From: Novosphingobium barchaimii LL02
Lineage (GTDB): Bacteria > Pseudomonadota > Alphaproteobacteria > Sphingomonadales > Sphingomonadaceae
Length of the DNA stretch: 64,000 nt
Direction of reading: 5' to 3'
Assembly (NCBI RefSeq): GCF_001046635.1
Contig: NZ_KQ130459.1
Location: forward strand, 1-64,000
Shown here: positions 1 to 64,000 of the stretch, one piece after another
Numbering within the stretch: position 1 is the stretch's first letter
Layout of the letters: every line of letters starts with the position of its first letter
Notes under the pieces: generated by a model
The model's database searches: none
Told to the model about the DNA's origin: nothing
Seen by the model: only the letters and a program-made list of their open reading frames with translations
Translations under genes and position numbers: made by a program

Positions 1-383
1 GTATGGTTACGTAAGGACATGTAAAGGTAACGACTATTACTGCCACCCCGAGCCCTGAAGCCCCGGGAGCAGGCGCCGTCGCCCACATGTCCCTTCATCT
101 AAAACCTACAATGTCAAAGATCCGCCAGACAAAAAACCCGGACAAACCACCATCCCCCGCTTCTTGCGATTAGGGAGAGAGCTAGCTGCCCGTCCAATGT
201 TGGCGACCGCTGCAAAACCGGGTGGTCCGCTGCGGTGAACAGCCCTCTAAGAGCCACCCGCGATTCGGTCAACACTCAATTTCAAAAAAGTGTCAGACTT
301 CGAGGAAAGCCGAATTTATCCAAATTTTTCAATCTATGGGACCGCAAAGTCTGGCCCGTCCCCCCCGTCGCGGTGGAGCATCA
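1..383. other. No gene supported
   Basis: No convincing coding frame is seen here. The short open frames lack family resemblance and overlap the downstream end of the c-di-GMP gene in other frames. The stretch is the region just beyond the stop codon of the minus-strand GGDEF-EAL gene. No clear hairpin with a U-tract was found. Confidence 0.5.
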
Positions 384-2213
384 TCAACCCTTCGAACGGG
401 CTTTCACAACATCAAGACCTTGAGCGAATTTCAGCATCATCTCGCCGGCTTCACTGGCGCCGACAGCCTGCGAATAAAGGTAGCCCTGACCGAGAACGCA
501 CCCCAGCCCCAGCAGCTGGCGAACCTGGGAGCGCTCCTCGATGCCTTCCGCCACAACCCTGATGCCCAGCCTGCGGGCAATGCCGACGATGCCTTCGATT
601 ATTGCGGCACTGGGGCCATTGTCGACGATGCTATCCACGAAGGACTTGTCGATCTTGATAATGTCTACCGGCACGCTCATGAGATGGGTGAGCGATGCGT
701 AGCCGGTGCCAAAATCGTCCAGTGCGATTTTGAGGCCTTTTTCCCGTAGCGCGGCCATCGACTGACGCACCACACCGGCATCGTCGTCCATGTAGACCGA
801 TTCCGTCACTTCCAGGATGACGTGCTTCAGGGGCACCCGCTCACGCTCGAAATTCTCCGCCAGCACCGAATAAATGCTGCCGTTATGGAAATCGACTGAG
901 GAGACGTTGATGCCGACGTGCTGGAACGGGATGCCCATGTCGAGCCACATCCGCACGTCCCTGGCCACCTGCGCGACGATCTGCCCCGTGAGCGCTGCGG
1001 CAACGCTGGCATCCGTGGTCGCATCGTGAAAGGAGGATGCGGGCACCACCCTATCGCCGATGCGCATCCGGCAAAGCGCTTCAAGACCCACGATCTCTCC
1101 CGTCTCGAACAGGATGATCGGTTGGTAGAACGGCTCTATCCGTCCTTCGCGCAGAGCCGCATCGACTTCACGAATGGCCGTGAGCCTGCGCGTCATGCGC
1201 GTGCCGATGCCCGGCCAATAGCGGACATAGCCGCCGCGCCGGGTTTCCTTGGCGTGATAGAGGGCAAAGTCCGCGTTCTGCCGCACCCGTTCGGCGGTGC
1301 GATCTCCGTCCGACAGCACCGCGAGGCCGATTGTCGCACGGGGGCCGACGATCTTGCCGTCGCAATCGGCCGTGGGTACTAATGCTTCGAGATAGGCTTC
1401 CACCGTGCGATCGATGTCGCGCAGCGCCGAGCTACTCCTCACGACGACCGCGAATTCATCGCCGCCGATGCGGAAGACCTTGTCGGGAACGGCCGCAGCG
1501 GCAAGCCGGTCGCCGACCTCCTTGAGCAGGATGTCACCCGCCTGATGGCCGAACGTGTCGTTCACGACCTTGAGATTGTCCAGATCGACCAGGCACAGAG
1601 CCCAGGCGCCGGGGGAGGTACAGTCGAGATCGGGCAGCGCAATGTTGAAGGCCGCACGGTTCGCCAGGCCGGTAAGCGCGTCCGTATAGGCGCGGCGCTC
1701 ATGCTCCAGCACACGCCGATGGCGATCGAGCGCGATCGCGCACAGGTGGACGCATCGATCGACCATCTCGCGCTCAATGGGCAAGGGCCCTCTTTTCTCG
1801 CGGTAGTAGAAGGCGAAAGTCGCGATCGGCCGATCGTGCGCGCCGAAAACCGGGCTGGACCAGCACGCCTTCAGGCCCAGCGGCAGCACGAGGTTTTTGA
1901 AATCGTGCCAACGCGGATCTGTCGCCACGTCCTGCACGGCGACTTCCCCCCCTAGCCAGGCCGCGGTTCCGCAGGAGCCTGCATTCGGTCCGATCACCAT
2001 CCCATCGATCATCGCCGAATATTCGGCCGGTAGACTGGGCGCGGCGAGCGAGCGCAGGCAGCCGTGCGAATCCACCCTCAGCACGGAACAGATCGCATCC
2101 GGGACGATCCGCTCCACTTCCAGGCACAGACGGTTGATGGTGTCGGCCAGCGACTCCCCTTTTGCTATCATCTCCAGAATTGTGTTTTGAAGGTCGATCA
2201 CTCGGCATCCCAT
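384..2213 (-). CDS. GAF-GGDEF-EAL bifunctional c-di-GMP enzyme
   Basis: Likely a cytoplasmic c-di-GMP cyclase/phosphodiesterase of about 609 residues. An N-terminal GAF-like sensor comes first, then a GGDEF domain with an intact RIGGDEF motif (about residues 248-254), then an EAL domain with EALCR (about 378) and DDFGTGY. Both active-site signatures look complete, so both activities are possible. The allosteric RxxD I-site that should precede GGDEF is not present (AVPD instead), so product inhibition may be absent. No membrane segment is seen. The ATG at 2213 was preferred over an upstream TTG at 2273 that has no Shine-Dalgarno. The neighbour upstream is a HTH regulator on the same strand, 147 bases away. 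Confidence 0.9.
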   Translation of the reverse strand: MGCRVIDLQNTILEMIAKGESLADTINRLCLEVERIVPDAICSVLRVDSHGCLRSLAAPSLPAEYSAMIDGMVIGPNAGSCGTAAWLGGEVAVQDVATDPRWHDFKNLVLPLGLKACWSSPVFGAHDRPIATFAFYYREKRGPLPIEREMVDRCVHLCAIALDRHRRVLEHERRAYTDALTGLANRAAFNIALPDLDCTSPGAWALCLVDLDNLKVVNDTFGHQAGDILLKEVGDRLAAAAVPDKVFRIGGDEFAVVVRSSSALRDIDRTVEAYLEALVPTADCDGKIVGPRATIGLAVLSDGDRTAERVRQNADFALYHAKETRRGGYVRYWPGIGTRMTRRLTAIREVDAALREGRIEPFYQPIILFETGEIVGLEALCRMRIGDRVVPASSFHDATTDASVAAALTGQIVAQVARDVRMWLDMGIPFQHVGINVSSVDFHNGSIYSVLAENFERERVPLKHVILEVTESVYMDDDAGVVRQSMAALREKGLKIALDDFGTGYASLTHLMSVPVDIIKIDKSFVDSIVDNGPSAAIIEGIVGIARRLGIRVVAEGIEERSQVRQLLGLGCVLGQGYLYSQAVGASEAGEMMLKFAQGLDVVKARSKG

Positions 2214-2359
2214 TCGCTGACCCGCAGGTCTACAGCTATACTGGGTTGCGGTGATTAATGTTCCTTTGATCAAGGTACAGTTATTAGAACCGAACCGGTT
2301 TGAATAGGGTCCATTCAGATCCGTATCGGCGCCTGTATTGGCGATATGAGCAGTTGTGT

Positions 2360-3145
2360 TCAGTCCGGGACGTGTAGGCGGGCAAAGCCGCCTTCGGTCG
2401 ATCGGTTCAGCATTTCGCGGTAGGCAGTGAAATACGGCATGTCCGGGCTGACGAGCCCGAGTTGCGCCTCTTCCCCTTCGCCCAGCTTGCCAAGAGCGAG
2501 CGGCGCGGAAGCAGGAACCAACTGCGAGCCGTGGCCCACTTCCAGCGTGGTGAGGATGCCGAACAGGCCACCGTCGATGGTCGGTCGCGAGAGGATGGCG
2601 AGGCGGTATTGCCCCTGCTCGTTGGTGATCAGATAGATGTGGCCGGAAAGGTTGGGCATCGAAACCTGCCCGGCCTGTTCAAAGCGGACGTCGGAGCGGC
2701 CCGATTCCGCGAAACACAGGCATGCCTTCTCGGGCACCCAGCGGATCGTGGTGAGATAGGCGAAAAGGCTTCCCGGCGTGCCGAAGCTGGGCCGCACGGT
2801 AAGGTAGCGCCCTTCTAGCCAGGTCACGGCCGAACGGGAGTAGGCGCCCATCGCCTCGGGCGCGACGTCGCCGCCGCTCGGCGTCGGCGCTGCAGAGCTG
2901 GCGCGCAGGCTAACGCCCAGCGCTTCCTCTATACGAAGCAGCGTGGCCAGCGTGAAGGGGCGCTTGCCGGCCAGAGCCTTCTCCAGCGTGGAGAGGCTGA
3001 TCCGCGCCATGTCAGCCAGCGCCTGGCGCGAGATGCGGCGCCGTGCAATCTCCTCACGCACGCGGCGACCCGTCTCCATCCCTTCCGCGGATGTGGCGTC
3101 GGCTTCGGATGCATCTTCGGGCGTCATCTTGATGGACATCGTCAT
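2360..3145 (-). CDS. XRE-type helix-turn-helix regulator
   Basis: Protein of 261 residues. Residues about 25-80 form a Cro/C1-type helix-turn-helix (RISRQALADMARISLSTLE followed by KALAGKRPFTLATLLRIEEALG). The C-terminal two thirds has no family that I recognise and may sense a ligand. It is divergent from the VIT/VWA-sortase pair, with about 160 bases between the start codons, so it is a good candidate to control that pair and itself. The sequence just upstream holds a near-palindromic TTTGCGCACAAA. Target and ligand are unknown. Confidence 0.8.
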   Translation of the reverse strand: MTMSIKMTPEDASEADATSAEGMETGRRVREEIARRRISRQALADMARISLSTLEKALAGKRPFTLATLLRIEEALGVSLRASSAAPTPSGGDVAPEAMGAYSRSAVTWLEGRYLTVRPSFGTPGSLFAYLTTIRWVPEKACLCFAESGRSDVRFEQAGQVSMPNLSGHIYLITNEQGQYRLAILSRPTIDGGLFGILTTLEVGHGSQLVPASAPLALGKLGEGEEAQLGLVSPDMPYFTAYREMLNRSTEGGFARLHVPD

Positions 3146-3304
3146 TGCGCCTATTTGCGCACAAATGCGGACATTCCGTCAACACCTGCGTTATTGTGCG
3201 TCTTCCCGCACACGGCGAGGCGGGAACAGGCAGAAACTGCTCGTGGCTGTACGCATGGCCCTGCGCATAGAGGGGTGGCTCCCGATCTTCGATGGAGCCC
3301 AGCC

Positions 3305-5461
3305 ATGCCGCATTCCTTCGCTTTCCGCACTTGCCTGATCCCCGCCGCCGTGCTGGCTCTGGGTATGCCTGTCACTTTGACCGTCCACCCTACAGCCGCC
3401 CTCGCCGCGGATGATGCAGGGGACGAACCCGCGCCTGACGATGGCCCCGCCGCCGGCACCCTGATGCTGCGCGGCCAGGGCATTACCCAGGCCCTGCCCG
3501 CTGTCCGGCTTGGTACCGACATGGAAGTGAACGTCACCGGGCAGGTGGCCCGCGTGCGCGTCACCCAGGCGTTTCGCAACACCTCGGACAAGTGGATGGA
3601 GGCCAGCTACCTGTATCCGCTGTCGCAGGACGGGGCGGTGGATTCACTGAAGATGGTAGTGGGCCAGCGCGTGATCATAGGCCGTATCCAGCCGCGTGAA
3701 AAAGCCCGCGCCGTTTACGAGCAGGCCAAGGCCAGCGGACGCAAGGCCGGGCTGGTCGAACAGCAACGGCCCAACATGTTCTCCACCATGGTCGCCAATG
3801 TCGGCCCTGGCGAGACGGTGCTGATCGCGATCGAGTACCAGGCCCCGGTCTCCCAGGCCAACGGCACGTTTTCGCTGCGGCTGCCGCTGGTTGTGGGGCC
3901 GCGCTACACGCCGCCCCATACACTGCTTTCGGATGCTGCCGTGGCGGATGCGAATGCGTTGACGGCCGCGCCGGTGCTCGATCCGACGCTGGGTGCAAAA
4001 TTGAAAGGCGGCCTCAACCCCACCTCGATAGTGGTGCGTCTTGCGCCCGGGTTCGATGTCGCCAACCTCATCAGCCGCTATCACCGCGTCAATGTGTCCG
4101 GCGCACAGAACGACCGCACCGTTCGGCTGGCCGATGCCACCGTCCCCGCCGACCGCGACTTCGTGCTGGAATGGCGCTCCGCCTCGGCTGACCCCACACT
4201 GGGCCTGTTCGCCCAGCACACCGCCAGGGGGGATTACGTGATGGCTTCGGTGACGCCGCCTGCCGACCTGTCCGCCCTGCCCACGCCGCCGCGCGAAATG
4301 GTTTTCGTGATCGACAACAGCGGGTCGATGGGCGGAGATTCGATGGACGAGGCAAAGGCCAGCCTGATCCACGCCTTGGGCTCACTGCGCCCGCAGGACC
4401 ATTTCAACGTGATCCGTTTCGATGACACCATGACCCGCCTGTTCGAGCACAGCGTCGCCGCCACGCCCGATCAGGTCGCACTGGCGCGCCGCTTTGCCGG
4501 ATCGCTCGAAGCGCAGGGCGGCACCGAGATGCTTCCCGCCTTGCGTGCCGCTTTGGCCGATGCCGGCAGCGGCGGCGGCAGCGATCCTGACGTTCTGCGC
4601 CAGATCGTGTTCCTGACCGACGGCGAAATCTCGAACGAACGCGAGATGATGGCCGCCATCGGCGCCGACGGCGGACGCAGCCATGTCTTCATGGTCGGCA
4701 TCGGTTCGGCTCCCAACGACTATCTGATGGAGCGCATGTCCACCATCGGCGGCGGCGTCTACACCCATGTCGGCGCGCCGGGCGAAGTGGCGGCGAAGAT
4801 GATGCCGCTGCTCGACGTACTGAGCCATCCGGCCGTGCGCGACCTGTCGGTGAGGGTGGAGGGCGGATCACTGGACCTGACACCTTCGCGCCTGCCCGAT
4901 GTCTACGCAGGCCGCCCGTTGGTGCTGGTGGGCCGCAGCGATCACCTTGCCGGCACGTTGACGGTCAGCGGCAGGATCGGCGGCAAGCTGTGGGAACGGC
5001 GGGTAGACCTGGCCTCCGCCCTGCCCAGCCCGGCCGTGGAGAAGCTGTGGGCCAGTCGCCGCATCACCGACATCGAGGCGGACCGCGCGCTTGGCAAGAT
5101 GGACGACACCGCGGCAGACGCCGAAGTCGAACGGGTGGGTATGGAAAACGGGATTGTCACTGGCCGGACCAGCCTTGTCGCCGTGGATGAAACGCCCTCG
5201 CGCCCCGCAGGCGCCCGCCTGACCCGCGAGGAACTGCCGATCAACCTTCCCGCCGGCTGGGATTTTGACAGCCTGTTCGGACAGGCCGCACAGCGGGCCG
5301 CAGGCGGGGAAGGATCGGGCGATCTTGCCGCCATGCAGGCGCAGGCGCTGGAACTCCCGCAAACCGCCACCGGCTTCCTCGGCGTGATCGGCAAGGGCTG
5401 TGCGCTGCTGCTGGCGGGCCTTGCCGGGCTGGCCGTGCTGATGCGCCGGAGGGCAGCGTGA
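3305..5461 (+). CDS. VIT/VWA-domain sortase target protein
   Basis: Secreted protein of 718 residues in the marine proteobacterial sortase-target family. It begins with a signal peptide (ending near LAADD), followed by a VIT domain, then a von Willebrand A domain with the MIDAS motif DNSGSMGGDS. The C-terminus is a sorting signal: LPQTATG, a hydrophobic stretch and a terminal RRRAA. The dedicated class GN sortase follows immediately, its GTG start overlapping this stop (GTGA). The open frame extends 150 bases further upstream, but ATG 3305 starts a clean signal peptide. The likely role is a cell-envelope anchored metal-dependent adhesion or inter-alpha-trypsin-like surface protein; the ligand is unknown. 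Confidence 0.9.
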   Translation: MPHSFAFRTCLIPAAVLALGMPVTLTVHPTAALAADDAGDEPAPDDGPAAGTLMLRGQGITQALPAVRLGTDMEVNVTGQVARVRVTQAFRNTSDKWMEASYLYPLSQDGAVDSLKMVVGQRVIIGRIQPREKARAVYEQAKASGRKAGLVEQQRPNMFSTMVANVGPGETVLIAIEYQAPVSQANGTFSLRLPLVVGPRYTPPHTLLSDAAVADANALTAAPVLDPTLGAKLKGGLNPTSIVVRLAPGFDVANLISRYHRVNVSGAQNDRTVRLADATVPADRDFVLEWRSASADPTLGLFAQHTARGDYVMASVTPPADLSALPTPPREMVFVIDNSGSMGGDSMDEAKASLIHALGSLRPQDHFNVIRFDDTMTRLFEHSVAATPDQVALARRFAGSLEAQGGTEMLPALRAALADAGSGGGSDPDVLRQIVFLTDGEISNEREMMAAIGADGGRSHVFMVGIGSAPNDYLMERMSTIGGGVYTHVGAPGEVAAKMMPLLDVLSHPAVRDLSVRVEGGSLDLTPSRLPDVYAGRPLVLVGRSDHLAGTLTVSGRIGGKLWERRVDLASALPSPAVEKLWASRRITDIEADRALGKMDDTAADAEVERVGMENGIVTGRTSLVAVDETPSRPAGARLTREELPINLPAGWDFDSLFGQAAQRAAGGEGSGDLAAMQAQALELPQTATGFLGVIGKGCALLLAGLAGLAVLMRRRAA

Positions 5462-6060
5462 TCCTGCTCCCGCGTATCAGGGAGGCCGCGCAAAAACGCG
5501 GCCTCCGCGTTATCCTGCTGTCCGCGCTATGCCTTGCCGGCGTGGCCGATATCGGGCGCGGTCTTTACGTTCCGGCCAAAGCGGTGGCCGCCCAGTTCCT
5601 GCTGGAACGCGCCTTCACGCGCAGCCTTGCCGACCAAAGGCCGCGCAGGCCTTGGCCGTGGGCGGACATGACACCGCTCGCCCGGCTTTCTGTGCAGCGG
5701 CTTGGCGTGACGCGCATGGTTCTGGATAGCGGGTCGGGGCAGGCGCTGGCGTTCGGGCCCACGCTGCTACCTGGCGGTGCGGCGCCGGGCCAGCCGGGCA
5801 CTACCATTATCGCCGCCCACCGCGACACGCATTTTCGCTTCCTGCGCGAACTGCACCAAGGCGATGTCGTGACCCTGGAAACCCGCACCGGGCTGAAACG
5901 CCGTTACCGGGTGACCGGCACGGACGTGGTGCGCTGGGACCGCTACGCCGTGCCCGACAGCGCCTCAGGCGAACGACTGGATCTGACGACATGCTTTCCC
6001 TTCGACGCCATCCGGCGCGGCCCCTGGCGCTATGTGGTGCATGCGCAGGTCATTGCTTGA
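5458..6060 (+). CDS. Class GN sortase
   Basis: Membrane-anchored transpeptidase of 200 residues. It has an N-terminal hydrophobic anchor (residues about 17-32) and the catalytic triad in family context: His121 in AHRDTHF, Cys179 in TTCFPF and Arg191 in RRGPWRYV. Class GN sortases are the Gram-negative type that come with one VIT/VWA substrate, as here. Translation is probably coupled to the substrate gene through the GTGA overlap. It is the last gene of the pair; the next transcription unit starts with a cobalamin riboswitch. Confidence 0.92.
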   Translation: MILLPRIREAAQKRGLRVILLSALCLAGVADIGRGLYVPAKAVAAQFLLERAFTRSLADQRPRRPWPWADMTPLARLSVQRLGVTRMVLDSGSGQALAFGPTLLPGGAAPGQPGTTIIAAHRDTHFRFLRELHQGDVVTLETRTGLKRRYRVTGTDVVRWDRYAVPDSASGERLDLTTCFPFDAIRRGPWRYVVHAQVIA

Positions 6061-6189
6061 CCCGCGCAGTTCGCGCAGGAAGCGGGCCGATGATCTCCTG
6101 CTGATGATGACGCTTGCGATTTGAGAATCTCGACCATATGAACGCGGCATTCGTGCATCGGCCATAAGCCGTCCGCACGGGTAAAGATC

Positions 6190-6475
6190 GCGTCGGTTCC
6201 CCGAAAGGGGATTAAAACGGGAATGCGGTGCGGGTGGTTCTCCATCTAAATCCGCAGCTGTCCCTGCAACTGTAAGTGGCGAGCGCGATATACATGTGCG
6301 GACGGCATAGCGCCGAGCCGCCAGCCACTGGGCCGGACGCTGTAACATGCGAGGCCTGGGAAGGCCGTATATCAAGCGATGACCCATGAGCCAGGAGACC
6401 TGCCGGCGTCTGGTCGCTCTTGCCTTGGTCCAGGGGATGGCCGCGGCACGGTGAACTCCGTCTGAGCGACGAACG
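6190..6475 (+). promoter_or_regulatory. Cobalamin riboswitch with expression platform (first copy)
   Basis: Aptamer signatures are in order: GGGAATGCGGTGCGGG, then the B12-box-like GCAGCTGTCCCTGCAACTG, GCCACTGGGCCGG, GGCCTGGGAAGGCC, and GAGCCAGGAGACCTGCC. After about 6410 comes an expression platform with GTCGCTC (6413-6419) complementary to GAGCGAC (6464-6470), and a small inner ACGG/CCGT hairpin. It precedes the TBDR at 6600. Adenosyl- or other cobalamin would be expected to lower expression of that gene and its PepSY neighbour. Confidence 0.93.
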
Positions 6476-6599
6476 AGCGGCTGGGGCCGCATCGGTTTCG
6501 TGTGTCGGCCGCCCCTGGCGTCCGGGCGATGCGCGGCGCCGACCGTTCGTGAACGGCACGCCCCGGCCCAACGTCGATTGACGCCGACGGGGGAAGATC

Positions 6600-8732
6600 A
6601 TGACCAATTTCGCATCGGCCGCGCTTGCGGCCTTCACTCTAGTTGCGCCCAATTTCGCGGCCGGTTCGGCCCTTGCCCAGCAAGCCCCGAGCGAGGCGGA
6701 GGGCGACGTGATCATCGTCACCGGCATCGTCGACCAGCTTCGACTGAACACCAAAACGGACAGCGCCAGCCGCCTCAACCTTACCCCGCTGGAGACGCCG
6801 GCCAGCATCGAGACGCTGGACGGCGACGCCATCCGCCTGCGCGGAGACCTGACGATCCAGGACGCTGCCGCCCGCGCGACCGGCATCGTCAACACGTCCG
6901 GCGTGTTCGGCTACGGCCTGTCCGCGCGCGGCTTCACCGGCCAGAACTCGGTGATGACGCTGTATGACGGGATGCGCATGTACAACAACACGCTGACCTT
7001 CCCGGCAGACCCGTGGATGGCGCAGAGCGTGGAAATCCTGCGCGGCCCGGCCTCGGTCCTCTACGGCGAAGGCGCGATCGGCGGCGCGGTGAACGTGACG
7101 CGCCGCCAGCCCGGCGATACGCTGGAGATCGGCGGGCGCGCCGGCGTGGCCTCCTTCGGAACCTACTCCATCGCGGCAGGCGCGGGCGGCCCGGTCAACG
7201 ATCTGGTCGGTTTCCGCGCCGATGCCAGCTATCGCCGTTCGGACGGCTGGATGGACCGGGGCGACAGCAGCGCGCTGGCGCTTTCAGGCGCGGTCCGCCT
7301 GAAGCCCGCCCCGGACCTCAGCATCACCCTGTCCCACGATTTCAGCACGCAGAAGCCGCGCACATGGTTCGGCGTACCGCTGGTGAACGGCAAGCTCGAC
7401 AAGTCGATCCGCCGCAACAACTACAACGTCACCGACGCGAACCTGCGCTTTCGCGACAACTGGAGCCAGGCGAAGCTGGAATGGTCGCCGTCCAAGGCGA
7501 TCACCATTCGCAGCACGTTCTACCACCTATGGGCGAACAAGTATTGGAACAACGCAGAGAACGTGACCTACGTCCCCGCAACCGCAACCAGCCCGGCGAA
7601 GATCCGCCAGTCCAGCTTTCTGGAACTCTACCACATCCAGAAGCAGACCGGGAACCGCACCACCGCCAATATCGCGCACGATCTGGGCGGGCTGGAGAAC
7701 CAACTGGTGGTCGGCTTCGACGTGAACCGCATCAGCTACAAGAACGTCAGCAATTCGGGCAATAACCAGACCCGGCTGATCGATGTGGTCGATCCCATGC
7801 CCGGCCTGTTCATCGACCAGGCCAGCGCGCCGACCAAGCCGCGCTATACCAACAAGATCCGCCAGTATTCGATCTTCGCCGAAGACCGGCTGAAGTTCAG
7901 CGACCAGTTCTCGCTGGTCGGCGGTTTGCGCTATGACCGGCCGGAAATCACCAAGACCGATTACGTCAACGCCGCCAACAACTTCACCGGCACCCCGGAC
8001 GCGGTGACCTGGCGGGTGGGCGCGGTTTACAACCCCATCCCGACCCTGTCGCTTTACGGACAGTACGCGACGGCAGCCGATCCGGTCGGCGCGCTGGTTT
8101 CGACCAGCCTTGCCCAGAGCAGCTTCGACCTTTCGACCGGGCGGCAGTACGAAGTGGGCATCAAGCACATCTTCTGGGGCGGGAAGGGTCAGTTCACACT
8201 GGCCGCCTATGACATCGTCAAGAAGAAGCTGCTGACGTCCGATCCGCTGATCCCGACGATTCAGGTCCAGGTCGGCCAGCAATCGTCCCGGGGCGTAGAG
8301 GCATCACTGTCGCTGGAGCCGGTGGAGCGGGTAAGCATCAGCCTCAACGGCGCGGTGCTGCGCGCCCGTTATGATGACTTCGCCGAATCCGTTGGGGGCG
8401 TGCTGTTCCAGCGTGCCGGCAACCGGCCGACCAATGTCGCGACGAAGACCGCAAATGCCTTCGTGAGCTGGGAATTCCTGGACGGCTGGATCGTCGACGG
8501 CGGCGTCAGCCATGTCGGCAAGCGTTATCAGGATGCTGCCAATACCCGCGTCATTCCCGCTTATACGCTGACCGACATCGGCCTGCGCTGGCAGTTCGTC
8601 GAGGCCGCGAGCGTCGCCCTGCGCCTGCGCAACGTCTTCGACGAAACTTATGTACGGGCCACTTACGGCACCTCGCAGTGGGTACTGGGCGATCCGCGCG
8701 CGGTGGAGGCCAGCCTCAATGTCGGCTTCTGA
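6600..8732 (+). CDS. TonB-dependent siderophore-type receptor under B12 control
   Basis: Outer-membrane receptor of 710 residues with a signal peptide ending near ALAQQ, a plug domain (GDVIIVTG start, then SVEILRGPASVLYGEGAIGG) and a beta-barrel ending in a C-terminal phenylalanine (SLNVGF). The style is that of FhuA/FhuE-type siderophore receptors rather than classical BtuB. GGGGGAAG precedes the ATG. It lies directly behind a cobalamin riboswitch and overlaps the start of the PepSY gene. Two readings are possible: a corrinoid receptor, or an iron/cobalt chelate receptor wired to B12 status. The substrate cannot be decided from sequence. Confidence 0.92.
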   Translation: MTNFASAALAAFTLVAPNFAAGSALAQQAPSEAEGDVIIVTGIVDQLRLNTKTDSASRLNLTPLETPASIETLDGDAIRLRGDLTIQDAAARATGIVNTSGVFGYGLSARGFTGQNSVMTLYDGMRMYNNTLTFPADPWMAQSVEILRGPASVLYGEGAIGGAVNVTRRQPGDTLEIGGRAGVASFGTYSIAAGAGGPVNDLVGFRADASYRRSDGWMDRGDSSALALSGAVRLKPAPDLSITLSHDFSTQKPRTWFGVPLVNGKLDKSIRRNNYNVTDANLRFRDNWSQAKLEWSPSKAITIRSTFYHLWANKYWNNAENVTYVPATATSPAKIRQSSFLELYHIQKQTGNRTTANIAHDLGGLENQLVVGFDVNRISYKNVSNSGNNQTRLIDVVDPMPGLFIDQASAPTKPRYTNKIRQYSIFAEDRLKFSDQFSLVGGLRYDRPEITKTDYVNAANNFTGTPDAVTWRVGAVYNPIPTLSLYGQYATAADPVGALVSTSLAQSSFDLSTGRQYEVGIKHIFWGGKGQFTLAAYDIVKKKLLTSDPLIPTIQVQVGQQSSRGVEASLSLEPVERVSISLNGAVLRARYDDFAESVGGVLFQRAGNRPTNVATKTANAFVSWEFLDGWIVDGGVSHVGKRYQDAANTRVIPAYTLTDIGLRWQFVEAASVALRLRNVFDETYVRATYGTSQWVLGDPRAVEASLNVGF

Positions 8733-10284
8733 CAGCGCACCTGTCGTAACCGGGGGCGCGCCGCACGCGCGCCTCCATCCCGGACCACGGCCCAGGCAGC
8801 CGCTGTCCACTGCCGCATGGCGCGCGGCGCGGCGGTGGCTTTACTTCTTCCACCGCTGGACCGGCATTGCGCTCTGCGTCCTGTTCGCCGTCTGGTTCGT
8901 GTCGGGCGTGGTGATGATGTACGTGCCCTTCCCAAGCTTCCGCGCGCCCGAACGGATTGCCGGCGCACCGCCGATCGACTGGGCGCGGGTCCGGGTAAGC
9001 CCGGAGACGGCGCTGGCTACCCTGAACGAAGCGACCTTCCCTTCCGAAATGCGAATTGGCATGACCGCTGGTGAGCCGGTCTATCGCTTCGTCACCAAAG
9101 AACGTCGCCGCGCGGTGTCTGCCGTGACCGGCCGTGAGATCCTGTCCGTCGACGCGGACCGGGCCGGGACGATCGCCTCTACCCTTGTCGGGGCCCCGGT
9201 GGAGGCAGTCACCCCGGTCGATAACGACCAGTGGGTGGTCACCGGCGCCTACAAGAAAATGGCACCGTTCTGGCGGGTGAGAATGGCCGACATCGCCGCG
9301 ACTGACATCTACGTGGCGCAGAAGACCGGCGAGATAGTCCAGAACACCACGGCGCATGAACGTCTCTGGAACTGGCTGGGCGCGGTGCCGCACTGGATCT
9401 ACTTCACAGCCCTGCGCCTCCATCAGGAACCATGGCGCCAGACAGTGCTGTGGACCTCGGGCATCGGCATGGTGGGCGCTGTCGCGGGCGTCTGGATCGG
9501 GCTGATGCGCGTGCGGTTGTCGAAGCGGTATAAGTCAGGCTCCGTCAGCCCCTATCGCGGGTGGATGAAATGGCATCATGTCACCGGCCTTGTCGGCGGG
9601 CTGGCCGTCATCACCTGGGTCTTCAGCGGCTGGATGTCGATGAGCCCCTGGGGCGGCCAGCGCGATGCGGATCACGGCATCGCCGAGCGCTATTCCAGCA
9701 ACAGGCAGGGCTTCGCGCCTACCGATCTCGCTGCCCTGAAAAGCGAAGCGCACGGCGCGCGGGAGGTGACTTTCGCCTATCTCGGCGCAAAGCCCGTGAT
9801 GATCGCGCTGGGCGGGGTGCGGGACAAGGTACTTATGGACGGCGCCACCGCCCGTCCGCTGGCTCTGCCCACCAGCCGGATCGAGGCGATCGCCCGTGCA
9901 GCCGTGACTGATGGCAAACTGGTGTCCGTGCATCGGCTCACTTCCTACGATCGCTACTGGTACACCACCGGCGATCCGCGCAGCGATGCCCGGCCGCTTC
10001 CCGTGCTGCGGCTGGTCTTCGACGATCCCGCCAACACATGGCTGCACATCGACCCGGCAACCGGGATATTGCTGGGCAGGATGGGATCGGGCAGCCGTAG
10101 CTATCGCTGGCTGTTCGCGGCGCTCCACAGCTTTGACCTGCCGTGGCTGCTGACATGGCGACCGCTGCGCGACGGCCTGATGTGGGTGCTTTCCGCTGCG
10201 GGACTGGCCATTTCCGTCACCGGCATAGTCGTCGGCTGGCGGCATCTGCGGCCAGCAAAACGCAGGCGTGCAAAGCCGGGATAG
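8719..10284 (+). CDS. PepSY-associated transmembrane protein
   Basis: Inner-membrane protein of 521 residues. TM helix 1 (HRWTGIALCVLFAVWFVSG) begins near residue 45, with further TM segments mid-protein (VLWTSGIGMVGAVAGVWIG and HHVTGLVGGLAVITWVFSG) and at the C-terminus; periplasmic PepSY regions lie between them. Proteins of this type usually sit beside TBDRs and are thought to reduce or release ferric chelates. ATG 8719 lies inside the 3' end of the receptor gene (14-base overlap), so the two are translationally coupled and presumably share the riboswitch. The longer frame from 8650 is unlikely because it would read deep into the receptor gene. Confidence 0.88.
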   Translation: MSASDSAPVVTGGAPHARLHPGPRPRQPLSTAAWRAARRWLYFFHRWTGIALCVLFAVWFVSGVVMMYVPFPSFRAPERIAGAPPIDWARVRVSPETALATLNEATFPSEMRIGMTAGEPVYRFVTKERRRAVSAVTGREILSVDADRAGTIASTLVGAPVEAVTPVDNDQWVVTGAYKKMAPFWRVRMADIAATDIYVAQKTGEIVQNTTAHERLWNWLGAVPHWIYFTALRLHQEPWRQTVLWTSGIGMVGAVAGVWIGLMRVRLSKRYKSGSVSPYRGWMKWHHVTGLVGGLAVITWVFSGWMSMSPWGGQRDADHGIAERYSSNRQGFAPTDLAALKSEAHGAREVTFAYLGAKPVMIALGGVRDKVLMDGATARPLALPTSRIEAIARAAVTDGKLVSVHRLTSYDRYWYTTGDPRSDARPLPVLRLVFDDPANTWLHIDPATGILLGRMGSGSRSYRWLFAALHSFDLPWLLTWRPLRDGLMWVLSAAGLAISVTGIVVGWRHLRPAKRRRAKPG

Positions 10285-10381
10285 CCGCGCCCCGCAATCT
10301 CGTTTTCAGGGCGAAATCCGATTGCTACCGCGTCACCGAACCCGCAGAACCGCTTGATCGGGCACTAAGCGGATTCGGTTG

Positions 10382-10672
10382 ATGCGTTCCTGGATTTTAG
10401 GCGTAACTGCGGGAGTCGCCCTTGGCTTCCTGACCTTTCACACCCTTGCCGCAGCCGTGACTCTTGCCGGCATCTGCGGATTTGTGTCCCATGCCGTTTC
10501 CACGGAATCTGCCGCGCGCAGGAAGCGCCGCGCGAACGATGGATCATCGCCATCGGACAACGGCGGCGAGGTTTCATATGAAAATGACAATCACGATTGG
10601 TCTTCCGACTCCTTCTCCTTCGACGGCGGCGGAGATGGGGGCGGGGGAGATGGCGGGGGCGGCGGCGACTGA
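10382..10672 (+). CDS. Small membrane protein with Gly/Asp-rich tail
   Basis: Hypothetical protein of 97 residues. One or two hydrophobic helices (about residues 5-37) are followed by a basic patch (ARRKRR) and a low-complexity acidic, serine/glycine-rich tail ending in repeated GGGGD. I do not recognise a named family. The composition resembles small inner-membrane proteins common in alphaproteobacteria. It starts 97 bases after the PepSY gene on the same strand, so co-transcription is possible. Confidence 0.6.
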   Translation: MRSWILGVTAGVALGFLTFHTLAAAVTLAGICGFVSHAVSTESAARRKRRANDGSSPSDNGGEVSYENDNHDWSSDSFSFDGGGDGGGGDGGGGGD

Positions 10673-11110
10673 GTTCGGGCACGAACCGCGCCCGTCACAG
10701 GGCTCCCATCGTTCCCTCCGCCGCAGACGATAACGGCGCTCTAACAATCGCTTCCGCCGGAAGCGGCGGCGTTCCCACACGGACCGGACATGCACTTTGC
10801 CGCGCATTTACGGAATGGCAACTCCCCTGCGCCCGTTCCTCAGAGCATACAATGGAATATTGCGGCCAAGCCGCAAGCAAGGACCGGATGCAACGCCTGG
10901 CAGCCATTTCCCGGAACTTTGGCAAATTGTCTATTGCATCCCGTGACGGTTGAGATACACATTTTTGATGTAACCGTTACCATCTGCTAATGACAGGGCG
11001 TTTACGGCATCTCTCTCTTTCGTTGGCCAAGCAGAAAGAGGAGATCGCCTGATACTAATGTAATGCATTTCAGGATATGCGCGGGGAGCGCGACAACCAT
11101 GAGGGGTACC
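10673..11110. other. Long leader region before the second TBDR
   Basis: No coding frame is supported in this 438-base stretch. It contains the LacI-like operator listed separately and a locally AT-richer patch around 10950-11060 that probably holds the promoter of the TBDR at 11111. A long antisense frame over this region and the receptor is a shadow of the receptor codon bias. Confidence 0.5.
10968..10983 (+). promoter_or_regulatory. LacI-like operator candidate
   Basis: ATGTAACCGTTACCAT contains the dyad GTAAC-C-GTTAC (10970-10980). This form is typical of LacI-family operators controlling TBDR genes in Caulobacter and sphingomonads. It is 128 bases upstream of the receptor start. A related 15-base dyad occurs at 13758-13772. 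No LacI gene is present in the window, so the regulator would act in trans. Confidence 0.5.
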
Positions 11111-13228
11111 ATGCTTCAGTCTCCAATCTCGACCTTCGCAGTTGCAGTGGCGATCGCCGCCGCCGGCATCGCCGCGCCCGCCATGGCGCAGGATGCAGGC
11201 GCAGAAAGTTCGTCCGGCCAGTTCGGCGACATCGTCGTCACCGCTGAAAAGCGTGAGAGCACCGCGCAGAAGACCCCGATCGCGATGACCATCGCCACTG
11301 GCGAGGAGCTGACGAAGAACGGCGTCAGCGACGTCAACAGCCTGGTCAATATCGCGCCCACGCTGGGCATCGCCCAGAACAACCAGAACACGATCATCAC
11401 CATTCGCGGCGTCTCCAGCCGCGACTACACCGAGACCGGCAACCCCGCCGTCGCGGTCAGCATCGACAACTTCTACCTCCAGAACGGCACCGCGCTGAAT
11501 GTCGGCTTCTTCGACCTGGAGCGTATCGAAGTGCTGCGCGGCCCGCAGGGCACGCTGTACGGCCGCAACGCCACCGCCGGCGCGATCAACATCTCCACCG
11601 CCAAGCCGACCGACAAGCTCGAAGGCTCGATGGCGCTTGAATACGGGTACAAGAACGCCCTGATCGCGGAAGGCATGCTGAACGTACCCGTCAGCGATTC
11701 CATCAAGGTACGCGGCGCCTTCTCGGTCCACCAGCGTGACGCCTACCGCAACAACGGTTCGTTGTCCGATGGCGGACTGGTCCGCAAGGGAGGCAACGAT
11801 GACGTCAGCCAGGCCGCGCGCCTGCATGTTGCCTACGATTCGGGTTCGCCCTTCACTGCGCTTGTTACCGGCGAATATACCCACGTCGGCGGCGTCGGCG
11901 CGGTCATCAAGGGCATCCCCTACAGCGATGTCGTCGACGGCAAGCTGAAGCTGGGCAGCGATCGCAACTGGGCGCTCAACACCCAGGGCTTCATCGATCT
12001 CACCATTAAGAACGTGCGCGCCAACCTGAACTACGACTTCGGACCTGTCACGCTGTCGTACTTCGGCGGTTACCGCACGCAGGACATCAGCCGCCAGAAC
12101 GACCAGGACGGCGGCACCAGCGCCGGCTTTGCCTTCCCGACCGACGGCACCACCAAGACCCAGAACCACGAACTGCGCCTTGGCACCAACGGCACCGGTC
12201 CATTCGGCTTCCAGGTCGGCTTGTACTACTTCAGCGACCACAACGATTCGCTGACCAACTTCCAGATCCTGGGCGGCGCCGCGCCGATCAACTTCTACAC
12301 CTTCGACTATGTGACGGATGCCAAGTCCTACGCCGGGTTCGGCCAGGCCTATTACGAAATCACGCCTGACCTGAAGGTCGAGGCAGGCGCCCGTTACACC
12401 CGCGAAAAGAAGAACCAAGTCGGCTTCAGCGACGTTGCCGGCACCTATACCGACGTTGACGCCAGCTACACCGGCAACAAGGACACCTACCACCTGGGCG
12501 TCAACTGGCAGGCCACGCCGGACAATCTCGTCTATGCAAAGTACGATACCGGCTTCAAGGCAGGCGGCTTCCAGAACGGCTACACCTATGGCCCTGAAAG
12601 CATCACGGCTTACGAAGCGGGCATCAAGAACCGCTTCCTGGGCAGCACGCTGCAGGTCAACCTGAGCGGCTTCCTCTACGACTACACCGACCTTCAGGTA
12701 CAGCAGAACGACCCCGTCACGGCCGTATCGCGCGTGTTCAACGCCGGCCGCGCCCGCATCTACGGCGGCGAGCTGGAAACCAGCTGGCTGCCCACCACGC
12801 TGGACAAGGTGGATTTCACCGTCGCCTACCTCCACGCCCGTTACCGGGACTTCAACAACAACGGCGTACAGTATGCCGGCAACACCTTGCCCCAGGCGCC
12901 GTCGTGGTCTCTGTCGGGCGGTGTCAGCCATGACTTCCTGATCGGCAACGGCAAGCTCACCGCGCGCGCGCAGAGCCGCTACCAGTCGAAGTCGTTCTTC
13001 AGCTTCCGCAACATCGGCACGGAAATGCAGAAAGGCTACACCAAGACCGACCTCATGCTGACTTACGTGCCCAACGAGGCTTCGGGCTTCGAGATCTTGG
13101 CCTATGTGCGCAACATCGAGAACTCGGTCATCCTGACCACTTCGGAAGAAGCCGCTTACGCCGGCGGTTACCTTGTGCAGTTCGGCGATCCGCGCACTTA
13201 CGGCGCGCGCGTGACCTACCACTTCTGA
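11111..13228 (+). CDS. TonB-dependent receptor
   Basis: Outer-membrane receptor of 705 residues. The signal peptide ends at AMAQ; the plug starts with GDIVVTAEKRE and holds RIEVLRGPQGTLYGRNATAGAIN; the barrel ends in a terminal Phe (VTYHF). ATG 11111 follows GAGGGG at a good distance and gives the best signal peptide; the frame opens 48 bases earlier. Tandem terminators follow the stop. The LacI-like site upstream and the DUF1593 relic downstream suggest uptake of a carbohydrate- or nucleoside-type molecule, but the cargo is not shown directly. Confidence 0.92.
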   Translation: MLQSPISTFAVAVAIAAAGIAAPAMAQDAGAESSSGQFGDIVVTAEKRESTAQKTPIAMTIATGEELTKNGVSDVNSLVNIAPTLGIAQNNQNTIITIRGVSSRDYTETGNPAVAVSIDNFYLQNGTALNVGFFDLERIEVLRGPQGTLYGRNATAGAINISTAKPTDKLEGSMALEYGYKNALIAEGMLNVPVSDSIKVRGAFSVHQRDAYRNNGSLSDGGLVRKGGNDDVSQAARLHVAYDSGSPFTALVTGEYTHVGGVGAVIKGIPYSDVVDGKLKLGSDRNWALNTQGFIDLTIKNVRANLNYDFGPVTLSYFGGYRTQDISRQNDQDGGTSAGFAFPTDGTTKTQNHELRLGTNGTGPFGFQVGLYYFSDHNDSLTNFQILGGAAPINFYTFDYVTDAKSYAGFGQAYYEITPDLKVEAGARYTREKKNQVGFSDVAGTYTDVDASYTGNKDTYHLGVNWQATPDNLVYAKYDTGFKAGGFQNGYTYGPESITAYEAGIKNRFLGSTLQVNLSGFLYDYTDLQVQQNDPVTAVSRVFNAGRARIYGGELETSWLPTTLDKVDFTVAYLHARYRDFNNNGVQYAGNTLPQAPSWSLSGGVSHDFLIGNGKLTARAQSRYQSKSFFSFRNIGTEMQKGYTKTDLMLTYVPNEASGFEILAYVRNIENSVILTTSEEAAYAGGYLVQFGDPRTYGARVTYHF

Positions 13229-13238
13229 CGATACGGGA

Positions 13239-13267
13239 AAGGCGGGCTCGGCATGGCCCGCCTTTTT
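13239..13267 (+). terminator. Rho-independent terminator of the TBDR
   Basis: GGCGGGC (13241-13247) pairs with GCCCGCC (13256-13262) and is followed by TTTTT. It begins 10 bases after the receptor stop. Confidence 0.88.
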
Positions 13268-13275
13268 CCTTGCAA

Positions 13276-13308
13276 GGGATCCAGTCCTACGGGACCGGAT
13301 CCCTTTTT
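13276..13308 (+). terminator. Second, tandem terminator
   Basis: A 12-base stem GGGATCCAGTCC (13276-13287) with GGACCGGATCCC (13292-13303), one mismatch and a 4-base loop, is followed by TTTTT. Together with the preceding hairpin it makes a strong double stop. Confidence 0.85.
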
Positions 13309-13309
13309 C

Positions 13310-13525
13310 ATGTCTACGCCCGGCCCTGCCGGCATTCTCCCGAACCGAAAAAGAGCTAGACCGTTGCCTGCCGACCACCTCGACACGGCCGAGGGTAAGC
13401 ACCGCCTTTTCGTCCTCAGCGACATTGGCAATGAGCCGGACGACCAGATGTCACTGGTGAGCCTGCGGCTCTATCCGAACGAGATCAACATCGAAGGGCT
13501 GGTCGCCATCGCTTCAACCTTGTAG
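13310..13525 (+). pseudogene. N-terminal relic of a DUF1593 (nucleoside-hydrolase-like) protein
   Basis: The frame reads RLFVLSDIGNEPDDQMSLVS and then LRLYPNEINIEGLVAIAST before a stop at 13523-13525. DIGNEPDDQ, YxNE and IEGLVA are the N-terminal signature of DUF1593 proteins, which normally run to several hundred residues. Only about 40 recognisable residues remain and no continuation was found in other frames before 13804. It sits right after the tandem terminators and has no clear ribosome binding site, so it is probably a decayed gene that once belonged with the upstream TBDR. Confidence 0.65.
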
Positions 13526-13757
13526 AAATCGTCACTCATCCTGAGAAGATCCGCACATCCGGCACCGGCGATTTTCAGGGAGTAACTTAGATCGATTATG
13601 GAATTCTCTCTTTTCAGCTGATGGCGCAGAGAAACTAACGTGCTGCATTAATCGCCTATGAAAAGCATTTCATTGCCAGTTTCGGGTAACTTGTTCGATC
13701 CCGCTGCCCGTATCTGACGGCGAGGAACAGCGGCATGCCATCTTACGCGGCTCATAA

Positions 13758-13772
13758 ATGTAACGATTACAT
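13758..13772. promoter_or_regulatory. LacI-like operator candidate (second)
   Basis: ATGTAACGATTACAT is a perfect 6+3+6 dyad similar to the site ahead of the TBDR at 11111. It is not upstream of any intact gene (the HAD gene on the minus strand ends next to it), so it may be left over from a lost gene of the same regulon. Confidence 0.45.
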
Positions 13773-13804
13773 GAAGAAACCGTCGGCACCACGTCTGCCC
13801 GAAA

Positions 13805-14674
13805 TCAGTCCGACCGCCCCTGCCAACCCGGCAGGACATACCGTGCAATAGCCGCCGCGACGCCGTCCTCATCAGCGCTACCAGTGATGTGCATGGCCCG
13901 CGACTTCACCGCATCGCTGGCCTGCCCCATTGCGATCGACATGCCTGCCCGCGCGAACATCGGCAGGTCGTTTATCTGATCCCCGATCACCGCCACGGCA
14001 CCAAGAGGTAGGGCGAAAGCCGCCGCCAACCGCGAAATGCCGTCGCCCTTGTTCGCCCCGGCGGCGGTGATATCGAGGTAATAGGGCTGCGAACGGGCAA
14101 CCGTGGCGCGCGATCCCGCCAAGGCTGCTGCTTCACTTTCAAGCCGCGCGATAATGGCGTGGTCGTCGCTGACACCGACAATCTTGTCGACCCGCGCCAA
14201 TCGCCCCCGAAAATCTGCGGTAAGAATCGGCTCGATCCCGGCGGATTTCACCTCCCGCTCGGTGTGCGGGTCAGACGCGTCGGTTGAAAACCACTGCCCG
14301 TCTGCAAAGACCCAACAGGTAATTCCGGCCCCTACGACAAGCCCGATAACAGCCTCGGCGACGTCCCGTTCCAAGCTGCGATGCTCGATGACGGTGCCGT
14401 CGCGGTCGAACAGCGTGCCGCCATTGAAGGCACCGAACGGCCCGGAAAGGCCAAGCTGGCGGGCGATCCACAGGATACCTGATGGCGGTCGGGCGCTGAT
14501 GAGGCTCATTGGCATCCCCGCCTCGGTGAGCGATTTCACCGCTGCGACCGTCGCCGACGCCAAGCTTTTGTCAGAGCGGACCAAAGTTCCGTCGATATCG
14601 GATATGAACAGCTTGACCGAGATGGATGACGAGCGCTCCTGCCGCGCGGCGCCGTCTTGCCTGTCATCGCTCAT
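13805..14674 (-). CDS. Cof-type HAD-IIB hydrolase
   Basis: Soluble phosphatase of 289 residues. Motif I is FISDIDGTLVRSD (nucleophile Asp in DxDGT), motif II is LISARP, the Lys is in ANKGDGISRL, and motif IV is AVIGDQINDLPMF. The Cof subfamily dephosphorylates sugar phosphates, flavins or nucleotides. ATG 14674 is preceded by GGAG and removes an implausible 29-residue extension that would start with TTG. Its neighbours (TBDR and DUF1593 relic) suggest a sugar/nucleoside phosphate, but this is inference. Confidence 0.85.
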   Translation of the reverse strand: MSDDRQDGAARQERSSSISVKLFISDIDGTLVRSDKSLASATVAAVKSLTEAGMPMSLISARPPSGILWIARQLGLSGPFGAFNGGTLFDRDGTVIEHRSLERDVAEAVIGLVVGAGITCWVFADGQWFSTDASDPHTEREVKSAGIEPILTADFRGRLARVDKIVGVSDDHAIIARLESEAAALAGSRATVARSQPYYLDITAAGANKGDGISRLAAAFALPLGAVAVIGDQINDLPMFARAGMSIAMGQASDAVKSRAMHITGSADEDGVAAAIARYVLPGWQGRSD

Positions 14675-15178
14675 TGCCGAATCTCCATAAGGCCACCGAC
14701 CGGACATAGCGCAACTGCGCATCCCACTAATCCGGAGAAGCCATCGGAATCGGCCATCCAAGCGGCTTAGTGAGCCGGTTCTCGGTCCTTGGCCAGATTG
14801 AACGGTCTTCGGAAAGGCTTTCCAACAGCCCTACCGGAGCAGGCTGATCCCGACCCCCGAAAACCGGAGCCGGCCGTCCGCCGAAAGGGCGGTGCCAACC
14901 ATGCTCGAGGCAGCGAAGTCCGAAGGTAATTCTGGCTGGAGTGGTCCTGCTGGGCACGCCGCTGAAGGGCAGCCCGCCCAGCCCGCACGCTCGCGGTGAA
15001 GCCAAACGCCTGCCTCTTGAACTGTCCCTGCCCGCGCAAGTATGGCGGATACGGCCATGCCGAGGACGGCAAAGCCTCGTCCTTCGACCCCGCAGCGGGC
15101 GGCGCAGGGCCACTGCTCATCACCTGACGAAGGACCAGCGGACCAACTACCCTCGGTCATTTTCGCTGCGTACTGTTA
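14675..15178. other. 500-base stretch without a supported gene
   Basis: Several overlapping open frames of 85-128 codons exist on both strands, but none shows a recognisable family, and they compete with one another. The stretch follows CbtA on the minus strand and could hold a decayed gene of the B12 region. No riboswitch or terminator was identified. Confidence 0.4.
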
Positions 15179-15973
15179 TCAGCCGCGCTGGCGCTTGAGC
15201 ACGCGCTCCGCCCAAAGTCCGAAGGCGACGCCGATTGTCGCCCACAGCAACAGTTGCGTCGCGATGGAGGCAACGCGGAAATTCCACAGGAGGGTTGCCG
15301 GGAAGTCGGCCGGCACTTCGTCTATGGTCGGCAGCAGGAACTGCCCCACCCCGACGATCACCGCGTAAGCGCCAAGCGCCAGCAGCGTTGCATCGAAGCC
15401 GCGCCCCGACCTGCTCGCCAATGCCGCGCGGACCTTGCCTGCGATGGCCGCTGCGCCCAGCGACAGGGCTATCATCGCGAAGTACGCGGCGGTGCGTAGG
15501 CCCACAGTCTCATGCTTGCCTACCGCAGGCGGCGTTTGCGGATACTTGATCGCAGGCACGACCACCACCAGCACGAACACTAGTCCCGCCATCAGCAGCG
15601 CCAGGCTGCGTGGTCCGATCGCCGCAAACCGGCCGTAGCCATAGGCGAAGACGATGGCGAAAATTCCGCCCACCGCAGCCCCGTAAAGCGCCAGCGCCGT
15701 GAGCAGCCCAGCGCCCTTCTGGGTAGAGCGGCTGACCACCTCTTCTTCAGGTTCGCTGACGATCGATCCACCGCCATGGGGCGCGCTCATGTGATGCGCG
15801 GAATGCGATTGCTCCACCCCGATAGCGAGATCGATCTGCGGTTCGGCAAAGGCACGCGCGAAAAGCGTGGCGAGCAGGGCCGCGAGAATGCCGGCCAGCA
15901 TTCCGCGCCACAACAGGTCCTTGGTCACCGAAAGATCAGTGGCAGGGGAAGCCGAGGAGATGGCGGCCGTCAT
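15179..15973 (-). CDS. cbtA: Cobalt transporter subunit CbtA
   Basis: Inner-membrane protein of 264 residues with about five or six hydrophobic helices: LLWRGMLAGILAALLATLFA at the N-terminus, GLLTALALYGAAVGGIFAI, a central GLVFVLVVVVPAIKYPQTPP, and two C-terminal helices. The loop after helix 1 is His-rich (HSAHHMSAPHGG), in keeping with metal binding. GxPxxKYPxNPP-like residues in helix 3 are typical of CbtA. Its start lies inside the 3' end of cbtB (38-base overlap), so the pair is translated together under the compact cobalamin riboswitch upstream of cbtB. The family is known as a B12-regulated cobalt uptake system. Confidence 0.9.
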   Translation of the reverse strand: MTAAISSASPATDLSVTKDLLWRGMLAGILAALLATLFARAFAEPQIDLAIGVEQSHSAHHMSAPHGGGSIVSEPEEEVVSRSTQKGAGLLTALALYGAAVGGIFAIVFAYGYGRFAAIGPRSLALLMAGLVFVLVVVVPAIKYPQTPPAVGKHETVGLRTAAYFAMIALSLGAAAIAGKVRAALASRSGRGFDATLLALGAYAVIVGVGQFLLPTIDEVPADFPATLLWNFRVASIATQLLLWATIGVAFGLWAERVLKRQRG

Positions 15974-16163
15974 GCACGAATTCGTGCACGTAAGTGCCCT
16001 GGAACAGCGCGAAGGCGCCCTGCTCGGTGCTGACGAAGTAGAGGAAGATCAGCGCCAGCAGCGTGCCGAGCACAGCCCAGGGGGCGATCTCTTCTACGGG
16101 AATGGCAGCGCCGCCCTGTACGGGGATGAAGCTGTCGTCGAACAAACCGGCAGTCGTAGCCAT
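15936..16163 (-). CDS. cbtB: Cobalt transporter subunit CbtB
   Basis: Small membrane protein of 75 residues with one TM helix (APWAVLGTLLALIFLYFVS) and a C-terminal histidine-rich metal motif (HEFVHDGRHLLGFPCH), the hallmark of CbtB. GAAGGAG precedes the ATG. It is the first gene of the cbtBA unit, preceded on the same strand by a cobalamin riboswitch at 16211-16300. Confidence 0.93.
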   Translation of the reverse strand: MATTAGLFDDSFIPVQGGAAIPVEEIAPWAVLGTLLALIFLYFVSTEQGAFALFQGTYVHEFVHDGRHLLGFPCH

Positions 16164-16210
16164 GTCACGCTCCTTCAGGGGATTTCGCGTCCCGGGGAAT
16201 TCTTCAGCTT

Positions 16211-16300
16211 CTGGGATGAAGGTCTGGCTCTCGACGCCGGGGCATGGCGTCGATTACAGTGGCGCGACCGCGCCGGACTCAAACCGGCTTCCTCATCCCG
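16211..16300 (-). promoter_or_regulatory. Compact cobalamin riboswitch upstream of cbtB
   Basis: Read on the minus strand, P1 is closed by GGGATGA with TCATCCC. Inside are GGAAGCCGG...CCGGC, GCGGTCGCGCCACTGTAA, a CGACGCC/GGCGTCG stem, and AGAGCCAGACC. These are the core elements of the cobalamin aptamer in a short (about 90 base) form without the long peripheral arms of the other two copies. It ends about 50 bases before the cbtB start, where it can control the GAAGGAG site. Confidence 0.85.
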
Positions 16301-16362
16301 AAGGCCGCCGCCATCTAGGGCGCGCAAGGCTGCCGCGTCAACGAAGAGTTGGAAAATTCCCC

Positions 16363-16917
16363 GTGGCGACATCGCTCCTGCTGCTGTGCGCGGCCTCCAC
16401 GAAGCTGAGCCGGAGCGGCGGCTTTCCCTGCCCCGCCGACCCGCTTGACAAACCCGGCGTAAAAGCAGCCGCCGCCTGCCAGTTGCCCGCGCGGTACATA
16501 GCGGGACTGCGGTGCGGTCCCTCGCATGCGGCCCGCGAAACGGCAGCGGCGATGGGTCTGACGGCGCGGATCGACCCCGCGCTGGCGGATATCGATCACG
16601 GCCACTGGACAGGCTGCGCGTTCGACGAAATCGCCCCGGATGCCCTCGCCTCGTGGCTTGCGGACCCAGCTGGCGGCGCCCCCGGCGGCGAAACGATGGC
16701 GCAGGTGCAGGCGCGCATCGGGGCATGGCTGGACGATATCGCCGCCGCGCCCGGCGCCGTCTGCGCGGTGACTCACTCCATGACGATCCGCGCCGCACTG
16801 GCCCATGCGCTTGATCTGCCGCTGCCCGCTACCCTTGCCATCGACCTCGCGCCGCTTTCGCGCACCATGCTGTCGTTCAACGGCCGGTGGCGGCTGCAAT
16901 CGCTGATCCCCAACTGA
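16363..16917 (+). CDS. Histidine-phosphatase-family protein, catalytic residues missing
   Basis: Protein of 184 residues starting at GTG 16363. It aligns with the phosphoglycerate-mutase-like phosphatases that accompany CbtAB in B12 loci: LLLL-x-A-x-T followed by LSRSGGFP, then PLDKPG, ADIDHGHWTG and VTHSMTIRAAL. The nucleophilic His of the [AR]-H-[AG]-x-T motif reads CAAST here, and the second-motif Arg (normally S-x3-R-A) reads GPSHAARET. The C-terminal His in VTH is kept. It is either catalytically dead or binds without catalysis. It is divergent from cbtB and sits 83 bases before the third riboswitch. Confidence 0.7.
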   Translation: MATSLLLLCAASTKLSRSGGFPCPADPLDKPGVKAAAACQLPARYIAGLRCGPSHAARETAAAMGLTARIDPALADIDHGHWTGCAFDEIAPDALASWLADPAGGAPGGETMAQVQARIGAWLDDIAAAPGAVCAVTHSMTIRAALAHALDLPLPATLAIDLAPLSRTMLSFNGRWRLQSLIPN

Positions 16918-17000
16918 ACGCTTGCCAGCCCATACGCCCGTCGGTATCCGCTGTGAGGTTCCGTGAAAGCCCGCAAGGGTCAAGCGGGCAATGATCGCGC

Positions 17001-17273
17001 CGGTGCCTCGCAAGAGGCTTAAAACGGGAAGGCGGTGCGGGCTTCACGGCCCAATTCCGCTGCTGTCCCTGCAACTGTAAGCGGTGAGCGCGATGCACAT
17101 CGCCTGTCCCCCAGCGGGGACGGGCAGCCACTGGGCCGGACGCTGAAACATGCGAGGCCTGGGAAGGCCGTGCATCGAGCGGTGACCCGCGAGCCAGGAG
17201 ACCTGCCGGCGTCTGGTCGCTCTTGCCTTGGCCCAGGGGATGGCCGCGGCACGGTGAACTCCGTCTGAGCGAC
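17001..17273 (+). promoter_or_regulatory. Cobalamin riboswitch with expression platform (second long copy)
   Basis: It has the same elements as the copy at 6190: GGGAAGGCGGTGCGGG, GCTGTCCCTGCAACTG, GCCACTGGGCCGG, GGCCTGGGAAGGCC and GAGCCAGGAGACCTGCC. The platform is nearly identical to the first copy, including GTCGCTC (17216-17222) complementary to GAGCGAC (17267-17273). It precedes cobW-cobN-cobO-bluB. The two sequences diverge directly after the platform. Confidence 0.93.
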
Positions 17274-17399
17274 GACTGTTTCATGCGGCCGGGGCCGCAT
17301 CGGCGCGCCTGCGCGCGTGCCGGACCGTTCGATCGCGCGCGTCGATCCAGCGGTGCGTCCCGCCGCGTCGATTGTCGTGAGCGCGCGGGAGAAGACCAT

Positions 17400-18449
17400 T
17401 TGAGCAAAGTGCCGACCACCGTCATCACCGGCTTCCTGGGCGCGGGCAAGACCACGCTCATCCGCCATCTGCTGCAGAACGCGAAGGGCCGCCGCCTCGC
17501 GCTTATCATCAACGAGTTCGGCGACGTCGGCGTCGACGGCGAACTGGTGAAGGGCTGCAACGACGAAGCCTGCCCCGAAGACGACATCGTCGAACTGGCC
17601 AACGGCTGCATCTGCTGCACCGTTGCCGACGATTTCCTGCCCACCATGATGAAGCTGCTGGAACGGCCCAACCCGCCCGAGCACATCATCATCGAAACTT
17701 CCGGCCTGGCCCTGCCCAAGCCGCTGGTGAAGGCGTTCCAGTGGCCCGACATCCGCACCCGCGCAACGGTGGACGGCGTGGTCGCCCTGATCGACGCGGA
17801 TGCGGTGGCAGCTGGCCGCTTCGCCACCGACGAGGTCGCGCTGGCCGCAGCCCGCGCCGCCGATCCCACGCTGGATCACGATTCGCCGCTTGAGGAGCTG
17901 TTCGAAGAGCAGCTGGCCTGCGCCGACATGGTCGTCCTCAACAAGACCGACCTCGTCGATGCGGACGGCCTTGCCCGCGTCGAAGCGCTGGTGCTGGCGG
18001 AAACCCGCCCCGGCGTGAAAATCGTGCGCGCGGACCACGGCGCCGTAGACATCGCCGCCCTGCTGGGCATCACCGCCGCCGCCGAGGACGACCTCGACAG
18101 CCGCAGGTCGCACATCGACGGGCTGGACGAAAGCCACGACCATGATGACTTCGACAGCTTCGTGGCCCAGGGTGGCGACGTGGCAGACCTGGACGCACTG
18201 CTCGCCCGCATGGCCGCGCTGATCGCCCAGCACGACGTGCTGCGCATCAAGGGCATGGTCGCCGTCGCCGGCAAGCCCGGCCGCCTGATCGTGCAGGCCG
18301 TCGGCCCGCGCATCCAGCACTTCTACGACCGTGCCTGGGGCAGCGCCGAGCCGCGCCGTACCCAGCTTGTGGTGATCGGCCAGAAGGGCCTCGACCGCGC
18401 CGCAATCGAGGCCGGGCTGACCGATGTTCTCGGTGCCGTTCCAGCCTGA
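17400..18449 (+). CDS. cobW: CobW-type G3E GTPase (cobalt delivery)
   Basis: Metal-chaperone GTPase of 349 residues. Walker A is GFLGAGKT (11-18), the metal-binding CxCC motif is GCICC (70-73), the guanine motif is NKTD, and there is a His/Asp-rich segment (DESHDHDDFDSF) before the CobW C-terminal domain. It is thought to load Co(II) onto the CobN cobaltochelatase. Start TTG 17400 follows GGGAGAAG; an ATG is lacking near the conserved N-terminus. The stop overlaps the cobN start (TGATG), so the pair is coupled and under the B12 riboswitch. Confidence 0.93.
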   Translation: MSKVPTTVITGFLGAGKTTLIRHLLQNAKGRRLALIINEFGDVGVDGELVKGCNDEACPEDDIVELANGCICCTVADDFLPTMMKLLERPNPPEHIIIETSGLALPKPLVKAFQWPDIRTRATVDGVVALIDADAVAAGRFATDEVALAAARAADPTLDHDSPLEELFEEQLACADMVVLNKTDLVDADGLARVEALVLAETRPGVKIVRADHGAVDIAALLGITAAAEDDLDSRRSHIDGLDESHDHDDFDSFVAQGGDVADLDALLARMAALIAQHDVLRIKGMVAVAGKPGRLIVQAVGPRIQHFYDRAWGSAEPRRTQLVVIGQKGLDRAAIEAGLTDVLGAVPA

Positions 18450-21400
18450 TGCACCTGCTTTCCGCCACTCCGGGAACCATCTCCAACGGCGATGAGGCGA
18501 TCGACCTCGACCAGCCGCCCGGCGACATCGTGATCCTGACGGTGGCGGACAGCGAACTGGCGTGCTTCGCCAAGGCAGCGGCGCAGTTGCCGCAAGGCGC
18601 CGCCGGCGGCGCCCCCAGCGTGCGCCTCGCCAACCTGCTGCAGCTGAAGCACCCCTATTCGATCGACCTCTATGTCGAGAAGGTGATCGCCCCCGCCAAA
18701 TTCGTCTGCGTGATCCTGCTGGGCGGTAAAAGCTACTGGCCTTACGGCATCGACGAGATCGCCCTGATCGCCCGCGAACGCGGCATCGCCTTCGCCGCCA
18801 TCGCGGACGGGCGCGAGGACGATCCCGCGCTGGACCGTGCCTGCACCCTGCCTGCCGCTCAGGTCGAGCATTTGCGCGACTACCTGCGCCAGGGCGGCAC
18901 CGCGAACGCGCTGTCGTTCCTGCGCACCGCGGCGCGGGTAATCGGCCATGACTGCGGCACGCCCGACGATCCCGTGCCCGTCGCCGATGCCGGGCTGTAC
19001 CTCTCCGGCGTAGAGCGCCCCGGCCTCGCCGACCTGCGCGCCCGCTGGACGCCCGGCGCTCCCACCGCGCTGCTGGTGTTCTACCGCGCGCTGATGATAG
19101 CGGGCACGCTGGACGCGGTGGACGCGATGGTGGCGGACCTGCAATCACGCGGACTGAATGTCGCCGCCGTCCATGTGCGCGCTTTACGCGAACCCTTTGC
19201 CATCGACTGGCTGCGCGGGCTGATGGACGAGATCGCTCCCGACGTCATCGTCAACGCCACCAGCTTCGCGTCCTCCTCCTCGGGCGAGCCGCGCACCCCC
19301 GGCGTGCTGGAACGCGCCGACTGCCCGATCCTGCAGGTCGCCTTCGCCGGGGTGGAGGAAGCCGACTGGCTGGCCGCCGCGCGCGGCCTTGGCCCGCGCG
19401 ACCTTGCCATGAACGTGGCCCTGCCCGAGGTCGACGGGCGCATCTTCACCCGCGCCGTCGCCTTCAAGGCCGCGCAGCACTTTGACGAAGTGACCCAGTG
19501 CGGCATCGTCGTGCCCCGCGTCGCGCCCAGCCGCGTGGCCTTCGTCGCCCGCCTCGCCGCCAACTGGGCGCACCTGCGCCGCACTGCGCCCGCGAAACGC
19601 CGCGTGGCCTTGATCCTCGCCAACTATCCCAACCGCGATGGGCGGATCGGCAACGGCGTCGGCCTCGACACCCCCGCCAGCGCCGCTTCGATACTCGCAG
19701 CCTTGCGCGGTGCGGGCTACGACGTCGGCGCGGCCCCGCAGAACGGCGCGGGCCTGATGGCGCTGATGACCGGCGGCGTGACCAACGACCTGACCTCGCT
19801 GGACCGCCCCGGTGAGATAGCTCTGCCCCTCACCGACTACCACGCCGCCTTCGCGTCCGTGCCTGAAACCGCGCGCGGCCTGATGCTGGACCGCTGGGGC
19901 GCGCCCGAGGCCGACCCATTCGTGAAGGACGGCGCGTTCCGCCTGCCCGTACACCGCTTCGGCAATGTCGCCCTCGCGGTTCAACCGGCGCGCGGCTACA
20001 ATATCGATCCCAAGGCCAGCTACCACGACCCGGCCCTGCCCCCGCCGCACGCCTACCTTGCCTTCCACATCTGGCTGGAGCACCATTTCGGCGCGCAGGC
20101 GCTGGTCCATGTCGGCAAGCACGGCAATCTGGAATGGCTGCCCGGCAAGGCCATCTCGCTATCGGAAGACTGCTTCCCCGAGATTTGCGCCGGGCCGCTG
20201 CCGCAGCTCTACCCCTTCATCGTCAACGATCCCGGCGAGGGCACGCAGGCCAAGCGCCGCATCTCCGCCGTCGTGATCGACCACCTGACGCCCCCCCTTA
20301 CCCGCGCCGAAAGCTATGGTCCGCTCAAGCACCTCGAAGCGCTGGTCGACGAGTACTACCTTGCCGCCGGCATGGACCCGCGCCGTCTGGAGCGATTGCG
20401 ACGCGACATCCTCGATCTTGCGCGCGGTCAGGGGCTGGATCAGGACGCCGGGGCGCTGGGCGACGATGACGATGCGCTTTCAGCCATCGACAACTACTTG
20501 TGCGAACTGAAGGAACTGCAGATCCGCGACGGGCTGCACGTCTTTGGCCACTCGCCGCAAGGGCGGCTACGGCGCGACCTGCTGGTTGCGCTGGCCCGGA
20601 CCCCGCGCGGGTATGACAAGCCGGGGCAGGCGTCCCTGCTGCGCGCGATGGCGCAGGATTTTGGGTTTGCGTTCGATCCGCTCGACTGCCGGATGGGCGA
20701 TGCCTGGGCTGGGACGCGCCCAGCGGTGCTGGAGGCGGTGTCGGCCGATCCGTGGCGCACCTTGGGCGATACGGTAGAGCGGCTTGAGCTGCTGGCGGCG
20801 GCTTGGATAGAGGCCCTTGAACCGGGCCGCGACGCTTTCCCATCCCCCCGCCGTCACCCTGAACTTGTTTCAGGGTCCATCTCTCCGCCCGCACCGACGG
20901 CTGATGGCCACACATGGACCCTGAAACAAGCTCAGGGTGACGAAGCGGGGGTTGGTGAGGTGGGGGCAAAGACCGCCGCTGTCCTTGCCGAGATCGCAAC
21001 CAATCTCGCCCCCCGCGTAGACCGCTGCGGTGATGCCGAAACGCAGGCCCTCCTTGCCGGACTCGAAGGCCGGTTCGTCCTGCCCGGCCCCTCCGGCGCC
21101 CCTACAAGAGGCCGCCCCGACGTGCTGCCCACGGGGCGCAATTTCTATTCGGTGGACACCCGCGCCGTGCCCACCGCCGTCGCGTGGGACCTGGGCTACA
21201 AGTCCGCGCAGCTCCTCGTCGAGGACTACCTCCAGCGCGAGGGCGAGTACCCCAAGGCCATGGCGCTTTCCGCCTGGGGCACCGCCAACATGCGCACCGG
21301 CGGCGACGACATCGCGCAGGCCCTCGCGCTGATGGGCGTGCGCCCGCGCTGGGAGTGGACCTCCGGCCGCGTCACCGGCTTCGAGATGATGACGGTGGTG

Positions 21401-22315
21401 GAACTGGGCCGCCCGCGCGTGGACGTGACCTTGCGCGTCTCGGGCTTTTTCCGCGATGCCTTCCCCGAACAGATCGACCTGATCGACAGCGCCGCGCGCG
21501 CGGTGATGGCGCTGGAGGAACCCGAAGGCGACAACCCCGCAGCGGAGCGCCGCCGCGCCGAACTGGCCGCTCTGGTCGAAGCCGGCGAGGACGCGGCCAC
21601 CGCCGCCCGCCGCACCGGAGCGCGCGTTTTCGGATCGAAGCCGGGCGCGTATGGCGCCGGCCTTCAGGCCATGATCGACGAGAAAATCTGGCACGAACGC
21701 GCCGATCTCGCGAGCGTGTACCTCGACTGGGGCAGCTATGCCTACGGCGCGGGCGTGGAAGGCGAGGCCGAGCGCGAGTTGTTCGCCGCGCGCCTCACCC
21801 AGACCGACGCCGTGGTCCAGAACCAGGACAACCGCGAACACGACCTGCTCGACAGCGATGATTACTACCAGTTCGAGGGCGGCATCGCCTCCGCCGTGGA
21901 GCACCTGAAAGGCCGCAAGGTGATCTCGTATCACAACGACCACTCGCGCCCCGAACGCCCTGTCGTCCGCACGCTGGAGGACGAGATCGGCCGCGTGGTG
22001 CGGGCGCGCGTCACCAATCCCAAATGGATCGCAGGCGTGATGCGCCACGGCTACAAGGGCGCGTTCGAGATCGCCGCCTCGGTCGATTACCTGTTCGCTT
22101 TCGCCGCCACGACCCATGCGGTGAAGGACCACCACTTCGACGCCGTCCACGCCGCCTTCATCGAGGACGAGGCTGTCCGCGACTTCATGGCGCAGGCCAA
22201 CCCGGCGGCTTTACGCGAAACCGCCGCCCGCCTCGCCGAAGCGCTGGAGCGCGGATTGTGGAAACCCAGATCAAACAGCGCGGGCGTCCTGCTCGCCGAA
22301 ATTCCAGGAGCTTGA
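18449..22315 (+). CDS. cobN: Cobaltochelatase subunit CobN
   Basis: Large subunit (1288 residues) of the aerobic ATP-dependent cobaltochelatase that inserts Co2+ into hydrogenobyrinic acid a,c-diamide. Family hallmarks include VHVGKHGNLEWLPGK, the TGRNFYSVDTRAVPT block, NMRTGGDDIAQALAL and WIAGVMRHGYKGAFEIAA. Length is in the normal range, but residues about 802-832 are an extra segment encoded by a palindromic element (see repeat at 20852) lying between conserved blocks. CobS and CobT are not in this window and must be elsewhere if the enzyme works. Confidence 0.95.
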   Translation: MHLLSATPGTISNGDEAIDLDQPPGDIVILTVADSELACFAKAAAQLPQGAAGGAPSVRLANLLQLKHPYSIDLYVEKVIAPAKFVCVILLGGKSYWPYGIDEIALIARERGIAFAAIADGREDDPALDRACTLPAAQVEHLRDYLRQGGTANALSFLRTAARVIGHDCGTPDDPVPVADAGLYLSGVERPGLADLRARWTPGAPTALLVFYRALMIAGTLDAVDAMVADLQSRGLNVAAVHVRALREPFAIDWLRGLMDEIAPDVIVNATSFASSSSGEPRTPGVLERADCPILQVAFAGVEEADWLAAARGLGPRDLAMNVALPEVDGRIFTRAVAFKAAQHFDEVTQCGIVVPRVAPSRVAFVARLAANWAHLRRTAPAKRRVALILANYPNRDGRIGNGVGLDTPASAASILAALRGAGYDVGAAPQNGAGLMALMTGGVTNDLTSLDRPGEIALPLTDYHAAFASVPETARGLMLDRWGAPEADPFVKDGAFRLPVHRFGNVALAVQPARGYNIDPKASYHDPALPPPHAYLAFHIWLEHHFGAQALVHVGKHGNLEWLPGKAISLSEDCFPEICAGPLPQLYPFIVNDPGEGTQAKRRISAVVIDHLTPPLTRAESYGPLKHLEALVDEYYLAAGMDPRRLERLRRDILDLARGQGLDQDAGALGDDDDALSAIDNYLCELKELQIRDGLHVFGHSPQGRLRRDLLVALARTPRGYDKPGQASLLRAMAQDFGFAFDPLDCRMGDAWAGTRPAVLEAVSADPWRTLGDTVERLELLAAAWIEALEPGRDAFPSPRRHPELVSGSISPPAPTADGHTWTLKQAQGDEAGVGEVGAKTAAVLAEIATNLAPRVDRCGDAETQALLAGLEGRFVLPGPSGAPTRGRPDVLPTGRNFYSVDTRAVPTAVAWDLGYKSAQLLVEDYLQREGEYPKAMALSAWGTANMRTGGDDIAQALALMGVRPRWEWTSGRVTGFEMMTVVELGRPRVDVTLRVSGFFRDAFPEQIDLIDSAARAVMALEEPEGDNPAAERRRAELAALVEAGEDAATAARRTGARVFGSKPGAYGAGLQAMIDEKIWHERADLASVYLDWGSYAYGAGVEGEAERELFAARLTQTDAVVQNQDNREHDLLDSDDYYQFEGGIASAVEHLKGRKVISYHNDHSRPERPVVRTLEDEIGRVVRARVTNPKWIAGVMRHGYKGAFEIAASVDYLFAFAATTHAVKDHHFDAVHAAFIEDEAVRDFMAQANPAALRETAARLAEALERGLWKPRSNSAGVLLAEIPGA
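20852..20942 (+). repeat. In-frame palindromic element inside cobN
   Basis: A 29-base left arm (20852-20880) and a 29-base right arm (20914-20942) are inverted copies with one mismatch, separated by 33 bases. Each arm also contains its own small dyad (CCCTGAA...TTCAGGG). Translated within CobN, it reads RHPELVSGS...WTLKQAQGD, a peptide pair that is familiar from dispersed palindromic repeats in sphingomonads. It keeps the CobN frame open and sits in a loop between conserved domains. Confidence 0.88.
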
Positions 22316-22316
22316 A

Positions 22317-22925
22317 ATGGCTGAACGCACCGACGAACGCCACGCCGAGAAAATGAAGAAGAAACAGGCCGCCCACGACAAGATCCTCGCCGGCAAGACC
22401 GTCGAGAAGGGCCTGCTGATCGTCAACACCGGCAAGGGCAAAGGCAAGACCACCGCCGCGCTGGGCATGGTGGTGCGCGCCATTGGCCACGGCAAGAAGG
22501 TCGGCGTCGTGCAGTTCGTGAAGGGCGCGATGACGACCGGCGAAACCGCCGTGTTCGCCGCTTTCCCGGACAATGTGGAATTCAAGGCCATGGGCGAAGG
22601 CTTCACCTGGAACACCCAGGACCGTGCCCGCGACATCCTGCTTGCCCGCGAAGCATGGGACGAAGTGAAGCGCATGATCGCCGACCCCGCCTACGACATG
22701 GTGCTGGCGGACGAGTTGAACATCGTCCTGCGCTACGACTACCTGCCGCTGGACGAAGTGCTGGAAGTGCTGACCGCACGGGCCGATATGAAGCACGTCA
22801 TCGTGACAGGCCGCAACGCTCCTGACGCGCTGATCGAGCACGCCGATCTCGTCACCGAGATGACGCTGGTGAAGCACCCCTACCGCGAACAGGCCGTCAA
22901 GGCGCAGCCCGGCATCGAGTTCTAG
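22317..22925 (+). CDS. cobO: Cob(I)yrinic acid a,c-diamide adenosyltransferase
   Basis: CobO/BtuR-type enzyme of 202 residues that attaches the 5'-deoxyadenosyl group to cobalt. P-loop GKGKGKT is at residues 39-45, followed by AALGMVVRAIGHG; the conserved VGVVQFVKG, the late DMVLADELNI and TGRNAPDALIEHADLVTEM blocks are all present. It starts one base after the cobN stop. It also accepts cobinamide and cobalamin in some species, which would fit salvage. Confidence 0.95.
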   Translation: MAERTDERHAEKMKKKQAAHDKILAGKTVEKGLLIVNTGKGKGKTTAALGMVVRAIGHGKKVGVVQFVKGAMTTGETAVFAAFPDNVEFKAMGEGFTWNTQDRARDILLAREAWDEVKRMIADPAYDMVLADELNIVLRYDYLPLDEVLEVLTARADMKHVIVTGRNAPDALIEHADLVTEMTLVKHPYREQAVKAQPGIEF

Positions 22926-22938
22926 GAGCAGCCTCTCC

Positions 22939-23583
22939 TTGTCCCTGCCTCCGCGCTTCACCCCGGAATTTCACGAAGACCTCAGCGCGCTGCTGGCATG
23001 GCGGCGCGACGTGCGGCGCTTCCGGCGCGGCCCGGTGGCCGAGGATGTCGTGGCGCAATTGCTGGCCACCGCGCAGCTCGCCCCGTCAGTCGGCAATTCG
23101 CAGCCGTGGCGCTTCGTGCGGGTCCGCTCGCCCGGTCTGCGCGAGGCGCTCATCCGCCATGTCGACGGCGAGGCGGCGCGCGCGGGGGAGGCCATGCCCG
23201 ATCCCGAACGCCGCGCCGCCTACGGGGCGCTGAAACTCCACGGCCTTGACCACGCGCCCGAAGTGATCGCCGTGTTCTGCGACGATGCGACCGACATCGG
23301 CGGCGGCCTCGGCGCGGCAACGATGCCGCAGACACGGGAATGGTCGGTGGTAATGGCGATCCATACCCTGTGGCTCGCCGCGCGGGCAAACGGGCTGGGG
23401 CTGGGCTGGGTGTCCATCGCCGATCCTGATACGGTGACGGCGCTGTCGGACGTACCGCAGGGCTGGCGTTTCATCGCCCTGCTCTGCCTCGGCGAACCCG
23501 AGGAACCGCATATCGTGCCCGAACTGGAACGTCTCGGCTGGCAGGCCCGCCTGGACGGGGGCGCGAATGTCAGCGAGCGCTGA
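22939..23583 (+). CDS. bluB: 5,6-Dimethylbenzimidazole synthase BluB
   Basis: Nitroreductase-fold flavoenzyme of 214 residues that fragments FMNH2 to make the lower ligand of B12. Signature stretches are WRRDVRRFRRGP near the N-terminus, LAPSVGNSQPWRF, EWSVVMAIHTLWLAARANGLG and GWVSI. The TTG start at 22939 has AGGAG about 10 bases upstream and lies 13 bases after cobO. Its end overlaps the convergent btuF-like gene by 14 bases. Confidence 0.94.
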   Translation: MSLPPRFTPEFHEDLSALLAWRRDVRRFRRGPVAEDVVAQLLATAQLAPSVGNSQPWRFVRVRSPGLREALIRHVDGEAARAGEAMPDPERRAAYGALKLHGLDHAPEVIAVFCDDATDIGGGLGAATMPQTREWSVVMAIHTLWLAARANGLGLGWVSIADPDTVTALSDVPQGWRFIALLCLGEPEEPHIVPELERLGWQARLDGGANVSER

Positions 23584-24430
23584 CTTTCTGCGACAGGGCA
23601 CGGGCCGCTTTTACATAGGCCGGGCCGCCGCAGACCGTCCATGCCTGCGGAATGCCGATGCGCGGGATACCGTCCAGCACCGGGTGGTGCATCATCTCGG
23701 TGCCCTGATCTACGACCTTGTCTGTCGCGGTATCGACGATCAGAAAATCCGGCCGGGCGGCCGCCATTTCCTCCAGACTTATCTGCGAAAGCGACGGCTT
23801 GCCCAGCTTTCCGGCAAGGTTCACCAGCCCCACTCGCGTCATCAAGTCGTCGATCAGGGTGCCGGTGCCGGTCATGTAGCCCCGCCGCTGGTAGTACGCG
23901 GCCACCTTACCGCCGCCCGTTTTCGGCAGGCCCGCAAGATCGCGCTTCATGCGCGCGATCAGCGCCTCACCGCGTTCGGGATGGCCCACCGCCTGTGCCA
24001 CTTCGCGGATCGAGGCCAGGATCGCGGGGTAACTGTTGGGCGACTTGATATCGAGCGCGGGGTACTTGCGCGATTTGAGTACGGCGATGGCCGGGCTGCG
24101 CCGCGCGGGCATCCCGATCACGAGGTCCGGATTGATCGCCATCATCTCCTCGGCGGAGCCAAGCAGCACTGGCAGGCCCCTCACCGTATCGGCAGCGGCG
24201 GACAACTGCGGGTCGGCGGCATTGCGGGTGAGACCGGCGATCTGCACCCGGTCTGCCAGCGCCAGCACGAGTTGATCCGCACACAAATTGAGCGAGACGA
24301 TCCTGTGTGGCGCGGCTCTTGTATGCTGGGCTGCGGGCGCGGAACTGCTCCACGCAGCCGCTGCGCCAAGACCCACGGCCAAAGCACAAACCGCAAGCTT
24401 GCCAGAACGAAGATAAGCCGTAAGCGCCAT
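23570..24430 (-). CDS. btuF: BtuF-like cobalamin-binding ABC substrate protein
   Basis: Periplasmic binding protein of 286 residues with a signal peptide (start MALTAYLRSGKLAVCALAVG). The helical-backbone class III fold is indicated by RIVSLNLCADQLVLALADR, NPDLVIGMP and, near the C-terminus, ARPDFLIVDTATDK. The genes on both sides belong to B12 metabolism, so corrinoid binding is more likely than ferric siderophore. The start at 24430 was chosen because the frame upstream is not signal-peptide-like. It is divergent from the permease gene, with 71 bases between the starts. Confidence 0.85.
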   Translation of the reverse strand: MALTAYLRSGKLAVCALAVGLGAAAAWSSSAPAAQHTRAAPHRIVSLNLCADQLVLALADRVQIAGLTRNAADPQLSAAADTVRGLPVLLGSAEEMMAINPDLVIGMPARRSPAIAVLKSRKYPALDIKSPNSYPAILASIREVAQAVGHPERGEALIARMKRDLAGLPKTGGGKVAAYYQRRGYMTGTGTLIDDLMTRVGLVNLAGKLGKPSLSQISLEEMAAARPDFLIVDTATDKVVDQGTEMMHHPVLDGIPRIGIPQAWTVCGGPAYVKAARALSQKVSAR

Positions 24431-24501
24431 GTCAGCGCATCCATAGCAACACGACCCCGGGACACAAGCGTGACGGGGAACCGATCCAATTCGAGGTATT
24501 C

Positions 24502-25512
24502 GTGGCTCAAGACGTCCTGTCATCCCAGCGCCACCCGGCGTTGATCCCGCTTCTGCTCGCCGGTGTGCTGGTCATGGGCCTGGCTTCCGTGAACCTTGGC
24601 CCGGTGCCGCTGTCGCCGGCGCGCATCCTGGCCGCGTTTACCGGCCACGGCGACGAAATCGCGCAGGCAATCCTGTTCCAGCTTCGCCTGCCGCGCACTC
24701 TGGTGGCGCTGCTGGTAGGGGCGACGCTTGGCCTTACAGGCGCCGTGCTGCAGGGCTATCTACGCAACCCGCTGGCCGAGCCTTCCGTGCTGGGTGCCTC
24801 GAACGCATCGGCGCTGGGGGCGGTGGCGGCGATATACTTCGGCGTGGCGGACTGGCACCCCGCGCTGCTTCCCCTGCTCTCGATCGCATCGGGCCTGATC
24901 GCGCTGATGCTGCTGTTTGCGCTGGCGGGGCGTTCGGAAAGCCCGCTGACGCTGATCCTTGCCGGCATTGCCGTCTCGACGCTGGCGGGGGCCGGGATCA
25001 GCCTTGCACTGAACCTTTCGCCCAACCCCTTCGCGGCGATGGAGATCATGGCCTGGCTGCTCGGCTCGATCGAGAACCGGACGATGGAGCATGTCTGGAT
25101 TGCCCTGCCCTGCGTGATGCTGGGTATGGCCCTGCTGCTCTACGACCCGCGCGCGCTGGATGCACTGTCGCTGGGCGAGGATGGCGCGCGCTCGCTGGGC
25201 GTCGACCTTTCGCGCACCCGCATCAGGCTGCTTCTGGGCGTGGCGATCGGGGTGGGCGGCGCGGTGGCGGTGTCCGGCTCGATCGGCTTCGTCGGCCTTA
25301 TAGTTCCGCATCTGATACGACCGCTAACCGACCGCAGCCCCTCCGCCCTGCTGCTGCCCTCGCTGCTGGGCGGCGCGATCCTGCTGACAGGCGCCGACAT
25401 TCTGGTGCGCCTGATCCCGACCGCCAGTGAGCTGAAGCTGGGCGTGGTGACAGCCTTCCTCGGCGTCCCGGTCTTCCTTGTCCACCTGCTCCGGGAGCGC
25501 CGCCTGTGGTGA
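24502..25512 (+). CDS. btuC: FecCD/BtuC-type ABC permease
   Basis: Inner-membrane permease of 336 residues with about ten TM helices. Conserved segments: ATLGLTGAVLQGYLRNPLAEP, GASNASALGAV, the coupling helix region LDALSLGEDGARSLGVD, and GSIGFVGLIVPHLIRPLTDRS cut here to the core VGLIVPHLIR. GTG start at 24502. The ATPase gene overlaps it by 7 bases. Context with BtuF-like protein and cob genes supports cobalamin/cobinamide import. Confidence 0.9.
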   Translation: MAQDVLSSQRHPALIPLLLAGVLVMGLASVNLGPVPLSPARILAAFTGHGDEIAQAILFQLRLPRTLVALLVGATLGLTGAVLQGYLRNPLAEPSVLGASNASALGAVAAIYFGVADWHPALLPLLSIASGLIALMLLFALAGRSESPLTLILAGIAVSTLAGAGISLALNLSPNPFAAMEIMAWLLGSIENRTMEHVWIALPCVMLGMALLLYDPRALDALSLGEDGARSLGVDLSRTRIRLLLGVAIGVGGAVAVSGSIGFVGLIVPHLIRPLTDRSPSALLLPSLLGGAILLTGADILVRLIPTASELKLGVVTAFLGVPVFLVHLLRERRLW

Positions 25513-26303
25513 CGATTTCGATCAGGGGAATTTCCGCCGACCTTGGCCGCCGCGCGGTCCTAACTGGCCTTAGTGCCACGCTAAGGCCGGGAACGCTGAC
25601 CGGGATCATCGGCCCCAACGGAGCGGGCAAGTCGACGCTGGTGCGCGCACTGCTGGGCCTGGTGCCCACGCTGCGCGGTTTGATCGAAATCGACGGGCGG
25701 GATCTGAAGACGCTGTCCCAGCGCGATCTGGCACGCACCATTGCTTATTTACCGCAAGGACAGACATTGCACTGGCCCCTCAGTGTCGAGCGGCTCGTTG
25801 CGCTGGGCCGCCTGCCGCATCTTGGCCCGATGTCGCGCGTCTCCAGAGAAGACCGCGAAGCAGTGCTGGAAGCCATGGCCCGCGCCGACGTGGCGCATCT
25901 GGCCAGCCGCATCGCGACCGAGCTTTCGGGCGGTGAGCGGGCACGAGTGATGCTGGCGCGCGCGCTGGCAGTGGGCGCGCAGGGTCTGGTGGTGGACGAA
26001 CCGCTGGCCTCGCTCGATCCCGGCCACCAAATTGACGTGATGGAACTGCTGGCCCGCGAGGCCCGCAGCGGAGCGCTCGTCGTCGCGGTACTGCACGACC
26101 TGACGATGGCGGCGCGCTACTGCGACCGCCTGCTGTTGATCGAGCGCGGGATGCTGGTGGCCGAGGGCACCCCGGCGCAAGTGCTCACCGCAGAGCGGCT
26201 GCGCACAGTCTACGGTGTTACCGGGCATATCGATATCGGCGGCGCAGCACCCGTTGTCGTCCCAACCGGGCGCTGGCGGGAGCCTCAGGCGGAAGCGGAA
26301 TGA
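25506..26303 (+). CDS. btuD: BtuD-type ABC transporter ATPase
   Basis: ATPase of 265 residues: Walker A GPNGAGKST, Q-loop YLPQGQ, signature LSGGERARVMLARAL, Walker B GLVVDEPLASLD, switch His in VLHDLTMAARY. It powers the permease encoded just upstream. GTG start overlapping the permease stop. It is the last gene of the B12 region and faces a convergent SDR gene 38 bases away. Confidence 0.92.
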   Translation: MVTISIRGISADLGRRAVLTGLSATLRPGTLTGIIGPNGAGKSTLVRALLGLVPTLRGLIEIDGRDLKTLSQRDLARTIAYLPQGQTLHWPLSVERLVALGRLPHLGPMSRVSREDREAVLEAMARADVAHLASRIATELSGGERARVMLARALAVGAQGLVVDEPLASLDPGHQIDVMELLAREARSGALVVAVLHDLTMAARYCDRLLLIERGMLVAEGTPAQVLTAERLRTVYGVTGHIDIGGAAPVVVPTGRWREPQAEAE

Positions 26304-26341
26304 CCCTCCCTTCACGGATATTATCCGGGGCGGCGGGCAGA

Positions 26342-27118
26342 TCAGGCCGCTGCGTAACCGCCGTCAACGTGGATGGCATCGCCGTGCACGTAGCGCGCCG
26401 CGCTTGAGGCCAGGAAGGCCACGGCTTCGGCTACTTCCGCCGGCTCCACGAAGCGGCCCATCGGGTTGCCGGCGGCAACGCCCGCCCGCAGCGTCTCGAC
26501 CGAGGTCCCGCCGCTGATGCGCGAATACGTGGCGAGGATGTCGTCCATCATCGCGGATTCGACGACGCCGGGATGGACAGAGTTGACACGGATCGGCTTA
26601 CCAAGCGCGGCAAATTCCACCGCCGCAACCCGCGTCAGCATCCGCGCGGCGGCCTTGCTGGCGCAGTAGGCTGCGCTGAACGCGGCAGGCTTGTCCGAGG
26701 CGCCCGAGCACAAGTTGACTACCGAAGCCCCGCCCTGACGGCGCGGGCCGCTGCGGGCCAGAAGATCGGATGCGGTCTTGAGGCCAAGGAACATGCCCTC
26801 GACATTGACCTGCTGGCATCGGCGCCAATCTTCCAGCGTCATCGCATCCAGTCGCGCCATCGGGGCGATGCCAGCGTTGTTGACGAGGATATCGAGCGCG
26901 CCGTGGCGCTGCTCGACCAGGGCGATGACCTCGGCCCAGCTCGCTTCGCTGGTTACGTCGAGAGCGGCGAATTCACCCGCCGGTTCCTCAGGCGCGCGCA
27001 AGTCGGTGCTGACCACGGCGGCGCCGCGCTCTGCCAGCAGGCGGGCGACGGCGGAGCCGATATCGCCATTCGCGCCGGTGACAAGCGCAATAGTGCCGTC
27101 CAGACGGGTAGTATCCAT
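26342..27118 (-). CDS. SDR family oxidoreductase
   Basis: Classical short-chain dehydrogenase of 258 residues. The nucleotide motif is TGANGDIG, NNAG is present (LVNNAG), and the catalytic pair is Tyr-x3-Lys in YCASK. ATG 27118 has GGAGAG at a normal distance; earlier ATGs in the frame are too close to it or lack a site. It is the last gene of a minus-strand catabolic module. Substrate unknown; a hydroxyl/keto conversion on a hydrophobic molecule would fit the neighbours. Confidence 0.87.
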   Translation of the reverse strand: MDTTRLDGTIALVTGANGDIGSAVARLLAERGAAVVSTDLRAPEEPAGEFAALDVTSEASWAEVIALVEQRHGALDILVNNAGIAPMARLDAMTLEDWRRCQQVNVEGMFLGLKTASDLLARSGPRRQGGASVVNLCSGASDKPAAFSAAYCASKAAARMLTRVAAVEFAALGKPIRVNSVHPGVVESAMMDDILATYSRISGGTSVETLRAGVAAGNPMGRFVEPAEVAEAVAFLASSAARYVHGDAIHVDGGYAAA

Positions 27119-27165
27119 GTGCATTCTCTCCATCGAAACGCTGTGTTTCATCGGGCGTGGAGCGT

Positions 27166-28239
27166 TCACCTCGCGCCGTCACCTCGCATAAAGGCGTAGA
27201 CGGGATCAGCCGGCCCGCGTGCACCGTGCAGGTCGAGCGCGGCGTACATCCCGCCGGTCATGTTGCGAGTGCTGGCTTCTTGGCGCGTCCAGTCGAGGAC
27301 GAAGCTGCGCTCCGCGATAGCCCAGCGGCCTTCGCGGCGCTCGAAACGGTCGATGTATCGGCCGCCGGTAAGGGTATCGGTCGCGCAGTCCTTGCTGGTG
27401 GAGACGGCAATAACGTATGTTTCGCCTATGGCAGCGTCCCCGGAAACTTCGATCCACTGGTTGGCGATCGAGTGGAAGGTCTGGGCGTAACCCTCCTCCA
27501 CTAGTGCGCAGATAGTAGTGGCAAATTCCTGCCCGTTGCCGTTGAAGGCGCCGCTGACCACTGTGCTGTCGGCATGGAACACCTGCCCCAGGAGCGCCGC
27601 ATCGGCACGGTCAAGCCCCCGGCAATAGGCCATGGTGACGTCCGCGATCTGTTGGCGCGAGACGACGGCATCGAGGGTCTGCTGGCTGTGAGCCATCGGC
27701 TGATATCCTTTTGTGCGATTGTGACCGGCGTTGTTCGCGCGCGCTTGGGCGAGCAGGGAGATTCCGGTATCGGCAGCACCGTGGCCGCCGACTGGCACGT
27801 GGTTGTCCACCGGCCCCAGCCCCGGCAACATGCCCCCGCCCGGCCAGTTGAGATTGGTGTCGAGCACGTAACTACGGTGGCTCATCCGCCATTCACCGCC
27901 GCGCCGCTCGTGCCGGTCGAGGTAGCGGCCGCAGATCAGGTGCTGCGTCTCGGCGCTGGAAGCGCAAGCCATGATGTAGCTTTCGGATACGGCCCGGTCC
28001 CCGTCCAGTTCTATCCACATCTGTGCAGTGCGGTGCAGGGTGACTGGCTCCGCCCTTTGCGCGCTCGCCAGGATGCCCGCGAACTGCGCGGCAGACCCCG
28101 CGAAAAAGCGGTAATCGACCGTGCCGTCATCGTGATAGCAGCCCGCCAGAAGGCTCTCGTCGGCGCGGTCCACGCCGCGGCTGTGGCAGGCCAGCACGTT
28201 CGAGATCGCCTGGATATCGGCGATGCCCTCGATGTTCAT
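27166..28239 (-). CDS. Tandem SnoaL-like (NTF2-fold) fusion protein
   Basis: One open frame of 357 residues holding two SnoaL_4/LinA-type domains (about 1-150 and 182-357). Each has the GxDRAD segment near the start, a TxH motif (LHRTAQMW, FHSIANQW) and GRYxDRxERRxGxW. These domains bind small hydrophobic substrates for isomerisation, dehydration or elimination; Asp and His are the LinA-type catalytic positions. The linker before Met182 (27696) reads like an untranslated leader with AAAGGA ahead of an ATG, so this may be two genes joined by loss of a stop, or a fusion that can still start internally. The ATGA overlap at 28236-28239 couples it to the upstream SDR. Confidence 0.8.
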   Translation of the reverse strand: MNIEGIADIQAISNVLACHSRGVDRADESLLAGCYHDDGTVDYRFFAGSAAQFAGILASAQRAEPVTLHRTAQMWIELDGDRAVSESYIMACASSAETQHLICGRYLDRHERRGGEWRMSHRSYVLDTNLNWPGGGMLPGLGPVDNHVPVGGHGAADTGISLLAQARANNAGHNRTKGYQPMAHSQQTLDAVVSRQQIADVTMAYCRGLDRADAALLGQVFHADSTVVSGAFNGNGQEFATTICALVEEGYAQTFHSIANQWIEVSGDAAIGETYVIAVSTSKDCATDTLTGGRYIDRFERREGRWAIAERSFVLDWTRQEASTRNMTGGMYAALDLHGARGPADPVYAFMRGDGAR

Positions 28240-28982
28240 CCCACCGTCTCCCCGTTGTCGATGACGATGTGGGTCCCGGTGATCTGGCGCGATTCCTCGG
28301 AGGCGAGGAACAGAACAAGGTTCGCCACGTCTTGCGGCGTGCCCTGACCGCGCGCATTGACTTGATCCAGCCCGGCGTTGTCCTGTGGCAATTGCGCAAG
28401 CGCAGCCTGCGTCATCGGCGTGTCGTGGGCACCGGGTGCGATGGCGTTGACGCGAATTTTGTAGTCCTGCTCAAGGCAGTGCACCGCCACGCTGCGGGTA
28501 AGCGCGATGATGCCCGCCTTGGCGGCGCTATAAGCGGGGATCGCGCTGATGCCCTTGAGCGCGGCGACCGAGGCGACGTTGATGATCGACCCGCCGCCGC
28601 CCTTGGTCATGTGCGGCAGGGCTGTGTGGCAACCCAGGAAGCACCCCTCCACCATCACCTGCATCTGCAGCCGGAAGGTTTCAAGATCGCAGTCCTCGAC
28701 ATTGCCGAAGCGGACGAGGCCGGCATTGTTGACCAGCACGTCGATCCTGCCGAAATGCGCCACAGTCTTGCCCACCACGCGGCGCCACTGCGCCTCGTCG
28801 CGCACGTCATGCTCGAAAAACAGCGCGCCGGGGATCGAGGCCGCGACTTGGCGGCCCATGTCGGCCTGAAGGTCGGTGATGACCACCTGCGCGCCCTCCG
28901 CCGCCAGAAGCCGGGCGTCGGCAGCGCCAAGGCCAGAGGCCCCGCCGGTGATGAGGGCGACTTTGCCTGCTACGCGGTTCAT
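28236..28982 (-). CDS. SDR family oxidoreductase
   Basis: Short-chain dehydrogenase of 248 residues: TGGASGLG near residue 12, NNAG, Ser in NVASVAA, catalytic YSAAK. The DLQ after beta2 (VVITDLQ) suggests NAD preference. It is coupled by ATGA to the SnoaL fusion and follows the TBDR of the same module. Resembles 3-alpha/beta- or 20-beta-hydroxysteroid-type SDRs in general layout, but the substrate is not determined. Confidence 0.88.
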   Translation of the reverse strand: MNRVAGKVALITGGASGLGAADARLLAAEGAQVVITDLQADMGRQVAASIPGALFFEHDVRDEAQWRRVVGKTVAHFGRIDVLVNNAGLVRFGNVEDCDLETFRLQMQVMVEGCFLGCHTALPHMTKGGGGSIINVASVAALKGISAIPAYSAAKAGIIALTRSVAVHCLEQDYKIRVNAIAPGAHDTPMTQAALAQLPQDNAGLDQVNARGQGTPQDVANLVLFLASEESRQITGTHIVIDNGETVG

Positions 28983-29040
28983 GCCGTTCGTTCCCTTCGG
29001 TGTAAGCGATCAGTCGCTCCACTCGCATTCATCCTCTCCG

Positions 29041-29063
29041 CCCTCCCCGCGCAGGCGGGAGGG
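29041..29063. repeat. GC-rich hairpin between TBDR and SDR
   Basis: CCCTCCCCGC pairs with GCGGGAGGG (one bulge, loop GCAG). There is no U-tract on either strand, so it is more likely a dispersed intergenic repeat or an mRNA-stability hairpin than a terminator. Confidence 0.4.
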
Positions 29064-29095
29064 ACGGGGAGGAAAGGCGTTTCATTCCATCACGT

Positions 29096-31354
29096 TCAGA
29101 AGTTGAAGCTGGCCGAAGCGCCGAACTGGCGCGGCGGGGCGTACCCCGCGAGGCCTGCATAACCGGGCGAATCGAAGACGGTCGAAAGGTAGCGAGAATC
29201 CAGTAGGTTGGTCGCCCATAGGCCCAGCGACCACGCTGCCCCGTCCGGCTTGTAGGTCAGCGTGGCGTCGACCAGGTGTGTGGGCTGGATCTTCGAACGC
29301 GAGGTGTCGAGGATCGCGGTGTAATATTTGGAGCTGGTGTAAGTGTAGCTCACGTCGCTCACCAGATCGGCCCCATTGCCCAGCGGGATCACGAAATTGG
29401 CACCGAAGCTGGCATTCCACTTGGGCGCATTCTGCAGCCGGTATCCCTCCAGATCGAGGATCGCGCCAGAGAGCGGGTCGCCATAAAGGAACTGCTTGTA
29501 CCTGGCATCAAGGTAAGCGAGCGAACCGCGCAGCGTCATGCCCTCCACCGGCACCGCCGTCGTCTCCAGTTCGAATCCCTTGATCTCGGACTTGCCGGCA
29601 TTGAGGATGCGGTTGCCCTGGGTGTTGGTGGTGTCGTCGAAGTAGATCTGCGCCACCTGCATGTCGCGGTAATTGGTGTAGAACGCCGCCAGGTTCACGC
29701 GCAGGTGCCGGTCAAGGAAGTCGGCCTTGATGCCGCCCTCGAAGGTATCCACATTCTCCGGGTTGAACGGCGTGTCACCGTCCGCCGGAACCCCGACGCG
29801 CGCGGTGAAGCCGCCCGACTTGAAACCGCGCGACCAGCTTGCATAGAGCAGAGCATCGTCGGCCACTTCATAGTCCGCGCCCAGCTTCCAGCCGACGTTG
29901 TTCCAGCTTTTCCTGCCCCCCACGGTGAAGCTACCGATAACGGTGTTGCCCTCGCCCGAGTAGTTCGAGCCGGCCGGATCGCCGATGCTGGTGATGAGGC
30001 TGGGCGTGGAAATGGTGCGCTCATGCGAATAGCGGATGCCCGCCTGCAACTTGAGCCGGTCGGTCGCCTGCCAATAGGCTTGCGCGAAGCCCGACACGGA
30101 GTAGTTGTCCTGATCCTGCAGGTTGGTCTGCAGCAGGCCCGGCGCGGCGAATTGCAGGCGGTAGGCCTGGATGTGATCGTAGTGGTTCTTGAGGTAGAAC
30201 CCGCCGACCAGCAGATTCAGAGTATCTGTCAGCTCCAGATTGGTGCGCAATTCCTGGCTCAACTGCCAGCCTTCGGTGCGGCGGTAAGTGTCGTTCAGGA
30301 ACAGCGGGGTGCCGTCCTGATCGGTGAATTCGCGCAGCTTGAAGTGCTTGTACCCGGTGATCGACGTCCAGTCGCCCAGCGGGGTGTTCCGCCAGTTCAT
30401 CGTCAGAGTGCCGGAATAGGTGTCCATGTTGGACTCGTCGGGCACGGAATTGTTGGCGCCGTAATACTTGTCGGGCGCGCTGCACATGCCCTGTGTTGCG
30501 CAGGGGCTGACGTACATGCCCGCAGTACCCGGCGCGGTGTAGAGCACCTCACCCGGACGCGCGCCATTGATGACGATGGGTGAGCCGTTGCGGGCGTTGA
30601 CGTATTCGCCCTGCAAGGTCGCATCGAAGTTCGAACCCGGCGTGAAGCGCAGATAGGCGCGCACCGCGTCGAGGTTCTTGCTGCCCATGTCGGAGCCATC
30701 GACGACATTGGTTACCCAGCCTTCGCGCTGGGTGTGGATCCCTGCGACCTTCAGCGAGAGCACGTCTTTGACCAGCGGCGCCTCGATCGATCCCGTCACA
30801 TCGAAGCGGTTGTAGTTGCCGTACACAGCCTTGACGTGGCCGCCGAACTCACCCGTAGGCTGACCAGTGACGACGTTGATGACGCCGCCGGTTGTGTTGG
30901 CGCCGAACAGCGTGCCCTGCGGTCCGCGCAGCACTTCGATGCGGTCTACGTCGTAAAGGTCGAGCAGCGCGCCCATTGAGAAGAACTGCGGCACCCCGTC
31001 GACCACGATCGACACGGTATTGCCCGCATAAGGGTCCGGCTCGATAACACCGATGCCGCGCACGGTGAAGACGGCGCTTTGCGGGGTGTTGGCGAAGTTG
31101 TCGATCTGGACGTTGGGAATCTGGCCCTGAAGCGCCTGAAGCGAGGTGCCCTGCGTGGCCGCCAGCGCCTCGCCGCCGATCGCGGTGATCGAGATCGGCA
31201 CGTCCTGGATGTTCTCGGACTTCTTCTGCGCGGTGACGACGATTTCCTGAATGCCGCCCTGCTGTTCCCCCTCCTGCGCAAACGCGACGGGCGACGCCAT
31301 CAGCGCGGCAGCACCGAGAGCGAGTCGTGAACTGTCCTTGAGCCAGGTCTTCAT
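29096..31354 (-). CDS. TonB-dependent receptor of catabolic module 1
   Basis: Outer-membrane receptor of 752 residues. The signal peptide ends at AFAQ; the plug contains IVVTAQKKSENIQDVPISI and RIEVLRGPQGTLFGANTTGG; the barrel ends in SASFNF with terminal Phe. It lies between the Rieske gene and the SDR/SnoaL genes on one strand and probably imports the substrate that they degrade. The start is preceded by GGGAGGAAT. A 7-5-7 dyad is found about 55 bases upstream. Confidence 0.93.
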   Translation of the reverse strand: MKTWLKDSSRLALGAAALMASPVAFAQEGEQQGGIQEIVVTAQKKSENIQDVPISITAIGGEALAATQGTSLQALQGQIPNVQIDNFANTPQSAVFTVRGIGVIEPDPYAGNTVSIVVDGVPQFFSMGALLDLYDVDRIEVLRGPQGTLFGANTTGGVINVVTGQPTGEFGGHVKAVYGNYNRFDVTGSIEAPLVKDVLSLKVAGIHTQREGWVTNVVDGSDMGSKNLDAVRAYLRFTPGSNFDATLQGEYVNARNGSPIVINGARPGEVLYTAPGTAGMYVSPCATQGMCSAPDKYYGANNSVPDESNMDTYSGTLTMNWRNTPLGDWTSITGYKHFKLREFTDQDGTPLFLNDTYRRTEGWQLSQELRTNLELTDTLNLLVGGFYLKNHYDHIQAYRLQFAAPGLLQTNLQDQDNYSVSGFAQAYWQATDRLKLQAGIRYSHERTISTPSLITSIGDPAGSNYSGEGNTVIGSFTVGGRKSWNNVGWKLGADYEVADDALLYASWSRGFKSGGFTARVGVPADGDTPFNPENVDTFEGGIKADFLDRHLRVNLAAFYTNYRDMQVAQIYFDDTTNTQGNRILNAGKSEIKGFELETTAVPVEGMTLRGSLAYLDARYKQFLYGDPLSGAILDLEGYRLQNAPKWNASFGANFVIPLGNGADLVSDVSYTYTSSKYYTAILDTSRSKIQPTHLVDATLTYKPDGAAWSLGLWATNLLDSRYLSTVFDSPGYAGLAGYAPPRQFGASASFNF

Positions 31355-31406
31355 CGATATTCCTCCCTGAGTTTTTCATTATCGTCGCGCACGCAGGCGC
31401 ATTCAC

Positions 31407-31425
31407 CCGTGCAAATGGTGCACGG
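31407..31425. promoter_or_regulatory. Operator-like dyad upstream of the TBDR
   Basis: CCGTGCA-AATGG-TGCACGG is a perfect 7+5+7 inverted repeat between the Rieske stop and the TBDR start. Position and size suit a dimeric repressor site. No match to the palindrome before the Rieske gene. Confidence 0.45.
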
Positions 31426-31481
31426 ATAGTCACTTCGCCCCGGACATGCTCCGGTGCAGTTAGCGGTATGGGAGTGCTGCC

Positions 31482-32819
31482 TTAGCGGCGCCCCTCCAGG
31501 TAGTCGTTCAGCACTTCATGGAAGAAACGCACCCGCGTCTCCTGCCCGGAAAGATAGGCGTCGTCATAACCGCGCGAATGCATGCCGCGTTGCTGTCCTT
31601 CAGCCAGCATCATGTCCTGGTAGACGATCTGGTCCTTGATCTCGGGCACGCCGCGCCCGTTGTCGAAGGCGCGGTGCTGGAACTCGGCTTCGTGCAGCGG
31701 CTGCGGGCCGGCCATTATGGATTCCACCATGGTCTGCCCGGCCACGGGAAAAGCCATGCACCACAGGTCGAACGTGCACTTGTTCGGATCGGTCGGGTGC
31801 GGTTCGGTGCGGAACAGGATCACGTTGTCCGGCAGGAAGCTGATCGTGACATTGGGGAACATCACCGTGTGCGGGCTGTCGGTGATCTCCTCGTCGTCCA
31901 TATTCTCGTAATGGACGTAACCGCGCTCCTGCCACAGGCGCTTTTTCGCGGCCTTCAGGTCGAGCCAGCCCTGCATCGCCTTGGTCTCGAAATCCGGATA
32001 GGATTCCGGATCGATGTCCCACGCCTGCAAGATCATGTCGAAGGGGTGCTGGACGCCCTCAGGCAGCCGGTCCGACAGCGACGGGCGCATCGGCTGCACC
32101 GTGCGGCCATGCCCGCCCGGCCACATTTCGTGGCGCGCCGTGTCCACATCCTGATCGATCCATGGCGGCACTTGCGGATGCGCAGTGCGGGTATGGTAGC
32201 TTTCCGAGAAATTGTCGGTCGCGAACTTCCAGTTGGTTTCGAGGTCGATCTTCATCCAGAAGACGCGCACCCCGGTGTCCATCGGGTAGTTCTTGTAAAG
32301 CTCGGGCATGGGCGACAGGAAATCGAGCAGTTCCGGCGCCTCGTCGTCCATTGTGTACCACACGAAACCGCCCCAGGTCGCGCAGCGCAGTTCCTTCAGC
32401 TTGAGCTTGCCGCAGGGGTTGCCCTGCGGAAAATCCTCCGGGTCCTGCGCTTTTTCAAGCACGCCGTCCTTGCCCCAGATCCAGCCGTGATAAGGACACT
32501 GGAAACTATCCTGCGAACTGGCGTCCCACACCAGCCGCATGCCGCGGTGACGGCACGAGTTGTAGAATGCCTTGATGGAGCCATCCTCCTGCTTCACGCA
32601 GAAGACGGATTCGTTCATGAAATCATGGACCACGTAGTCGCCAGCCTCTTCCAGCTCGGCAGTGCGGCCCGCGATGTGCCAGATGCGGGTCCACATATGG
32701 TCCCATTCGCGCTTCATGAATTCAGGTGAAGTGTAGCGCTCGCCGGTAATCGGATCGCCGCGCAGGTTCGCTGCGTTACGGCCGTCGATCATCAAGGCGT
32801 CGATGTCTTGCCTTCCCAT
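31482..32819 (-). CDS. Rieske ring-hydroxylating oxygenase, large subunit
   Basis: Oxygenase alpha subunit of 445 residues. The Rieske [2Fe-2S] site is CRH...CPYHGW with normal spacing, and the mononuclear iron facial triad lies in NWKFATDNFSESYHTRTAHP. A matching reductase, ferredoxin or beta subunit is not adjacent, so electron donors must come from elsewhere. ATG 32819 follows GAAAGAGACGAG; the frame opens 84 bases earlier through the likely operator. Probably starts oxidation of the molecule imported by the neighbouring TBDR. Confidence 0.9.
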   Translation of the reverse strand: MGRQDIDALMIDGRNAANLRGDPITGERYTSPEFMKREWDHMWTRIWHIAGRTAELEEAGDYVVHDFMNESVFCVKQEDGSIKAFYNSCRHRGMRLVWDASSQDSFQCPYHGWIWGKDGVLEKAQDPEDFPQGNPCGKLKLKELRCATWGGFVWYTMDDEAPELLDFLSPMPELYKNYPMDTGVRVFWMKIDLETNWKFATDNFSESYHTRTAHPQVPPWIDQDVDTARHEMWPGGHGRTVQPMRPSLSDRLPEGVQHPFDMILQAWDIDPESYPDFETKAMQGWLDLKAAKKRLWQERGYVHYENMDDEEITDSPHTVMFPNVTISFLPDNVILFRTEPHPTDPNKCTFDLWCMAFPVAGQTMVESIMAGPQPLHEAEFQHRAFDNGRGVPEIKDQIVYQDMMLAEGQQRGMHSRGYDDAYLSGQETRVRFFHEVLNDYLEGRR

Positions 32820-32888
32820 CTCGTCTCTTTCCCGTGTGCACAGGCCCTTGCCGGGTCCGTGTCTTCGTTGAGGCGAGAATAACAAAAC

Positions 32889-32902
32889 TGGTCGATCGAC
32901 CA
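32889..32902. promoter_or_regulatory. Palindromic operator upstream of the Rieske gene
   Basis: TGGTCGATCGACCA is a perfect 14-base palindrome between the TetR gene and the Rieske start, about 70 bases before the latter. It is a natural site for the adjacent TetR-type regulator. Confidence 0.55.
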
Positions 32903-32953
32903 ACCTATCAAAACGATCAGGCCAAAATGATCAGCGAGGCCGGCAATCGCGGA

Positions 32954-33661
32954 TCAGGTCGCTGAAGGCTCCTGCAGGCTTTCCAGCCCGCGCGCGAAGA
33001 AGCGTAGCGCCGGGCTGGCCATGTCCTCGAGCCGTGCGACGGAATGGTGATCGCGGCTGAGATCGTCGAGGAAGCCGGGGTCCTGCACCATGAAGATCAG
33101 CGCCGCCTCGATCAGGTAGACGCCCGCCAGCAGATTATTCTCGGGGATGGCGGGGGCGTGGATGCGCAATTGATCCGTCAGGATCTGCGACACCGCACTC
33201 AGCTTGCCAAGGATCGGGCGGAGCTCCGGCATCCTGTAAGAACTCATCAGGTGCGAGGTCATGACGATGTAATTGCGCAAAGGATCGCTATCGGTCGAGG
33301 CTGCATGAAGAAACGGCAGGATGAAGGCGGCGACGATCTCCTCCAGCCCGAACCGGCCCCGCCCCTCTTCGGCCTGCGCCTGCCCGCGCGCGAAACTTTC
33401 CTCGATGGTGGAGCGCAGCAGGGCCAGCTTGCGCTCCAGCGCCGCGTCGAGGATCAGGTGCTTGTTGCCGAAATGATAGTGAACCAGCCCCATGCGCACG
33501 CCCGCCTCATGCGCGATATCGCGCAGCGAAGTGCCCAGATAGCCGTTGCGGGCGAACAATATCTCGGAAGCGTCGAGGATTTGGCCGCGCGTCGCTTCTC
33601 CCTTGGGCGTGCCGCCTTTGGGAGTTCTGCCCGCGCCTGGCTTGGATTTCGCTTCTGTCAT
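32954..33661 (-). CDS. TetR-family transcriptional regulator
   Basis: Regulator of 235 residues. After a basic Lys/Gly/Pro-rich N-terminus, the TetR HTH spans about residues 24-70 (ILDASEILFARNGYLGTSLR, DIAHEAGVRMGLVHYHF). The C-terminal ligand domain resembles those with a TetR_C profile for lipid or aromatic inducers. It is the first gene of the minus-strand module and likely regulates the Rieske-TBDR-SDR genes through the palindrome at 32889. Confidence 0.9.
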   Translation of the reverse strand: MTEAKSKPGAGRTPKGGTPKGEATRGQILDASEILFARNGYLGTSLRDIAHEAGVRMGLVHYHFGNKHLILDAALERKLALLRSTIEESFARGQAQAEEGRGRFGLEEIVAAFILPFLHAASTDSDPLRNYIVMTSHLMSSYRMPELRPILGKLSAVSQILTDQLRIHAPAIPENNLLAGVYLIEAALIFMVQDPGFLDDLSRDHHSVARLEDMASPALRFFARGLESLQEPSAT

Positions 33662-33760
33662 GAACCCTCAATGCGGCGTGAATGAGATCCGGCCGCATGC
33701 CGCTCTCATGACGGGTCACGGTGCAGGTGACAACCGCGCACTGTGCAGAAACAGGCCCCC

Positions 33761-35803
33761 TCAGAGGCCCGGTGCCGACGAGGCCGGAGTTGGGGCTGGA
33801 GCCGACGCGCCCGGATTGACGCGCAACCCCTGCCCGTCGATCTGCACGTCGAGCGGCACCCCGCCGACCCTGGTGCTGATCACGGCCTGTCCATCCTCGA
33901 TACGTACATGGCTGTCGTCCCCCACCGGGATATCGCCGATCTCCGGTACATCGAGCGGTTGCACCGGCCCTTCGGGATCGGCCGCCTTCGGCCGCGACGG
34001 CACGGGCCTCTCGCCCAAGGCATCACGCATGAAATCGCGCCATATCCGCGCAGGTACGGTCCCGCCGGAAACGCCCTTGAGCGGCGAGTTGTCATCGTTG
34101 CCGACCCATACGCCCACGACGAGATCGCCCGAATAGCCCACGAACAGCGCGTCGCGGTTCTCTTGGCTGGTCCCCGTCTTGCCGAAATTCGGCCCGCGCA
34201 GCATCGCGGCATGGCCCGTGCCGCGATTGATCGTGGCGCGCAGCATTCCCTCTATCGCCTCGTGATCGCGCGAGGACAGGCTGCGCTTGCCGTCGAGCAA
34301 CCAGTCGAACCAGCCCGCCTCGGGCACCGGAAAAGCGCGCGGGGCAACCGGGAAGCTATTTGCCGCCACGCCGGCGTAGGCTGACGTCAATTCCAGCAGC
34401 GTCATGCTGGCCGTGCCCAATGCAAGACTTGGGTCGCCGGTCGGCAACGGCGACGCAACACCAAGACGCCGCGCCATGTCGATCACGGCCTCGTCCCCGA
34501 CCTTGGAGAACAGCCGCACCGCCGCGACGTTGCTGGAGCGCGCAAAAGCATCCTCCAGCGTGATCGTGGGCGAATAGGCGCCACCGGCATTCTGCGGGCG
34601 ATAGGAACCGGCCTCGATCGGGGTGTTGGGAAGCGTATCGTCCGGCGACATGCCCGCCTTGAGCGCAGCAAGATAGACGAACAATTTGAAGGTCGAGCCC
34701 GGCTGGCGGCGCGCTTGAGTAACGCGGTTAAACGGACTGGCCGAATAATCGCGCCCGCCGACCATTGCTACGACCTCGCCGTTTCTGCGCATCGCCACCA
34801 GCGCCACTTGCGCCTTGCCCGCACCGGCTTGCCGGATCGCCCGATGTGCCGCCGCCTGCAGGCGCGAGTCTAGGGTGGTGCGATAGGTCTGCCCGGCATA
34901 GCCGGCGGCCTCGATCTGGCGGGCTTGAGGCAGTGCCCAGTCGGCAAAGTAGGTCCCGGTCGGCAACTCGCTGCGATCTCGCACATCCAGCCGAGGCGTG
35001 GGAACCGCCCTGGCCTCCTGCTGCGTCATGTAGCCGGCCTCGACCATGGTCTGAAGCACCAGCCGCATCCGCTTTTGCGAAAGCGCAAAATTATTAGTCG
35101 GTGCCAGCCGCGAGGGCGCCTTCATCAACCCCGCAAGCAAAGCCCCCTGCCCCTCAGTCAGCTTTTCAGGCTGACGGTGGAAGTAATGCAGCGATGCTGC
35201 GCGGAGGCCATAGGTGTTGTCACCGAAGTAAGCGTTAGAGAGGTAGCGTTCAAGAATCTCGTCTTTTGTGAGCCAGGCCTCAAGCCAGAACGCGATCAGC
35301 AATTCGCGCGCCTTGCGGGTCAGCGAGCGCTCGGCAGTGAGGAAAGTGAACTTGGCCAGTTGCTGCGTGATCGTGCTGCCGCCCTGCGTGCTGCCGCCGG
35401 TCAGGTTGCTCCACGCGGCGCGGGCGACACCACGCGGATCCACGCCCCAGTGGCTGTAGAAGCGACGGTCTTCGATCGCGAGGAATGCATGCACGACATG
35501 CGGCGGCAGTTTCGACACGTCCACGGGCGAATCGGTGATCGCCCCGTTGCGTGCGATAGGTGTGCCGTCCGCGGCAAGCAGCGTGATCTCCGGCGGAGCG
35601 ATTGGCTGCAGCGACTTCGACAACGGCGCGGTGACCGCCAGATAGCCTACCGTGACAAACACAAGGCAAAGCGTCCCTGCAAGGCCCAGCTTGATCCGTT
35701 TCCACCGGGACCGGCGGGGTTTGCCCGGAGGCGCGACCGATTCCGGCGCGGCAGGCGCAACCGACTGGGCGGGATCGGCAATGACGTGTCCAGAAAGCTC
35801 CAT
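33761..35803 (-). CDS. Penicillin-binding protein 1A-type glycosyltransferase/transpeptidase
   Basis: Bifunctional class A PBP of 680 residues. A cytoplasmic Pro-rich tail and one TM anchor (about residues 36-57) come first. The GT51 domain has EDRRFYSHWGVD and GGSTITQQLAK. The transpeptidase domain has SxxK in PGSTFK, SxN in SSN and KTG in GKTGTS. The C-terminus is Pro/Ala-rich. It polymerises and cross-links peptidoglycan in the periplasm. Housekeeping-like cargo on a plasmid backbone supports a large replicon or chromid. Confidence 0.93.
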   Translation of the reverse strand: MELSGHVIADPAQSVAPAAPESVAPPGKPRRSRWKRIKLGLAGTLCLVFVTVGYLAVTAPLSKSLQPIAPPEITLLAADGTPIARNGAITDSPVDVSKLPPHVVHAFLAIEDRRFYSHWGVDPRGVARAAWSNLTGGSTQGGSTITQQLAKFTFLTAERSLTRKARELLIAFWLEAWLTKDEILERYLSNAYFGDNTYGLRAASLHYFHRQPEKLTEGQGALLAGLMKAPSRLAPTNNFALSQKRMRLVLQTMVEAGYMTQQEARAVPTPRLDVRDRSELPTGTYFADWALPQARQIEAAGYAGQTYRTTLDSRLQAAAHRAIRQAGAGKAQVALVAMRRNGEVVAMVGGRDYSASPFNRVTQARRQPGSTFKLFVYLAALKAGMSPDDTLPNTPIEAGSYRPQNAGGAYSPTITLEDAFARSSNVAAVRLFSKVGDEAVIDMARRLGVASPLPTGDPSLALGTASMTLLELTSAYAGVAANSFPVAPRAFPVPEAGWFDWLLDGKRSLSSRDHEAIEGMLRATINRGTGHAAMLRGPNFGKTGTSQENRDALFVGYSGDLVVGVWVGNDDNSPLKGVSGGTVPARIWRDFMRDALGERPVPSRPKAADPEGPVQPLDVPEIGDIPVGDDSHVRIEDGQAVISTRVGGVPLDVQIDGQGLRVNPGASAPAPTPASSAPGL

Positions 35804-35836
35804 CGCCCGGCACTGCTATACGATTATTCGCCGCAG

Positions 35837-35895
35837 CGCATCATCAAGCGTGATGCGGCATAGCAGGTTATCCTCCCCGAATTCGGGGAGGATAA
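35837..35895. terminator. Two adjacent hairpins between pbp and mscS
   Basis: The first is CGCATCA/TGATGCG (35837-35843 with 35851-35857). The second is a perfect 28-base palindrome at 35868-35895 centred on GAATTC, with the stem ATCCTCCCC. Neither has a clear U-tract, but their position after the mscS stop suggests a transcription end. Confidence 0.5.
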
Positions 35896-35903
35896 GGGCA
35901 GCC

Positions 35904-37067
35904 TTATGCCCGAGCCCCGCCGTTTTCCGAATAAGGCATAATCATGGTGCCATCTGGCGCAGCCGTGAAAGTCGTCTGCGTGGGGTAGGGGATCGAAATG
36001 CCTTCCGCCGCAAAGCGCTTCATGATCGCCACCACCAGCCGGTCGCGCAGTGGATGCGCTATCGCCCAATCGCGTCCCGGCACGTCGACCAGCAGCGAAA
36101 AGTCCAGCGAACTGGCGCCGAAGCTTTCGAACCCGGCGCGTGCGGGCTTGCCGCCTTCGGCCTCGACCAGTTCCTTCAGGATATCGGGCACCCGCGCCAG
36201 CGTCTCGGGCGGGGTCTCGTAAGCAACGCCGATGGTGAAAGGCAAGCGTATGTGGTCGCGTCCGCTGACGTTGAGGATTTCCTTGTCGAGCAAGTTCTTG
36301 TTGGCGATGATGCGCAGCTCACCCGTATAGGCACGGATACGCGTGGATTTCAGCCCGATAGCCTCGATCACACCCGAACTGGTGCCGAAGCTGATCTGGT
36401 CGCCCTTGCTGAACGGTCGGTCGAAGATGATCGCCAGAGCCGCGAAAAGGTCCGCGAAGATGCCCTGTGCGGCAAGTCCTATGGCTATACCGCCAACGCC
36501 GAGTCCCGCGACTAGGCCTGTCACATTGACGCCCAGATTGTCGAGCAGGACGACCGTCGCCACCGCAAAGACCACGACGCTCACCAGCAAGCGGATTAGG
36601 CCCATCGCATTGATGATCGCCTCGCCCTGGAAATGTTCGGCAGAGGTGCGGTGCTCTATGGCGCCGAGGATAAACTCACGCGCCCAGATCGCGCCCTGTA
36701 CCACGGCAGCAAGCGTGAAAAAGAACGTGATGAAGCGGTCGAGGGTGGGAGGTGTCTGCGCATAGCCGTCGACAGCCCGGATCGCGACCATGATGATGAA
36801 GTAGTTTGTGGTCTTGGAAACGACGCGTCCGACGACCACCAGCCAATCGGCGCGGCCGCGCTCGGGACGGCATAGCTTGGTGCCCAACCGCCGCAGCGCG
36901 TAAAGTGCGGTTACGATGGTGACGGCAATGACGCCAGCGATGATTATCTGAAGCCAGTAAGTCTGGAACCAGGCCCGGCTGGATTCCCAAATATCGCGAA
37001 GCTGGGCGGAGACGTCGGGAACCGCGTGAGCGGCGGGGGCGGAATTCGGGGTAGTGCTTACGCTCAT
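35904..37067 (-). CDS. MscS-family mechanosensitive channel
   Basis: Membrane protein of 387 residues. TM helices lie near residues 35-60, 85-110 and 120-140, then the pore-lining TM3-like VTGLVAGLGVGGIAIGLAAQ, followed by the MscS beta domain (GDQISFGTSSGVIEAIGLKS) and the alpha/beta domain. It releases solutes on osmotic downshock. ATG 37067 was chosen because AGGA lies about 12 bases upstream; two earlier ATG/GTG codons extend the frame by 7-23 residues. Confidence 0.9.
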   Translation of the reverse strand: MSVSTTPNSAPAAHAVPDVSAQLRDIWESSRAWFQTYWLQIIIAGVIAVTIVTALYALRRLGTKLCRPERGRADWLVVVGRVVSKTTNYFIIMVAIRAVDGYAQTPPTLDRFITFFFTLAAVVQGAIWAREFILGAIEHRTSAEHFQGEAIINAMGLIRLLVSVVVFAVATVVLLDNLGVNVTGLVAGLGVGGIAIGLAAQGIFADLFAALAIIFDRPFSKGDQISFGTSSGVIEAIGLKSTRIRAYTGELRIIANKNLLDKEILNVSGRDHIRLPFTIGVAYETPPETLARVPDILKELVEAEGGKPARAGFESFGASSLDFSLLVDVPGRDWAIAHPLRDRLVVAIMKRFAAEGISIPYPTQTTFTAAPDGTMIMPYSENGGARA

Positions 37068-37215
37068 CGCGTGTTCGTCATCCTGCATTGCGGCGCCGGC
37101 AGGGCCTGGTTCCGATGGCGGGCGAACCCATACCAACCGGTTGATCGGCGACGTCCGAATTACATGATCCGGGCATCGGCGCGGGACACTGGAATGGCCG
37201 AAGCGCCAAATTTGT

Positions 37216-37250
37216 TCCCATCAATCGGGCAGACTGCCCCATTGATGGGA
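37216..37250. terminator. Hairpin between mscS and fdhF-like gene
   Basis: Arms TCCCATCAAT and ATTGATGGGA enclose a second stem GGGCA/TGCCC. It lies after the stop of the minus-strand molybdo-enzyme gene and probably ends its transcript. The following sequence on the minus strand is A/T-rich but not a run of T. Confidence 0.55.
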
Positions 37251-37293
37251 CTGCCCCCTCTACCTATTGCCGGCGGCACGCGTCAACGAGCAG

Positions 37294-39558
<2,265 letters not shown>

Positions 39559-39660
39559 GGTGTAGGCCTTCCGCTGTTTGTGTTGCGAACGTAGGGATTG
39601 AGAAGCGTTATTTCGAGCGGAATCGCACTTAACGGGCCTCCTCTTGCGAATGCGCAAAAT

Positions 39661-39680
39661 ATACCGTAGGGGGGTATGGT
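39661..39680 (+). promoter_or_regulatory. RcnR/DmeR-type operator candidate
   Basis: ATACCGTAGGGGGGTATGGT has a run of six G flanked by ATAC and GTAT and by TACC/GGTA. RcnR and DmeR operators have a G6/C6 tract framed by AT-rich inverted repeats. It touches the start codon of the metal-sensor gene, as expected for autoregulation. Confidence 0.65.
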
Positions 39681-39956
39681 ATGTCGCATCTTAATGAAAA
39701 TAGTCAGCCGCTGATCATGCGCGTGCGCCGAATGATCGGCCAATTGCAGGCAGTCGAGCGCGCGCTCGTCGGCGGGGAAGACTGCGCCAAGACGCTGCTG
39801 CTGAGCGCGGCAGTTCGCGGCGCGATAAACGGCTTTATCGACGAACTGATCGCAGATCATCTGCGCACGCACGTAGCCGCCAGCGAACTCACCCAGGAAG
39901 AGCGCGACGAAGGCATGCAGGCAGTGATCACCGCGATTCGCCGCTACGCGAAATGA
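39681..39956 (+). CDS. dmeR: RcnR/DmeR-like Ni/Co-sensing repressor
   Basis: All-helical CsoR/RcnR-family regulator of 91 residues. The metal ligands match the RcnR fingerprint: His3, Cys35, His60 and His64 are all present, which points to Ni(II)/Co(II) rather than Cu(I) (CsoR) or formaldehyde (FrmR). It overlaps the DmeF gene (ATGA) downstream. On binding metal it should release its DNA site and allow expression of the pump. Confidence 0.88.
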   Translation: MSHLNENSQPLIMRVRRMIGQLQAVERALVGGEDCAKTLLLSAAVRGAINGFIDELIADHLRTHVAASELTQEERDEGMQAVITAIRRYAK

Positions 39957-40894
39957 CGCGATACAATACCATCGCAACCCTTCCCCAGACCGACCCGCTT
40001 TCGCACGCCCACGACTTCCTGGGTGCATCGCACGACGACAACGCGCGCCGTACGCGCTGGGTTGTGATCCTGACCGCTGCAATGATGGTGGGAGAGATCA
40101 TCGCCGGCTATGCGACCAGGTCGATGGCCCTGCTGGCGGATGGCTTCCACATGGCCACCCACGCCGGCGCGCTGACCGTGGCAGCGGCGGCTTATGCCTA
40201 TGCCCGGCGCCATTCAAATGACCCTGCCTTCAGCTTCGGCACCGGAAAAGTGGGTGATCTTGCGGGCTTCGCCTCGGCTCTGGTTCTCGCGATCTTCGCA
40301 ACCGGGATCGGCGTGGAATCGATCAACCGGCTGCTGCACCCCGGCGCCGTTGCATTTGGCGAGGCGACGGTGGTGGCGGTTCTGGGGCTGCTGGTGAACA
40401 TCGCCAGCGCACTCCTGCTCTCCGGCAACCATCACCACGGACATCATCATGACCAAGGGCATGATCATAGCCATGGTCATCATGGCCACGGCGACAACAA
40501 CCTGCGCTCGGCCTACCTTCACGTCATTGCCGATGCGTTGACGTCGGTTCTGGCGATCGCGGCGCTGCTTTGCGGCCGCTACCTTGGCTGGACGTGGCTG
40601 GACCCGGTGATGGGCATCATCGGCGCGGCGGTAATCGCCCGCTGGTCATGGTCGCTCATGAAGGACACCGCAGGCGTCCTGCTCGACCGAACCGACCGTC
40701 ACGTCGCGCAGGAAGTGCGCGAGGCAGTCGAAGGACCGGGCGACGCGCGCATCACCGATCTGCACGTATGGCGCATCGGGCCCGATGCCCATGCCGCGAT
40801 CATCGCCGCCAAAACTTCGCTGGACCAAGCCGAACTGCGCCGCCGCCTGACACCCGTCCACGAACTGAGGCACGTCTCGATCGAGCGGTACTGA
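39953..40894 (+). CDS. dmeF: CDF-family Co(II)/Ni(II) efflux transporter DmeF
   Basis: Cation diffusion facilitator of 313 residues with six TM helices. The substrate-binding helix 2 has LADGFHMATHAGAL, the DmeF-type HxxxH arrangement, and helix 5 has HVIADALTSVLA. A cytoplasmic His-rich loop (HHHGHHHDQGHDHSHGHHGH) lies before TM5. The C-terminal metal-binding domain ends in HELRHVSIERY. It exports cobalt and nickel. Coupled to the sensor gene. It sits on the same replicon as B12-regulated cobalt import. Confidence 0.93.
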   Translation: MTRYNTIATLPQTDPLSHAHDFLGASHDDNARRTRWVVILTAAMMVGEIIAGYATRSMALLADGFHMATHAGALTVAAAAYAYARRHSNDPAFSFGTGKVGDLAGFASALVLAIFATGIGVESINRLLHPGAVAFGEATVVAVLGLLVNIASALLLSGNHHHGHHHDQGHDHSHGHHGHGDNNLRSAYLHVIADALTSVLAIAALLCGRYLGWTWLDPVMGIIGAAVIARWSWSLMKDTAGVLLDRTDRHVAQEVREAVEGPGDARITDLHVWRIGPDAHAAIIAAKTSLDQAELRRRLTPVHELRHVSIERY

Positions 40895-40903
40895 AACAGC
40901 CGC

Positions 40904-41668
40904 TCAGTCCGCCGTCCAGCCGCCATCGACGACGAGGCTGGTGCCAGTCATCAGCGTGGAGGCATCCGACGCCAGGAACAGGATCGCGCCCATGAGGTCC
41001 TCCACCTGACCGATCCGGCCGAGCTTAATCTTGCTCAGCACGCTAGCCTTGAACGCCGCATCCTCGAAATAAGGCTTTGTCAGCGGTGTCTCTATGAACG
41101 TGGGTGCAATTGTGTTGGAACGGATACCGTGCGGCGCAAGGTCCAGCGCCATGGCCTTGTTCATGCCCTCCAGCGCCCATTTGCTGGCGCAGTAAAGCGA
41201 ACGTCCCGGCCCGCCGACATGGCCCATCTGCGAGCCCATGTGGATCAGGCTACCCGTTGTGCCAGCCGCGATCATCCGCTTCGCGCAGGCCTGCGCCACA
41301 AAAAATGCGCTTTTCACATTGAGATCAAGAACAGCGTCGTAGTCCTCGCCCGTCACGTCCCACATAGGCTTCGGCCGGTTGGTCCCGGCGTTGTTGACGA
41401 GGACGTGGAACGGCTCTCGCACGTCAAAGAACGCGGCAACAGCATCAAGGTCCGACACGTCGAGCGTGACGGCATGGGCGATGCCGCCCCGCGCTACGAT
41501 CTGAGCGGCTACCGCCTCTATCTCACTGGCAGTGCGCGCCACGAGGGTTACTTCGGCGCCCGCCTGCGCCAACGCGGCAGCAGCGGCAACGCCGATCCCC
41601 CTCCCTGACCCCGTGACCACGGCGCGGCGGCCATCGAGACGCAAACTGGGCGTGACAGGCAAGGTCAT
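40904..41668 (-). CDS. SDR family oxidoreductase
   Basis: Short-chain dehydrogenase of 254 residues: TGSGRGIG, NNAG, Ser in IHMGSQMG, catalytic YCASK. ATG 41668 follows GAGAGACGAC; the frame opens 207 bases upstream but that part is not protein-like. It pairs with a HisD-family dehydrogenase on the same strand, which suggests a two-enzyme polyol or sulfo-polyol oxidation. Confidence 0.85.
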   Translation of the reverse strand: MTLPVTPSLRLDGRRAVVTGSGRGIGVAAAAALAQAGAEVTLVARTASEIEAVAAQIVARGGIAHAVTLDVSDLDAVAAFFDVREPFHVLVNNAGTNRPKPMWDVTGEDYDAVLDLNVKSAFFVAQACAKRMIAAGTTGSLIHMGSQMGHVGGPGRSLYCASKWALEGMNKAMALDLAPHGIRSNTIAPTFIETPLTKPYFEDAAFKASVLSKIKLGRIGQVEDLMGAILFLASDASTLMTGTSLVVDGGWTAD

Positions 41669-41771
41669 GGTCGTCTCTCTCATCACAGATGCAGGAATGG
41701 CGGGGGCAGGAAGAACCCGATGCGGCCAGTCTGTCCACCCCCTTCGGTGGCCGGCGGGGAAGAAATTCCGA

Positions 41772-43103
41772 CTAAGCGGTCGTCTGCGGGGTCGGCTCTG
41801 CCTGCCCGGCATAGGGCACGTCGCGGCCGCCGAAGCGACGCACACGGATGTTGGCCTGTTCGCCGTGGCCGGCAAAGCCCTCCAGCGCGCAGAGGCGGCT
41901 GCAATATTCGCCGATCAGTGCCGAAGCTTCGTCGGTGATGACGCGCTGGTAGGTACAGGTCTTCAGGAACTTGCCCACCCACAGACCACCTGTGTAGCGA
42001 GCCGCCTTTTTCGTTGGCAGCGTGTGGTTGGTGCCGATCACCTTGTCGCCGAAACTGACGTTGGTGCGATTGCCCAAAAAAAGTGCGCCGTAATTGGTCA
42101 TGTTCTGGAGGAAATAGTCCGGGTCGGCGGTCATCACCTGGACGTGCTCGGAGGCGAGTTCGTCGGCGATCCGCACCATCTCCTCGTAGCTTTCGGCCAC
42201 GATCACTTCGCCGAAGGTTTCCCATGCCTTGCCGGCATGGTCGGCGGTGGGAAGTATTTCCAGCAGGCGCTCGATTTCGGCCATGGTCGCGCGGGCGAAC
42301 TTCTCCGAATTGGTCAGCAGGACGCCCGGGCTATCGGGGCCATGCTCGACCTGGCCGAGGATGTCTGTGGCGGCCATCTCGGGGTCGCAGCCGATCTCAT
42401 CGGCGATGATCAGCGTTTCGGTGGGGCCAGCAAAGAGGTCGATGCCGACGCGCCCGAACAATTGACGCTTGGCTTCGGCGACGAAGGCGTTGCCCGGACC
42501 GACGAGGATGTCTACCGGCTCGATCGTCTGGGTTCCGATCGCCATCGCGCCGATCGCCTGGATACCGCCCAACGCGTAGATCGCGTCCGCCCCGGCCATC
42601 GCCTGCGCGGCAACGATCGCGCGCGCGGGCTTGCCCTGGAACGGCGGAGCGCAGGTAATCACACGTTTCACGCCCGCAACTTTGGCCGTGATCACGCTCA
42701 TGTGTGCGCTGGCGAGGAGCGGGTATTTGCCGCCTGGCACGTAGCAGCCAGCGGAATTCAGCGGGATATTCTTATGGCCCAGAACGACGCCAGGAAGCGT
42801 CTCGACCTCGACATCGGTCATCGAGGCGCGCTGGATCTTCGCAAAGTTGCGCACCTGCGTCTGCGCGAACTCGATGTCCTTGCGTTCCTGCGGGGAGAGG
42901 TTGTTCACACACGCCTCGATTTCGGCCTGCGACAGGCGGTAGTCGTCACGGTCCCAGCCGTCGAACCTGTTGCTCATCTCGCGCAGCGCAGCATCGCCGC
43001 GTGCCTCGATGTCGGCCAGCGCAGCTTCCACGATATCGCGCACCTTTCGGTCCGCCGTCGCCTTCGCCTCGGCACTCGCACCACGCTTGAGATAGATCGC
43101 CAT
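41772..43103 (-). CDS. Histidinol-dehydrogenase-family (HisD-like) enzyme
   Basis: Enzyme of 443 residues with HisD hallmarks: [41 protein letters not shown] (Zn ligands Gln and His) and NHTLPT. Position away from other his genes and next to an SDR suggests a paralogue that oxidises another alcohol, as HpsN does for dihydroxypropane sulfonate. ATG 43103 follows AGGAGCAGGACG. A 9-base inverted repeat lies about 110 bases upstream. Confidence 0.83.
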
Positions 43104-43465
43104 TCGTCCTGCTCCTGCTTGGGCCGCCGGGCCCGAGTCTCGATGGCCGGCAACGCGGCCCTTCGCAGCAGGTGAATACAAATTCGCATGGCACCCCTAA
43201 ACCGGGCGACGCTTTCATCTCCACCTGATGAAAGCGAGGAGCCGCAAAAAACTGGCATTAATGGACGAGAACGAGTGCCGCGCCACCTGCGATTACTTAT
43301 GAATTGAAAGTTAGGTGCCATTCGTGGTGCGCGGCACATTTGCTGACAGGTTAGGCACCCCGGAAAAGTCGCCCAAACCGAGAGTCGCACTAGTTGTCTA
43401 TCTAATGTTTTTTAGCTATACATTTTCCTGATAGCCTTTGAATTTTTTGGATTTTTTAGCGGTTC
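43104..43465. promoter_or_regulatory. Divergent intergenic region with dyad
   Basis: No gene is supported. GCTTTCATC (43211-43219) and GATGAAAGC (43227-43235) form a perfect 9+7+9 inverted repeat upstream of the HisD-like gene. An AT-rich patch at 43390-43465 likely holds the promoter of the DUF1612 gene. Related TTAGGTGCC/TTAGGCACC words occur at about 43310 and 43351. Confidence 0.5.
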
Positions 43466-44584
43466 ATGGAAGACAAAAACACTGATTTCGCCTTTGCAGA
43501 GGCTCGCGCCATGCTCGCACTCGGGCGCCTCGACGGAGCGCTTGAGCATTGTCCCCCAAACGTCCAGCGCATTTTTGCCGCGCAAATCCTGCGAGGTACG
43601 CTCGTCGGCGCTCTCCGTCAGGAAGGCCACCTGTTCACCGAGGCGCGCTTCCATGCCTGGTTTGCTGGCCTGACAACCTTGTCTGAGATGCCCTCGCGCC
43701 ATGCCAGCGCCCCGCGCGCGCTATGTGAAGGCATTCTGATCGAACTGGCGCACGCCAGTTGGGCGCCGCTCGCAGACATCGCCCTACAGCTGAAACCCGC
43801 CTTGCTGGCCCCGCACGACCTGCAATCACAGGGAGACAACGCCCGCACCCATGCCGCGATCGAAGATGCCCGTGCGCTGGTCGACAGACATTCGCCCAAG
43901 CCTCAGCCCCTTCCTTTCGCATCACTATCCCGGCTCTACGACGCGGTGGCCGGTAGCCTTCGCTTCGCCCCCGCCGACCGCCAGTTCTCACCCATAGCCT
44001 TGGCTGGTCGGCGCTTCAGCGTGGAGCGCCCTGCCCCGTCCTCTCCGCGCTGGGCTATCGAAATGCAGTATGGTGAATGGCTGCGTAGCGCCGGCACCTT
44101 ACGCTGTGCCCTGCCTTTCACCGGCCTGATCCGCATGGATGTTCTGGCGGCCGACGATCCCGGCACCGCCCGAACCAGCCGCGCCGACGCCTTACACACT
44201 GTCGCCAGCAACATGTTCCAACAACTTGGCGAAGCCACCCGGTTGGCGCTCGAATGTAGCGAACGCCTCTCCGGACAACGCACTACATCGCGCGCGCCCG
44301 CACTGTTCGAGTTACTGGGAGGCTTTGGTCCTTTGCGTTCCGCGCAAATCGAAAGCGCACTGGGCGCGACGCGGATCGGGGTGCGAGGGATGGTAGCCAT
44401 ACTCGAAGACCGAGGCATGATCGCGCACAGTACGATTGCCGGATCGCATCTTCATGCACTCGCCGCCAGCGGGTCAACAGGACCAGATAAAGACATCGCG
44501 TCTGCTTTCACGGTGAAGGCGCTGGACGATTTCGAGGCATCGCTGGCCCACATCGACGAACTGCTCGCCGGCAGCGGCAATTGA
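43466..44584 (+). CDS. DUF1612/HTH protein (RHE_PE00001 type)
   Basis: Protein of 372 residues. The central DUF1612 region (from about residue 150; SLSRLYDAVAGSLRFAPADR) is followed by a C-terminal HTH_13-like segment (FELLGGFGPLRSAQIESALG, TRIGVRGMVAILEDRGMI). The family is found mainly on alphaproteobacterial plasmids and integrative elements; its function is unknown. It lies next to the par-rep block and has lower GC than its catabolic neighbours. Confidence 0.78.
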   Translation: MEDKNTDFAFAEARAMLALGRLDGALEHCPPNVQRIFAAQILRGTLVGALRQEGHLFTEARFHAWFAGLTTLSEMPSRHASAPRALCEGILIELAHASWAPLADIALQLKPALLAPHDLQSQGDNARTHAAIEDARALVDRHSPKPQPLPFASLSRLYDAVAGSLRFAPADRQFSPIALAGRRFSVERPAPSSPRWAIEMQYGEWLRSAGTLRCALPFTGLIRMDVLAADDPGTARTSRADALHTVASNMFQQLGEATRLALECSERLSGQRTTSRAPALFELLGGFGPLRSAQIESALGATRIGVRGMVAILEDRGMIAHSTIAGSHLHALAASGSTGPDKDIASAFTVKALDDFEASLAHIDELLAGSGN

Positions 44585-44890
44585 GCTGATAGATGCCAGA
44601 TTGAGCGGTTTTCGGAGCCTTCCGATCTAGAAATTAAGCGTTTGACCCAAAAACCGCCCGCCGCGTTGATTTTTTGAGCCCGTTTAGAAAGCTGCCGGAA
44701 AAGGCCTTTAGAGCGCCCATAGGCCGCCCGGGGTGGACAGATGTCAGCGGAACCTCAAATGCGCTCTGCGGGCCTCTGAGCGCATTTTACACGCATCGAC
44801 CGCGATCGCTGTCAACACAATCGCCAATTCACCGAATTTCGGACCATCGCCGCGCGTAATAGGGGACTACGCGCGGCGATGGCCAAAAAC
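44585..44890. other. Spacer between DUF1612 gene and parB
   Basis: No gene is supported in 306 bases. It contains the hairpin at 44843-44881 and an A/T-rich patch at 44620-44690. The short open frames here show no family resemblance. Confidence 0.5.
44843..44881. terminator. Long-stem hairpin after parB
   Basis: CCATCGCCGCGCGTA and TACGCGCGGCGATGG form a perfect 15-base stem with a 9-base loop, 10 bases beyond the parB stop. CCAAAAACC follows on the plus strand. Probably a bidirectional transcription stop shielding the par operon. Confidence 0.6.
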
Positions 44891-45868
44891 CTATTCCGCG
44901 ATCAAACCGCGGATCGCCGTCAGCACCTCATCGACAGATGCGCCCGACTTGGGCACCACGCGCAGGGTCAGCCCGCTACGCGCCGAACGGGAATAGCGCA
45001 GCATCGGCTTGCCGTTGCCAGCCTTGAGAATGACTTCACCGCCACTCTCCTTCGCCTTTGCAACTGTAGCGCGGACGAGTCGCTTCGCTATCTCGGGGCC
45101 GCTCAGCCGCGTGCCAAGATCAGCGCGCTCATCACTGATCAACTTGCCTTCGGCTGCCATGAGCGCCAGCGCACGCGGATCCCCGGCCAGCGGCTTCACA
45201 TCGCGCGCCACACGAACGGTGATGTCATGGGTATCAGCAAAGGCCTCGACGATCTCGTCCGGCAAACGCGCAACGTCAAGCAGGCGGCTGAGCCAAGACC
45301 GCGAGATTTTCAGATGCTCGGCCATCTCGCTCTGCGACCCATCGTAGAATTCGTTGAGCGCGCGCATGTACTCCTTTGCGCGCTCCCAGTCCGAGATGTC
45401 CTTGCGAGACCGATTCTCGATGTCGGAAACCCGGAACGCCTCTTCATCGGAGACATGCTGGATGGTGACGAGGTACTCGAAATCTGGATGGTGATGAGCA
45501 CGCAGCCACTGCACCGTCCACCAGCGACGGACACCGGCAATGATCTCAAAGTCGTGGTCCGGATCGTTCTGAAGTCGGCGGACGATCGCCGGAATGCGCT
45601 GCTTCTTGGCCGAAAGAAATGCGTCGATCAGGTCGCGGCATGTTTCCTCATCAAGGTGATCGATGTCGCGGTTATGCAGGCGCCAAGGGCGGCAACGGAC
45701 CGGGTCGACCCACTCGGTCCGGTCGGTGACCACCTTGCCCGTAGCAAGACGCGCCAAGGTCTGGCTGCGGCTCGCCATGATGCTTTCGGAAGGTGCAGAG
45801 GCGTCCAGCTCCTCGTCATCGAGGCCTTCTGTCAGGCTGCTTCCGAAGCCGCGGTTACCCTTGCTCAT
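44891..45868 (-). CDS. parB: Plasmid partition protein ParB
   Basis: Centromere-binding protein of 325 residues. The ParB N-terminal domain (about 55-150) has the arginine patch in AGVRRWWTVQWL, and the HTH follows (SQSEMAEHLKISRSWLSRLL), then a C-terminal dimerisation region. ATG preceded by AGGAAGG. It is downstream of parA on the same strand, and two parS-like palindromes lie between them. Confidence 0.9.
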   Translation of the reverse strand: MSKGNRGFGSSLTEGLDDEELDASAPSESIMASRSQTLARLATGKVVTDRTEWVDPVRCRPWRLHNRDIDHLDEETCRDLIDAFLSAKKQRIPAIVRRLQNDPDHDFEIIAGVRRWWTVQWLRAHHHPDFEYLVTIQHVSDEEAFRVSDIENRSRKDISDWERAKEYMRALNEFYDGSQSEMAEHLKISRSWLSRLLDVARLPDEIVEAFADTHDITVRVARDVKPLAGDPRALALMAAEGKLISDERADLGTRLSGPEIAKRLVRATVAKAKESGGEVILKAGNGKPMLRYSRSARSGLTLRVVPKSGASVDEVLTAIRGLIAE

Positions 45869-45906
45869 GTCTTGGTCCTTCCTGAAAGCGCCTTTTCGAT
45901 GTCCCT

Positions 45907-45922
45907 GTTGCCACGTGGCAAC
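45907..45922. repeat. parS-like palindrome 1
   Basis: GTTGCCACGTGGCAAC, a perfect 16-base palindrome with the CACGTG core typical of ParB sites, 39 bases upstream of the parB start codon. Confidence 0.8.
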
Positions 45923-46017
45923 CGCGCCGAAGAGGCCCTCCCCTGCAAATCAGGCAATCACCCCGCTGCGTTGCGGAAGGGTGGTTAGCCATTTGATAAA
46001 ACGTCATTTTCAAGTTC

Positions 46018-46033
46018 GTTGCCACGTGGCAAC
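46018..46033. repeat. parS-like palindrome 2
   Basis: Identical copy of GTTGCCACGTGGCAAC, 3 bases beyond the parA stop. The two centres are 111 bases apart. Confidence 0.8.
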
Positions 46034-46036
46034 GGG

Positions 46037-47254
46037 TCAGCTCACGTCCTTCGCCCTGCTCGCCCAAGTGCGCAGAACGTCCTGTTCGATGTCGTGGCAA
46101 ACGTCGTTCAGAAAGCGTACGCAGCGGTTGTGCACCTCATGCGAAGTAACCGGGCGATCGAGCTCGTAGACCGTCTTCATGCGCGAACTGGCATTGTCGA
46201 TCTCGGCGCTGACCTTGAGGACCGAGTTAATCATCGAGCCCCCGAAGACCTGCCGCATCATCGACAAAATCTCGCGGTGCATAGACTTGCTGTCATCGAC
46301 GCGGCTGCCGACCAGACGGATGAAATTGTAGGCTGGCTTCACCCTGCCCCCAAGCTGCTCCAACTGTTTCATCGTGGTGCGCGCCATGTCGATGAAGGAT
46401 ACAGTCGAGGCGAAATCCATTACGCTCGGCGGCGCCGGAATGACCATCGCATTGGCCGCCTGAAGCACCGCCATCGAAACCATGCCCAACGCCGGCGGCG
46501 GATCCATGATGACGATGTCGTAGTCGTCGACGACGGTGTCGATGGCCTGACCGATCAGGTCGATAACATCGAAGCTCTGGTTTTGGGCAAGGTAGCCGGC
46601 AATCTCGTATTCGAGGTTATAGAGCTTGAGGTTCGCCGGAATCAAATCCAGCCCGTGGAAGTGGGTCTTGCGAATGATGGAGCGCACGCCGAGCAGTTCG
46701 GGATTGTGGAAGTGCCCATAGAGAGTGTCGTCTTCGCCAAGGTCGACGTCGGGACGGTAGCCGAACATCATCGTCGAGCTAGCCTGGCTGTCGCAATCGA
46801 TGAACAGCACGCGGTACCCACGGATCGCAAAATGCTGGGCGAGGTGCAACGCCAACGTCGACTTGCCGACGCCGCCCTTGAAGTTTGAAATCGAGATGAT
46901 CGCCGGAACGTCCTCAGGCGCTCGCCAAGGGCGCGTGCCGAAGACGGCGCGCATGTGGTCAAGTTCCTCGAGAGTATATTGCACGCGATGGCCCGATGCG
47001 GTCCGGTCGCGTTCAGGCAAACGCCCATCGCGTTCGGCTTCGCGAATAGCCGAAGCGGTCCGGCCAACGAGCGATGCGGCTTTTGATATTGCGAAAGACG
47101 GACCAACCTTGTGGCCGGTCTCGGGGTCGAGCGCACCGTCGCGGATGCGCTTCAGGATGGTAAGGGCCTTACGGTGAAGAAGGTCGAGGCTGTCTTCCAG
47201 CAGTTCATTGCCGGGGACGTCGGAGCGGGCATCGGATGCAGGGTGGGTCGCCAT
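46037..47254 (-). CDS. parA: Plasmid partition ATPase ParA (type Ia)
   Basis: ParA/Soj ATPase of 405 residues with an N-terminal winged-HTH/MerR-like region (SKAASLVGRTASAIREAERD) that can repress its own promoter. Deviant Walker A is KGGVGKST, Walker A' region VLFIDCDSQASST and Walker B DIVIMDPPPALG. It moves plasmid copies with ParB and parS. ATG 47254 gives a natural N-terminus (MATHPAS); upstream codons are probably leader. It is divergent from repA across the iteron region. Confidence 0.92.
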   Translation of the reverse strand: MATHPASDARSDVPGNELLEDSLDLLHRKALTILKRIRDGALDPETGHKVGPSFAISKAASLVGRTASAIREAERDGRLPERDRTASGHRVQYTLEELDHMRAVFGTRPWRAPEDVPAIISISNFKGGVGKSTLALHLAQHFAIRGYRVLFIDCDSQASSTMMFGYRPDVDLGEDDTLYGHFHNPELLGVRSIIRKTHFHGLDLIPANLKLYNLEYEIAGYLAQNQSFDVIDLIGQAIDTVVDDYDIVIMDPPPALGMVSMAVLQAANAMVIPAPPSVMDFASTVSFIDMARTTMKQLEQLGGRVKPAYNFIRLVGSRVDDSKSMHREILSMMRQVFGGSMINSVLKVSAEIDNASSRMKTVYELDRPVTSHEVHNRCVRFLNDVCHDIEQDVLRTWASRAKDVS

Positions 47255-47339
47255 GAATACCAGTCTTGTGGATTTGAACCTCGACCGTACCCGCGTTGGA
47301 AGTTTCGAGCAACAATCGTCCACCAGTCTTCCAATCGAG

Positions 47340-47685
47340 CCGATGATCTCCGAGCCCTTTTATCTAGGGAAGCAAATGGCGGAGGGCCCGTGCTGCTGTT
47401 CGGACCGATGATCTCGGTGCCGTTGATCTGCCCAAGAAGCCATCAGCGCGTTGTGGGGGTCGCTTCGGGAGTGCTGTTTCCGCAGTTTTCCCGGAACGCC
47501 GATGATCTCGGTGCCAGCCGATGATTCCGGTGCGTTTTGCCGATGATCTCGGAGCCAAACCGACCGATGATCTCGGTGCTTTAACCTATACTAGAATCCC
47601 TAAATCAAAACCGATTCGCGAATCGGCTATTTCTGGAAATAAGGGGAAATGGGCGCGATCTCAGCAACGGATCCGAGATCATCGG
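47340..47685. repeat. Replication origin with 17-base iterons
   Basis: Six direct copies of the consensus CCGATGATCTCGGTGCC start at 47340, 47405, 47499, 47518, 47540 and 47564; one inverted copy spans 47669-47685. The four copies from 47499 are spaced 19-24 bases, about two helix turns. An AT-rich segment (47581-47640) and a perfect palindrome CCGATTCGCGAATCGG (47611-47626) follow the direct copies. This is a typical iteron origin ahead of repA, which starts at 47807. Confidence 0.88.
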
Positions 47686-47806
47686 TGATATTGTAGGTTT
47701 CAACCGCCAAATGTCCCCGAAACTGCCAACGCACTTGCGTTTGAGGACCAAACCTGTTGTCTAAACCCCACATCACAGGCCCCGAGTCGGGGTAAAGCAG
47801 GGTCAT

Positions 47807-49117
47807 ATGATTAACGGGGATAGCAGCAAGCCGATCGGACACCAGTATGCCCTCGCCATGCTGGATGGCGGGGAAGCGCAGGTGCGTTCGCTTGCACTGC
47901 GGGCCGGATCGCAAATTACCATGGATGCGTTTTTGCGGGTTCAGGATGAGGAGCCTGTGCCTGCATTCCTGCATTCGGCGCTGTGTGCCATGTCGCTGCC
48001 GACCAAGCGGCCCAAGGACGAAACGCAGCCGATCTTGCGCGAAGACGGCAAATATGCGCTGGCTATCAACCCCAGGCCCGTACTGCAGACTGTCGATGGC
48101 AAGCCCGTTTTGCGCAGTCTGGGTGTTCCGTATGGCGCCTATCCCCGGGTCGCGCTGATCTATCTGCTGTCGCAGGCGGTGGCCAAGCGTTCGCGTGACG
48201 TTTACCTGGGACGCAACTTTACCGAGTGGATGCGCCGTTTGGGATATCAGACGGTGTCTTATGGACCGCGCGGAACTGCTAATCGCATGCGCGAACAGGT
48301 GGACCGCCTCCTGGCCTGCGAATGGCAGATTCGCTGGGACGGCACTGAGGCCGACGGCAACGCCTTTGCTGTGCGCGATGTGAAGATTTCCAATGAATAT
48401 GCCGGTTCCCTGGAAAAGAACGGAGCCTTCGCGCGGGAGATTCGCATGTCCGAGGGGTTCTATGGACACCTTATCGAACATGCAGTCCCGCTGAACGAGG
48501 TCGCGATTCGCGAACTCAAGGGCACGCCGACCGCGCTCGATCTCTATACATACCTTGCCTATCGCCTGCCGCGCATCACCAGCGACAAGGGGCAGACGAT
48601 CTCGTGGGATCAGCTTGCCCGGCATCTGGGTAATGAGGCGGACTCCAAGCGTTTCCGCCAGACGGTGCGTGAGACGATGCAGCTGGTTTCAGCGGTCTAT
48701 CCCAACGCCGACGTCGATCTTTCCGGCCGCAAGGTTGTGTTGAATCCCTCCCCGGCGCCGCTCGAACGCAAGCTCGTAGGTACGCATTTGCGACTGCTGG
48801 GTGCATCAGTGTCGGAAAAAGCACCGAGATCATCGGTCCCGGCGAAAGACGGCGAGAGCAAACGCGCCGGCGCTGCGACTGAAGAAACAATGCTTGCGTT
48901 TCCGAGTGGCAGTTTGAGCTTTGGCTCGCGCGAGACTGCGTTTCGCGTCATCGGTGTCGACAAAGGCCATCCGTGGTCGGTGGATCAGATGGCCGATGCA
49001 TTCAGGGCAGGCTTCCCCGGGATCGCGCGAAAACGCAGCGAGACAGAATGGCTGCGGGTATGGGAATCTTTTGTCGTCAGCTATGCGAAGCGGCGGGACA
49101 ATTCGGAAGGCGAATGA
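47807..49117 (+). CDS. repA: Plasmid replication initiator RepA (RepA_C family)
   Basis: Initiator of 436 residues matching the RepA_C plasmid initiators common in sphingomonads: PSRVALIYLLSQAVA-like PRVALIYLLSQAVAKRSRD, the FTEWMRRLGYQ block, RDVKISNEYAG and a C-terminal winged-helix half (WDQLARHLGNE, FRQTVRETMQLVSAVYPNADV). It should bind the iterons upstream. Two further iterons lie in its 3' part and at its stop, so its own dosage or transcription may be sensed there. Confidence 0.88.
   Translation: MINGDSSKPIGHQYALAMLDGGEAQVRSLALRAGSQITMDAFLRVQDEEPVPAFLHSALCAMSLPTKRPKDETQPILREDGKYALAINPRPVLQTVDGKPVLRSLGVPYGAYPRVALIYLLSQAVAKRSRDVYLGRNFTEWMRRLGYQTVSYGPRGTANRMREQVDRLLACEWQIRWDGTEADGNAFAVRDVKISNEYAGSLEKNGAFAREIRMSEGFYGHLIEHAVPLNEVAIRELKGTPTALDLYTYLAYRLPRITSDKGQTISWDQLARHLGNEADSKRFRQTVRETMQLVSAVYPNADVDLSGRKVVLNPSPAPLERKLVGTHLRLLGASVSEKAPRSSVPAKDGESKRAGAATEETMLAFPSGSLSFGSRETAFRVIGVDKGHPWSVDQMADAFRAGFPGIARKRSETEWLRVWESFVVSYAKRRDNSEGE
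48820..48836 (-). repeat. Inverted iteron inside repA
   Basis: The minus strand reads CCGATGATCTCGGTGCT, identical to the origin iteron at 47564. It lies in the poorly conserved linker of the C-terminal part of RepA. Confidence 0.75.
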
Positions 49118-49147
49118 CCGATGATGTCCGAGCCGTTTTCGGCTCGG
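49118..49147 (+). repeat. Iteron merged with a hairpin at the repA stop
   Basis: CCGATGATGTCCGAGCC (49118-49134) is a variant iteron directly after the stop. Its last bases form the left arm of CCGAGCCG-TTTT-CGGCTCGG (49128-49147), a possible terminator for repA. Confidence 0.65.
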
Positions 49148-49162
49148 ACAGGGAAGGGGCCT

Positions 49163-50074
49163 CTACACGCGTTGCAGGGAGCCCCATTTGACCCTCTGGT
49201 CTACCAGTTTGCGGAAGTTGAGCGTTGCGGGCGATGCGTCGCGGGCATGGAACATTACCAGCTGACTGGAAAATGGCATTTCGATATGTCGGAACACCAA
49301 GGTATCTATGGTGAAGCGCGCCAGCGAGCGCGACAGGATGGTAACGCCCAGACCTGCTGCCGTCAGCCCGACCAAAGTGCCGAAACTATTGGCCTCCAGC
49401 GTGACGTTCGGCCGAAAACCCTGGATCTCGCAGTGCGCCATAAGCATTTCGTTGAAACCGGCCCCGTTCATGGAGCCGAACAGGATCAGCGGTTCGTTTT
49501 CGATATCTGCCAAAAATAGCGCCCGCTCGAGATTTGCCAGTGGATGGTCGCGGCGCATGGCCAGAACCATGCCTTCGCGCTGCAAGGGGAGGGCCTGCAT
49601 CGTCTCAGGCAATTCAAGCGCCGAGAATGCCCGCACGATGCCGATATCGATCGTGCGGCGCTCTACACCGGCAATCTGTTCATCACGGGGAAGTTCGTTC
49701 AACTCGACACTGACTTGGGGGAACGAACGGCGGTAGCGGGCGAGCGTGTCCATGACTTCGGCAATGAATGGCACTGACGGCGACAGGCCAAGGCTGAGTC
49801 GCCCGATTTCACCGCTATGCGCTAGGCGCGCCACCTTGGCCGCTCGCTCGGCCTGAGCCAGCGTTTCATGCGCCTGGGGCAGGAACTGGCGCCCGGCTTC
49901 GGTCAGTTGCACGCGCCGGCTGGTGCGGTCGAACAGTCGAACACCTAATTCTTCTTCAAGCGCGCGAATCTGCTGGCTCAGCGGCGGCTGCGAAATGCCC
50001 AAGCGCTGCGCCGCATTACCGAAGTGAAGCTCTTCGGCGACGCATATGAAATAGCGCAGATGCCTCAATTCCAC
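49163..50074 (-). CDS. LysR-family transcriptional regulator
   Basis: Regulator of 303 residues. HTH at about 5-60 (LRYFICVAEELHFGNAAQRL, GISQPPLSQQIRALEEELG), then a substrate-binding domain with two Rossmann-like halves. GTG 50074 with AGGA upstream was chosen, because the 47 residues before it are not LysR-like. It resembles the BenM/CatM branch in its N-terminus. Divergent from the RND efflux genes, which it likely controls. Confidence 0.87.
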   Translation of the reverse strand: MELRHLRYFICVAEELHFGNAAQRLGISQPPLSQQIRALEEELGVRLFDRTSRRVQLTEAGRQFLPQAHETLAQAERAAKVARLAHSGEIGRLSLGLSPSVPFIAEVMDTLARYRRSFPQVSVELNELPRDEQIAGVERRTIDIGIVRAFSALELPETMQALPLQREGMVLAMRRDHPLANLERALFLADIENEPLILFGSMNGAGFNEMLMAHCEIQGFRPNVTLEANSFGTLVGLTAAGLGVTILSRSLARFTIDTLVFRHIEMPFSSQLVMFHARDASPATLNFRKLVDQRVKWGSLQRV

Positions 50075-50385
50075 GGTTTTACAGTCCTCACGATTGAGAT
50101 GCTTTAGGTATCGATCAAGCCTCTTTATATATTGGACAGAAAAGATTGAAACGAGCATCGGCAAAACGCGAGCAAAACTCCTCGTGACGCAACCGGCCAG
50201 AACCGCATCTCCCAAAAACGGCGACCGGGGCGTCTTTCCTTTTTTTCGAATTCCGGGCGTTCCAGCCCGGTCCCATGGACTGCCGTGCGATGCGGCCGGC
50301 CATGGGACGGAAAAAGCCCCGAGAGGATAGCGAAAGGGGCCGTAGGCTGCGGGTAGTCCGCAGGGTACGGCGTACGGAGAAGTCG
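50075..50385. promoter_or_regulatory. Divergent LysR/RND promoter region
   Basis: No gene is supported in 311 bases. It holds several dyads: CCGGGC/GCCCGG at 50243-50260, TCCCATGG/CCATGGGA at 50271-50278 and 50300-50307, and GCCCC/GGGGC around 50316-50340. These could be regulator sites or leader hairpins. A T-rich run lies at 50235-50247. Confidence 0.45.
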
Positions 50386-53300
50386 ATGATCGGTATCGTC
50401 AAAGTTGCCCTCAACCGCCCGCTGACGTTTATCGTCATGGCCATCCTGATCGGCATTGGCGGCATCATTGCGGCGCTGAAGTCGCCGGTCGACATCTTCC
50501 CCGAGATCAAGGTCCCGGTCATCGCGGTCGCCTGGCAATATGCCGGTCTCCCGCCCCAGGATATGACCGACCGTATGGTCACACCGTTCGAACGCGTGCT
50601 GACGACTACCGTCAACGACATCGAACATATCGAAAGCCAGTCCTATCAGGGCTTCGGCATCGTCAAGATCTACTTCCAGCCGAACGTCGACATCCGCACC
50701 GCGACGGCGCAGGTCACATCGATCTCGCAGACGATCCTGCGGCAGCTTCCGCCGGGGTCGACACCGCCGCTCATCATCAATTATTCGGCTTCCACTGTGC
50801 CGATCCTGCAGCTTGCAATGTCAGGCAAGGGCCTGTCGGAACAGCAGCTGTTCGACATTGGGCAAAACCAGATCCGGCCTAAGCTGGTTACCGTGCCGGG
50901 CCTTGCCATGCCGTTCCCCTCGGGCGGCAAGCAGCGTCAGGTTCAGATCGACCTCAACCCGCAGGCACTGCAGGCGCGGGGGCTTTCAGCTCAGGATGTC
51001 GGCAATGCCATCGCCGCGCAGAACCAGATCAATCCCGCCGGTTTCGTGAAGATCGGCGCGACCCAGTACAGCGTAAGGCTCAACAACGCGCCGGATTCGA
51101 TCGACGCGCTCAACGAACTGCCCGTCAAGGTCGTCAACGGCGCAACCATCTACATGCGCGACGTTGCTTATGTCCGCGATGGCAGCGCCCAGCAGCAGAA
51201 CGTCGTCCATGTCGATGGCGGGCGCTCGGTCCTTCTCACCGTGTTCAAGAACGGCGCGGCCTCGACGCTGGCGGTGGTCAACGGGGTGAAGGACGCGCTG
51301 CCCAAGATCCAGGATACGCTGCCCGCCTCGCTCAAGATTCTGACGGTGGGCGACCAGTCGCTGTTCGTGAAAGCGGCGGTCAGCGGCGTGATCCACGAAG
51401 GTGCGATCGCAGCGGCGCTGACCTCGCTGATGATCCTGCTGTTCCTGGGTTCCTGGCGTTCTACCGTCATCATCGCGCTGTCGATCCCGCTGGCGGTGCT
51501 GGCCGCCATCGCTGCGCTGGCGGTGTTCGGGCAGACGCTGAACGCGATGACGCTGGGCGGTCTCGCCCTCGCGGTCGGCATCCTGGTCGACGATGCGACG
51601 GTGACGATCGAGAACATCAACTGGCACCTGGAACAGGGCAAGGGAGTGATCGAATCGATCCTCGACGGCGCCGCGCAGATTGTGACGCCGGCCTTCGTAT
51701 CGCTGCTGTGCATCTGCATCGTCTTCGTGCCGATGTTCTTCCTGCCGGGCGTTGCCGGATATCTCTTCGTGCCGATGGCGCTTTCGGTGGTCTTCGCGAT
51801 GATCGCCTCGTTCATCCTGTCGCGAACGCTGGTGCCGACCATGGCGATGTACCTTCTGAAGCCGCATCAGCCGCATGGCGAGAACAGTCATAACTCCGGC
51901 GAGCCGGGGTCGCGCAACGTCTTCGTGCGGTTCCAGCGCGGCTTCGAGGTCCGTTTCGAGAAGCTGCGTTCGGGCTACATCGGGATGTTGCACCGTGCGC
52001 TCAATGCACGCCGGGGCTTCATGATCGGCTTCATGGCGGTAGTGGTGCTGTCCTTCGGGCTGTTGCCGTTCCTGGGGAGCAACTTCTTCCCCACCGTCGA
52101 TTCCGGCCAGATCGCGATGCACGTGCGCCTGCCTTCGGGCACGCGCATCGAAAGCTCCGCCGCCCGCTTCGAGGAAGTGACGCAGGCGGTGCACGGCATC
52201 ATTCCCGCCGACCAACTGGCATCGATCACCGATAACATCGGTCTGCCGGTCAGCTCGATCAACACGATCTACAACAACAGCGGCACCATCGGGCCTCAGG
52301 ACGGCGACGTCCTGATAACGCTCAAGGAAGGCCACGAACCTACCGAGAGGTATGTGGAAAAACTGCGCGCGCAGTTGCCGCGACGGTTTCCTAGCGTGAC
52401 GTTCTCATTCCTGCCGGCCGACATCACCAGCCAGATCCTCAACTTCGGTTCGCCATCGCCGATCGACGTGCAGATCGCGGGCAGGGACGTCGCGGCATCG
52501 CGCGCCTATGCGCACAAGCTGATGGTGAAGCTGGCGAAGATCCCCGGTCTTGCCGACCTTCGCATTCAGCAGCCTTCGCATGCGCCGCAGCTTCAGGTCG
52601 ATGTCGACCGCTCACGCATCGGGCAGTATGGCTTGAGCGAAAAGGATGTGACGACCAGCCTCGCCAGTTCGCTCGCCGGTACGTCGCAGACCGCGCCGGT
52701 GTTCTTCGTGAACCCGGACAACGGCGTGTCCTACCCCGTCGTGGCGCAGGCGCCTGAATATCAGGTCGGCTCGATGAACGCGCTGTCGGACATCCCGGTT
52801 TCAGGGGCTGTCGGCATCCCGACGCAGCCCCTGGGCGCGCTTGCCTCGCTTTCGCGTTCCAGCACGGCGCCGATCTCGTCGCACTACAACATCCAGCCGG
52901 TGATCGACATCTATGGCACCCCGCAGGGCCGGGACCTTGGCGGCGTGGCGGCTGACGTTCAGAAGGCCATCCAGTCGCTCAAGGCCGAGGAACCCAAGGG
53001 CTCCACTGTTACGATCCGCGGCCAGTACCAGACGATGAACACGGCCTTCTCCGGCCTCGGCTTCGGGCTGCTGGGCGCGATCTTCCTGATCTACCTGCTG
53101 ATCGTCGTGAACTTCCAGAGCTGGGTCGATCCTTTCGTGATCATCACCGCGCTGCCCGCCGCGCTGGCCGGGATCGTGTGGATGCTGTTCGCCACCGGCA
53201 CCACGCTATCGGTGCCGGCGCTGACAGGCGCGATCATGTGCATGGGCGTGGCCACGGCCAACTCGATCCTCGTCGTCAACTTCGCGCGGGAGAAACTGGC

Positions 53301-53589
53301 GGAGCTTGGCGATGCGCGCGAGGCGGCGATCCAGGCCGGCCTCGTCCGTTTCCGCCCGGTGCTGATGACCGCGCTAGCCATGATCATCGGCATGGCACCT
53401 ATGGCCTTTGGTCTGGGCGAGGGGGGCGAACAGAACGCGCCGCTCGGCCGGGCCGTGATCGGCGGCCTCATCTGTGCAACGATCGCTACCTTGTTCTTCG
53501 TCCCTGTCGTGTTCAGCTTCGTCCATCGCCGCCGTGCGAACGGCGGCGGGCAGACCTCTCCCGTGGAAATGCAGCCCAGCCATGCTTGA
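50386..53589 (+). CDS. RND efflux pump inner-membrane subunit (AcrB type)
   Basis: Transporter of 1067 residues with the RND layout: TM1, a large periplasmic loop, TM2-7, second loop, TM8-12. TM4 holds the proton-relay aspartates in AVGILVDDATVTIEN. N-terminal FPEIKVPVIAV and the late GAIMCMGVATANSILVVNFA are conserved. It exports hydrophobic compounds or drugs. ATG 50386 follows GGAGAAG. The adaptor gene overlaps by 8 bases. The unusual order is pump first, then adaptor, then OMF. Confidence 0.93.
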   Translation: MIGIVKVALNRPLTFIVMAILIGIGGIIAALKSPVDIFPEIKVPVIAVAWQYAGLPPQDMTDRMVTPFERVLTTTVNDIEHIESQSYQGFGIVKIYFQPNVDIRTATAQVTSISQTILRQLPPGSTPPLIINYSASTVPILQLAMSGKGLSEQQLFDIGQNQIRPKLVTVPGLAMPFPSGGKQRQVQIDLNPQALQARGLSAQDVGNAIAAQNQINPAGFVKIGATQYSVRLNNAPDSIDALNELPVKVVNGATIYMRDVAYVRDGSAQQQNVVHVDGGRSVLLTVFKNGAASTLAVVNGVKDALPKIQDTLPASLKILTVGDQSLFVKAAVSGVIHEGAIAAALTSLMILLFLGSWRSTVIIALSIPLAVLAAIAALAVFGQTLNAMTLGGLALAVGILVDDATVTIENINWHLEQGKGVIESILDGAAQIVTPAFVSLLCICIVFVPMFFLPGVAGYLFVPMALSVVFAMIASFILSRTLVPTMAMYLLKPHQPHGENSHNSGEPGSRNVFVRFQRGFEVRFEKLRSGYIGMLHRALNARRGFMIGFMAVVVLSFGLLPFLGSNFFPTVDSGQIAMHVRLPSGTRIESSAARFEEVTQAVHGIIPADQLASITDNIGLPVSSINTIYNNSGTIGPQDGDVLITLKEGHEPTERYVEKLRAQLPRRFPSVTFSFLPADITSQILNFGSPSPIDVQIAGRDVAASRAYAHKLMVKLAKIPGLADLRIQQPSHAPQLQVDVDRSRIGQYGLSEKDVTTSLASSLAGTSQTAPVFFVNPDNGVSYPVVAQAPEYQVGSMNALSDIPVSGAVGIPTQPLGALASLSRSSTAPISSHYNIQPVIDIYGTPQGRDLGGVAADVQKAIQSLKAEEPKGSTVTIRGQYQTMNTAFSGLGFGLLGAIFLIYLLIVVNFQSWVDPFVIITALPAALAGIVWMLFATGTTLSVPALTGAIMCMGVATANSILVVNFAREKLAELGDAREAAIQAGLVRFRPVLMTALAMIIGMAPMAFGLGEGGEQNAPLGRAVIGGLICATIATLFFVPVVFSFVHRRRANGGGQTSPVEMQPSHA

Positions 53590-54775
53590 ACCTGAAACTT
53601 CGCAAAACACCGGACCCGACAGCCGCACGCTGAAGCGCGTGGGGATTGGCGCTGCCGTCGTCGCCGTCGCACTGGTCGGGTTCGGCATCGCCACCCGGAT
53701 CAACGCCACCAGCGATCTGGAGCAGGTGGCCGCCGGCGCGGCAGTGCCGACCGTCACGGTCGTCTCGCCGACTACGGCAGAGGGCGGGGAAGGGCTGGTC
53801 CTTCCGGGCACCATCCAGGCTTATAACAGTGCCGCGATCAACGCGCGCACCAACGGCTATGTCCGCCGCTGGCTGGCCGATATCGGCGACCATGTGCAGG
53901 CAGGCGAAACCCTTGCCATCCTCGACGCACCAGAGATCGACCAGCGCCTTGCGCAGGCCAAGGCGGATTACCAGACCACAGTGGCCAACCAGAAGCTTGC
54001 CGCATCCACCGCGCGCCGCTGGCAGGCGATGCTCGCGCAGGATGCCGTTTCGCAGCAGGAAGTCGATGAGAAGGTCGGCGATCTTGCGGCCAAGACCGCA
54101 GTCGCCAACGCCTCGCTCGCCAGCGTGCGCGAATTGAACGCATTGCGCGGCTTCACCCGCCTGTCGGCGCCCTTCAGCGGCGTAGTCACTAGCCGTTCGG
54201 CGCAGGTCGGCGCGCTGGTGGTGGCGGGCAATGCGGCGTCGCAGCCGCTGTTCACGGTTTCTGACGTACACCGCATGCGCATCTATGTCCGCGTGCCTCA
54301 GGTCTATTCGTCGCAGGTGCGCGCAGGGATGCAGGCCAAGCTGACCCTGCCGGAATTTCCGGGGCGGGAATTCACCGCCAGCCTGACGCGCAGCGCCAAT
54401 TCTGTCGATGCCCAGTCCGGCGCCATGCTGGTCGAACTTCAGGCCGACAACGGCGAGGGTGCGCTGAAGCCGGGCGCCTACGCCCACGTCAAATTCCCCA
54501 TCGACGGGGCAGGGGCGGGGCTTCGCCTGCCCGGCAGCGCGGTGCTTCCGGCCGAGGACGGCCCCAGCGTCGCGCTTGTCGGCAAGGATGGGCGCGTAAC
54601 CCTGCGCCGCGTCACCATCGCGAGGGACGAAGGCAAGACGGTGCTCGTCTCGGTGGGGGTAAAGCCGGGTGACAAGGTGATCGATTCCCCGCCGGACTCG
54701 ATCCAGACCGGCGACAAGGTACAGATCGCCGCGCCCGAGAAGGGGGCCGACAAGGGGGCCAAGCCCAATGGTTAA
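53582..54775 (+). CDS. RND efflux periplasmic adaptor subunit
   Basis: Membrane-fusion protein of 397 residues. N-terminal TM anchor (GIGAAVVAVALVGFGIATRI), then lipoyl half-motifs GYVRRWLADIGDHVQAGETL and the returning LSAPFSGVVTSR, an alpha-helical hairpin, and beta-barrel and membrane-proximal domains. It bridges pump and outer-membrane channel. It overlaps both neighbours (8 bases each), so the three genes form one translated unit. Confidence 0.92.
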   Translation: MLEPETSQNTGPDSRTLKRVGIGAAVVAVALVGFGIATRINATSDLEQVAAGAAVPTVTVVSPTTAEGGEGLVLPGTIQAYNSAAINARTNGYVRRWLADIGDHVQAGETLAILDAPEIDQRLAQAKADYQTTVANQKLAASTARRWQAMLAQDAVSQQEVDEKVGDLAAKTAVANASLASVRELNALRGFTRLSAPFSGVVTSRSAQVGALVVAGNAASQPLFTVSDVHRMRIYVRVPQVYSSQVRAGMQAKLTLPEFPGREFTASLTRSANSVDAQSGAMLVELQADNGEGALKPGAYAHVKFPIDGAGAGLRLPGSAVLPAEDGPSVALVGKDGRVTLRRVTIARDEGKTVLVSVGVKPGDKVIDSPPDSIQTGDKVQIAAPEKGADKGAKPNG

Positions 54776-56198
54776 GTCGATCGCCGGGATTCCGGCGGCG
54801 GCCATGATGTCGCTGGTGCTGGGCGCCTGCTCGATGGCGCCCGACTACAAGCCGCCGGTCACCACCCCGCCCGCGCAGTTCAAGGAAGTGGCCGGCTGGA
54901 CCGGCGCCGCTCCCGGCGACGATGCCAGGCGCGGGGACTGGTGGAGCGCCTTCGACGACCCGGTTTTGGCCGATCTGGAACAGCGCGCCGCCGCTGCCAG
55001 TCCCACGCTGGCCGCCGCGCTTGCCCGCTACGACGCCTCGCGCGCGGCTGCGCGGGTGAACGAGGCTGATCTTCTGCCCTCCGCCGGGATCAGCGGCGAT
55101 GCCTCGCGTGAGCGGCGTTCCGCGAACCGCCCGCTGACGACCGGCTCGGCCGCTCGGTACAACGACTATGTCGTGGGTGGCTCGATCGCTTACGAGTTGG
55201 ACCTGTGGGGCCGCATTCGCAACCAGGTGAAGGCATCGAAGGCCGAGGCGCAGGCGAGCAGGGCCGACCTGGCATCGGCGCAGCTGAGCCTTCAGGCATC
55301 TGTCGCGGATGCCTATTTCCGGCTGCGTGGTCTCGATGCGGAGGCGCGGTTGCTGGACCGTTCCGTTGACGCCTTTGCCCGCGCCTATGACCTGACATCC
55401 AAACGCCGCAGCGGCGGCATCGCCTCTGGCATCGACGTCAATCGTGCTCGGACCGTGCTGGGCAATGCCCGCGCGCAGGTCGCCACTGTCGCCAACCAGC
55501 GCGCCGCGACCGAGCACGAGATCGCTGCACTTGTCGGCGAACTTGCCAGCCAGTTCTCGCTGGCTGCCGCCGTTGGCCCGCTCGATCCGCCGAAGCCGCC
55601 CATCGCGACGCCGTCCGAATTGCTGCAGCGCCGTCCCGACATCGCCGCTGCCGAGCGCCGGGTCTTCGCTGCCAATGCGCGTATCGGCGTAGCCCGCGCC
55701 GCCTTCTTCCCCTCGTTGACACTGGGCGCGAACGGCGGTTGGGAGACGACCGGCGGAAGCCTGCTGACTACGCCGAACACGTTCTGGGCCCTCGGGCCGC
55801 TGTCCAGCCTGCTCACCGTGTTCGACGGAGGCAAGCGCGCTGCGCAGGTCAAGATTTCGCGAGCCGAGTACGAAGAAGTCGCCGCCGACTACCGGGGTAC
55901 TGTGCTGACGGCCTTCCGTCAGGTCGAGGATTCGATTGCAGCCATCCGCAACCTCTCGGACGCTTCGGTTGCGCAGAAGGACGCGGCACAAGCAGCGCAG
56001 CGCACCAGCGACATCGCCATGTCGCGCTACCGTGACGGCGCTTCGGGCTATCTCGATGTGGTGACCGCGCAAACTGACGCCCTCGACGCGCAGAGGGCCT
56101 ACATCTCGGTGCAGACGCAAAGGATGCAGGCCAGTATCGAACTGGTGCGCGCCACGGGCGGCGGCGTGGCCGATGTTCCGGTGGCGAGCGCGCAGTAA
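54768..56198 (+). CDS. NodT-type outer-membrane efflux lipoprotein
   Basis: TolC-like channel of 476 residues. The lipobox LGAC after a short signal sequence indicates lipid attachment. Two OEP repeats are visible (RRGDWWSAFDDPVLADLEQR, YELDLWGRIRNQVKAS, then in the second half RRPDIAAAERRVFAANARIG). Last gene of the RND operon. Ends 9 bases before the convergent hypothetical gene. Confidence 0.92.
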   Translation: MVKSIAGIPAAAMMSLVLGACSMAPDYKPPVTTPPAQFKEVAGWTGAAPGDDARRGDWWSAFDDPVLADLEQRAAAASPTLAAALARYDASRAAARVNEADLLPSAGISGDASRERRSANRPLTTGSAARYNDYVVGGSIAYELDLWGRIRNQVKASKAEAQASRADLASAQLSLQASVADAYFRLRGLDAEARLLDRSVDAFARAYDLTSKRRSGGIASGIDVNRARTVLGNARAQVATVANQRAATEHEIAALVGELASQFSLAAAVGPLDPPKPPIATPSELLQRRPDIAAAERRVFAANARIGVARAAFFPSLTLGANGGWETTGGSLLTTPNTFWALGPLSSLLTVFDGGKRAAQVKISRAEYEEVAADYRGTVLTAFRQVEDSIAAIRNLSDASVAQKDAAQAAQRTSDIAMSRYRDGASGYLDVVTAQTDALDAQRAYISVQTQRMQASIELVRATGGGVADVPVASAQ

Positions 56199-56206
56199 AC
56201 CGCCCT

Positions 56207-56872
56207 TCAGTTCAGCCGCAGCTCTCCCTGCCTTCGGTCGTCGTTGCCGGACAAGGCGGGGAGAGGGGCGCCCGGGGAACGTCCCATCAGGCAACATGCT
56301 CGCCCGACCAACGCATAGACGACATGGCGGCCGGCGCCTCGGTTGCGGTGATCCACCCGAAAGCCCTGGTAATGACGGCGGATCAGCCCGGCGTGGACCA
56401 GTTCGGAAACCGCACGGCTGAGGTTGGTCTTGCCGGATTTGCGGATGCGTTCGTGGACTTCCGCGGCGATCGCAGCTTCTGCCGCTTCGGGTTCGCTAGG
56501 GACTTTGCCCAGCGCCAGCAGTTCCGCGCGCACCTTTTGCGGCAGCATCAGTCGCTTGGCATCGCGACCACCCATGGGCGTCAGTGCGTCGCATAGCCAG
56601 TCGCGTAGCAGGGTAGAGCGTCCGCCAAGCATCACGAAAGGTCCCGCGCTCCCATCCGGCCGGGCGATCTCGGCGATCAGGCTCAGTACCATGAAGGCAT
56701 AGCGCGGGCGGGTGCTGGCACGAGCGACCCGGTCCAGCAGCTGGGCCATGTCGCTGGCCTGGCCGCGGTGCGGGAGAGGGGGCGGTTCAAGGAACATAGC
56801 AAGGCAAAATAGAGCACATAAACGGAATCGTGAGAATCCCCTTTCCGGGCGGCCTTTCGCTTTGTCAGCCAT
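56207..56872 (-). CDS. Hypothetical protein, possible winged-helix regulator
   Basis: Up to 221 residues. Residues about 130-190 (KTNLSRAVSELVHAGLIRR...GRHVVYALVG) look like a winged-helix with a wing, typical of replication- or transcription-associated proteins; no family is assigned. The ATG at 56872 overlaps a strong dyad, so an internal start (Met26 at 56797 or Met42 at 56749) is possible. The dyad may be its operator. Convergent with the efflux operon. Confidence 0.6.
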   Translation of the reverse strand: MADKAKGRPERGFSRFRLCALFCLAMFLEPPPLPHRGQASDMAQLLDRVARASTRPRYAFMVLSLIAEIARPDGSAGPFVMLGGRSTLLRDWLCDALTPMGGRDAKRLMLPQKVRAELLALGKVPSEPEAAEAAIAAEVHERIRKSGKTNLSRAVSELVHAGLIRRHYQGFRVDHRNRGAGRHVVYALVGRACCLMGRSPGAPLPALSGNDDRRQGELRLN

Positions 56873-56899
56873 GACACTTTACCGTCCGGTAAAGTGTCA
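56872..56899. promoter_or_regulatory. Strong operator-like dyad
   Basis: TGACACTTTACC-GTCC-GGTAAAGTGTCA gives two perfect 12-base arms with a 4-base centre. The inner TTTACCG...CGGTAAA form is frequent among TetR-type sites. It lies at the 5' end of the hypothetical gene on the minus strand and 577 bases before the TBDR on the plus strand. Confidence 0.65.
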
Positions 56900-57475
56900 C
56901 AGGCGAGATTCTTCCGGCGGCGAGTCTTGTCAGCATCGATTCTTGTAAGCCCGCCATCATAGTGGTTCGGCCATTGGTCAGTGGAGGCTTCGAATCTACT
57001 GCGGATGTCCAGTCGAGGCGGTTCGACTATCGTGATTTGCACGGGCGTTTTTTAATATGCGCTGATCCGGCATTCTTTGAGCCGGCTATAATACAGACAC
57101 GGCAAGCCGAGAAACCTGCCTATTCCGGCGCTTCGGCAAAGTGTCGCTACCGCCATTTCTTCCAGTTCATTGAATTTCGAATCGGTGACAGATCGCCACG
57201 GCGAACGGCAAAACGGCGATTAATCGCCACGAAGATGTTGCCTGGTGCCGCTTCATTCGCCGCGCTGCCCCCCGTATGCTCCAATCGTCGATTGCAAGTC
57301 TGCAGATGGGTTCAATTGGCCGGACAGGTGCGGGCGAGATGGCCCGGCAAGTGCACCATACGTTCGGCCTTGCGCGAAATCCGTGGTCTCAGCATCGCCG
57401 ATGACTTGGCTTCAGGGCCTCGTCGCGGCGGCGCTTCGACCAAAACGATAAGACCAATGAATAGGGAGAGATGTT
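56900..57475. other. Long intergenic leader of the module-2 TBDR
   Basis: No gene is supported. GGCGATTAATCGCC (57215-57228) is a perfect palindrome and ATCGCCAC recurs at 57192 and 57222, suggesting regulator binding about 250 bases before the receptor. An open plus-strand frame crossing here lacks family resemblance and runs into the receptor in another frame. Confidence 0.5.
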
Positions 57476-59848
57476 ATGAGGCTATTTTCGTCTGTACTGC
57501 TGTGTTCGGCCAGCTTGGCGGGTCTTTCAGCGCCGGCGATGGCGCAGGGCACCGCACCCGCTGCAGAAGAAGGCGCCGTTTCAGGCGACGTGATCATCGT
57601 TCAGGCCCGCCGCCGCGACGAAGCAGTGCAGGACGTTCCCGCCGTTATCGACACCGTAACTGCGGACGACGTGGCCAAGCTCAACTTCCGTGACTTCAAG
57701 GAAGTTGCGTCCATCGTTCCCGGCCTGCAACTGACCACCGAAGCGAACGGCACCGGCGGCAACGCGCGTCTGCGCGGCGTCAACTTTGACATTACCGCCA
57801 GCGGCAGTAACCCGACGGTCGAATTCTACTTCAACGATGCCCCGATCACCGCCGGCGCCATACTTCAGCAGATGTACGACATCGGCCAGATTGAAGTGCA
57901 GCGCGGACCCCAGGGGACGCTGCGTGGACGCGCCGCACCTTCGGGGTCGATCACCATCGGCGCCAAGAAGCCCGATCTCTATGAACTCGGTGGTTTCACC
58001 GACATGACCGCCAACGACATCGGCACGGTCAACTTCAAAGGCGGCCTCAACCTGCCCGTGATCGAAGGCGTGGCAGCGATCCGCGTCGCCGGTGTGTGGG
58101 ACGAAAACGAAGGCGACCGCGTGCGCCCGATCACCGCAGGCCGCGATCCCTTCTCGCGGACCAAAAGCGGGCGCGTTTCGGCGCTGGTCCAGCCAACCGA
58201 CTGGCTGAAGCTGGAGGGCCTCTACCAGTACATGGACCGCAGGGCGTTCACTTACGATCAGGTCGCCTCGTTCAGCGAAGCCAACCCTGACGCGGCTGCC
58301 AGCCCCGTCTACGTCAGCACCGCCGACCGGCGTTCGATCCAGGAAACCGCACGGGAAATCCATCAGGTCTATGAAATCTTCAACTGGCGCGCCGAGGCTT
58401 CGGCGATGGGCCAGGTGCTGATATATCAGGGTCAGCACAATACCCAGAAAATCAGCGCACCAGAGAATCAGGACTTCGGCAACTTCTTCCCTGGCGACGT
58501 TGAACAATTAACTTATTCGCATCCAGCCTGGACTTCGCATGAAATCCGGTTGCAGAACGATGCGCGTATCGCCGACATCTTCGACTACGTGGTGGGTTAC
58601 TTCAACTACAAGACCAGCCAGCCGACCGAACTGACCCGCCCGACTATCATCGGTTTTCCGACGAGCGCTAATACAGGGCAGATCGCAACGGTGTTACAGA
58701 CGGCAGTGGGCCGCGTCGGGGACAGCCGCGAAAAGTCGTTCTTCGGCAACCTGACCGCTCACATCGGCGCGAGCACCGAAATCTCCGGCGGTGTGCGGCG
58801 GATCTCCTACCAGTCCGAAAACGCGCTCTACGTGAACGGCGCGCTGACCGACACGCAGGGGCAGGATGCGAAGAAGTGGATTTATTCGGCTTCGGTGAAG
58901 CAAAACTTCACGCCGGACTTCATGATCTATGCCAGCACCGGCAGTTCGTGGCGTCCGGGCATTAACGTCGTGGGCGACTTCAGCCAGCGGCAGTCTGCAC
59001 TGGAGAGCAGCTTCATCAATCTGCCGGCGGAAACGTCGAAGTCCTACGAGGTCGGCTTCAAGAGCACGATGATGGGCGGACGCCTGCGCGCGAACGCGAC
59101 AGCCTACCATCAAAAGTTCACGAACTACCCCTACCGTGTCGGCGGACGCGGGATCTACTTTGTGGACTACACCAATCCGGCGAACCCGGTCGTCTCGCAG
59201 TTCAACTTCGTCGGCGCGGTGCCGGTCGAGGTGAACGGCATCGAGGGTGACGTTTCCTTCGATGTCGTGCGCGGCCTCAGCGTAAGCGCAGTCGCCAGCT
59301 ATTCAATGGGAAAGATCAAGGGCGGAGTGATCCCGTGCAACGACCTAAACCGCGATGGCATTCCCGATGCGACAACTAATGCGCCAACGCTGGGGCAGTT
59401 GCAGGCGGCTACCGATGCCAACAACCTTGCAGCCTGCGCGGTCTCGCAGCGGTCGGGCTTCCAGTCGCCGTTCAGTGCCTCGCTTACCAGCGAGTATAAC
59501 TTCGCGATCAGCAATCATGCGAATGCCTACTTACGCGGACTGCTGAACTTCGCGGGCACATCGCGGGTCGATCCGAACAACGTCTACGACGATATCGGAT
59601 CGTACGGGCTGGTGAACCTTTACGCGGGCATCCGCGATTCGAAGGGCGCATGGGAGGTCTCGCTGTTTGCAAAGAACCTTTTCGACACCACCAAGACGCT
59701 GAGCCGCAGCGACCCGCTGTTCACGTCCTACCGCAACGCCGCAGGGGGGTTTGCGGCGACGACCTATACCAGCACCTACACGGCGGTCACCAGTACCGCC
59801 CCGCGCGAATTCGGTATCAACGTGCGTTACGCATTCGGCTCGCGCTGA
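57476..59848 (+). CDS. TonB-dependent receptor of catabolic module 2
   Basis: Outer-membrane receptor of 790 residues. Signal peptide ends at PAMAQ; plug with GDVIIVQARRRDEAVQDVPA and QIEVQRGPQGTLRGRAAPSG; barrel finishes NVRYAFGSR. The usual LRGPQGTLYG reads QRGPQGTLRG here. AGGGAGAG precedes the ATG. Followed by SnoaL-SDR-SnoaL genes, so it likely imports their substrate. Confidence 0.92.
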   Translation: MRLFSSVLLCSASLAGLSAPAMAQGTAPAAEEGAVSGDVIIVQARRRDEAVQDVPAVIDTVTADDVAKLNFRDFKEVASIVPGLQLTTEANGTGGNARLRGVNFDITASGSNPTVEFYFNDAPITAGAILQQMYDIGQIEVQRGPQGTLRGRAAPSGSITIGAKKPDLYELGGFTDMTANDIGTVNFKGGLNLPVIEGVAAIRVAGVWDENEGDRVRPITAGRDPFSRTKSGRVSALVQPTDWLKLEGLYQYMDRRAFTYDQVASFSEANPDAAASPVYVSTADRRSIQETAREIHQVYEIFNWRAEASAMGQVLIYQGQHNTQKISAPENQDFGNFFPGDVEQLTYSHPAWTSHEIRLQNDARIADIFDYVVGYFNYKTSQPTELTRPTIIGFPTSANTGQIATVLQTAVGRVGDSREKSFFGNLTAHIGASTEISGGVRRISYQSENALYVNGALTDTQGQDAKKWIYSASVKQNFTPDFMIYASTGSSWRPGINVVGDFSQRQSALESSFINLPAETSKSYEVGFKSTMMGGRLRANATAYHQKFTNYPYRVGGRGIYFVDYTNPANPVVSQFNFVGAVPVEVNGIEGDVSFDVVRGLSVSAVASYSMGKIKGGVIPCNDLNRDGIPDATTNAPTLGQLQAATDANNLAACAVSQRSGFQSPFSASLTSEYNFAISNHANAYLRGLLNFAGTSRVDPNNVYDDIGSYGLVNLYAGIRDSKGAWEVSLFAKNLFDTTKTLSRSDPLFTSYRNAAGGFAATTYTSTYTAVTSTAPREFGINVRYAFGSR

Positions 59849-59854
59849 GGTTTT

Positions 59855-59897
59855 CGCCCGTTATCGGGAAGGGTGACCCCGTTCCCGATAACGGGCG
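59855..59897 (+). repeat. Inverted repeat between TBDR and SnoaL gene
   Basis: CGCCCGTTATCGGGA (59855-59869) and TCCCGATAACGGGCG (59883-59897) are perfect 15-base arms with a 13-base loop. It starts 6 bases after the TBDR stop and ends 13 bases before the next start. No U-tract, so partial termination or mRNA stabilisation is more likely than a full stop. Confidence 0.75.
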
Positions 59898-59910
59898 ATG
59901 GAGAGACGCG

Positions 59911-60459
59911 ATGGAGGCGATGGTACAACAAATGGTCGATCGTGAGGCGATCCGCACTTGCGTCGCCCGGTTGGCGCGCGGTGAAGACCGGCGCAGCGCC
60001 GACCTGATCCGCGCTTGCTGGTGGCCCGGGGCGCGTTTCGACTACGGCGTCCATAGCGGTGATTTCGACACTTATCTCGCCTGGGTGGTACCGGGGGCCG
60101 ACGCGATCAAGGACACGCAGCACTTGCTGGGCCAGACCCACATCGAGCTTGATGGCGATGCGGCAAAGGCGGAGACGCATGTGTTCTCCTACCACCGCAT
60201 CGACATGGGCGAGAAGGGCGAGCGCGATACCTGCATCGGCGGGCGCTATCTCGATCGCTTCGAGAAGCGCGCCAATGAAACGGGCGATGGCGAATGGCGG
60301 ATCGCGCATCGGGTAATGCTCTACGACTGGGAGCAGGATTGGGGCCAGGCAGCGGACTGGTCGAAGGGGGTGATGGGCTATCCTTTCACCGCCGGCCATT
60401 TCTCCGGCCGCGCCAAGGGCGATTTCAGCGAAAACTGGTTTGCGGGAGACGGGAAATGA
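59911..60459 (+). CDS. SnoaL-like (NTF2-fold) protein
   Basis: Protein of 182 residues in the SnoaL_4/LinA-like group. It has GEDRRSADLIRACWWPGARF near the start, a His in DTQHLLGQTHIELDGD, and the late GGRYLDRFEKR. Likely binds the module substrate for isomerisation, hydration or elimination. ATG 59911 follows GGAGAG. Overlaps the SDR start by ATGA. Confidence 0.82.
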   Translation: MEAMVQQMVDREAIRTCVARLARGEDRRSADLIRACWWPGARFDYGVHSGDFDTYLAWVVPGADAIKDTQHLLGQTHIELDGDAAKAETHVFSYHRIDMGEKGERDTCIGGRYLDRFEKRANETGDGEWRIAHRVMLYDWEQDWGQAADWSKGVMGYPFTAGHFSGRAKGDFSENWFAGDGK

Positions 60460-61352
60460 GCGGGCCACTGACAGGCAAGGTGGCGCTCGTCACCGGGGCG
60501 AGCCGGGGTATCGGCAAGGGTATTGCGCTGGTCCTCGCGGAGCAGGGCGCCACCGTTTACATCACGGGACGCACCGTGCGCGAGGGCGACTATTACTTGC
60601 CTGGCACCGTGGGCGGCACCGCTGCCGAGTGCGACGAGCGCGGTAAGGTGAGTGGCGGCAGGGGCGTTGCCGTCGCCTGCGATCATAACGACGACGTGGC
60701 GGTGGAAGCGCTGTTTGCGCGCATCGCCTCGGAATCCGGGCGGCTTGATATTCTCGTCAACAATGCCTTCACGATTTCGGAGGATTTGCTGGAGCCCAAG
60801 GGGTTCTGGGAAAAGCCGCTTTCCAACCTCGAAATGTGGGATGTCGGGGTGAAGTCCAACTACGTGGCGGCTTGGCACGCGGCGAAGATCATGGTGCCGC
60901 AAGGGTCCGGGCTGATCGTCGCGATCTCCGGCTTTGCGGCGGTGACTTATACTTACAGCGTGATTTTCGGCACGTCGAAGTCGGCAGCAGACCGCATGGC
61001 GCGGGACATGGCCATCGAACTGGAGCCGCACGGCGTCGCCTCGCTCACCCTGTGGCAGGGCCTCACGCTGACCGAGAAGGCGCAGGACAATCTCGCGCGG
61101 ATGGGCGATCGGATGACCAAGACCATCACTTCTATGCAGGGCAGCACTGTCGAACATCCCGGCCGGGTGATCGCCGCGCTGGCGGCCGATCCGGCGGTGA
61201 TGAAGCGCTCGGGTGGGGAGTTCGTCACAGCCGAACTGGCGCAGGAATATGGCATCACCGATGTCGACGGCAGCGTGATTGCCTCTGCGCGGGCCAGGCG
61301 TGGCTCGCCGATCTGGCAGCCGATCAGCGAGATCGATTATCGTGGCAAGTAA
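60456..61352 (+). CDS. DHRS1-like SDR with Phe in place of catalytic Tyr
   Basis: SDR-like protein of 298 residues with TGASRGIGKG at the nucleotide site and NNAF in place of NNAG. The stretch that in relatives reads PYGVGKAA before DRMAADMA reads IFGTSKSAADRMARDMAIEL here, so the catalytic Tyr is Phe (codon TTC) while Lys stays. A Tyr two to four residues earlier (YTYS) is out of register. Either activity is lost or the chemistry is different. Coupled to both SnoaL genes by overlaps. Confidence 0.82.
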   Translation: MSGPLTGKVALVTGASRGIGKGIALVLAEQGATVYITGRTVREGDYYLPGTVGGTAAECDERGKVSGGRGVAVACDHNDDVAVEALFARIASESGRLDILVNNAFTISEDLLEPKGFWEKPLSNLEMWDVGVKSNYVAAWHAAKIMVPQGSGLIVAISGFAAVTYTYSVIFGTSKSAADRMARDMAIELEPHGVASLTLWQGLTLTEKAQDNLARMGDRMTKTITSMQGSTVEHPGRVIAALAADPAVMKRSGGEFVTAELAQEYGITDVDGSVIASARARRGSPIWQPISEIDYRGK

Positions 61353-61887
61353 TCGCGAGACGCGCATCGACGCACTGCTCGACAAGCAGGACATCGCCGA
61401 GTGCCTTGCCCGCTTCTCGCGCGGGATGGACCGCTTCGACCGCGATATCTACCTCTCGGCGTTCTGGGACGATGCCGAAATGGCCGCCGGACCCTTTGTG
61501 GGCAGCGCGGCGGATTGTTGGGACTGGGCGGTGCCGATGCATGAGGCCGGGCAGATCGTCACGCACCATGCGCTGCTGCAGACGACCATCGATCTCGACA
61601 GCGATTTTGCGCATTCGGAAACCTACTACCAGTTCGTGGGCCGCAATCGTGACGAAAGTCTGTGGATCGCCGGCGGGCGTTACATTGATCGGCTGGAGCG
61701 GCGCGGCGGAGAATGGAAGATCGCGCTGCGCACCAACGTAATCGAGTGGGGCTGTCTGCCGCCGCCCATGCCGATCCCTTTTGCCGATGTGCCTGACATT
61801 GCGGTGAACGGCGTGTCCTCGCGCAGCAAGGAAGACCCGTCGTATCAAAGGCCGCTGGTCAACCGCCGCGCGGTGCAGTGTGCGTAG
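61342..61887 (+). CDS. SnoaL-like (NTF2-fold) protein
   Basis: Protein of 181 residues related to the other SnoaL domains in this window: FSRGMDRFDRDIYLSAFWDD, His in IVTHHALLQTTIDLD, and GGRYIDRLERRGGEWKIALR. GTG start at 61342 overlaps the SDR stop by 11 bases, so translation is coupled. It ends 2 bases before the convergent nucleotidyltransferase gene. Confidence 0.82.
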   Translation: MASNRETRIDALLDKQDIAECLARFSRGMDRFDRDIYLSAFWDDAEMAAGPFVGSAADCWDWAVPMHEAGQIVTHHALLQTTIDLDSDFAHSETYYQFVGRNRDESLWIAGGRYIDRLERRGGEWKIALRTNVIEWGCLPPPMPIPFADVPDIAVNGVSSRSKEDPSYQRPLVNRRAVQCA

Positions 61888-61889
61888 CC

Positions 61890-62888
61890 CTACCAGTCGG
61901 CCGCCGCTGAAGGCCCGGAAAGATCGCTCCATTCCTCGAAATGCGGCGCCAGTTCATCCGGCAATTCTTTCTCGAACGCCGCGCCCATCGGATAGTGCGG
62001 CATTGCCTGCGCCACCGCGTCCAGCAGAGCCAGCCCCTGCAGGCGGTCCTTCGGGCGTTTGAGCGGATTGCGTTTGTCCTGCGCCGCCATCCATAGCTTG
62101 TGCAGCGCGAACCACCGCGGGTCCGGTGCGACGATGCGCGCGGGCGAGCCGTCGCGGCAACCGATCACATGATCCACCGGGCGGCCCAGCAGCAGCCATT
62201 CCTGCTCCGGCAGCGGCACCGGGCGCGGCTGGTCGCGCCCGCCCAGCGTTGCCGCGCGAGAGGGCGCGACCAGAAGCTCCACCTCATAGGCCCGTGCATT
62301 GCGAGCCTGGAAATCGCGCTCGATGTTGACGGTGAAGGTAGGGTCGACTGCTTTTAGCATTTCCCACACGCGCTTTTCTTCATCCTGCGTCTGCGCGACC
62401 CAGGCCAGATCGAAGTCCTCCGTCTCGTCGGGCAGGTCGATGCGGCTGTTGGCCTCGGCCATGTACGCGGCGATGGCATTGGTGCCCACCACAAGCAGGT
62501 GCGAGCCGAGCAGCACCCGCCGGTCGCATTCGCGCAGGATGGGCCCGGCGTCCGAGGACAGCAGCGGCAGCCGCAGCGCCCGGTACAGCGCCGCGCTTTC
62601 CGCGAGCGCCGGGCGCAGGCCCTTGATCCGTTCCTTCAGCGCTTCCTTTTCGGCACGGTAGGAAAGAAATTGTGCTTCCAGTTCCGGCGTCATCGCGCCG
62701 AGACTGCGGCCATTGCCGCCCCGGTCGAAGATGCGGTACAGGTATTCACGTTGGCCTACCGTCTTGCGCCGCAGGTCGTAGGGTAGGGCGGCCAATGCGC
62801 GCTCTGCGTCAATCCAGACCTCGTAGCGCTGGCGCAGGTTCACCAGCAGGCGCGATTGTTCATCGCTGAAGGGGCGGATGCGGGTCAT
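61890..62888 (-). CDS. Nucleotidyltransferase-fold protein (GSU2403/NTP_transf_8 type)
   Basis: Protein of 332 residues. The NTase core is VVGTNAIAAY, then TEDFDLAW carrying the metal-binding DxD-like acids, with a helical N-terminus and a C-terminal part (APDPRWFALHKLWMAAQDKR). Related folds occur in AbiEii-type toxins, but no partner antitoxin is seen next to it. ATG 62888 was chosen over an upstream TTG at 62906. A 10-base inverted repeat lies just before the start. Confidence 0.7.
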   Translation of the reverse strand: MTRIRPFSDEQSRLLVNLRQRYEVWIDAERALAALPYDLRRKTVGQREYLYRIFDRGGNGRSLGAMTPELEAQFLSYRAEKEALKERIKGLRPALAESAALYRALRLPLLSSDAGPILRECDRRVLLGSHLLVVGTNAIAAYMAEANSRIDLPDETEDFDLAWVAQTQDEEKRVWEMLKAVDPTFTVNIERDFQARNARAYEVELLVAPSRAATLGGRDQPRPVPLPEQEWLLLGRPVDHVIGCRDGSPARIVAPDPRWFALHKLWMAAQDKRNPLKRPKDRLQGLALLDAVAQAMPHYPMGAAFEKELPDELAPHFEEWSDLSGPSAAADW

Positions 62889-62895
62889 GGGAAGT

Positions 62896-62935
62896 TTATC
62901 CCACAAATCACATCATCCGTAAATATGTGGGATAA
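62896..62935. promoter_or_regulatory. Inverted repeat before the nucleotidyltransferase gene
   Basis: TTATCCCACA (62896-62905) and TGTGGGATAA (62926-62935) are perfect inverted copies 20 bases apart, filling the whole gap between the LysR stop and the nucleotidyltransferase start. It could be an autoregulatory operator or a hairpin ending the LysR transcript. Confidence 0.6.
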
Positions 62936-63823
62936 TCACCCTGACGCGGTGCCCGCCAGCAGAGGTTGAAGCCGCCGCCTCAGCAGCGCCACCAGAAGGC
63001 TGACCTTGGGAGAAAGGTGCTTGAGACGCGGATAGACGGCCCATATCGGCTCGTCGTCGGGGCAGTCGGGCGCGAGCACTTCCTCCAGTCGTCCCGCTGC
63101 GATGAGAGCGGCGGCGTAGAAGGCGGGCAACTGACAGATGCCCATTGCGTCCAGCGCGGCTTCCAGGACCATGGTCCCGTTGTTGCAGCGCCAGCGCCCT
63201 TCGGGGCGAAATGTCTCGCCGCGTTGGAAATGCCATGTCGGCGCGGAGCCGACGAGGCAGTCGTGGTCCTTGAGGTCGGCGATGCGCTGCGGAATGCCCC
63301 GCGCGGCCAGGTATGCCGGTGCCGCCACCGTCACCATCGCGCGCGAGGCGACGCGGGTGACGACGAGGCGTGAATCCTCCAGATGCCCGGTACGGATGGC
63401 CACGTCGTACCCATCGCGGATCAGGTCCACCACATCGTTGTCGAGGTCGCAGGCGATCGACAATTCGGGGTGCTGGGCCGCATATTCGCGCAGGATCGGA
63501 CCGATGAAACGCTCTCCCAACGTGTAGGAGCAGGTGATGCGCAAATTACCGCGCGGGCTCCCCTGCGCGGCAACAGCGGCGATGGCATCCTCGCGCTCGG
63601 AGATCAGGCGGCTGCCGGTCTCGTAGAAGATGCGCCCCGCTTCCGTCAGGCCCAGCGAGCGGGTGGTGCGGTGGAACAACTGGCTGCCCAGCTTTGCCTC
63701 AAGCCGGCTGACGGCGCGGCTCATGTGAGTGACAGAGGCGCCGAAGCTGCGGGCGGCGGCGGTGAAACTGCCGGCGCGCGCCACCGTCACGAATTCCTCG
63801 ATGCCGTCCCAGGCGCCAATCAT
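62936..63823 (-). CDS. LysR-family transcriptional regulator
   Basis: Regulator of 295 residues with the LysR HTH (residues about 8-62: FVTVARAGSFTAAARSFGAS, VTHMSRAVSRLEAKLGSQLF) and a co-inducer domain of the PA0477/DmlR-like branch. It is divergent from the alcohol dehydrogenase gene that begins at 63923, with 99 bases between the starts, so it likely controls that gene. Confidence 0.87.
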   Translation of the reverse strand: MIGAWDGIEEFVTVARAGSFTAAARSFGASVTHMSRAVSRLEAKLGSQLFHRTTRSLGLTEAGRIFYETGSRLISEREDAIAAVAAQGSPRGNLRITCSYTLGERFIGPILREYAAQHPELSIACDLDNDVVDLIRDGYDVAIRTGHLEDSRLVVTRVASRAMVTVAAPAYLAARGIPQRIADLKDHDCLVGSAPTWHFQRGETFRPEGRWRCNNGTMVLEAALDAMGICQLPAFYAAALIAAGRLEEVLAPDCPDDEPIWAVYPRLKHLSPKVSLLVALLRRRLQPLLAGTASG

Positions 63824-63922
63824 TCATTTTTTCCACTCGGTTATAATGCTTTTCCCAAGAACCCCATTAACGACAATCCTGCAAGGCGCTAGAAGGCACC
63901 GCATAGACAGGAGACTGCACAG

Positions 63923-64000
63923 ATGAAGACCCGCGCCGCCGTTGCCTTCGAAGCGAAAAAGCCGCTCGAGATCGTCGAAGTGGACCTCGAAGGTCCGCGC
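63923..64000 (+). CDS. Class III alcohol dehydrogenase / S-(hydroxymethyl)glutathione dehydrogenase, 5' end
   Basis: Partial gene cut by the window end; 26 codons are visible. MKTRAAVAFEAKKPLEIVEV then DLEGPR matches the conserved N-terminus of AdhC/FrmA enzymes, which oxidise the glutathione adduct of formaldehyde. AGGAGA lies upstream of the ATG. Only the N-terminus supports the call. Confidence 0.8.
   Translation, partial: MKTRAAVAFEAKKPLEIVEVDLEGPR

Follow-up and report, generated by a model that had tools for sequence, protein, structure and literature searches.

The window analysed here, that is, the whole stretch of 64,000 nucleotides from Novosphingobium barchaimii LL02, carries on its plus strand the cobN gene (18449–22315), which encodes the large subunit of cobaltochelatase (1288 amino acids). 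The product matches Pfam family PF02514 over residues 144–1276 (1241.6 bits) and was also matched by phmmer to a solved cobaltochelatase subunit CobN (PDB 9uk9_A). A cobalamin riboswitch (Rfam RF00174, 94.9 bits) is located at 16989–17224 on the same strand, 5′ of the cobW-like and cobN genes, and a second RF00174 riboswitch occurs in the window at 6177–6421. Within cobN lies a palindrome of 91 nt (20852–20942, plus strand). An earlier note on this DNA had described two 29-base inverted arms with one mismatch and a 33-base spacer, adding about 30 residues to the protein without a break of the frame. Both statements hold: the arms are located at 20852–20880 and 20914–20942, the spacer at 20881–20913, and the palindrome encodes residues 802–831 in a frame that remains open through to the CobN stop codon.

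The palindrome has the anatomy of a head-to-head dimer of two REP units, each of which forms a small hairpin by itself with an unpaired CGTC tag at one end. In the left unit (20852–20880, plus strand), the tag CGTC (20852–20855) is followed by a perfect 8-bp stem (20856–20863 and 20869–20876; ACCCTGAA/TTCAGGGT) closed by the 5-nt loop CTTGT (20864–20868), and by the tail CCA (20877–20879); the anatomy script prints an equivalent 9/3 division of this unit with one mismatch. The right unit (20914–20942, minus strand) is reversed, with the tail TGG (20915–20917, CCA read in reverse), an 8-bp stem with one mismatch (20918–20925 and 20931–20938), a 5-nt loop (20926–20930), and the tag GACG (20939–20942), the complement of CGTC. 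The inverted repeat continues imperfectly into the flanks (20839–20955; 42-nt arms, 86% complementary), and this extension is at most a candidate part of the element; flanking complementarity is no general feature of the 23 copies examined in a related genome (G244). The element begins with a complete codon (CGT, residue 802), and because its 91 nt amount to 30 codons plus 1 nt, two more nucleotides (mod 3) from the flanks are needed for the in-frame state. A search of the window for the arm motif matched these two arms (0.00 expected, 100 shuffles) and nothing else. A minus-strand ORF at 20325–20999 overlaps the element and is probably spurious; since the element is palindromic, this frame encodes a near-identical peptide (HPELVSGS...WTLKQVQGD).

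CGTC-tagged REPs were defined by Di Nocera et al. (2013, PMC3733652), in the text of which they are described as units with a CGTC tag, a stem of 8–9 bp, a loop of 4–5 nt, and a CCA tail, occurring mostly as dimers with the tags outside (HH), mainly in alphaproteobacteria, including sphingomonads, and mostly in intergenic regions; the same text reports no dedicated or linked transposase. Set against this description, the window element is, as far as its sequence goes, a dimer of the published superfamily and CGTC-2-like, with the same tag, 8-bp stem, 5-nt loop, CCA tail, and HH arrangement. A difference is found in the stem: complementary A/T is stated to occur “almost invariably” at stem positions 1 and 2 of CGTC-2 (PMC3733652), whereas in the window position 1 is A-T and position 2 is C-G. 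Copies with CATCC in a near relative (G244) have A-T followed by T-A. The text further assigns the Rickettsia elements RPE-6 and RPE-4 to CGTC-1 and CGTC-4, respectively, and because they thus belong to the same superfamily, the likeness to Rickettsia palindromic elements drawn in the earlier note is more than an analogy.

The inserted residues lie in a loop of CobN (residues 789–838; 20813–20962, plus strand) that comprises only 8 residues in 9uk9_A, and the phmmer alignment to that chain breaks at query positions 788/839, equivalent to chain positions 793/802. In an AF2 model of residues 560–1288, which is of moderate quality (mean pLDDT 68.3, pTM 0.54), a helix (772–788) is followed by residues 794–836 with pLDDT below 50 and then by a second helix (840–872), so that the insert falls in a low-confidence stretch between two helices. 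By prediction, the loop is a floppy linker, probably exposed and disordered.

CobN proteins for comparison were taken from named genomes and from scans of the family of genome G001 (14 of 169), of its genus (25 of 195), and of the genus of G011 (36 of 94). Two partial proteins (L040 and L044) were dropped, and the removal of 15 duplicates reduced 98 sequences to 83 distinct ones. A palindrome is present at the loop in 24 of the 83, and no clear insert was found in 57, whose loops measure 23–30 residues between the same two conserved blocks, compared with 69 in the window; approximately 40–45 residues are thus extra in the window, 30 of them from the palindrome. The remaining two, L033, whose loop probably contains a decayed REP, and L101, with a 30-residue loop and no palindrome, are counted neither among the 24 nor in the 81-row family count used below. 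The frame is open for at least 1276 amino acids in all 24 carriers, many of which are isolate genomes and some draft genomes or MAGs. Relatives therefore do not all share the segment; some lack it, and others have a different one. In a class-wide sample (29 of 31 matches, G508 and G534 being left out), none of the 29 CobN proteins has an insert at the loop, and loop lengths are within 3 residues of one another.

The 24 palindromes were sorted by eye into seven families. F1 (HPELVSGS) comprises the window, L058, L003, and L071; F2 (SLSKD) comprises L001, L004, L028, L030, L042, and L064; F3 (VRDD-type) comprises L002, L027, L060, and a half unit in L076; F4 (GDD-type) comprises L015, L021, L107, and half units in L014, L035, and L037; F5 (ESWDL-type) comprises L017 and L019; and F6 and F7 are represented by L041 and L059, respectively. 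F1 and F3 have stems of 8 and loops of 5 (CGTC-2-like), and F4 and F5 have stems of 8 and loops of 4 (CGTC-1-like). F2, tested on L001, has neither the CGTC tag nor such a stem, and F6 and F7 also appear by eye to be without the tag. A search of Rfam with 8 loci (E up to 1) returned no family for the palindromes and gave only sub-threshold microRNA matches for L001 and L041. Several of these families are dispersed in their hosts: F3 arms number 106 in G004, 39 in G003, and 141 in G237; F5 arms 47 in G014 and 5 in G013; and F2 arms 91 in G017, 10 in G005, 9 in G001, and 3 in the F2-bearing host G265. F4 arms are scarce in four host genomes (0–4 exact matches per genome, no mismatch being allowed). 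In several cases, the family found in the loop is thus abundant in the same genome, with G265 and the F4 hosts as exceptions.

With regard to the reading frame, 15 tagged elements in the CobN loop were measured, and each of them is read in phase 0 and has a length of 1 mod 3. The constant phase (CGT-CAY, Arg-His) was considered as a sign of a fixed target and dropped: phase 0 is the sole stop-free phase for 9 of the 15, so the constancy is mostly due to stop codons. In the other 6, a further phase is open as well but goes unused.

Compared with a reference CobN (L005), insertions of 12 residues or more are confined to two sites, the window's loop and a second loop following the motif TNDLTSL. 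The second loop contains in-frame palindromes in four sequences, L010 (4390–4477), L017 (4354–4450), L041, and L101, and short SLSK-like stretches are present at this site in L015, L021, and L100.

A quick protein tree was built without the columns of the loop and the second site. The fewest changes on this tree are 13 for presence or absence (83 rows) and 16 by family (81 rows), counts that do not separate gain from loss; per family, they are 4 for F1, 4 for F2, 3 for F3, 3 for F4, 2 for F5, and 1 each for F6 and F7. At least seven gains would be needed if the sorting into seven families holds. A single clade for the four F1 carriers was rejected (p-AU 7.7e-5). Over the kept CobN columns, the window and L001 share 97% identity, yet they carry F1 and F2, respectively, and L058 carries F1; a first tree places L001 nearer to the window than L058, which would imply replacement of one family by another. 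A DNA tree weakly joins the window with L058 (72/64 support) and keeps the window-L001 alternative (p-AU 0.32). L003 (F1) lies within a clade rich in F2, and L059 (F7) lies beside F3. The contig of L008/L067 bears the title “Actinobacteria bacterium 21-64-8”, and its CobN groups among the sphingomonads in the tree; the genome is perhaps mislabelled or mis-binned.

The presence of different families in such close CobN relatives (the window and L001, L003, L059) is what would be expected if the loop were a true targeting hotspot, whose DNA or resident palindrome attracts further palindromes through structure-specific cleavage, template switching, or repeat recombination, the elements replacing one another. 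REP dimers inside target palindromes have been described for other species in the text of PMC3733652. On the other hand, insertion points differ by several residues along the loop between carriers (judged by eye), and the second CobN loop is also invaded, both of which speak against a hotspot. This explanation is considered rather unlikely; it is kept as a candidate since tolerance alone does not explain the choice of this loop.

The copies of F1 in relatives bear on the same question and on the origin of the element. F1 arms were searched with two patterns that differ in stringency, so that the counts are not strictly comparable: allowing up to 2 mismatches, 24 + 26 (about 50) were found in G244 and 9 + 8 (17) in G085; allowing up to 3, 35 + 37 (72) were found in G002, 16 + 15 (31) in G004, 4 each in G001 and G003, and 0 in G005. 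Backward control patterns gave 0 matches. The earlier note's attribution of HPELVSGS and WTLKQxQGD to dispersed sphingomonad repeats is hence borne out at the DNA level. In G244, 23 F1 dimers with tags outside were examined (one, L150, was placed by hand, as the pattern had missed its left arm), and only the copy in cobN lies in a spanning ORF, defined as a frame across the dimer with 40 codons on each side (1 of 23). Their lengths with tags are 90 (8 copies), 136 (8), 91 (2), 92 (2), 86, 135, and 132 bp, the main classes being 90 and 136 bp; 10 of the 23 are 1 mod 3, the length class that is read through in cobN. Among 20 further dimers in G002, 3 are within open frames, none of them counted as a convincing gene: Pfam gave no match (E ≤ 0.1) for two of the frames, and the third dimer, an uncertain case, is located 5′ of an MFS domain that shares its frame. 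In G244, F1 is a multicopy, mainly head-to-head, and mainly intergenic repeat. Downstream of the cobN copy in G244, at a distance of about 2 kb, lies another F1 dimer (L154, 1589–1718; G244:C2:1305788-1305917), and one tail-to-tail F1 pair with tags inside was observed in the same genome near 1504–1589 of L130, as against the 23 dimers with tags outside.

The rarity of coding insertions of the family elsewhere, among those examined, would favour a hotspot. Against it, the flanks of the 23 G244 copies show no signal of inverted complementarity (6.57 versus 6.52 in re-paired controls) or of the direct repeats expected from target-site duplication (0.39 versus 0.45). Because neither signature is present in these copies, insertion is inferred from presence and absence in relatives. 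The designation MITE fits poorly: inverted arms are present, but there is no direct-repeat signal over the 23 copies.

REPINs of the Pseudomonas type, which are associated with RAYT transposases, are inverted pairs of small hairpins with a GTAG tag. The window element, whose two small hairpins are inverted to each other and dispersed together, with length classes of 90 and 136 bp, resembles them and might accordingly be thought of as a REPIN mobilised by a RAYT (Y1 transposase) in the classical REP/RAYT system. Its tag is, however, CGTC and not GTAG, and no linked RAYT was found: the transposase domain PF01797 occurs in 6 of 25 genomes and is absent from G002, which has 72 arms, and from G001; four specific arm patterns are absent at all 11 RAYT loci (about 1.5 kb on each side), 3 of which contain a loose GC hairpin pattern; and the text of PMC3733652 links no transposase to CGTC REPs. 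Mobilisation by a RAYT is, therefore, quite improbable. The description of the element as mobile-like in the earlier note stands as regards its multicopy occurrence in relatives, from which mobility may be surmised; the transposase search covered PF01797 (Y1) and gave no link.

The comparison with the Rickettsia elements RPE-4, RPE-6, and RPE-1 shows likenesses and one difference. Both systems have palindromic repeats in frame in conserved genes, and an RPE-like mode of working (in-frame, translated, functional) may be predicted from the open frame and the purifying selection on CobN. In Rickettsia, many genes are decorated, whereas in G244 cobN is the only spanning ORF among the 23 dimers, so that protein coding is not the usual state of this mostly intergenic repeat. 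Intragenic REPs have been reported, including some at nearly the same recB position in Xanthomonas campestris and X. oryzae (PMC3733652). The recB case is similar in having different REPs at about one place of one gene; as described in the text of that article, it involves two species, compared with 24 carriers and seven families in CobN.

A palindrome finder was run with codon-shuffled controls. In the 64-kb window, it returned 3 palindromes (0 in the shuffled copy), and the one in cobN had the top score, 26 compared with 16 and 17. Two weaker inverted repeats in the window (45907–46033 and 59854–59898) have arms of 16–17 nt and were assigned to none of the F families. Across 46 loci (429 kb, score at least 18), 18 palindromes were found, compared with 0 after codon shuffling; 10 are in CobN (8 in the loop and 2 at the second site), and 8 are elsewhere, 4 of which overlap frames of at least 200 amino acids (3 on the minus strand). 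Because its criteria are tighter than those of the family list, the finder overlooks some inserts. When applied to 400 kb from G244 and 400 kb from G265 (score at least 16), it found 11 and 11 palindromes, with 0 and 0 after shuffling, and 3 of 11 and 4 of 11, respectively, overlap frames of at least 150 amino acids. By visual comparison, a single one of those seven (L175:729) is similar to the dispersed families; its 260-residue frame was judged spurious from its arginine-rich make-up alone.

Selection on CobN was estimated by simple Nei-Gojobori counts, in which the loop contributes few sites. Outside the loop, dN/dS is 0.078 for the window and L058, 0.066 for the window and L001, and approximately 0.07–0.09 among the three; a ratio of about 0.07 means that this part of CobN is under strong purifying selection. 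It could be argued that cobN is decaying or mis-assembled and that, with the gene having lost its importance, the insert does no harm, a reading to which the draft genomes and MAGs among the carriers would lend something. The low ratios, the long frames in all 24 carriers, the many isolate genomes, and the cobalamin riboswitch upstream all contradict it, and it is barely credible.

For the F1 loop, dN/dS between the window and L058 is 0.72, and dS is 0.23, compared with 0.30 for the gene; these values would fit an inherited, nearly unconstrained segment. For F2 pairs, the loop ratios are 0.19, 0.30, and 0.59, each on 2–6 non-synonymous differences. These ratios bear on a possible adaptive use, in which the segment or its mRNA hairpin alters the assembly, activity, or expression of CobN and is favoured. 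Recurrence across seven families, the frame of the window-L058 insert remaining open over a dS of about 0.3, and the proposal in the text of PMC3733652 that coding REPs modify proteins are all compatible with such a use. However, the sequences of the families differ, 57 of 83 CobN proteins manage without a clear insert, and the window-L058 loop is near neutral, though the F2 pairs are lower. An adaptive role thus appears improbable.

The explanation that we favour, and regard as probable, is that a dispersed REP dimer was inserted into an ancestral cobN and persists in a disordered, tolerant linker, and that the same loop has repeatedly accepted elements of other families. A non-autonomous repeat would be copied in trans by some enzyme and would insert widely, and nearly all coding insertions would be lost. 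The CobN linker, presumed to be exposed, tolerant, and nearly neutral, would be one of the few sites in coding DNA at which a copy that has no stop codon and preserves the frame does no harm, and copies would accumulate there across species. For the window, a single insertion into the cobN of an ancestor common to this strain and G244 (locus L058), in a stop-free phase and a suitable length class, is the most likely history. The elements are most likely selfish repeats, their survival in frame being due to a loop in which extra residues are tolerated. It is doubtful, though conceivable, that the loop is instead a genuine landing pad, with families targeting or replacing one another, or that the inserts benefit the host, in which case the enzyme would be a capture site for small mobile DNA.

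The element itself is of a known kind, and the recurrence of several families at one loop is apparently the unreported part. Such recurrence is not described in the passages of PMC3733652 consulted, and the terms cobN, cobalt, and chelatase are absent from its main text. No report of it was found among the titles and abstract openings covered or in passages of PMC2229807, PMC10969869, and PMC5082802, a weak survey that extended to a minority of the subscription papers.

At the CobN loop, one site of one enzyme has been entered repeatedly by different families, in phylogenetically separate events, and the many unoccupied sites allow comparison. The case bears on how REP-type repeats move without a transposase, and coding insertions are, to our knowledge, usually single cases. 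The loop can be used as a natural experiment to learn at which places repeats insert, which changes a protein tolerates, and whether the repeats remain active. For annotation, it should be borne in mind that HPELVSGS-, SLSKD-, and RGDD-type peptides in sphingomonad proteins can be translated repeat DNA. In these bacteria, the loop of CobN appears to be a natural site where hairpin-forming repeat DNA can insert safely.
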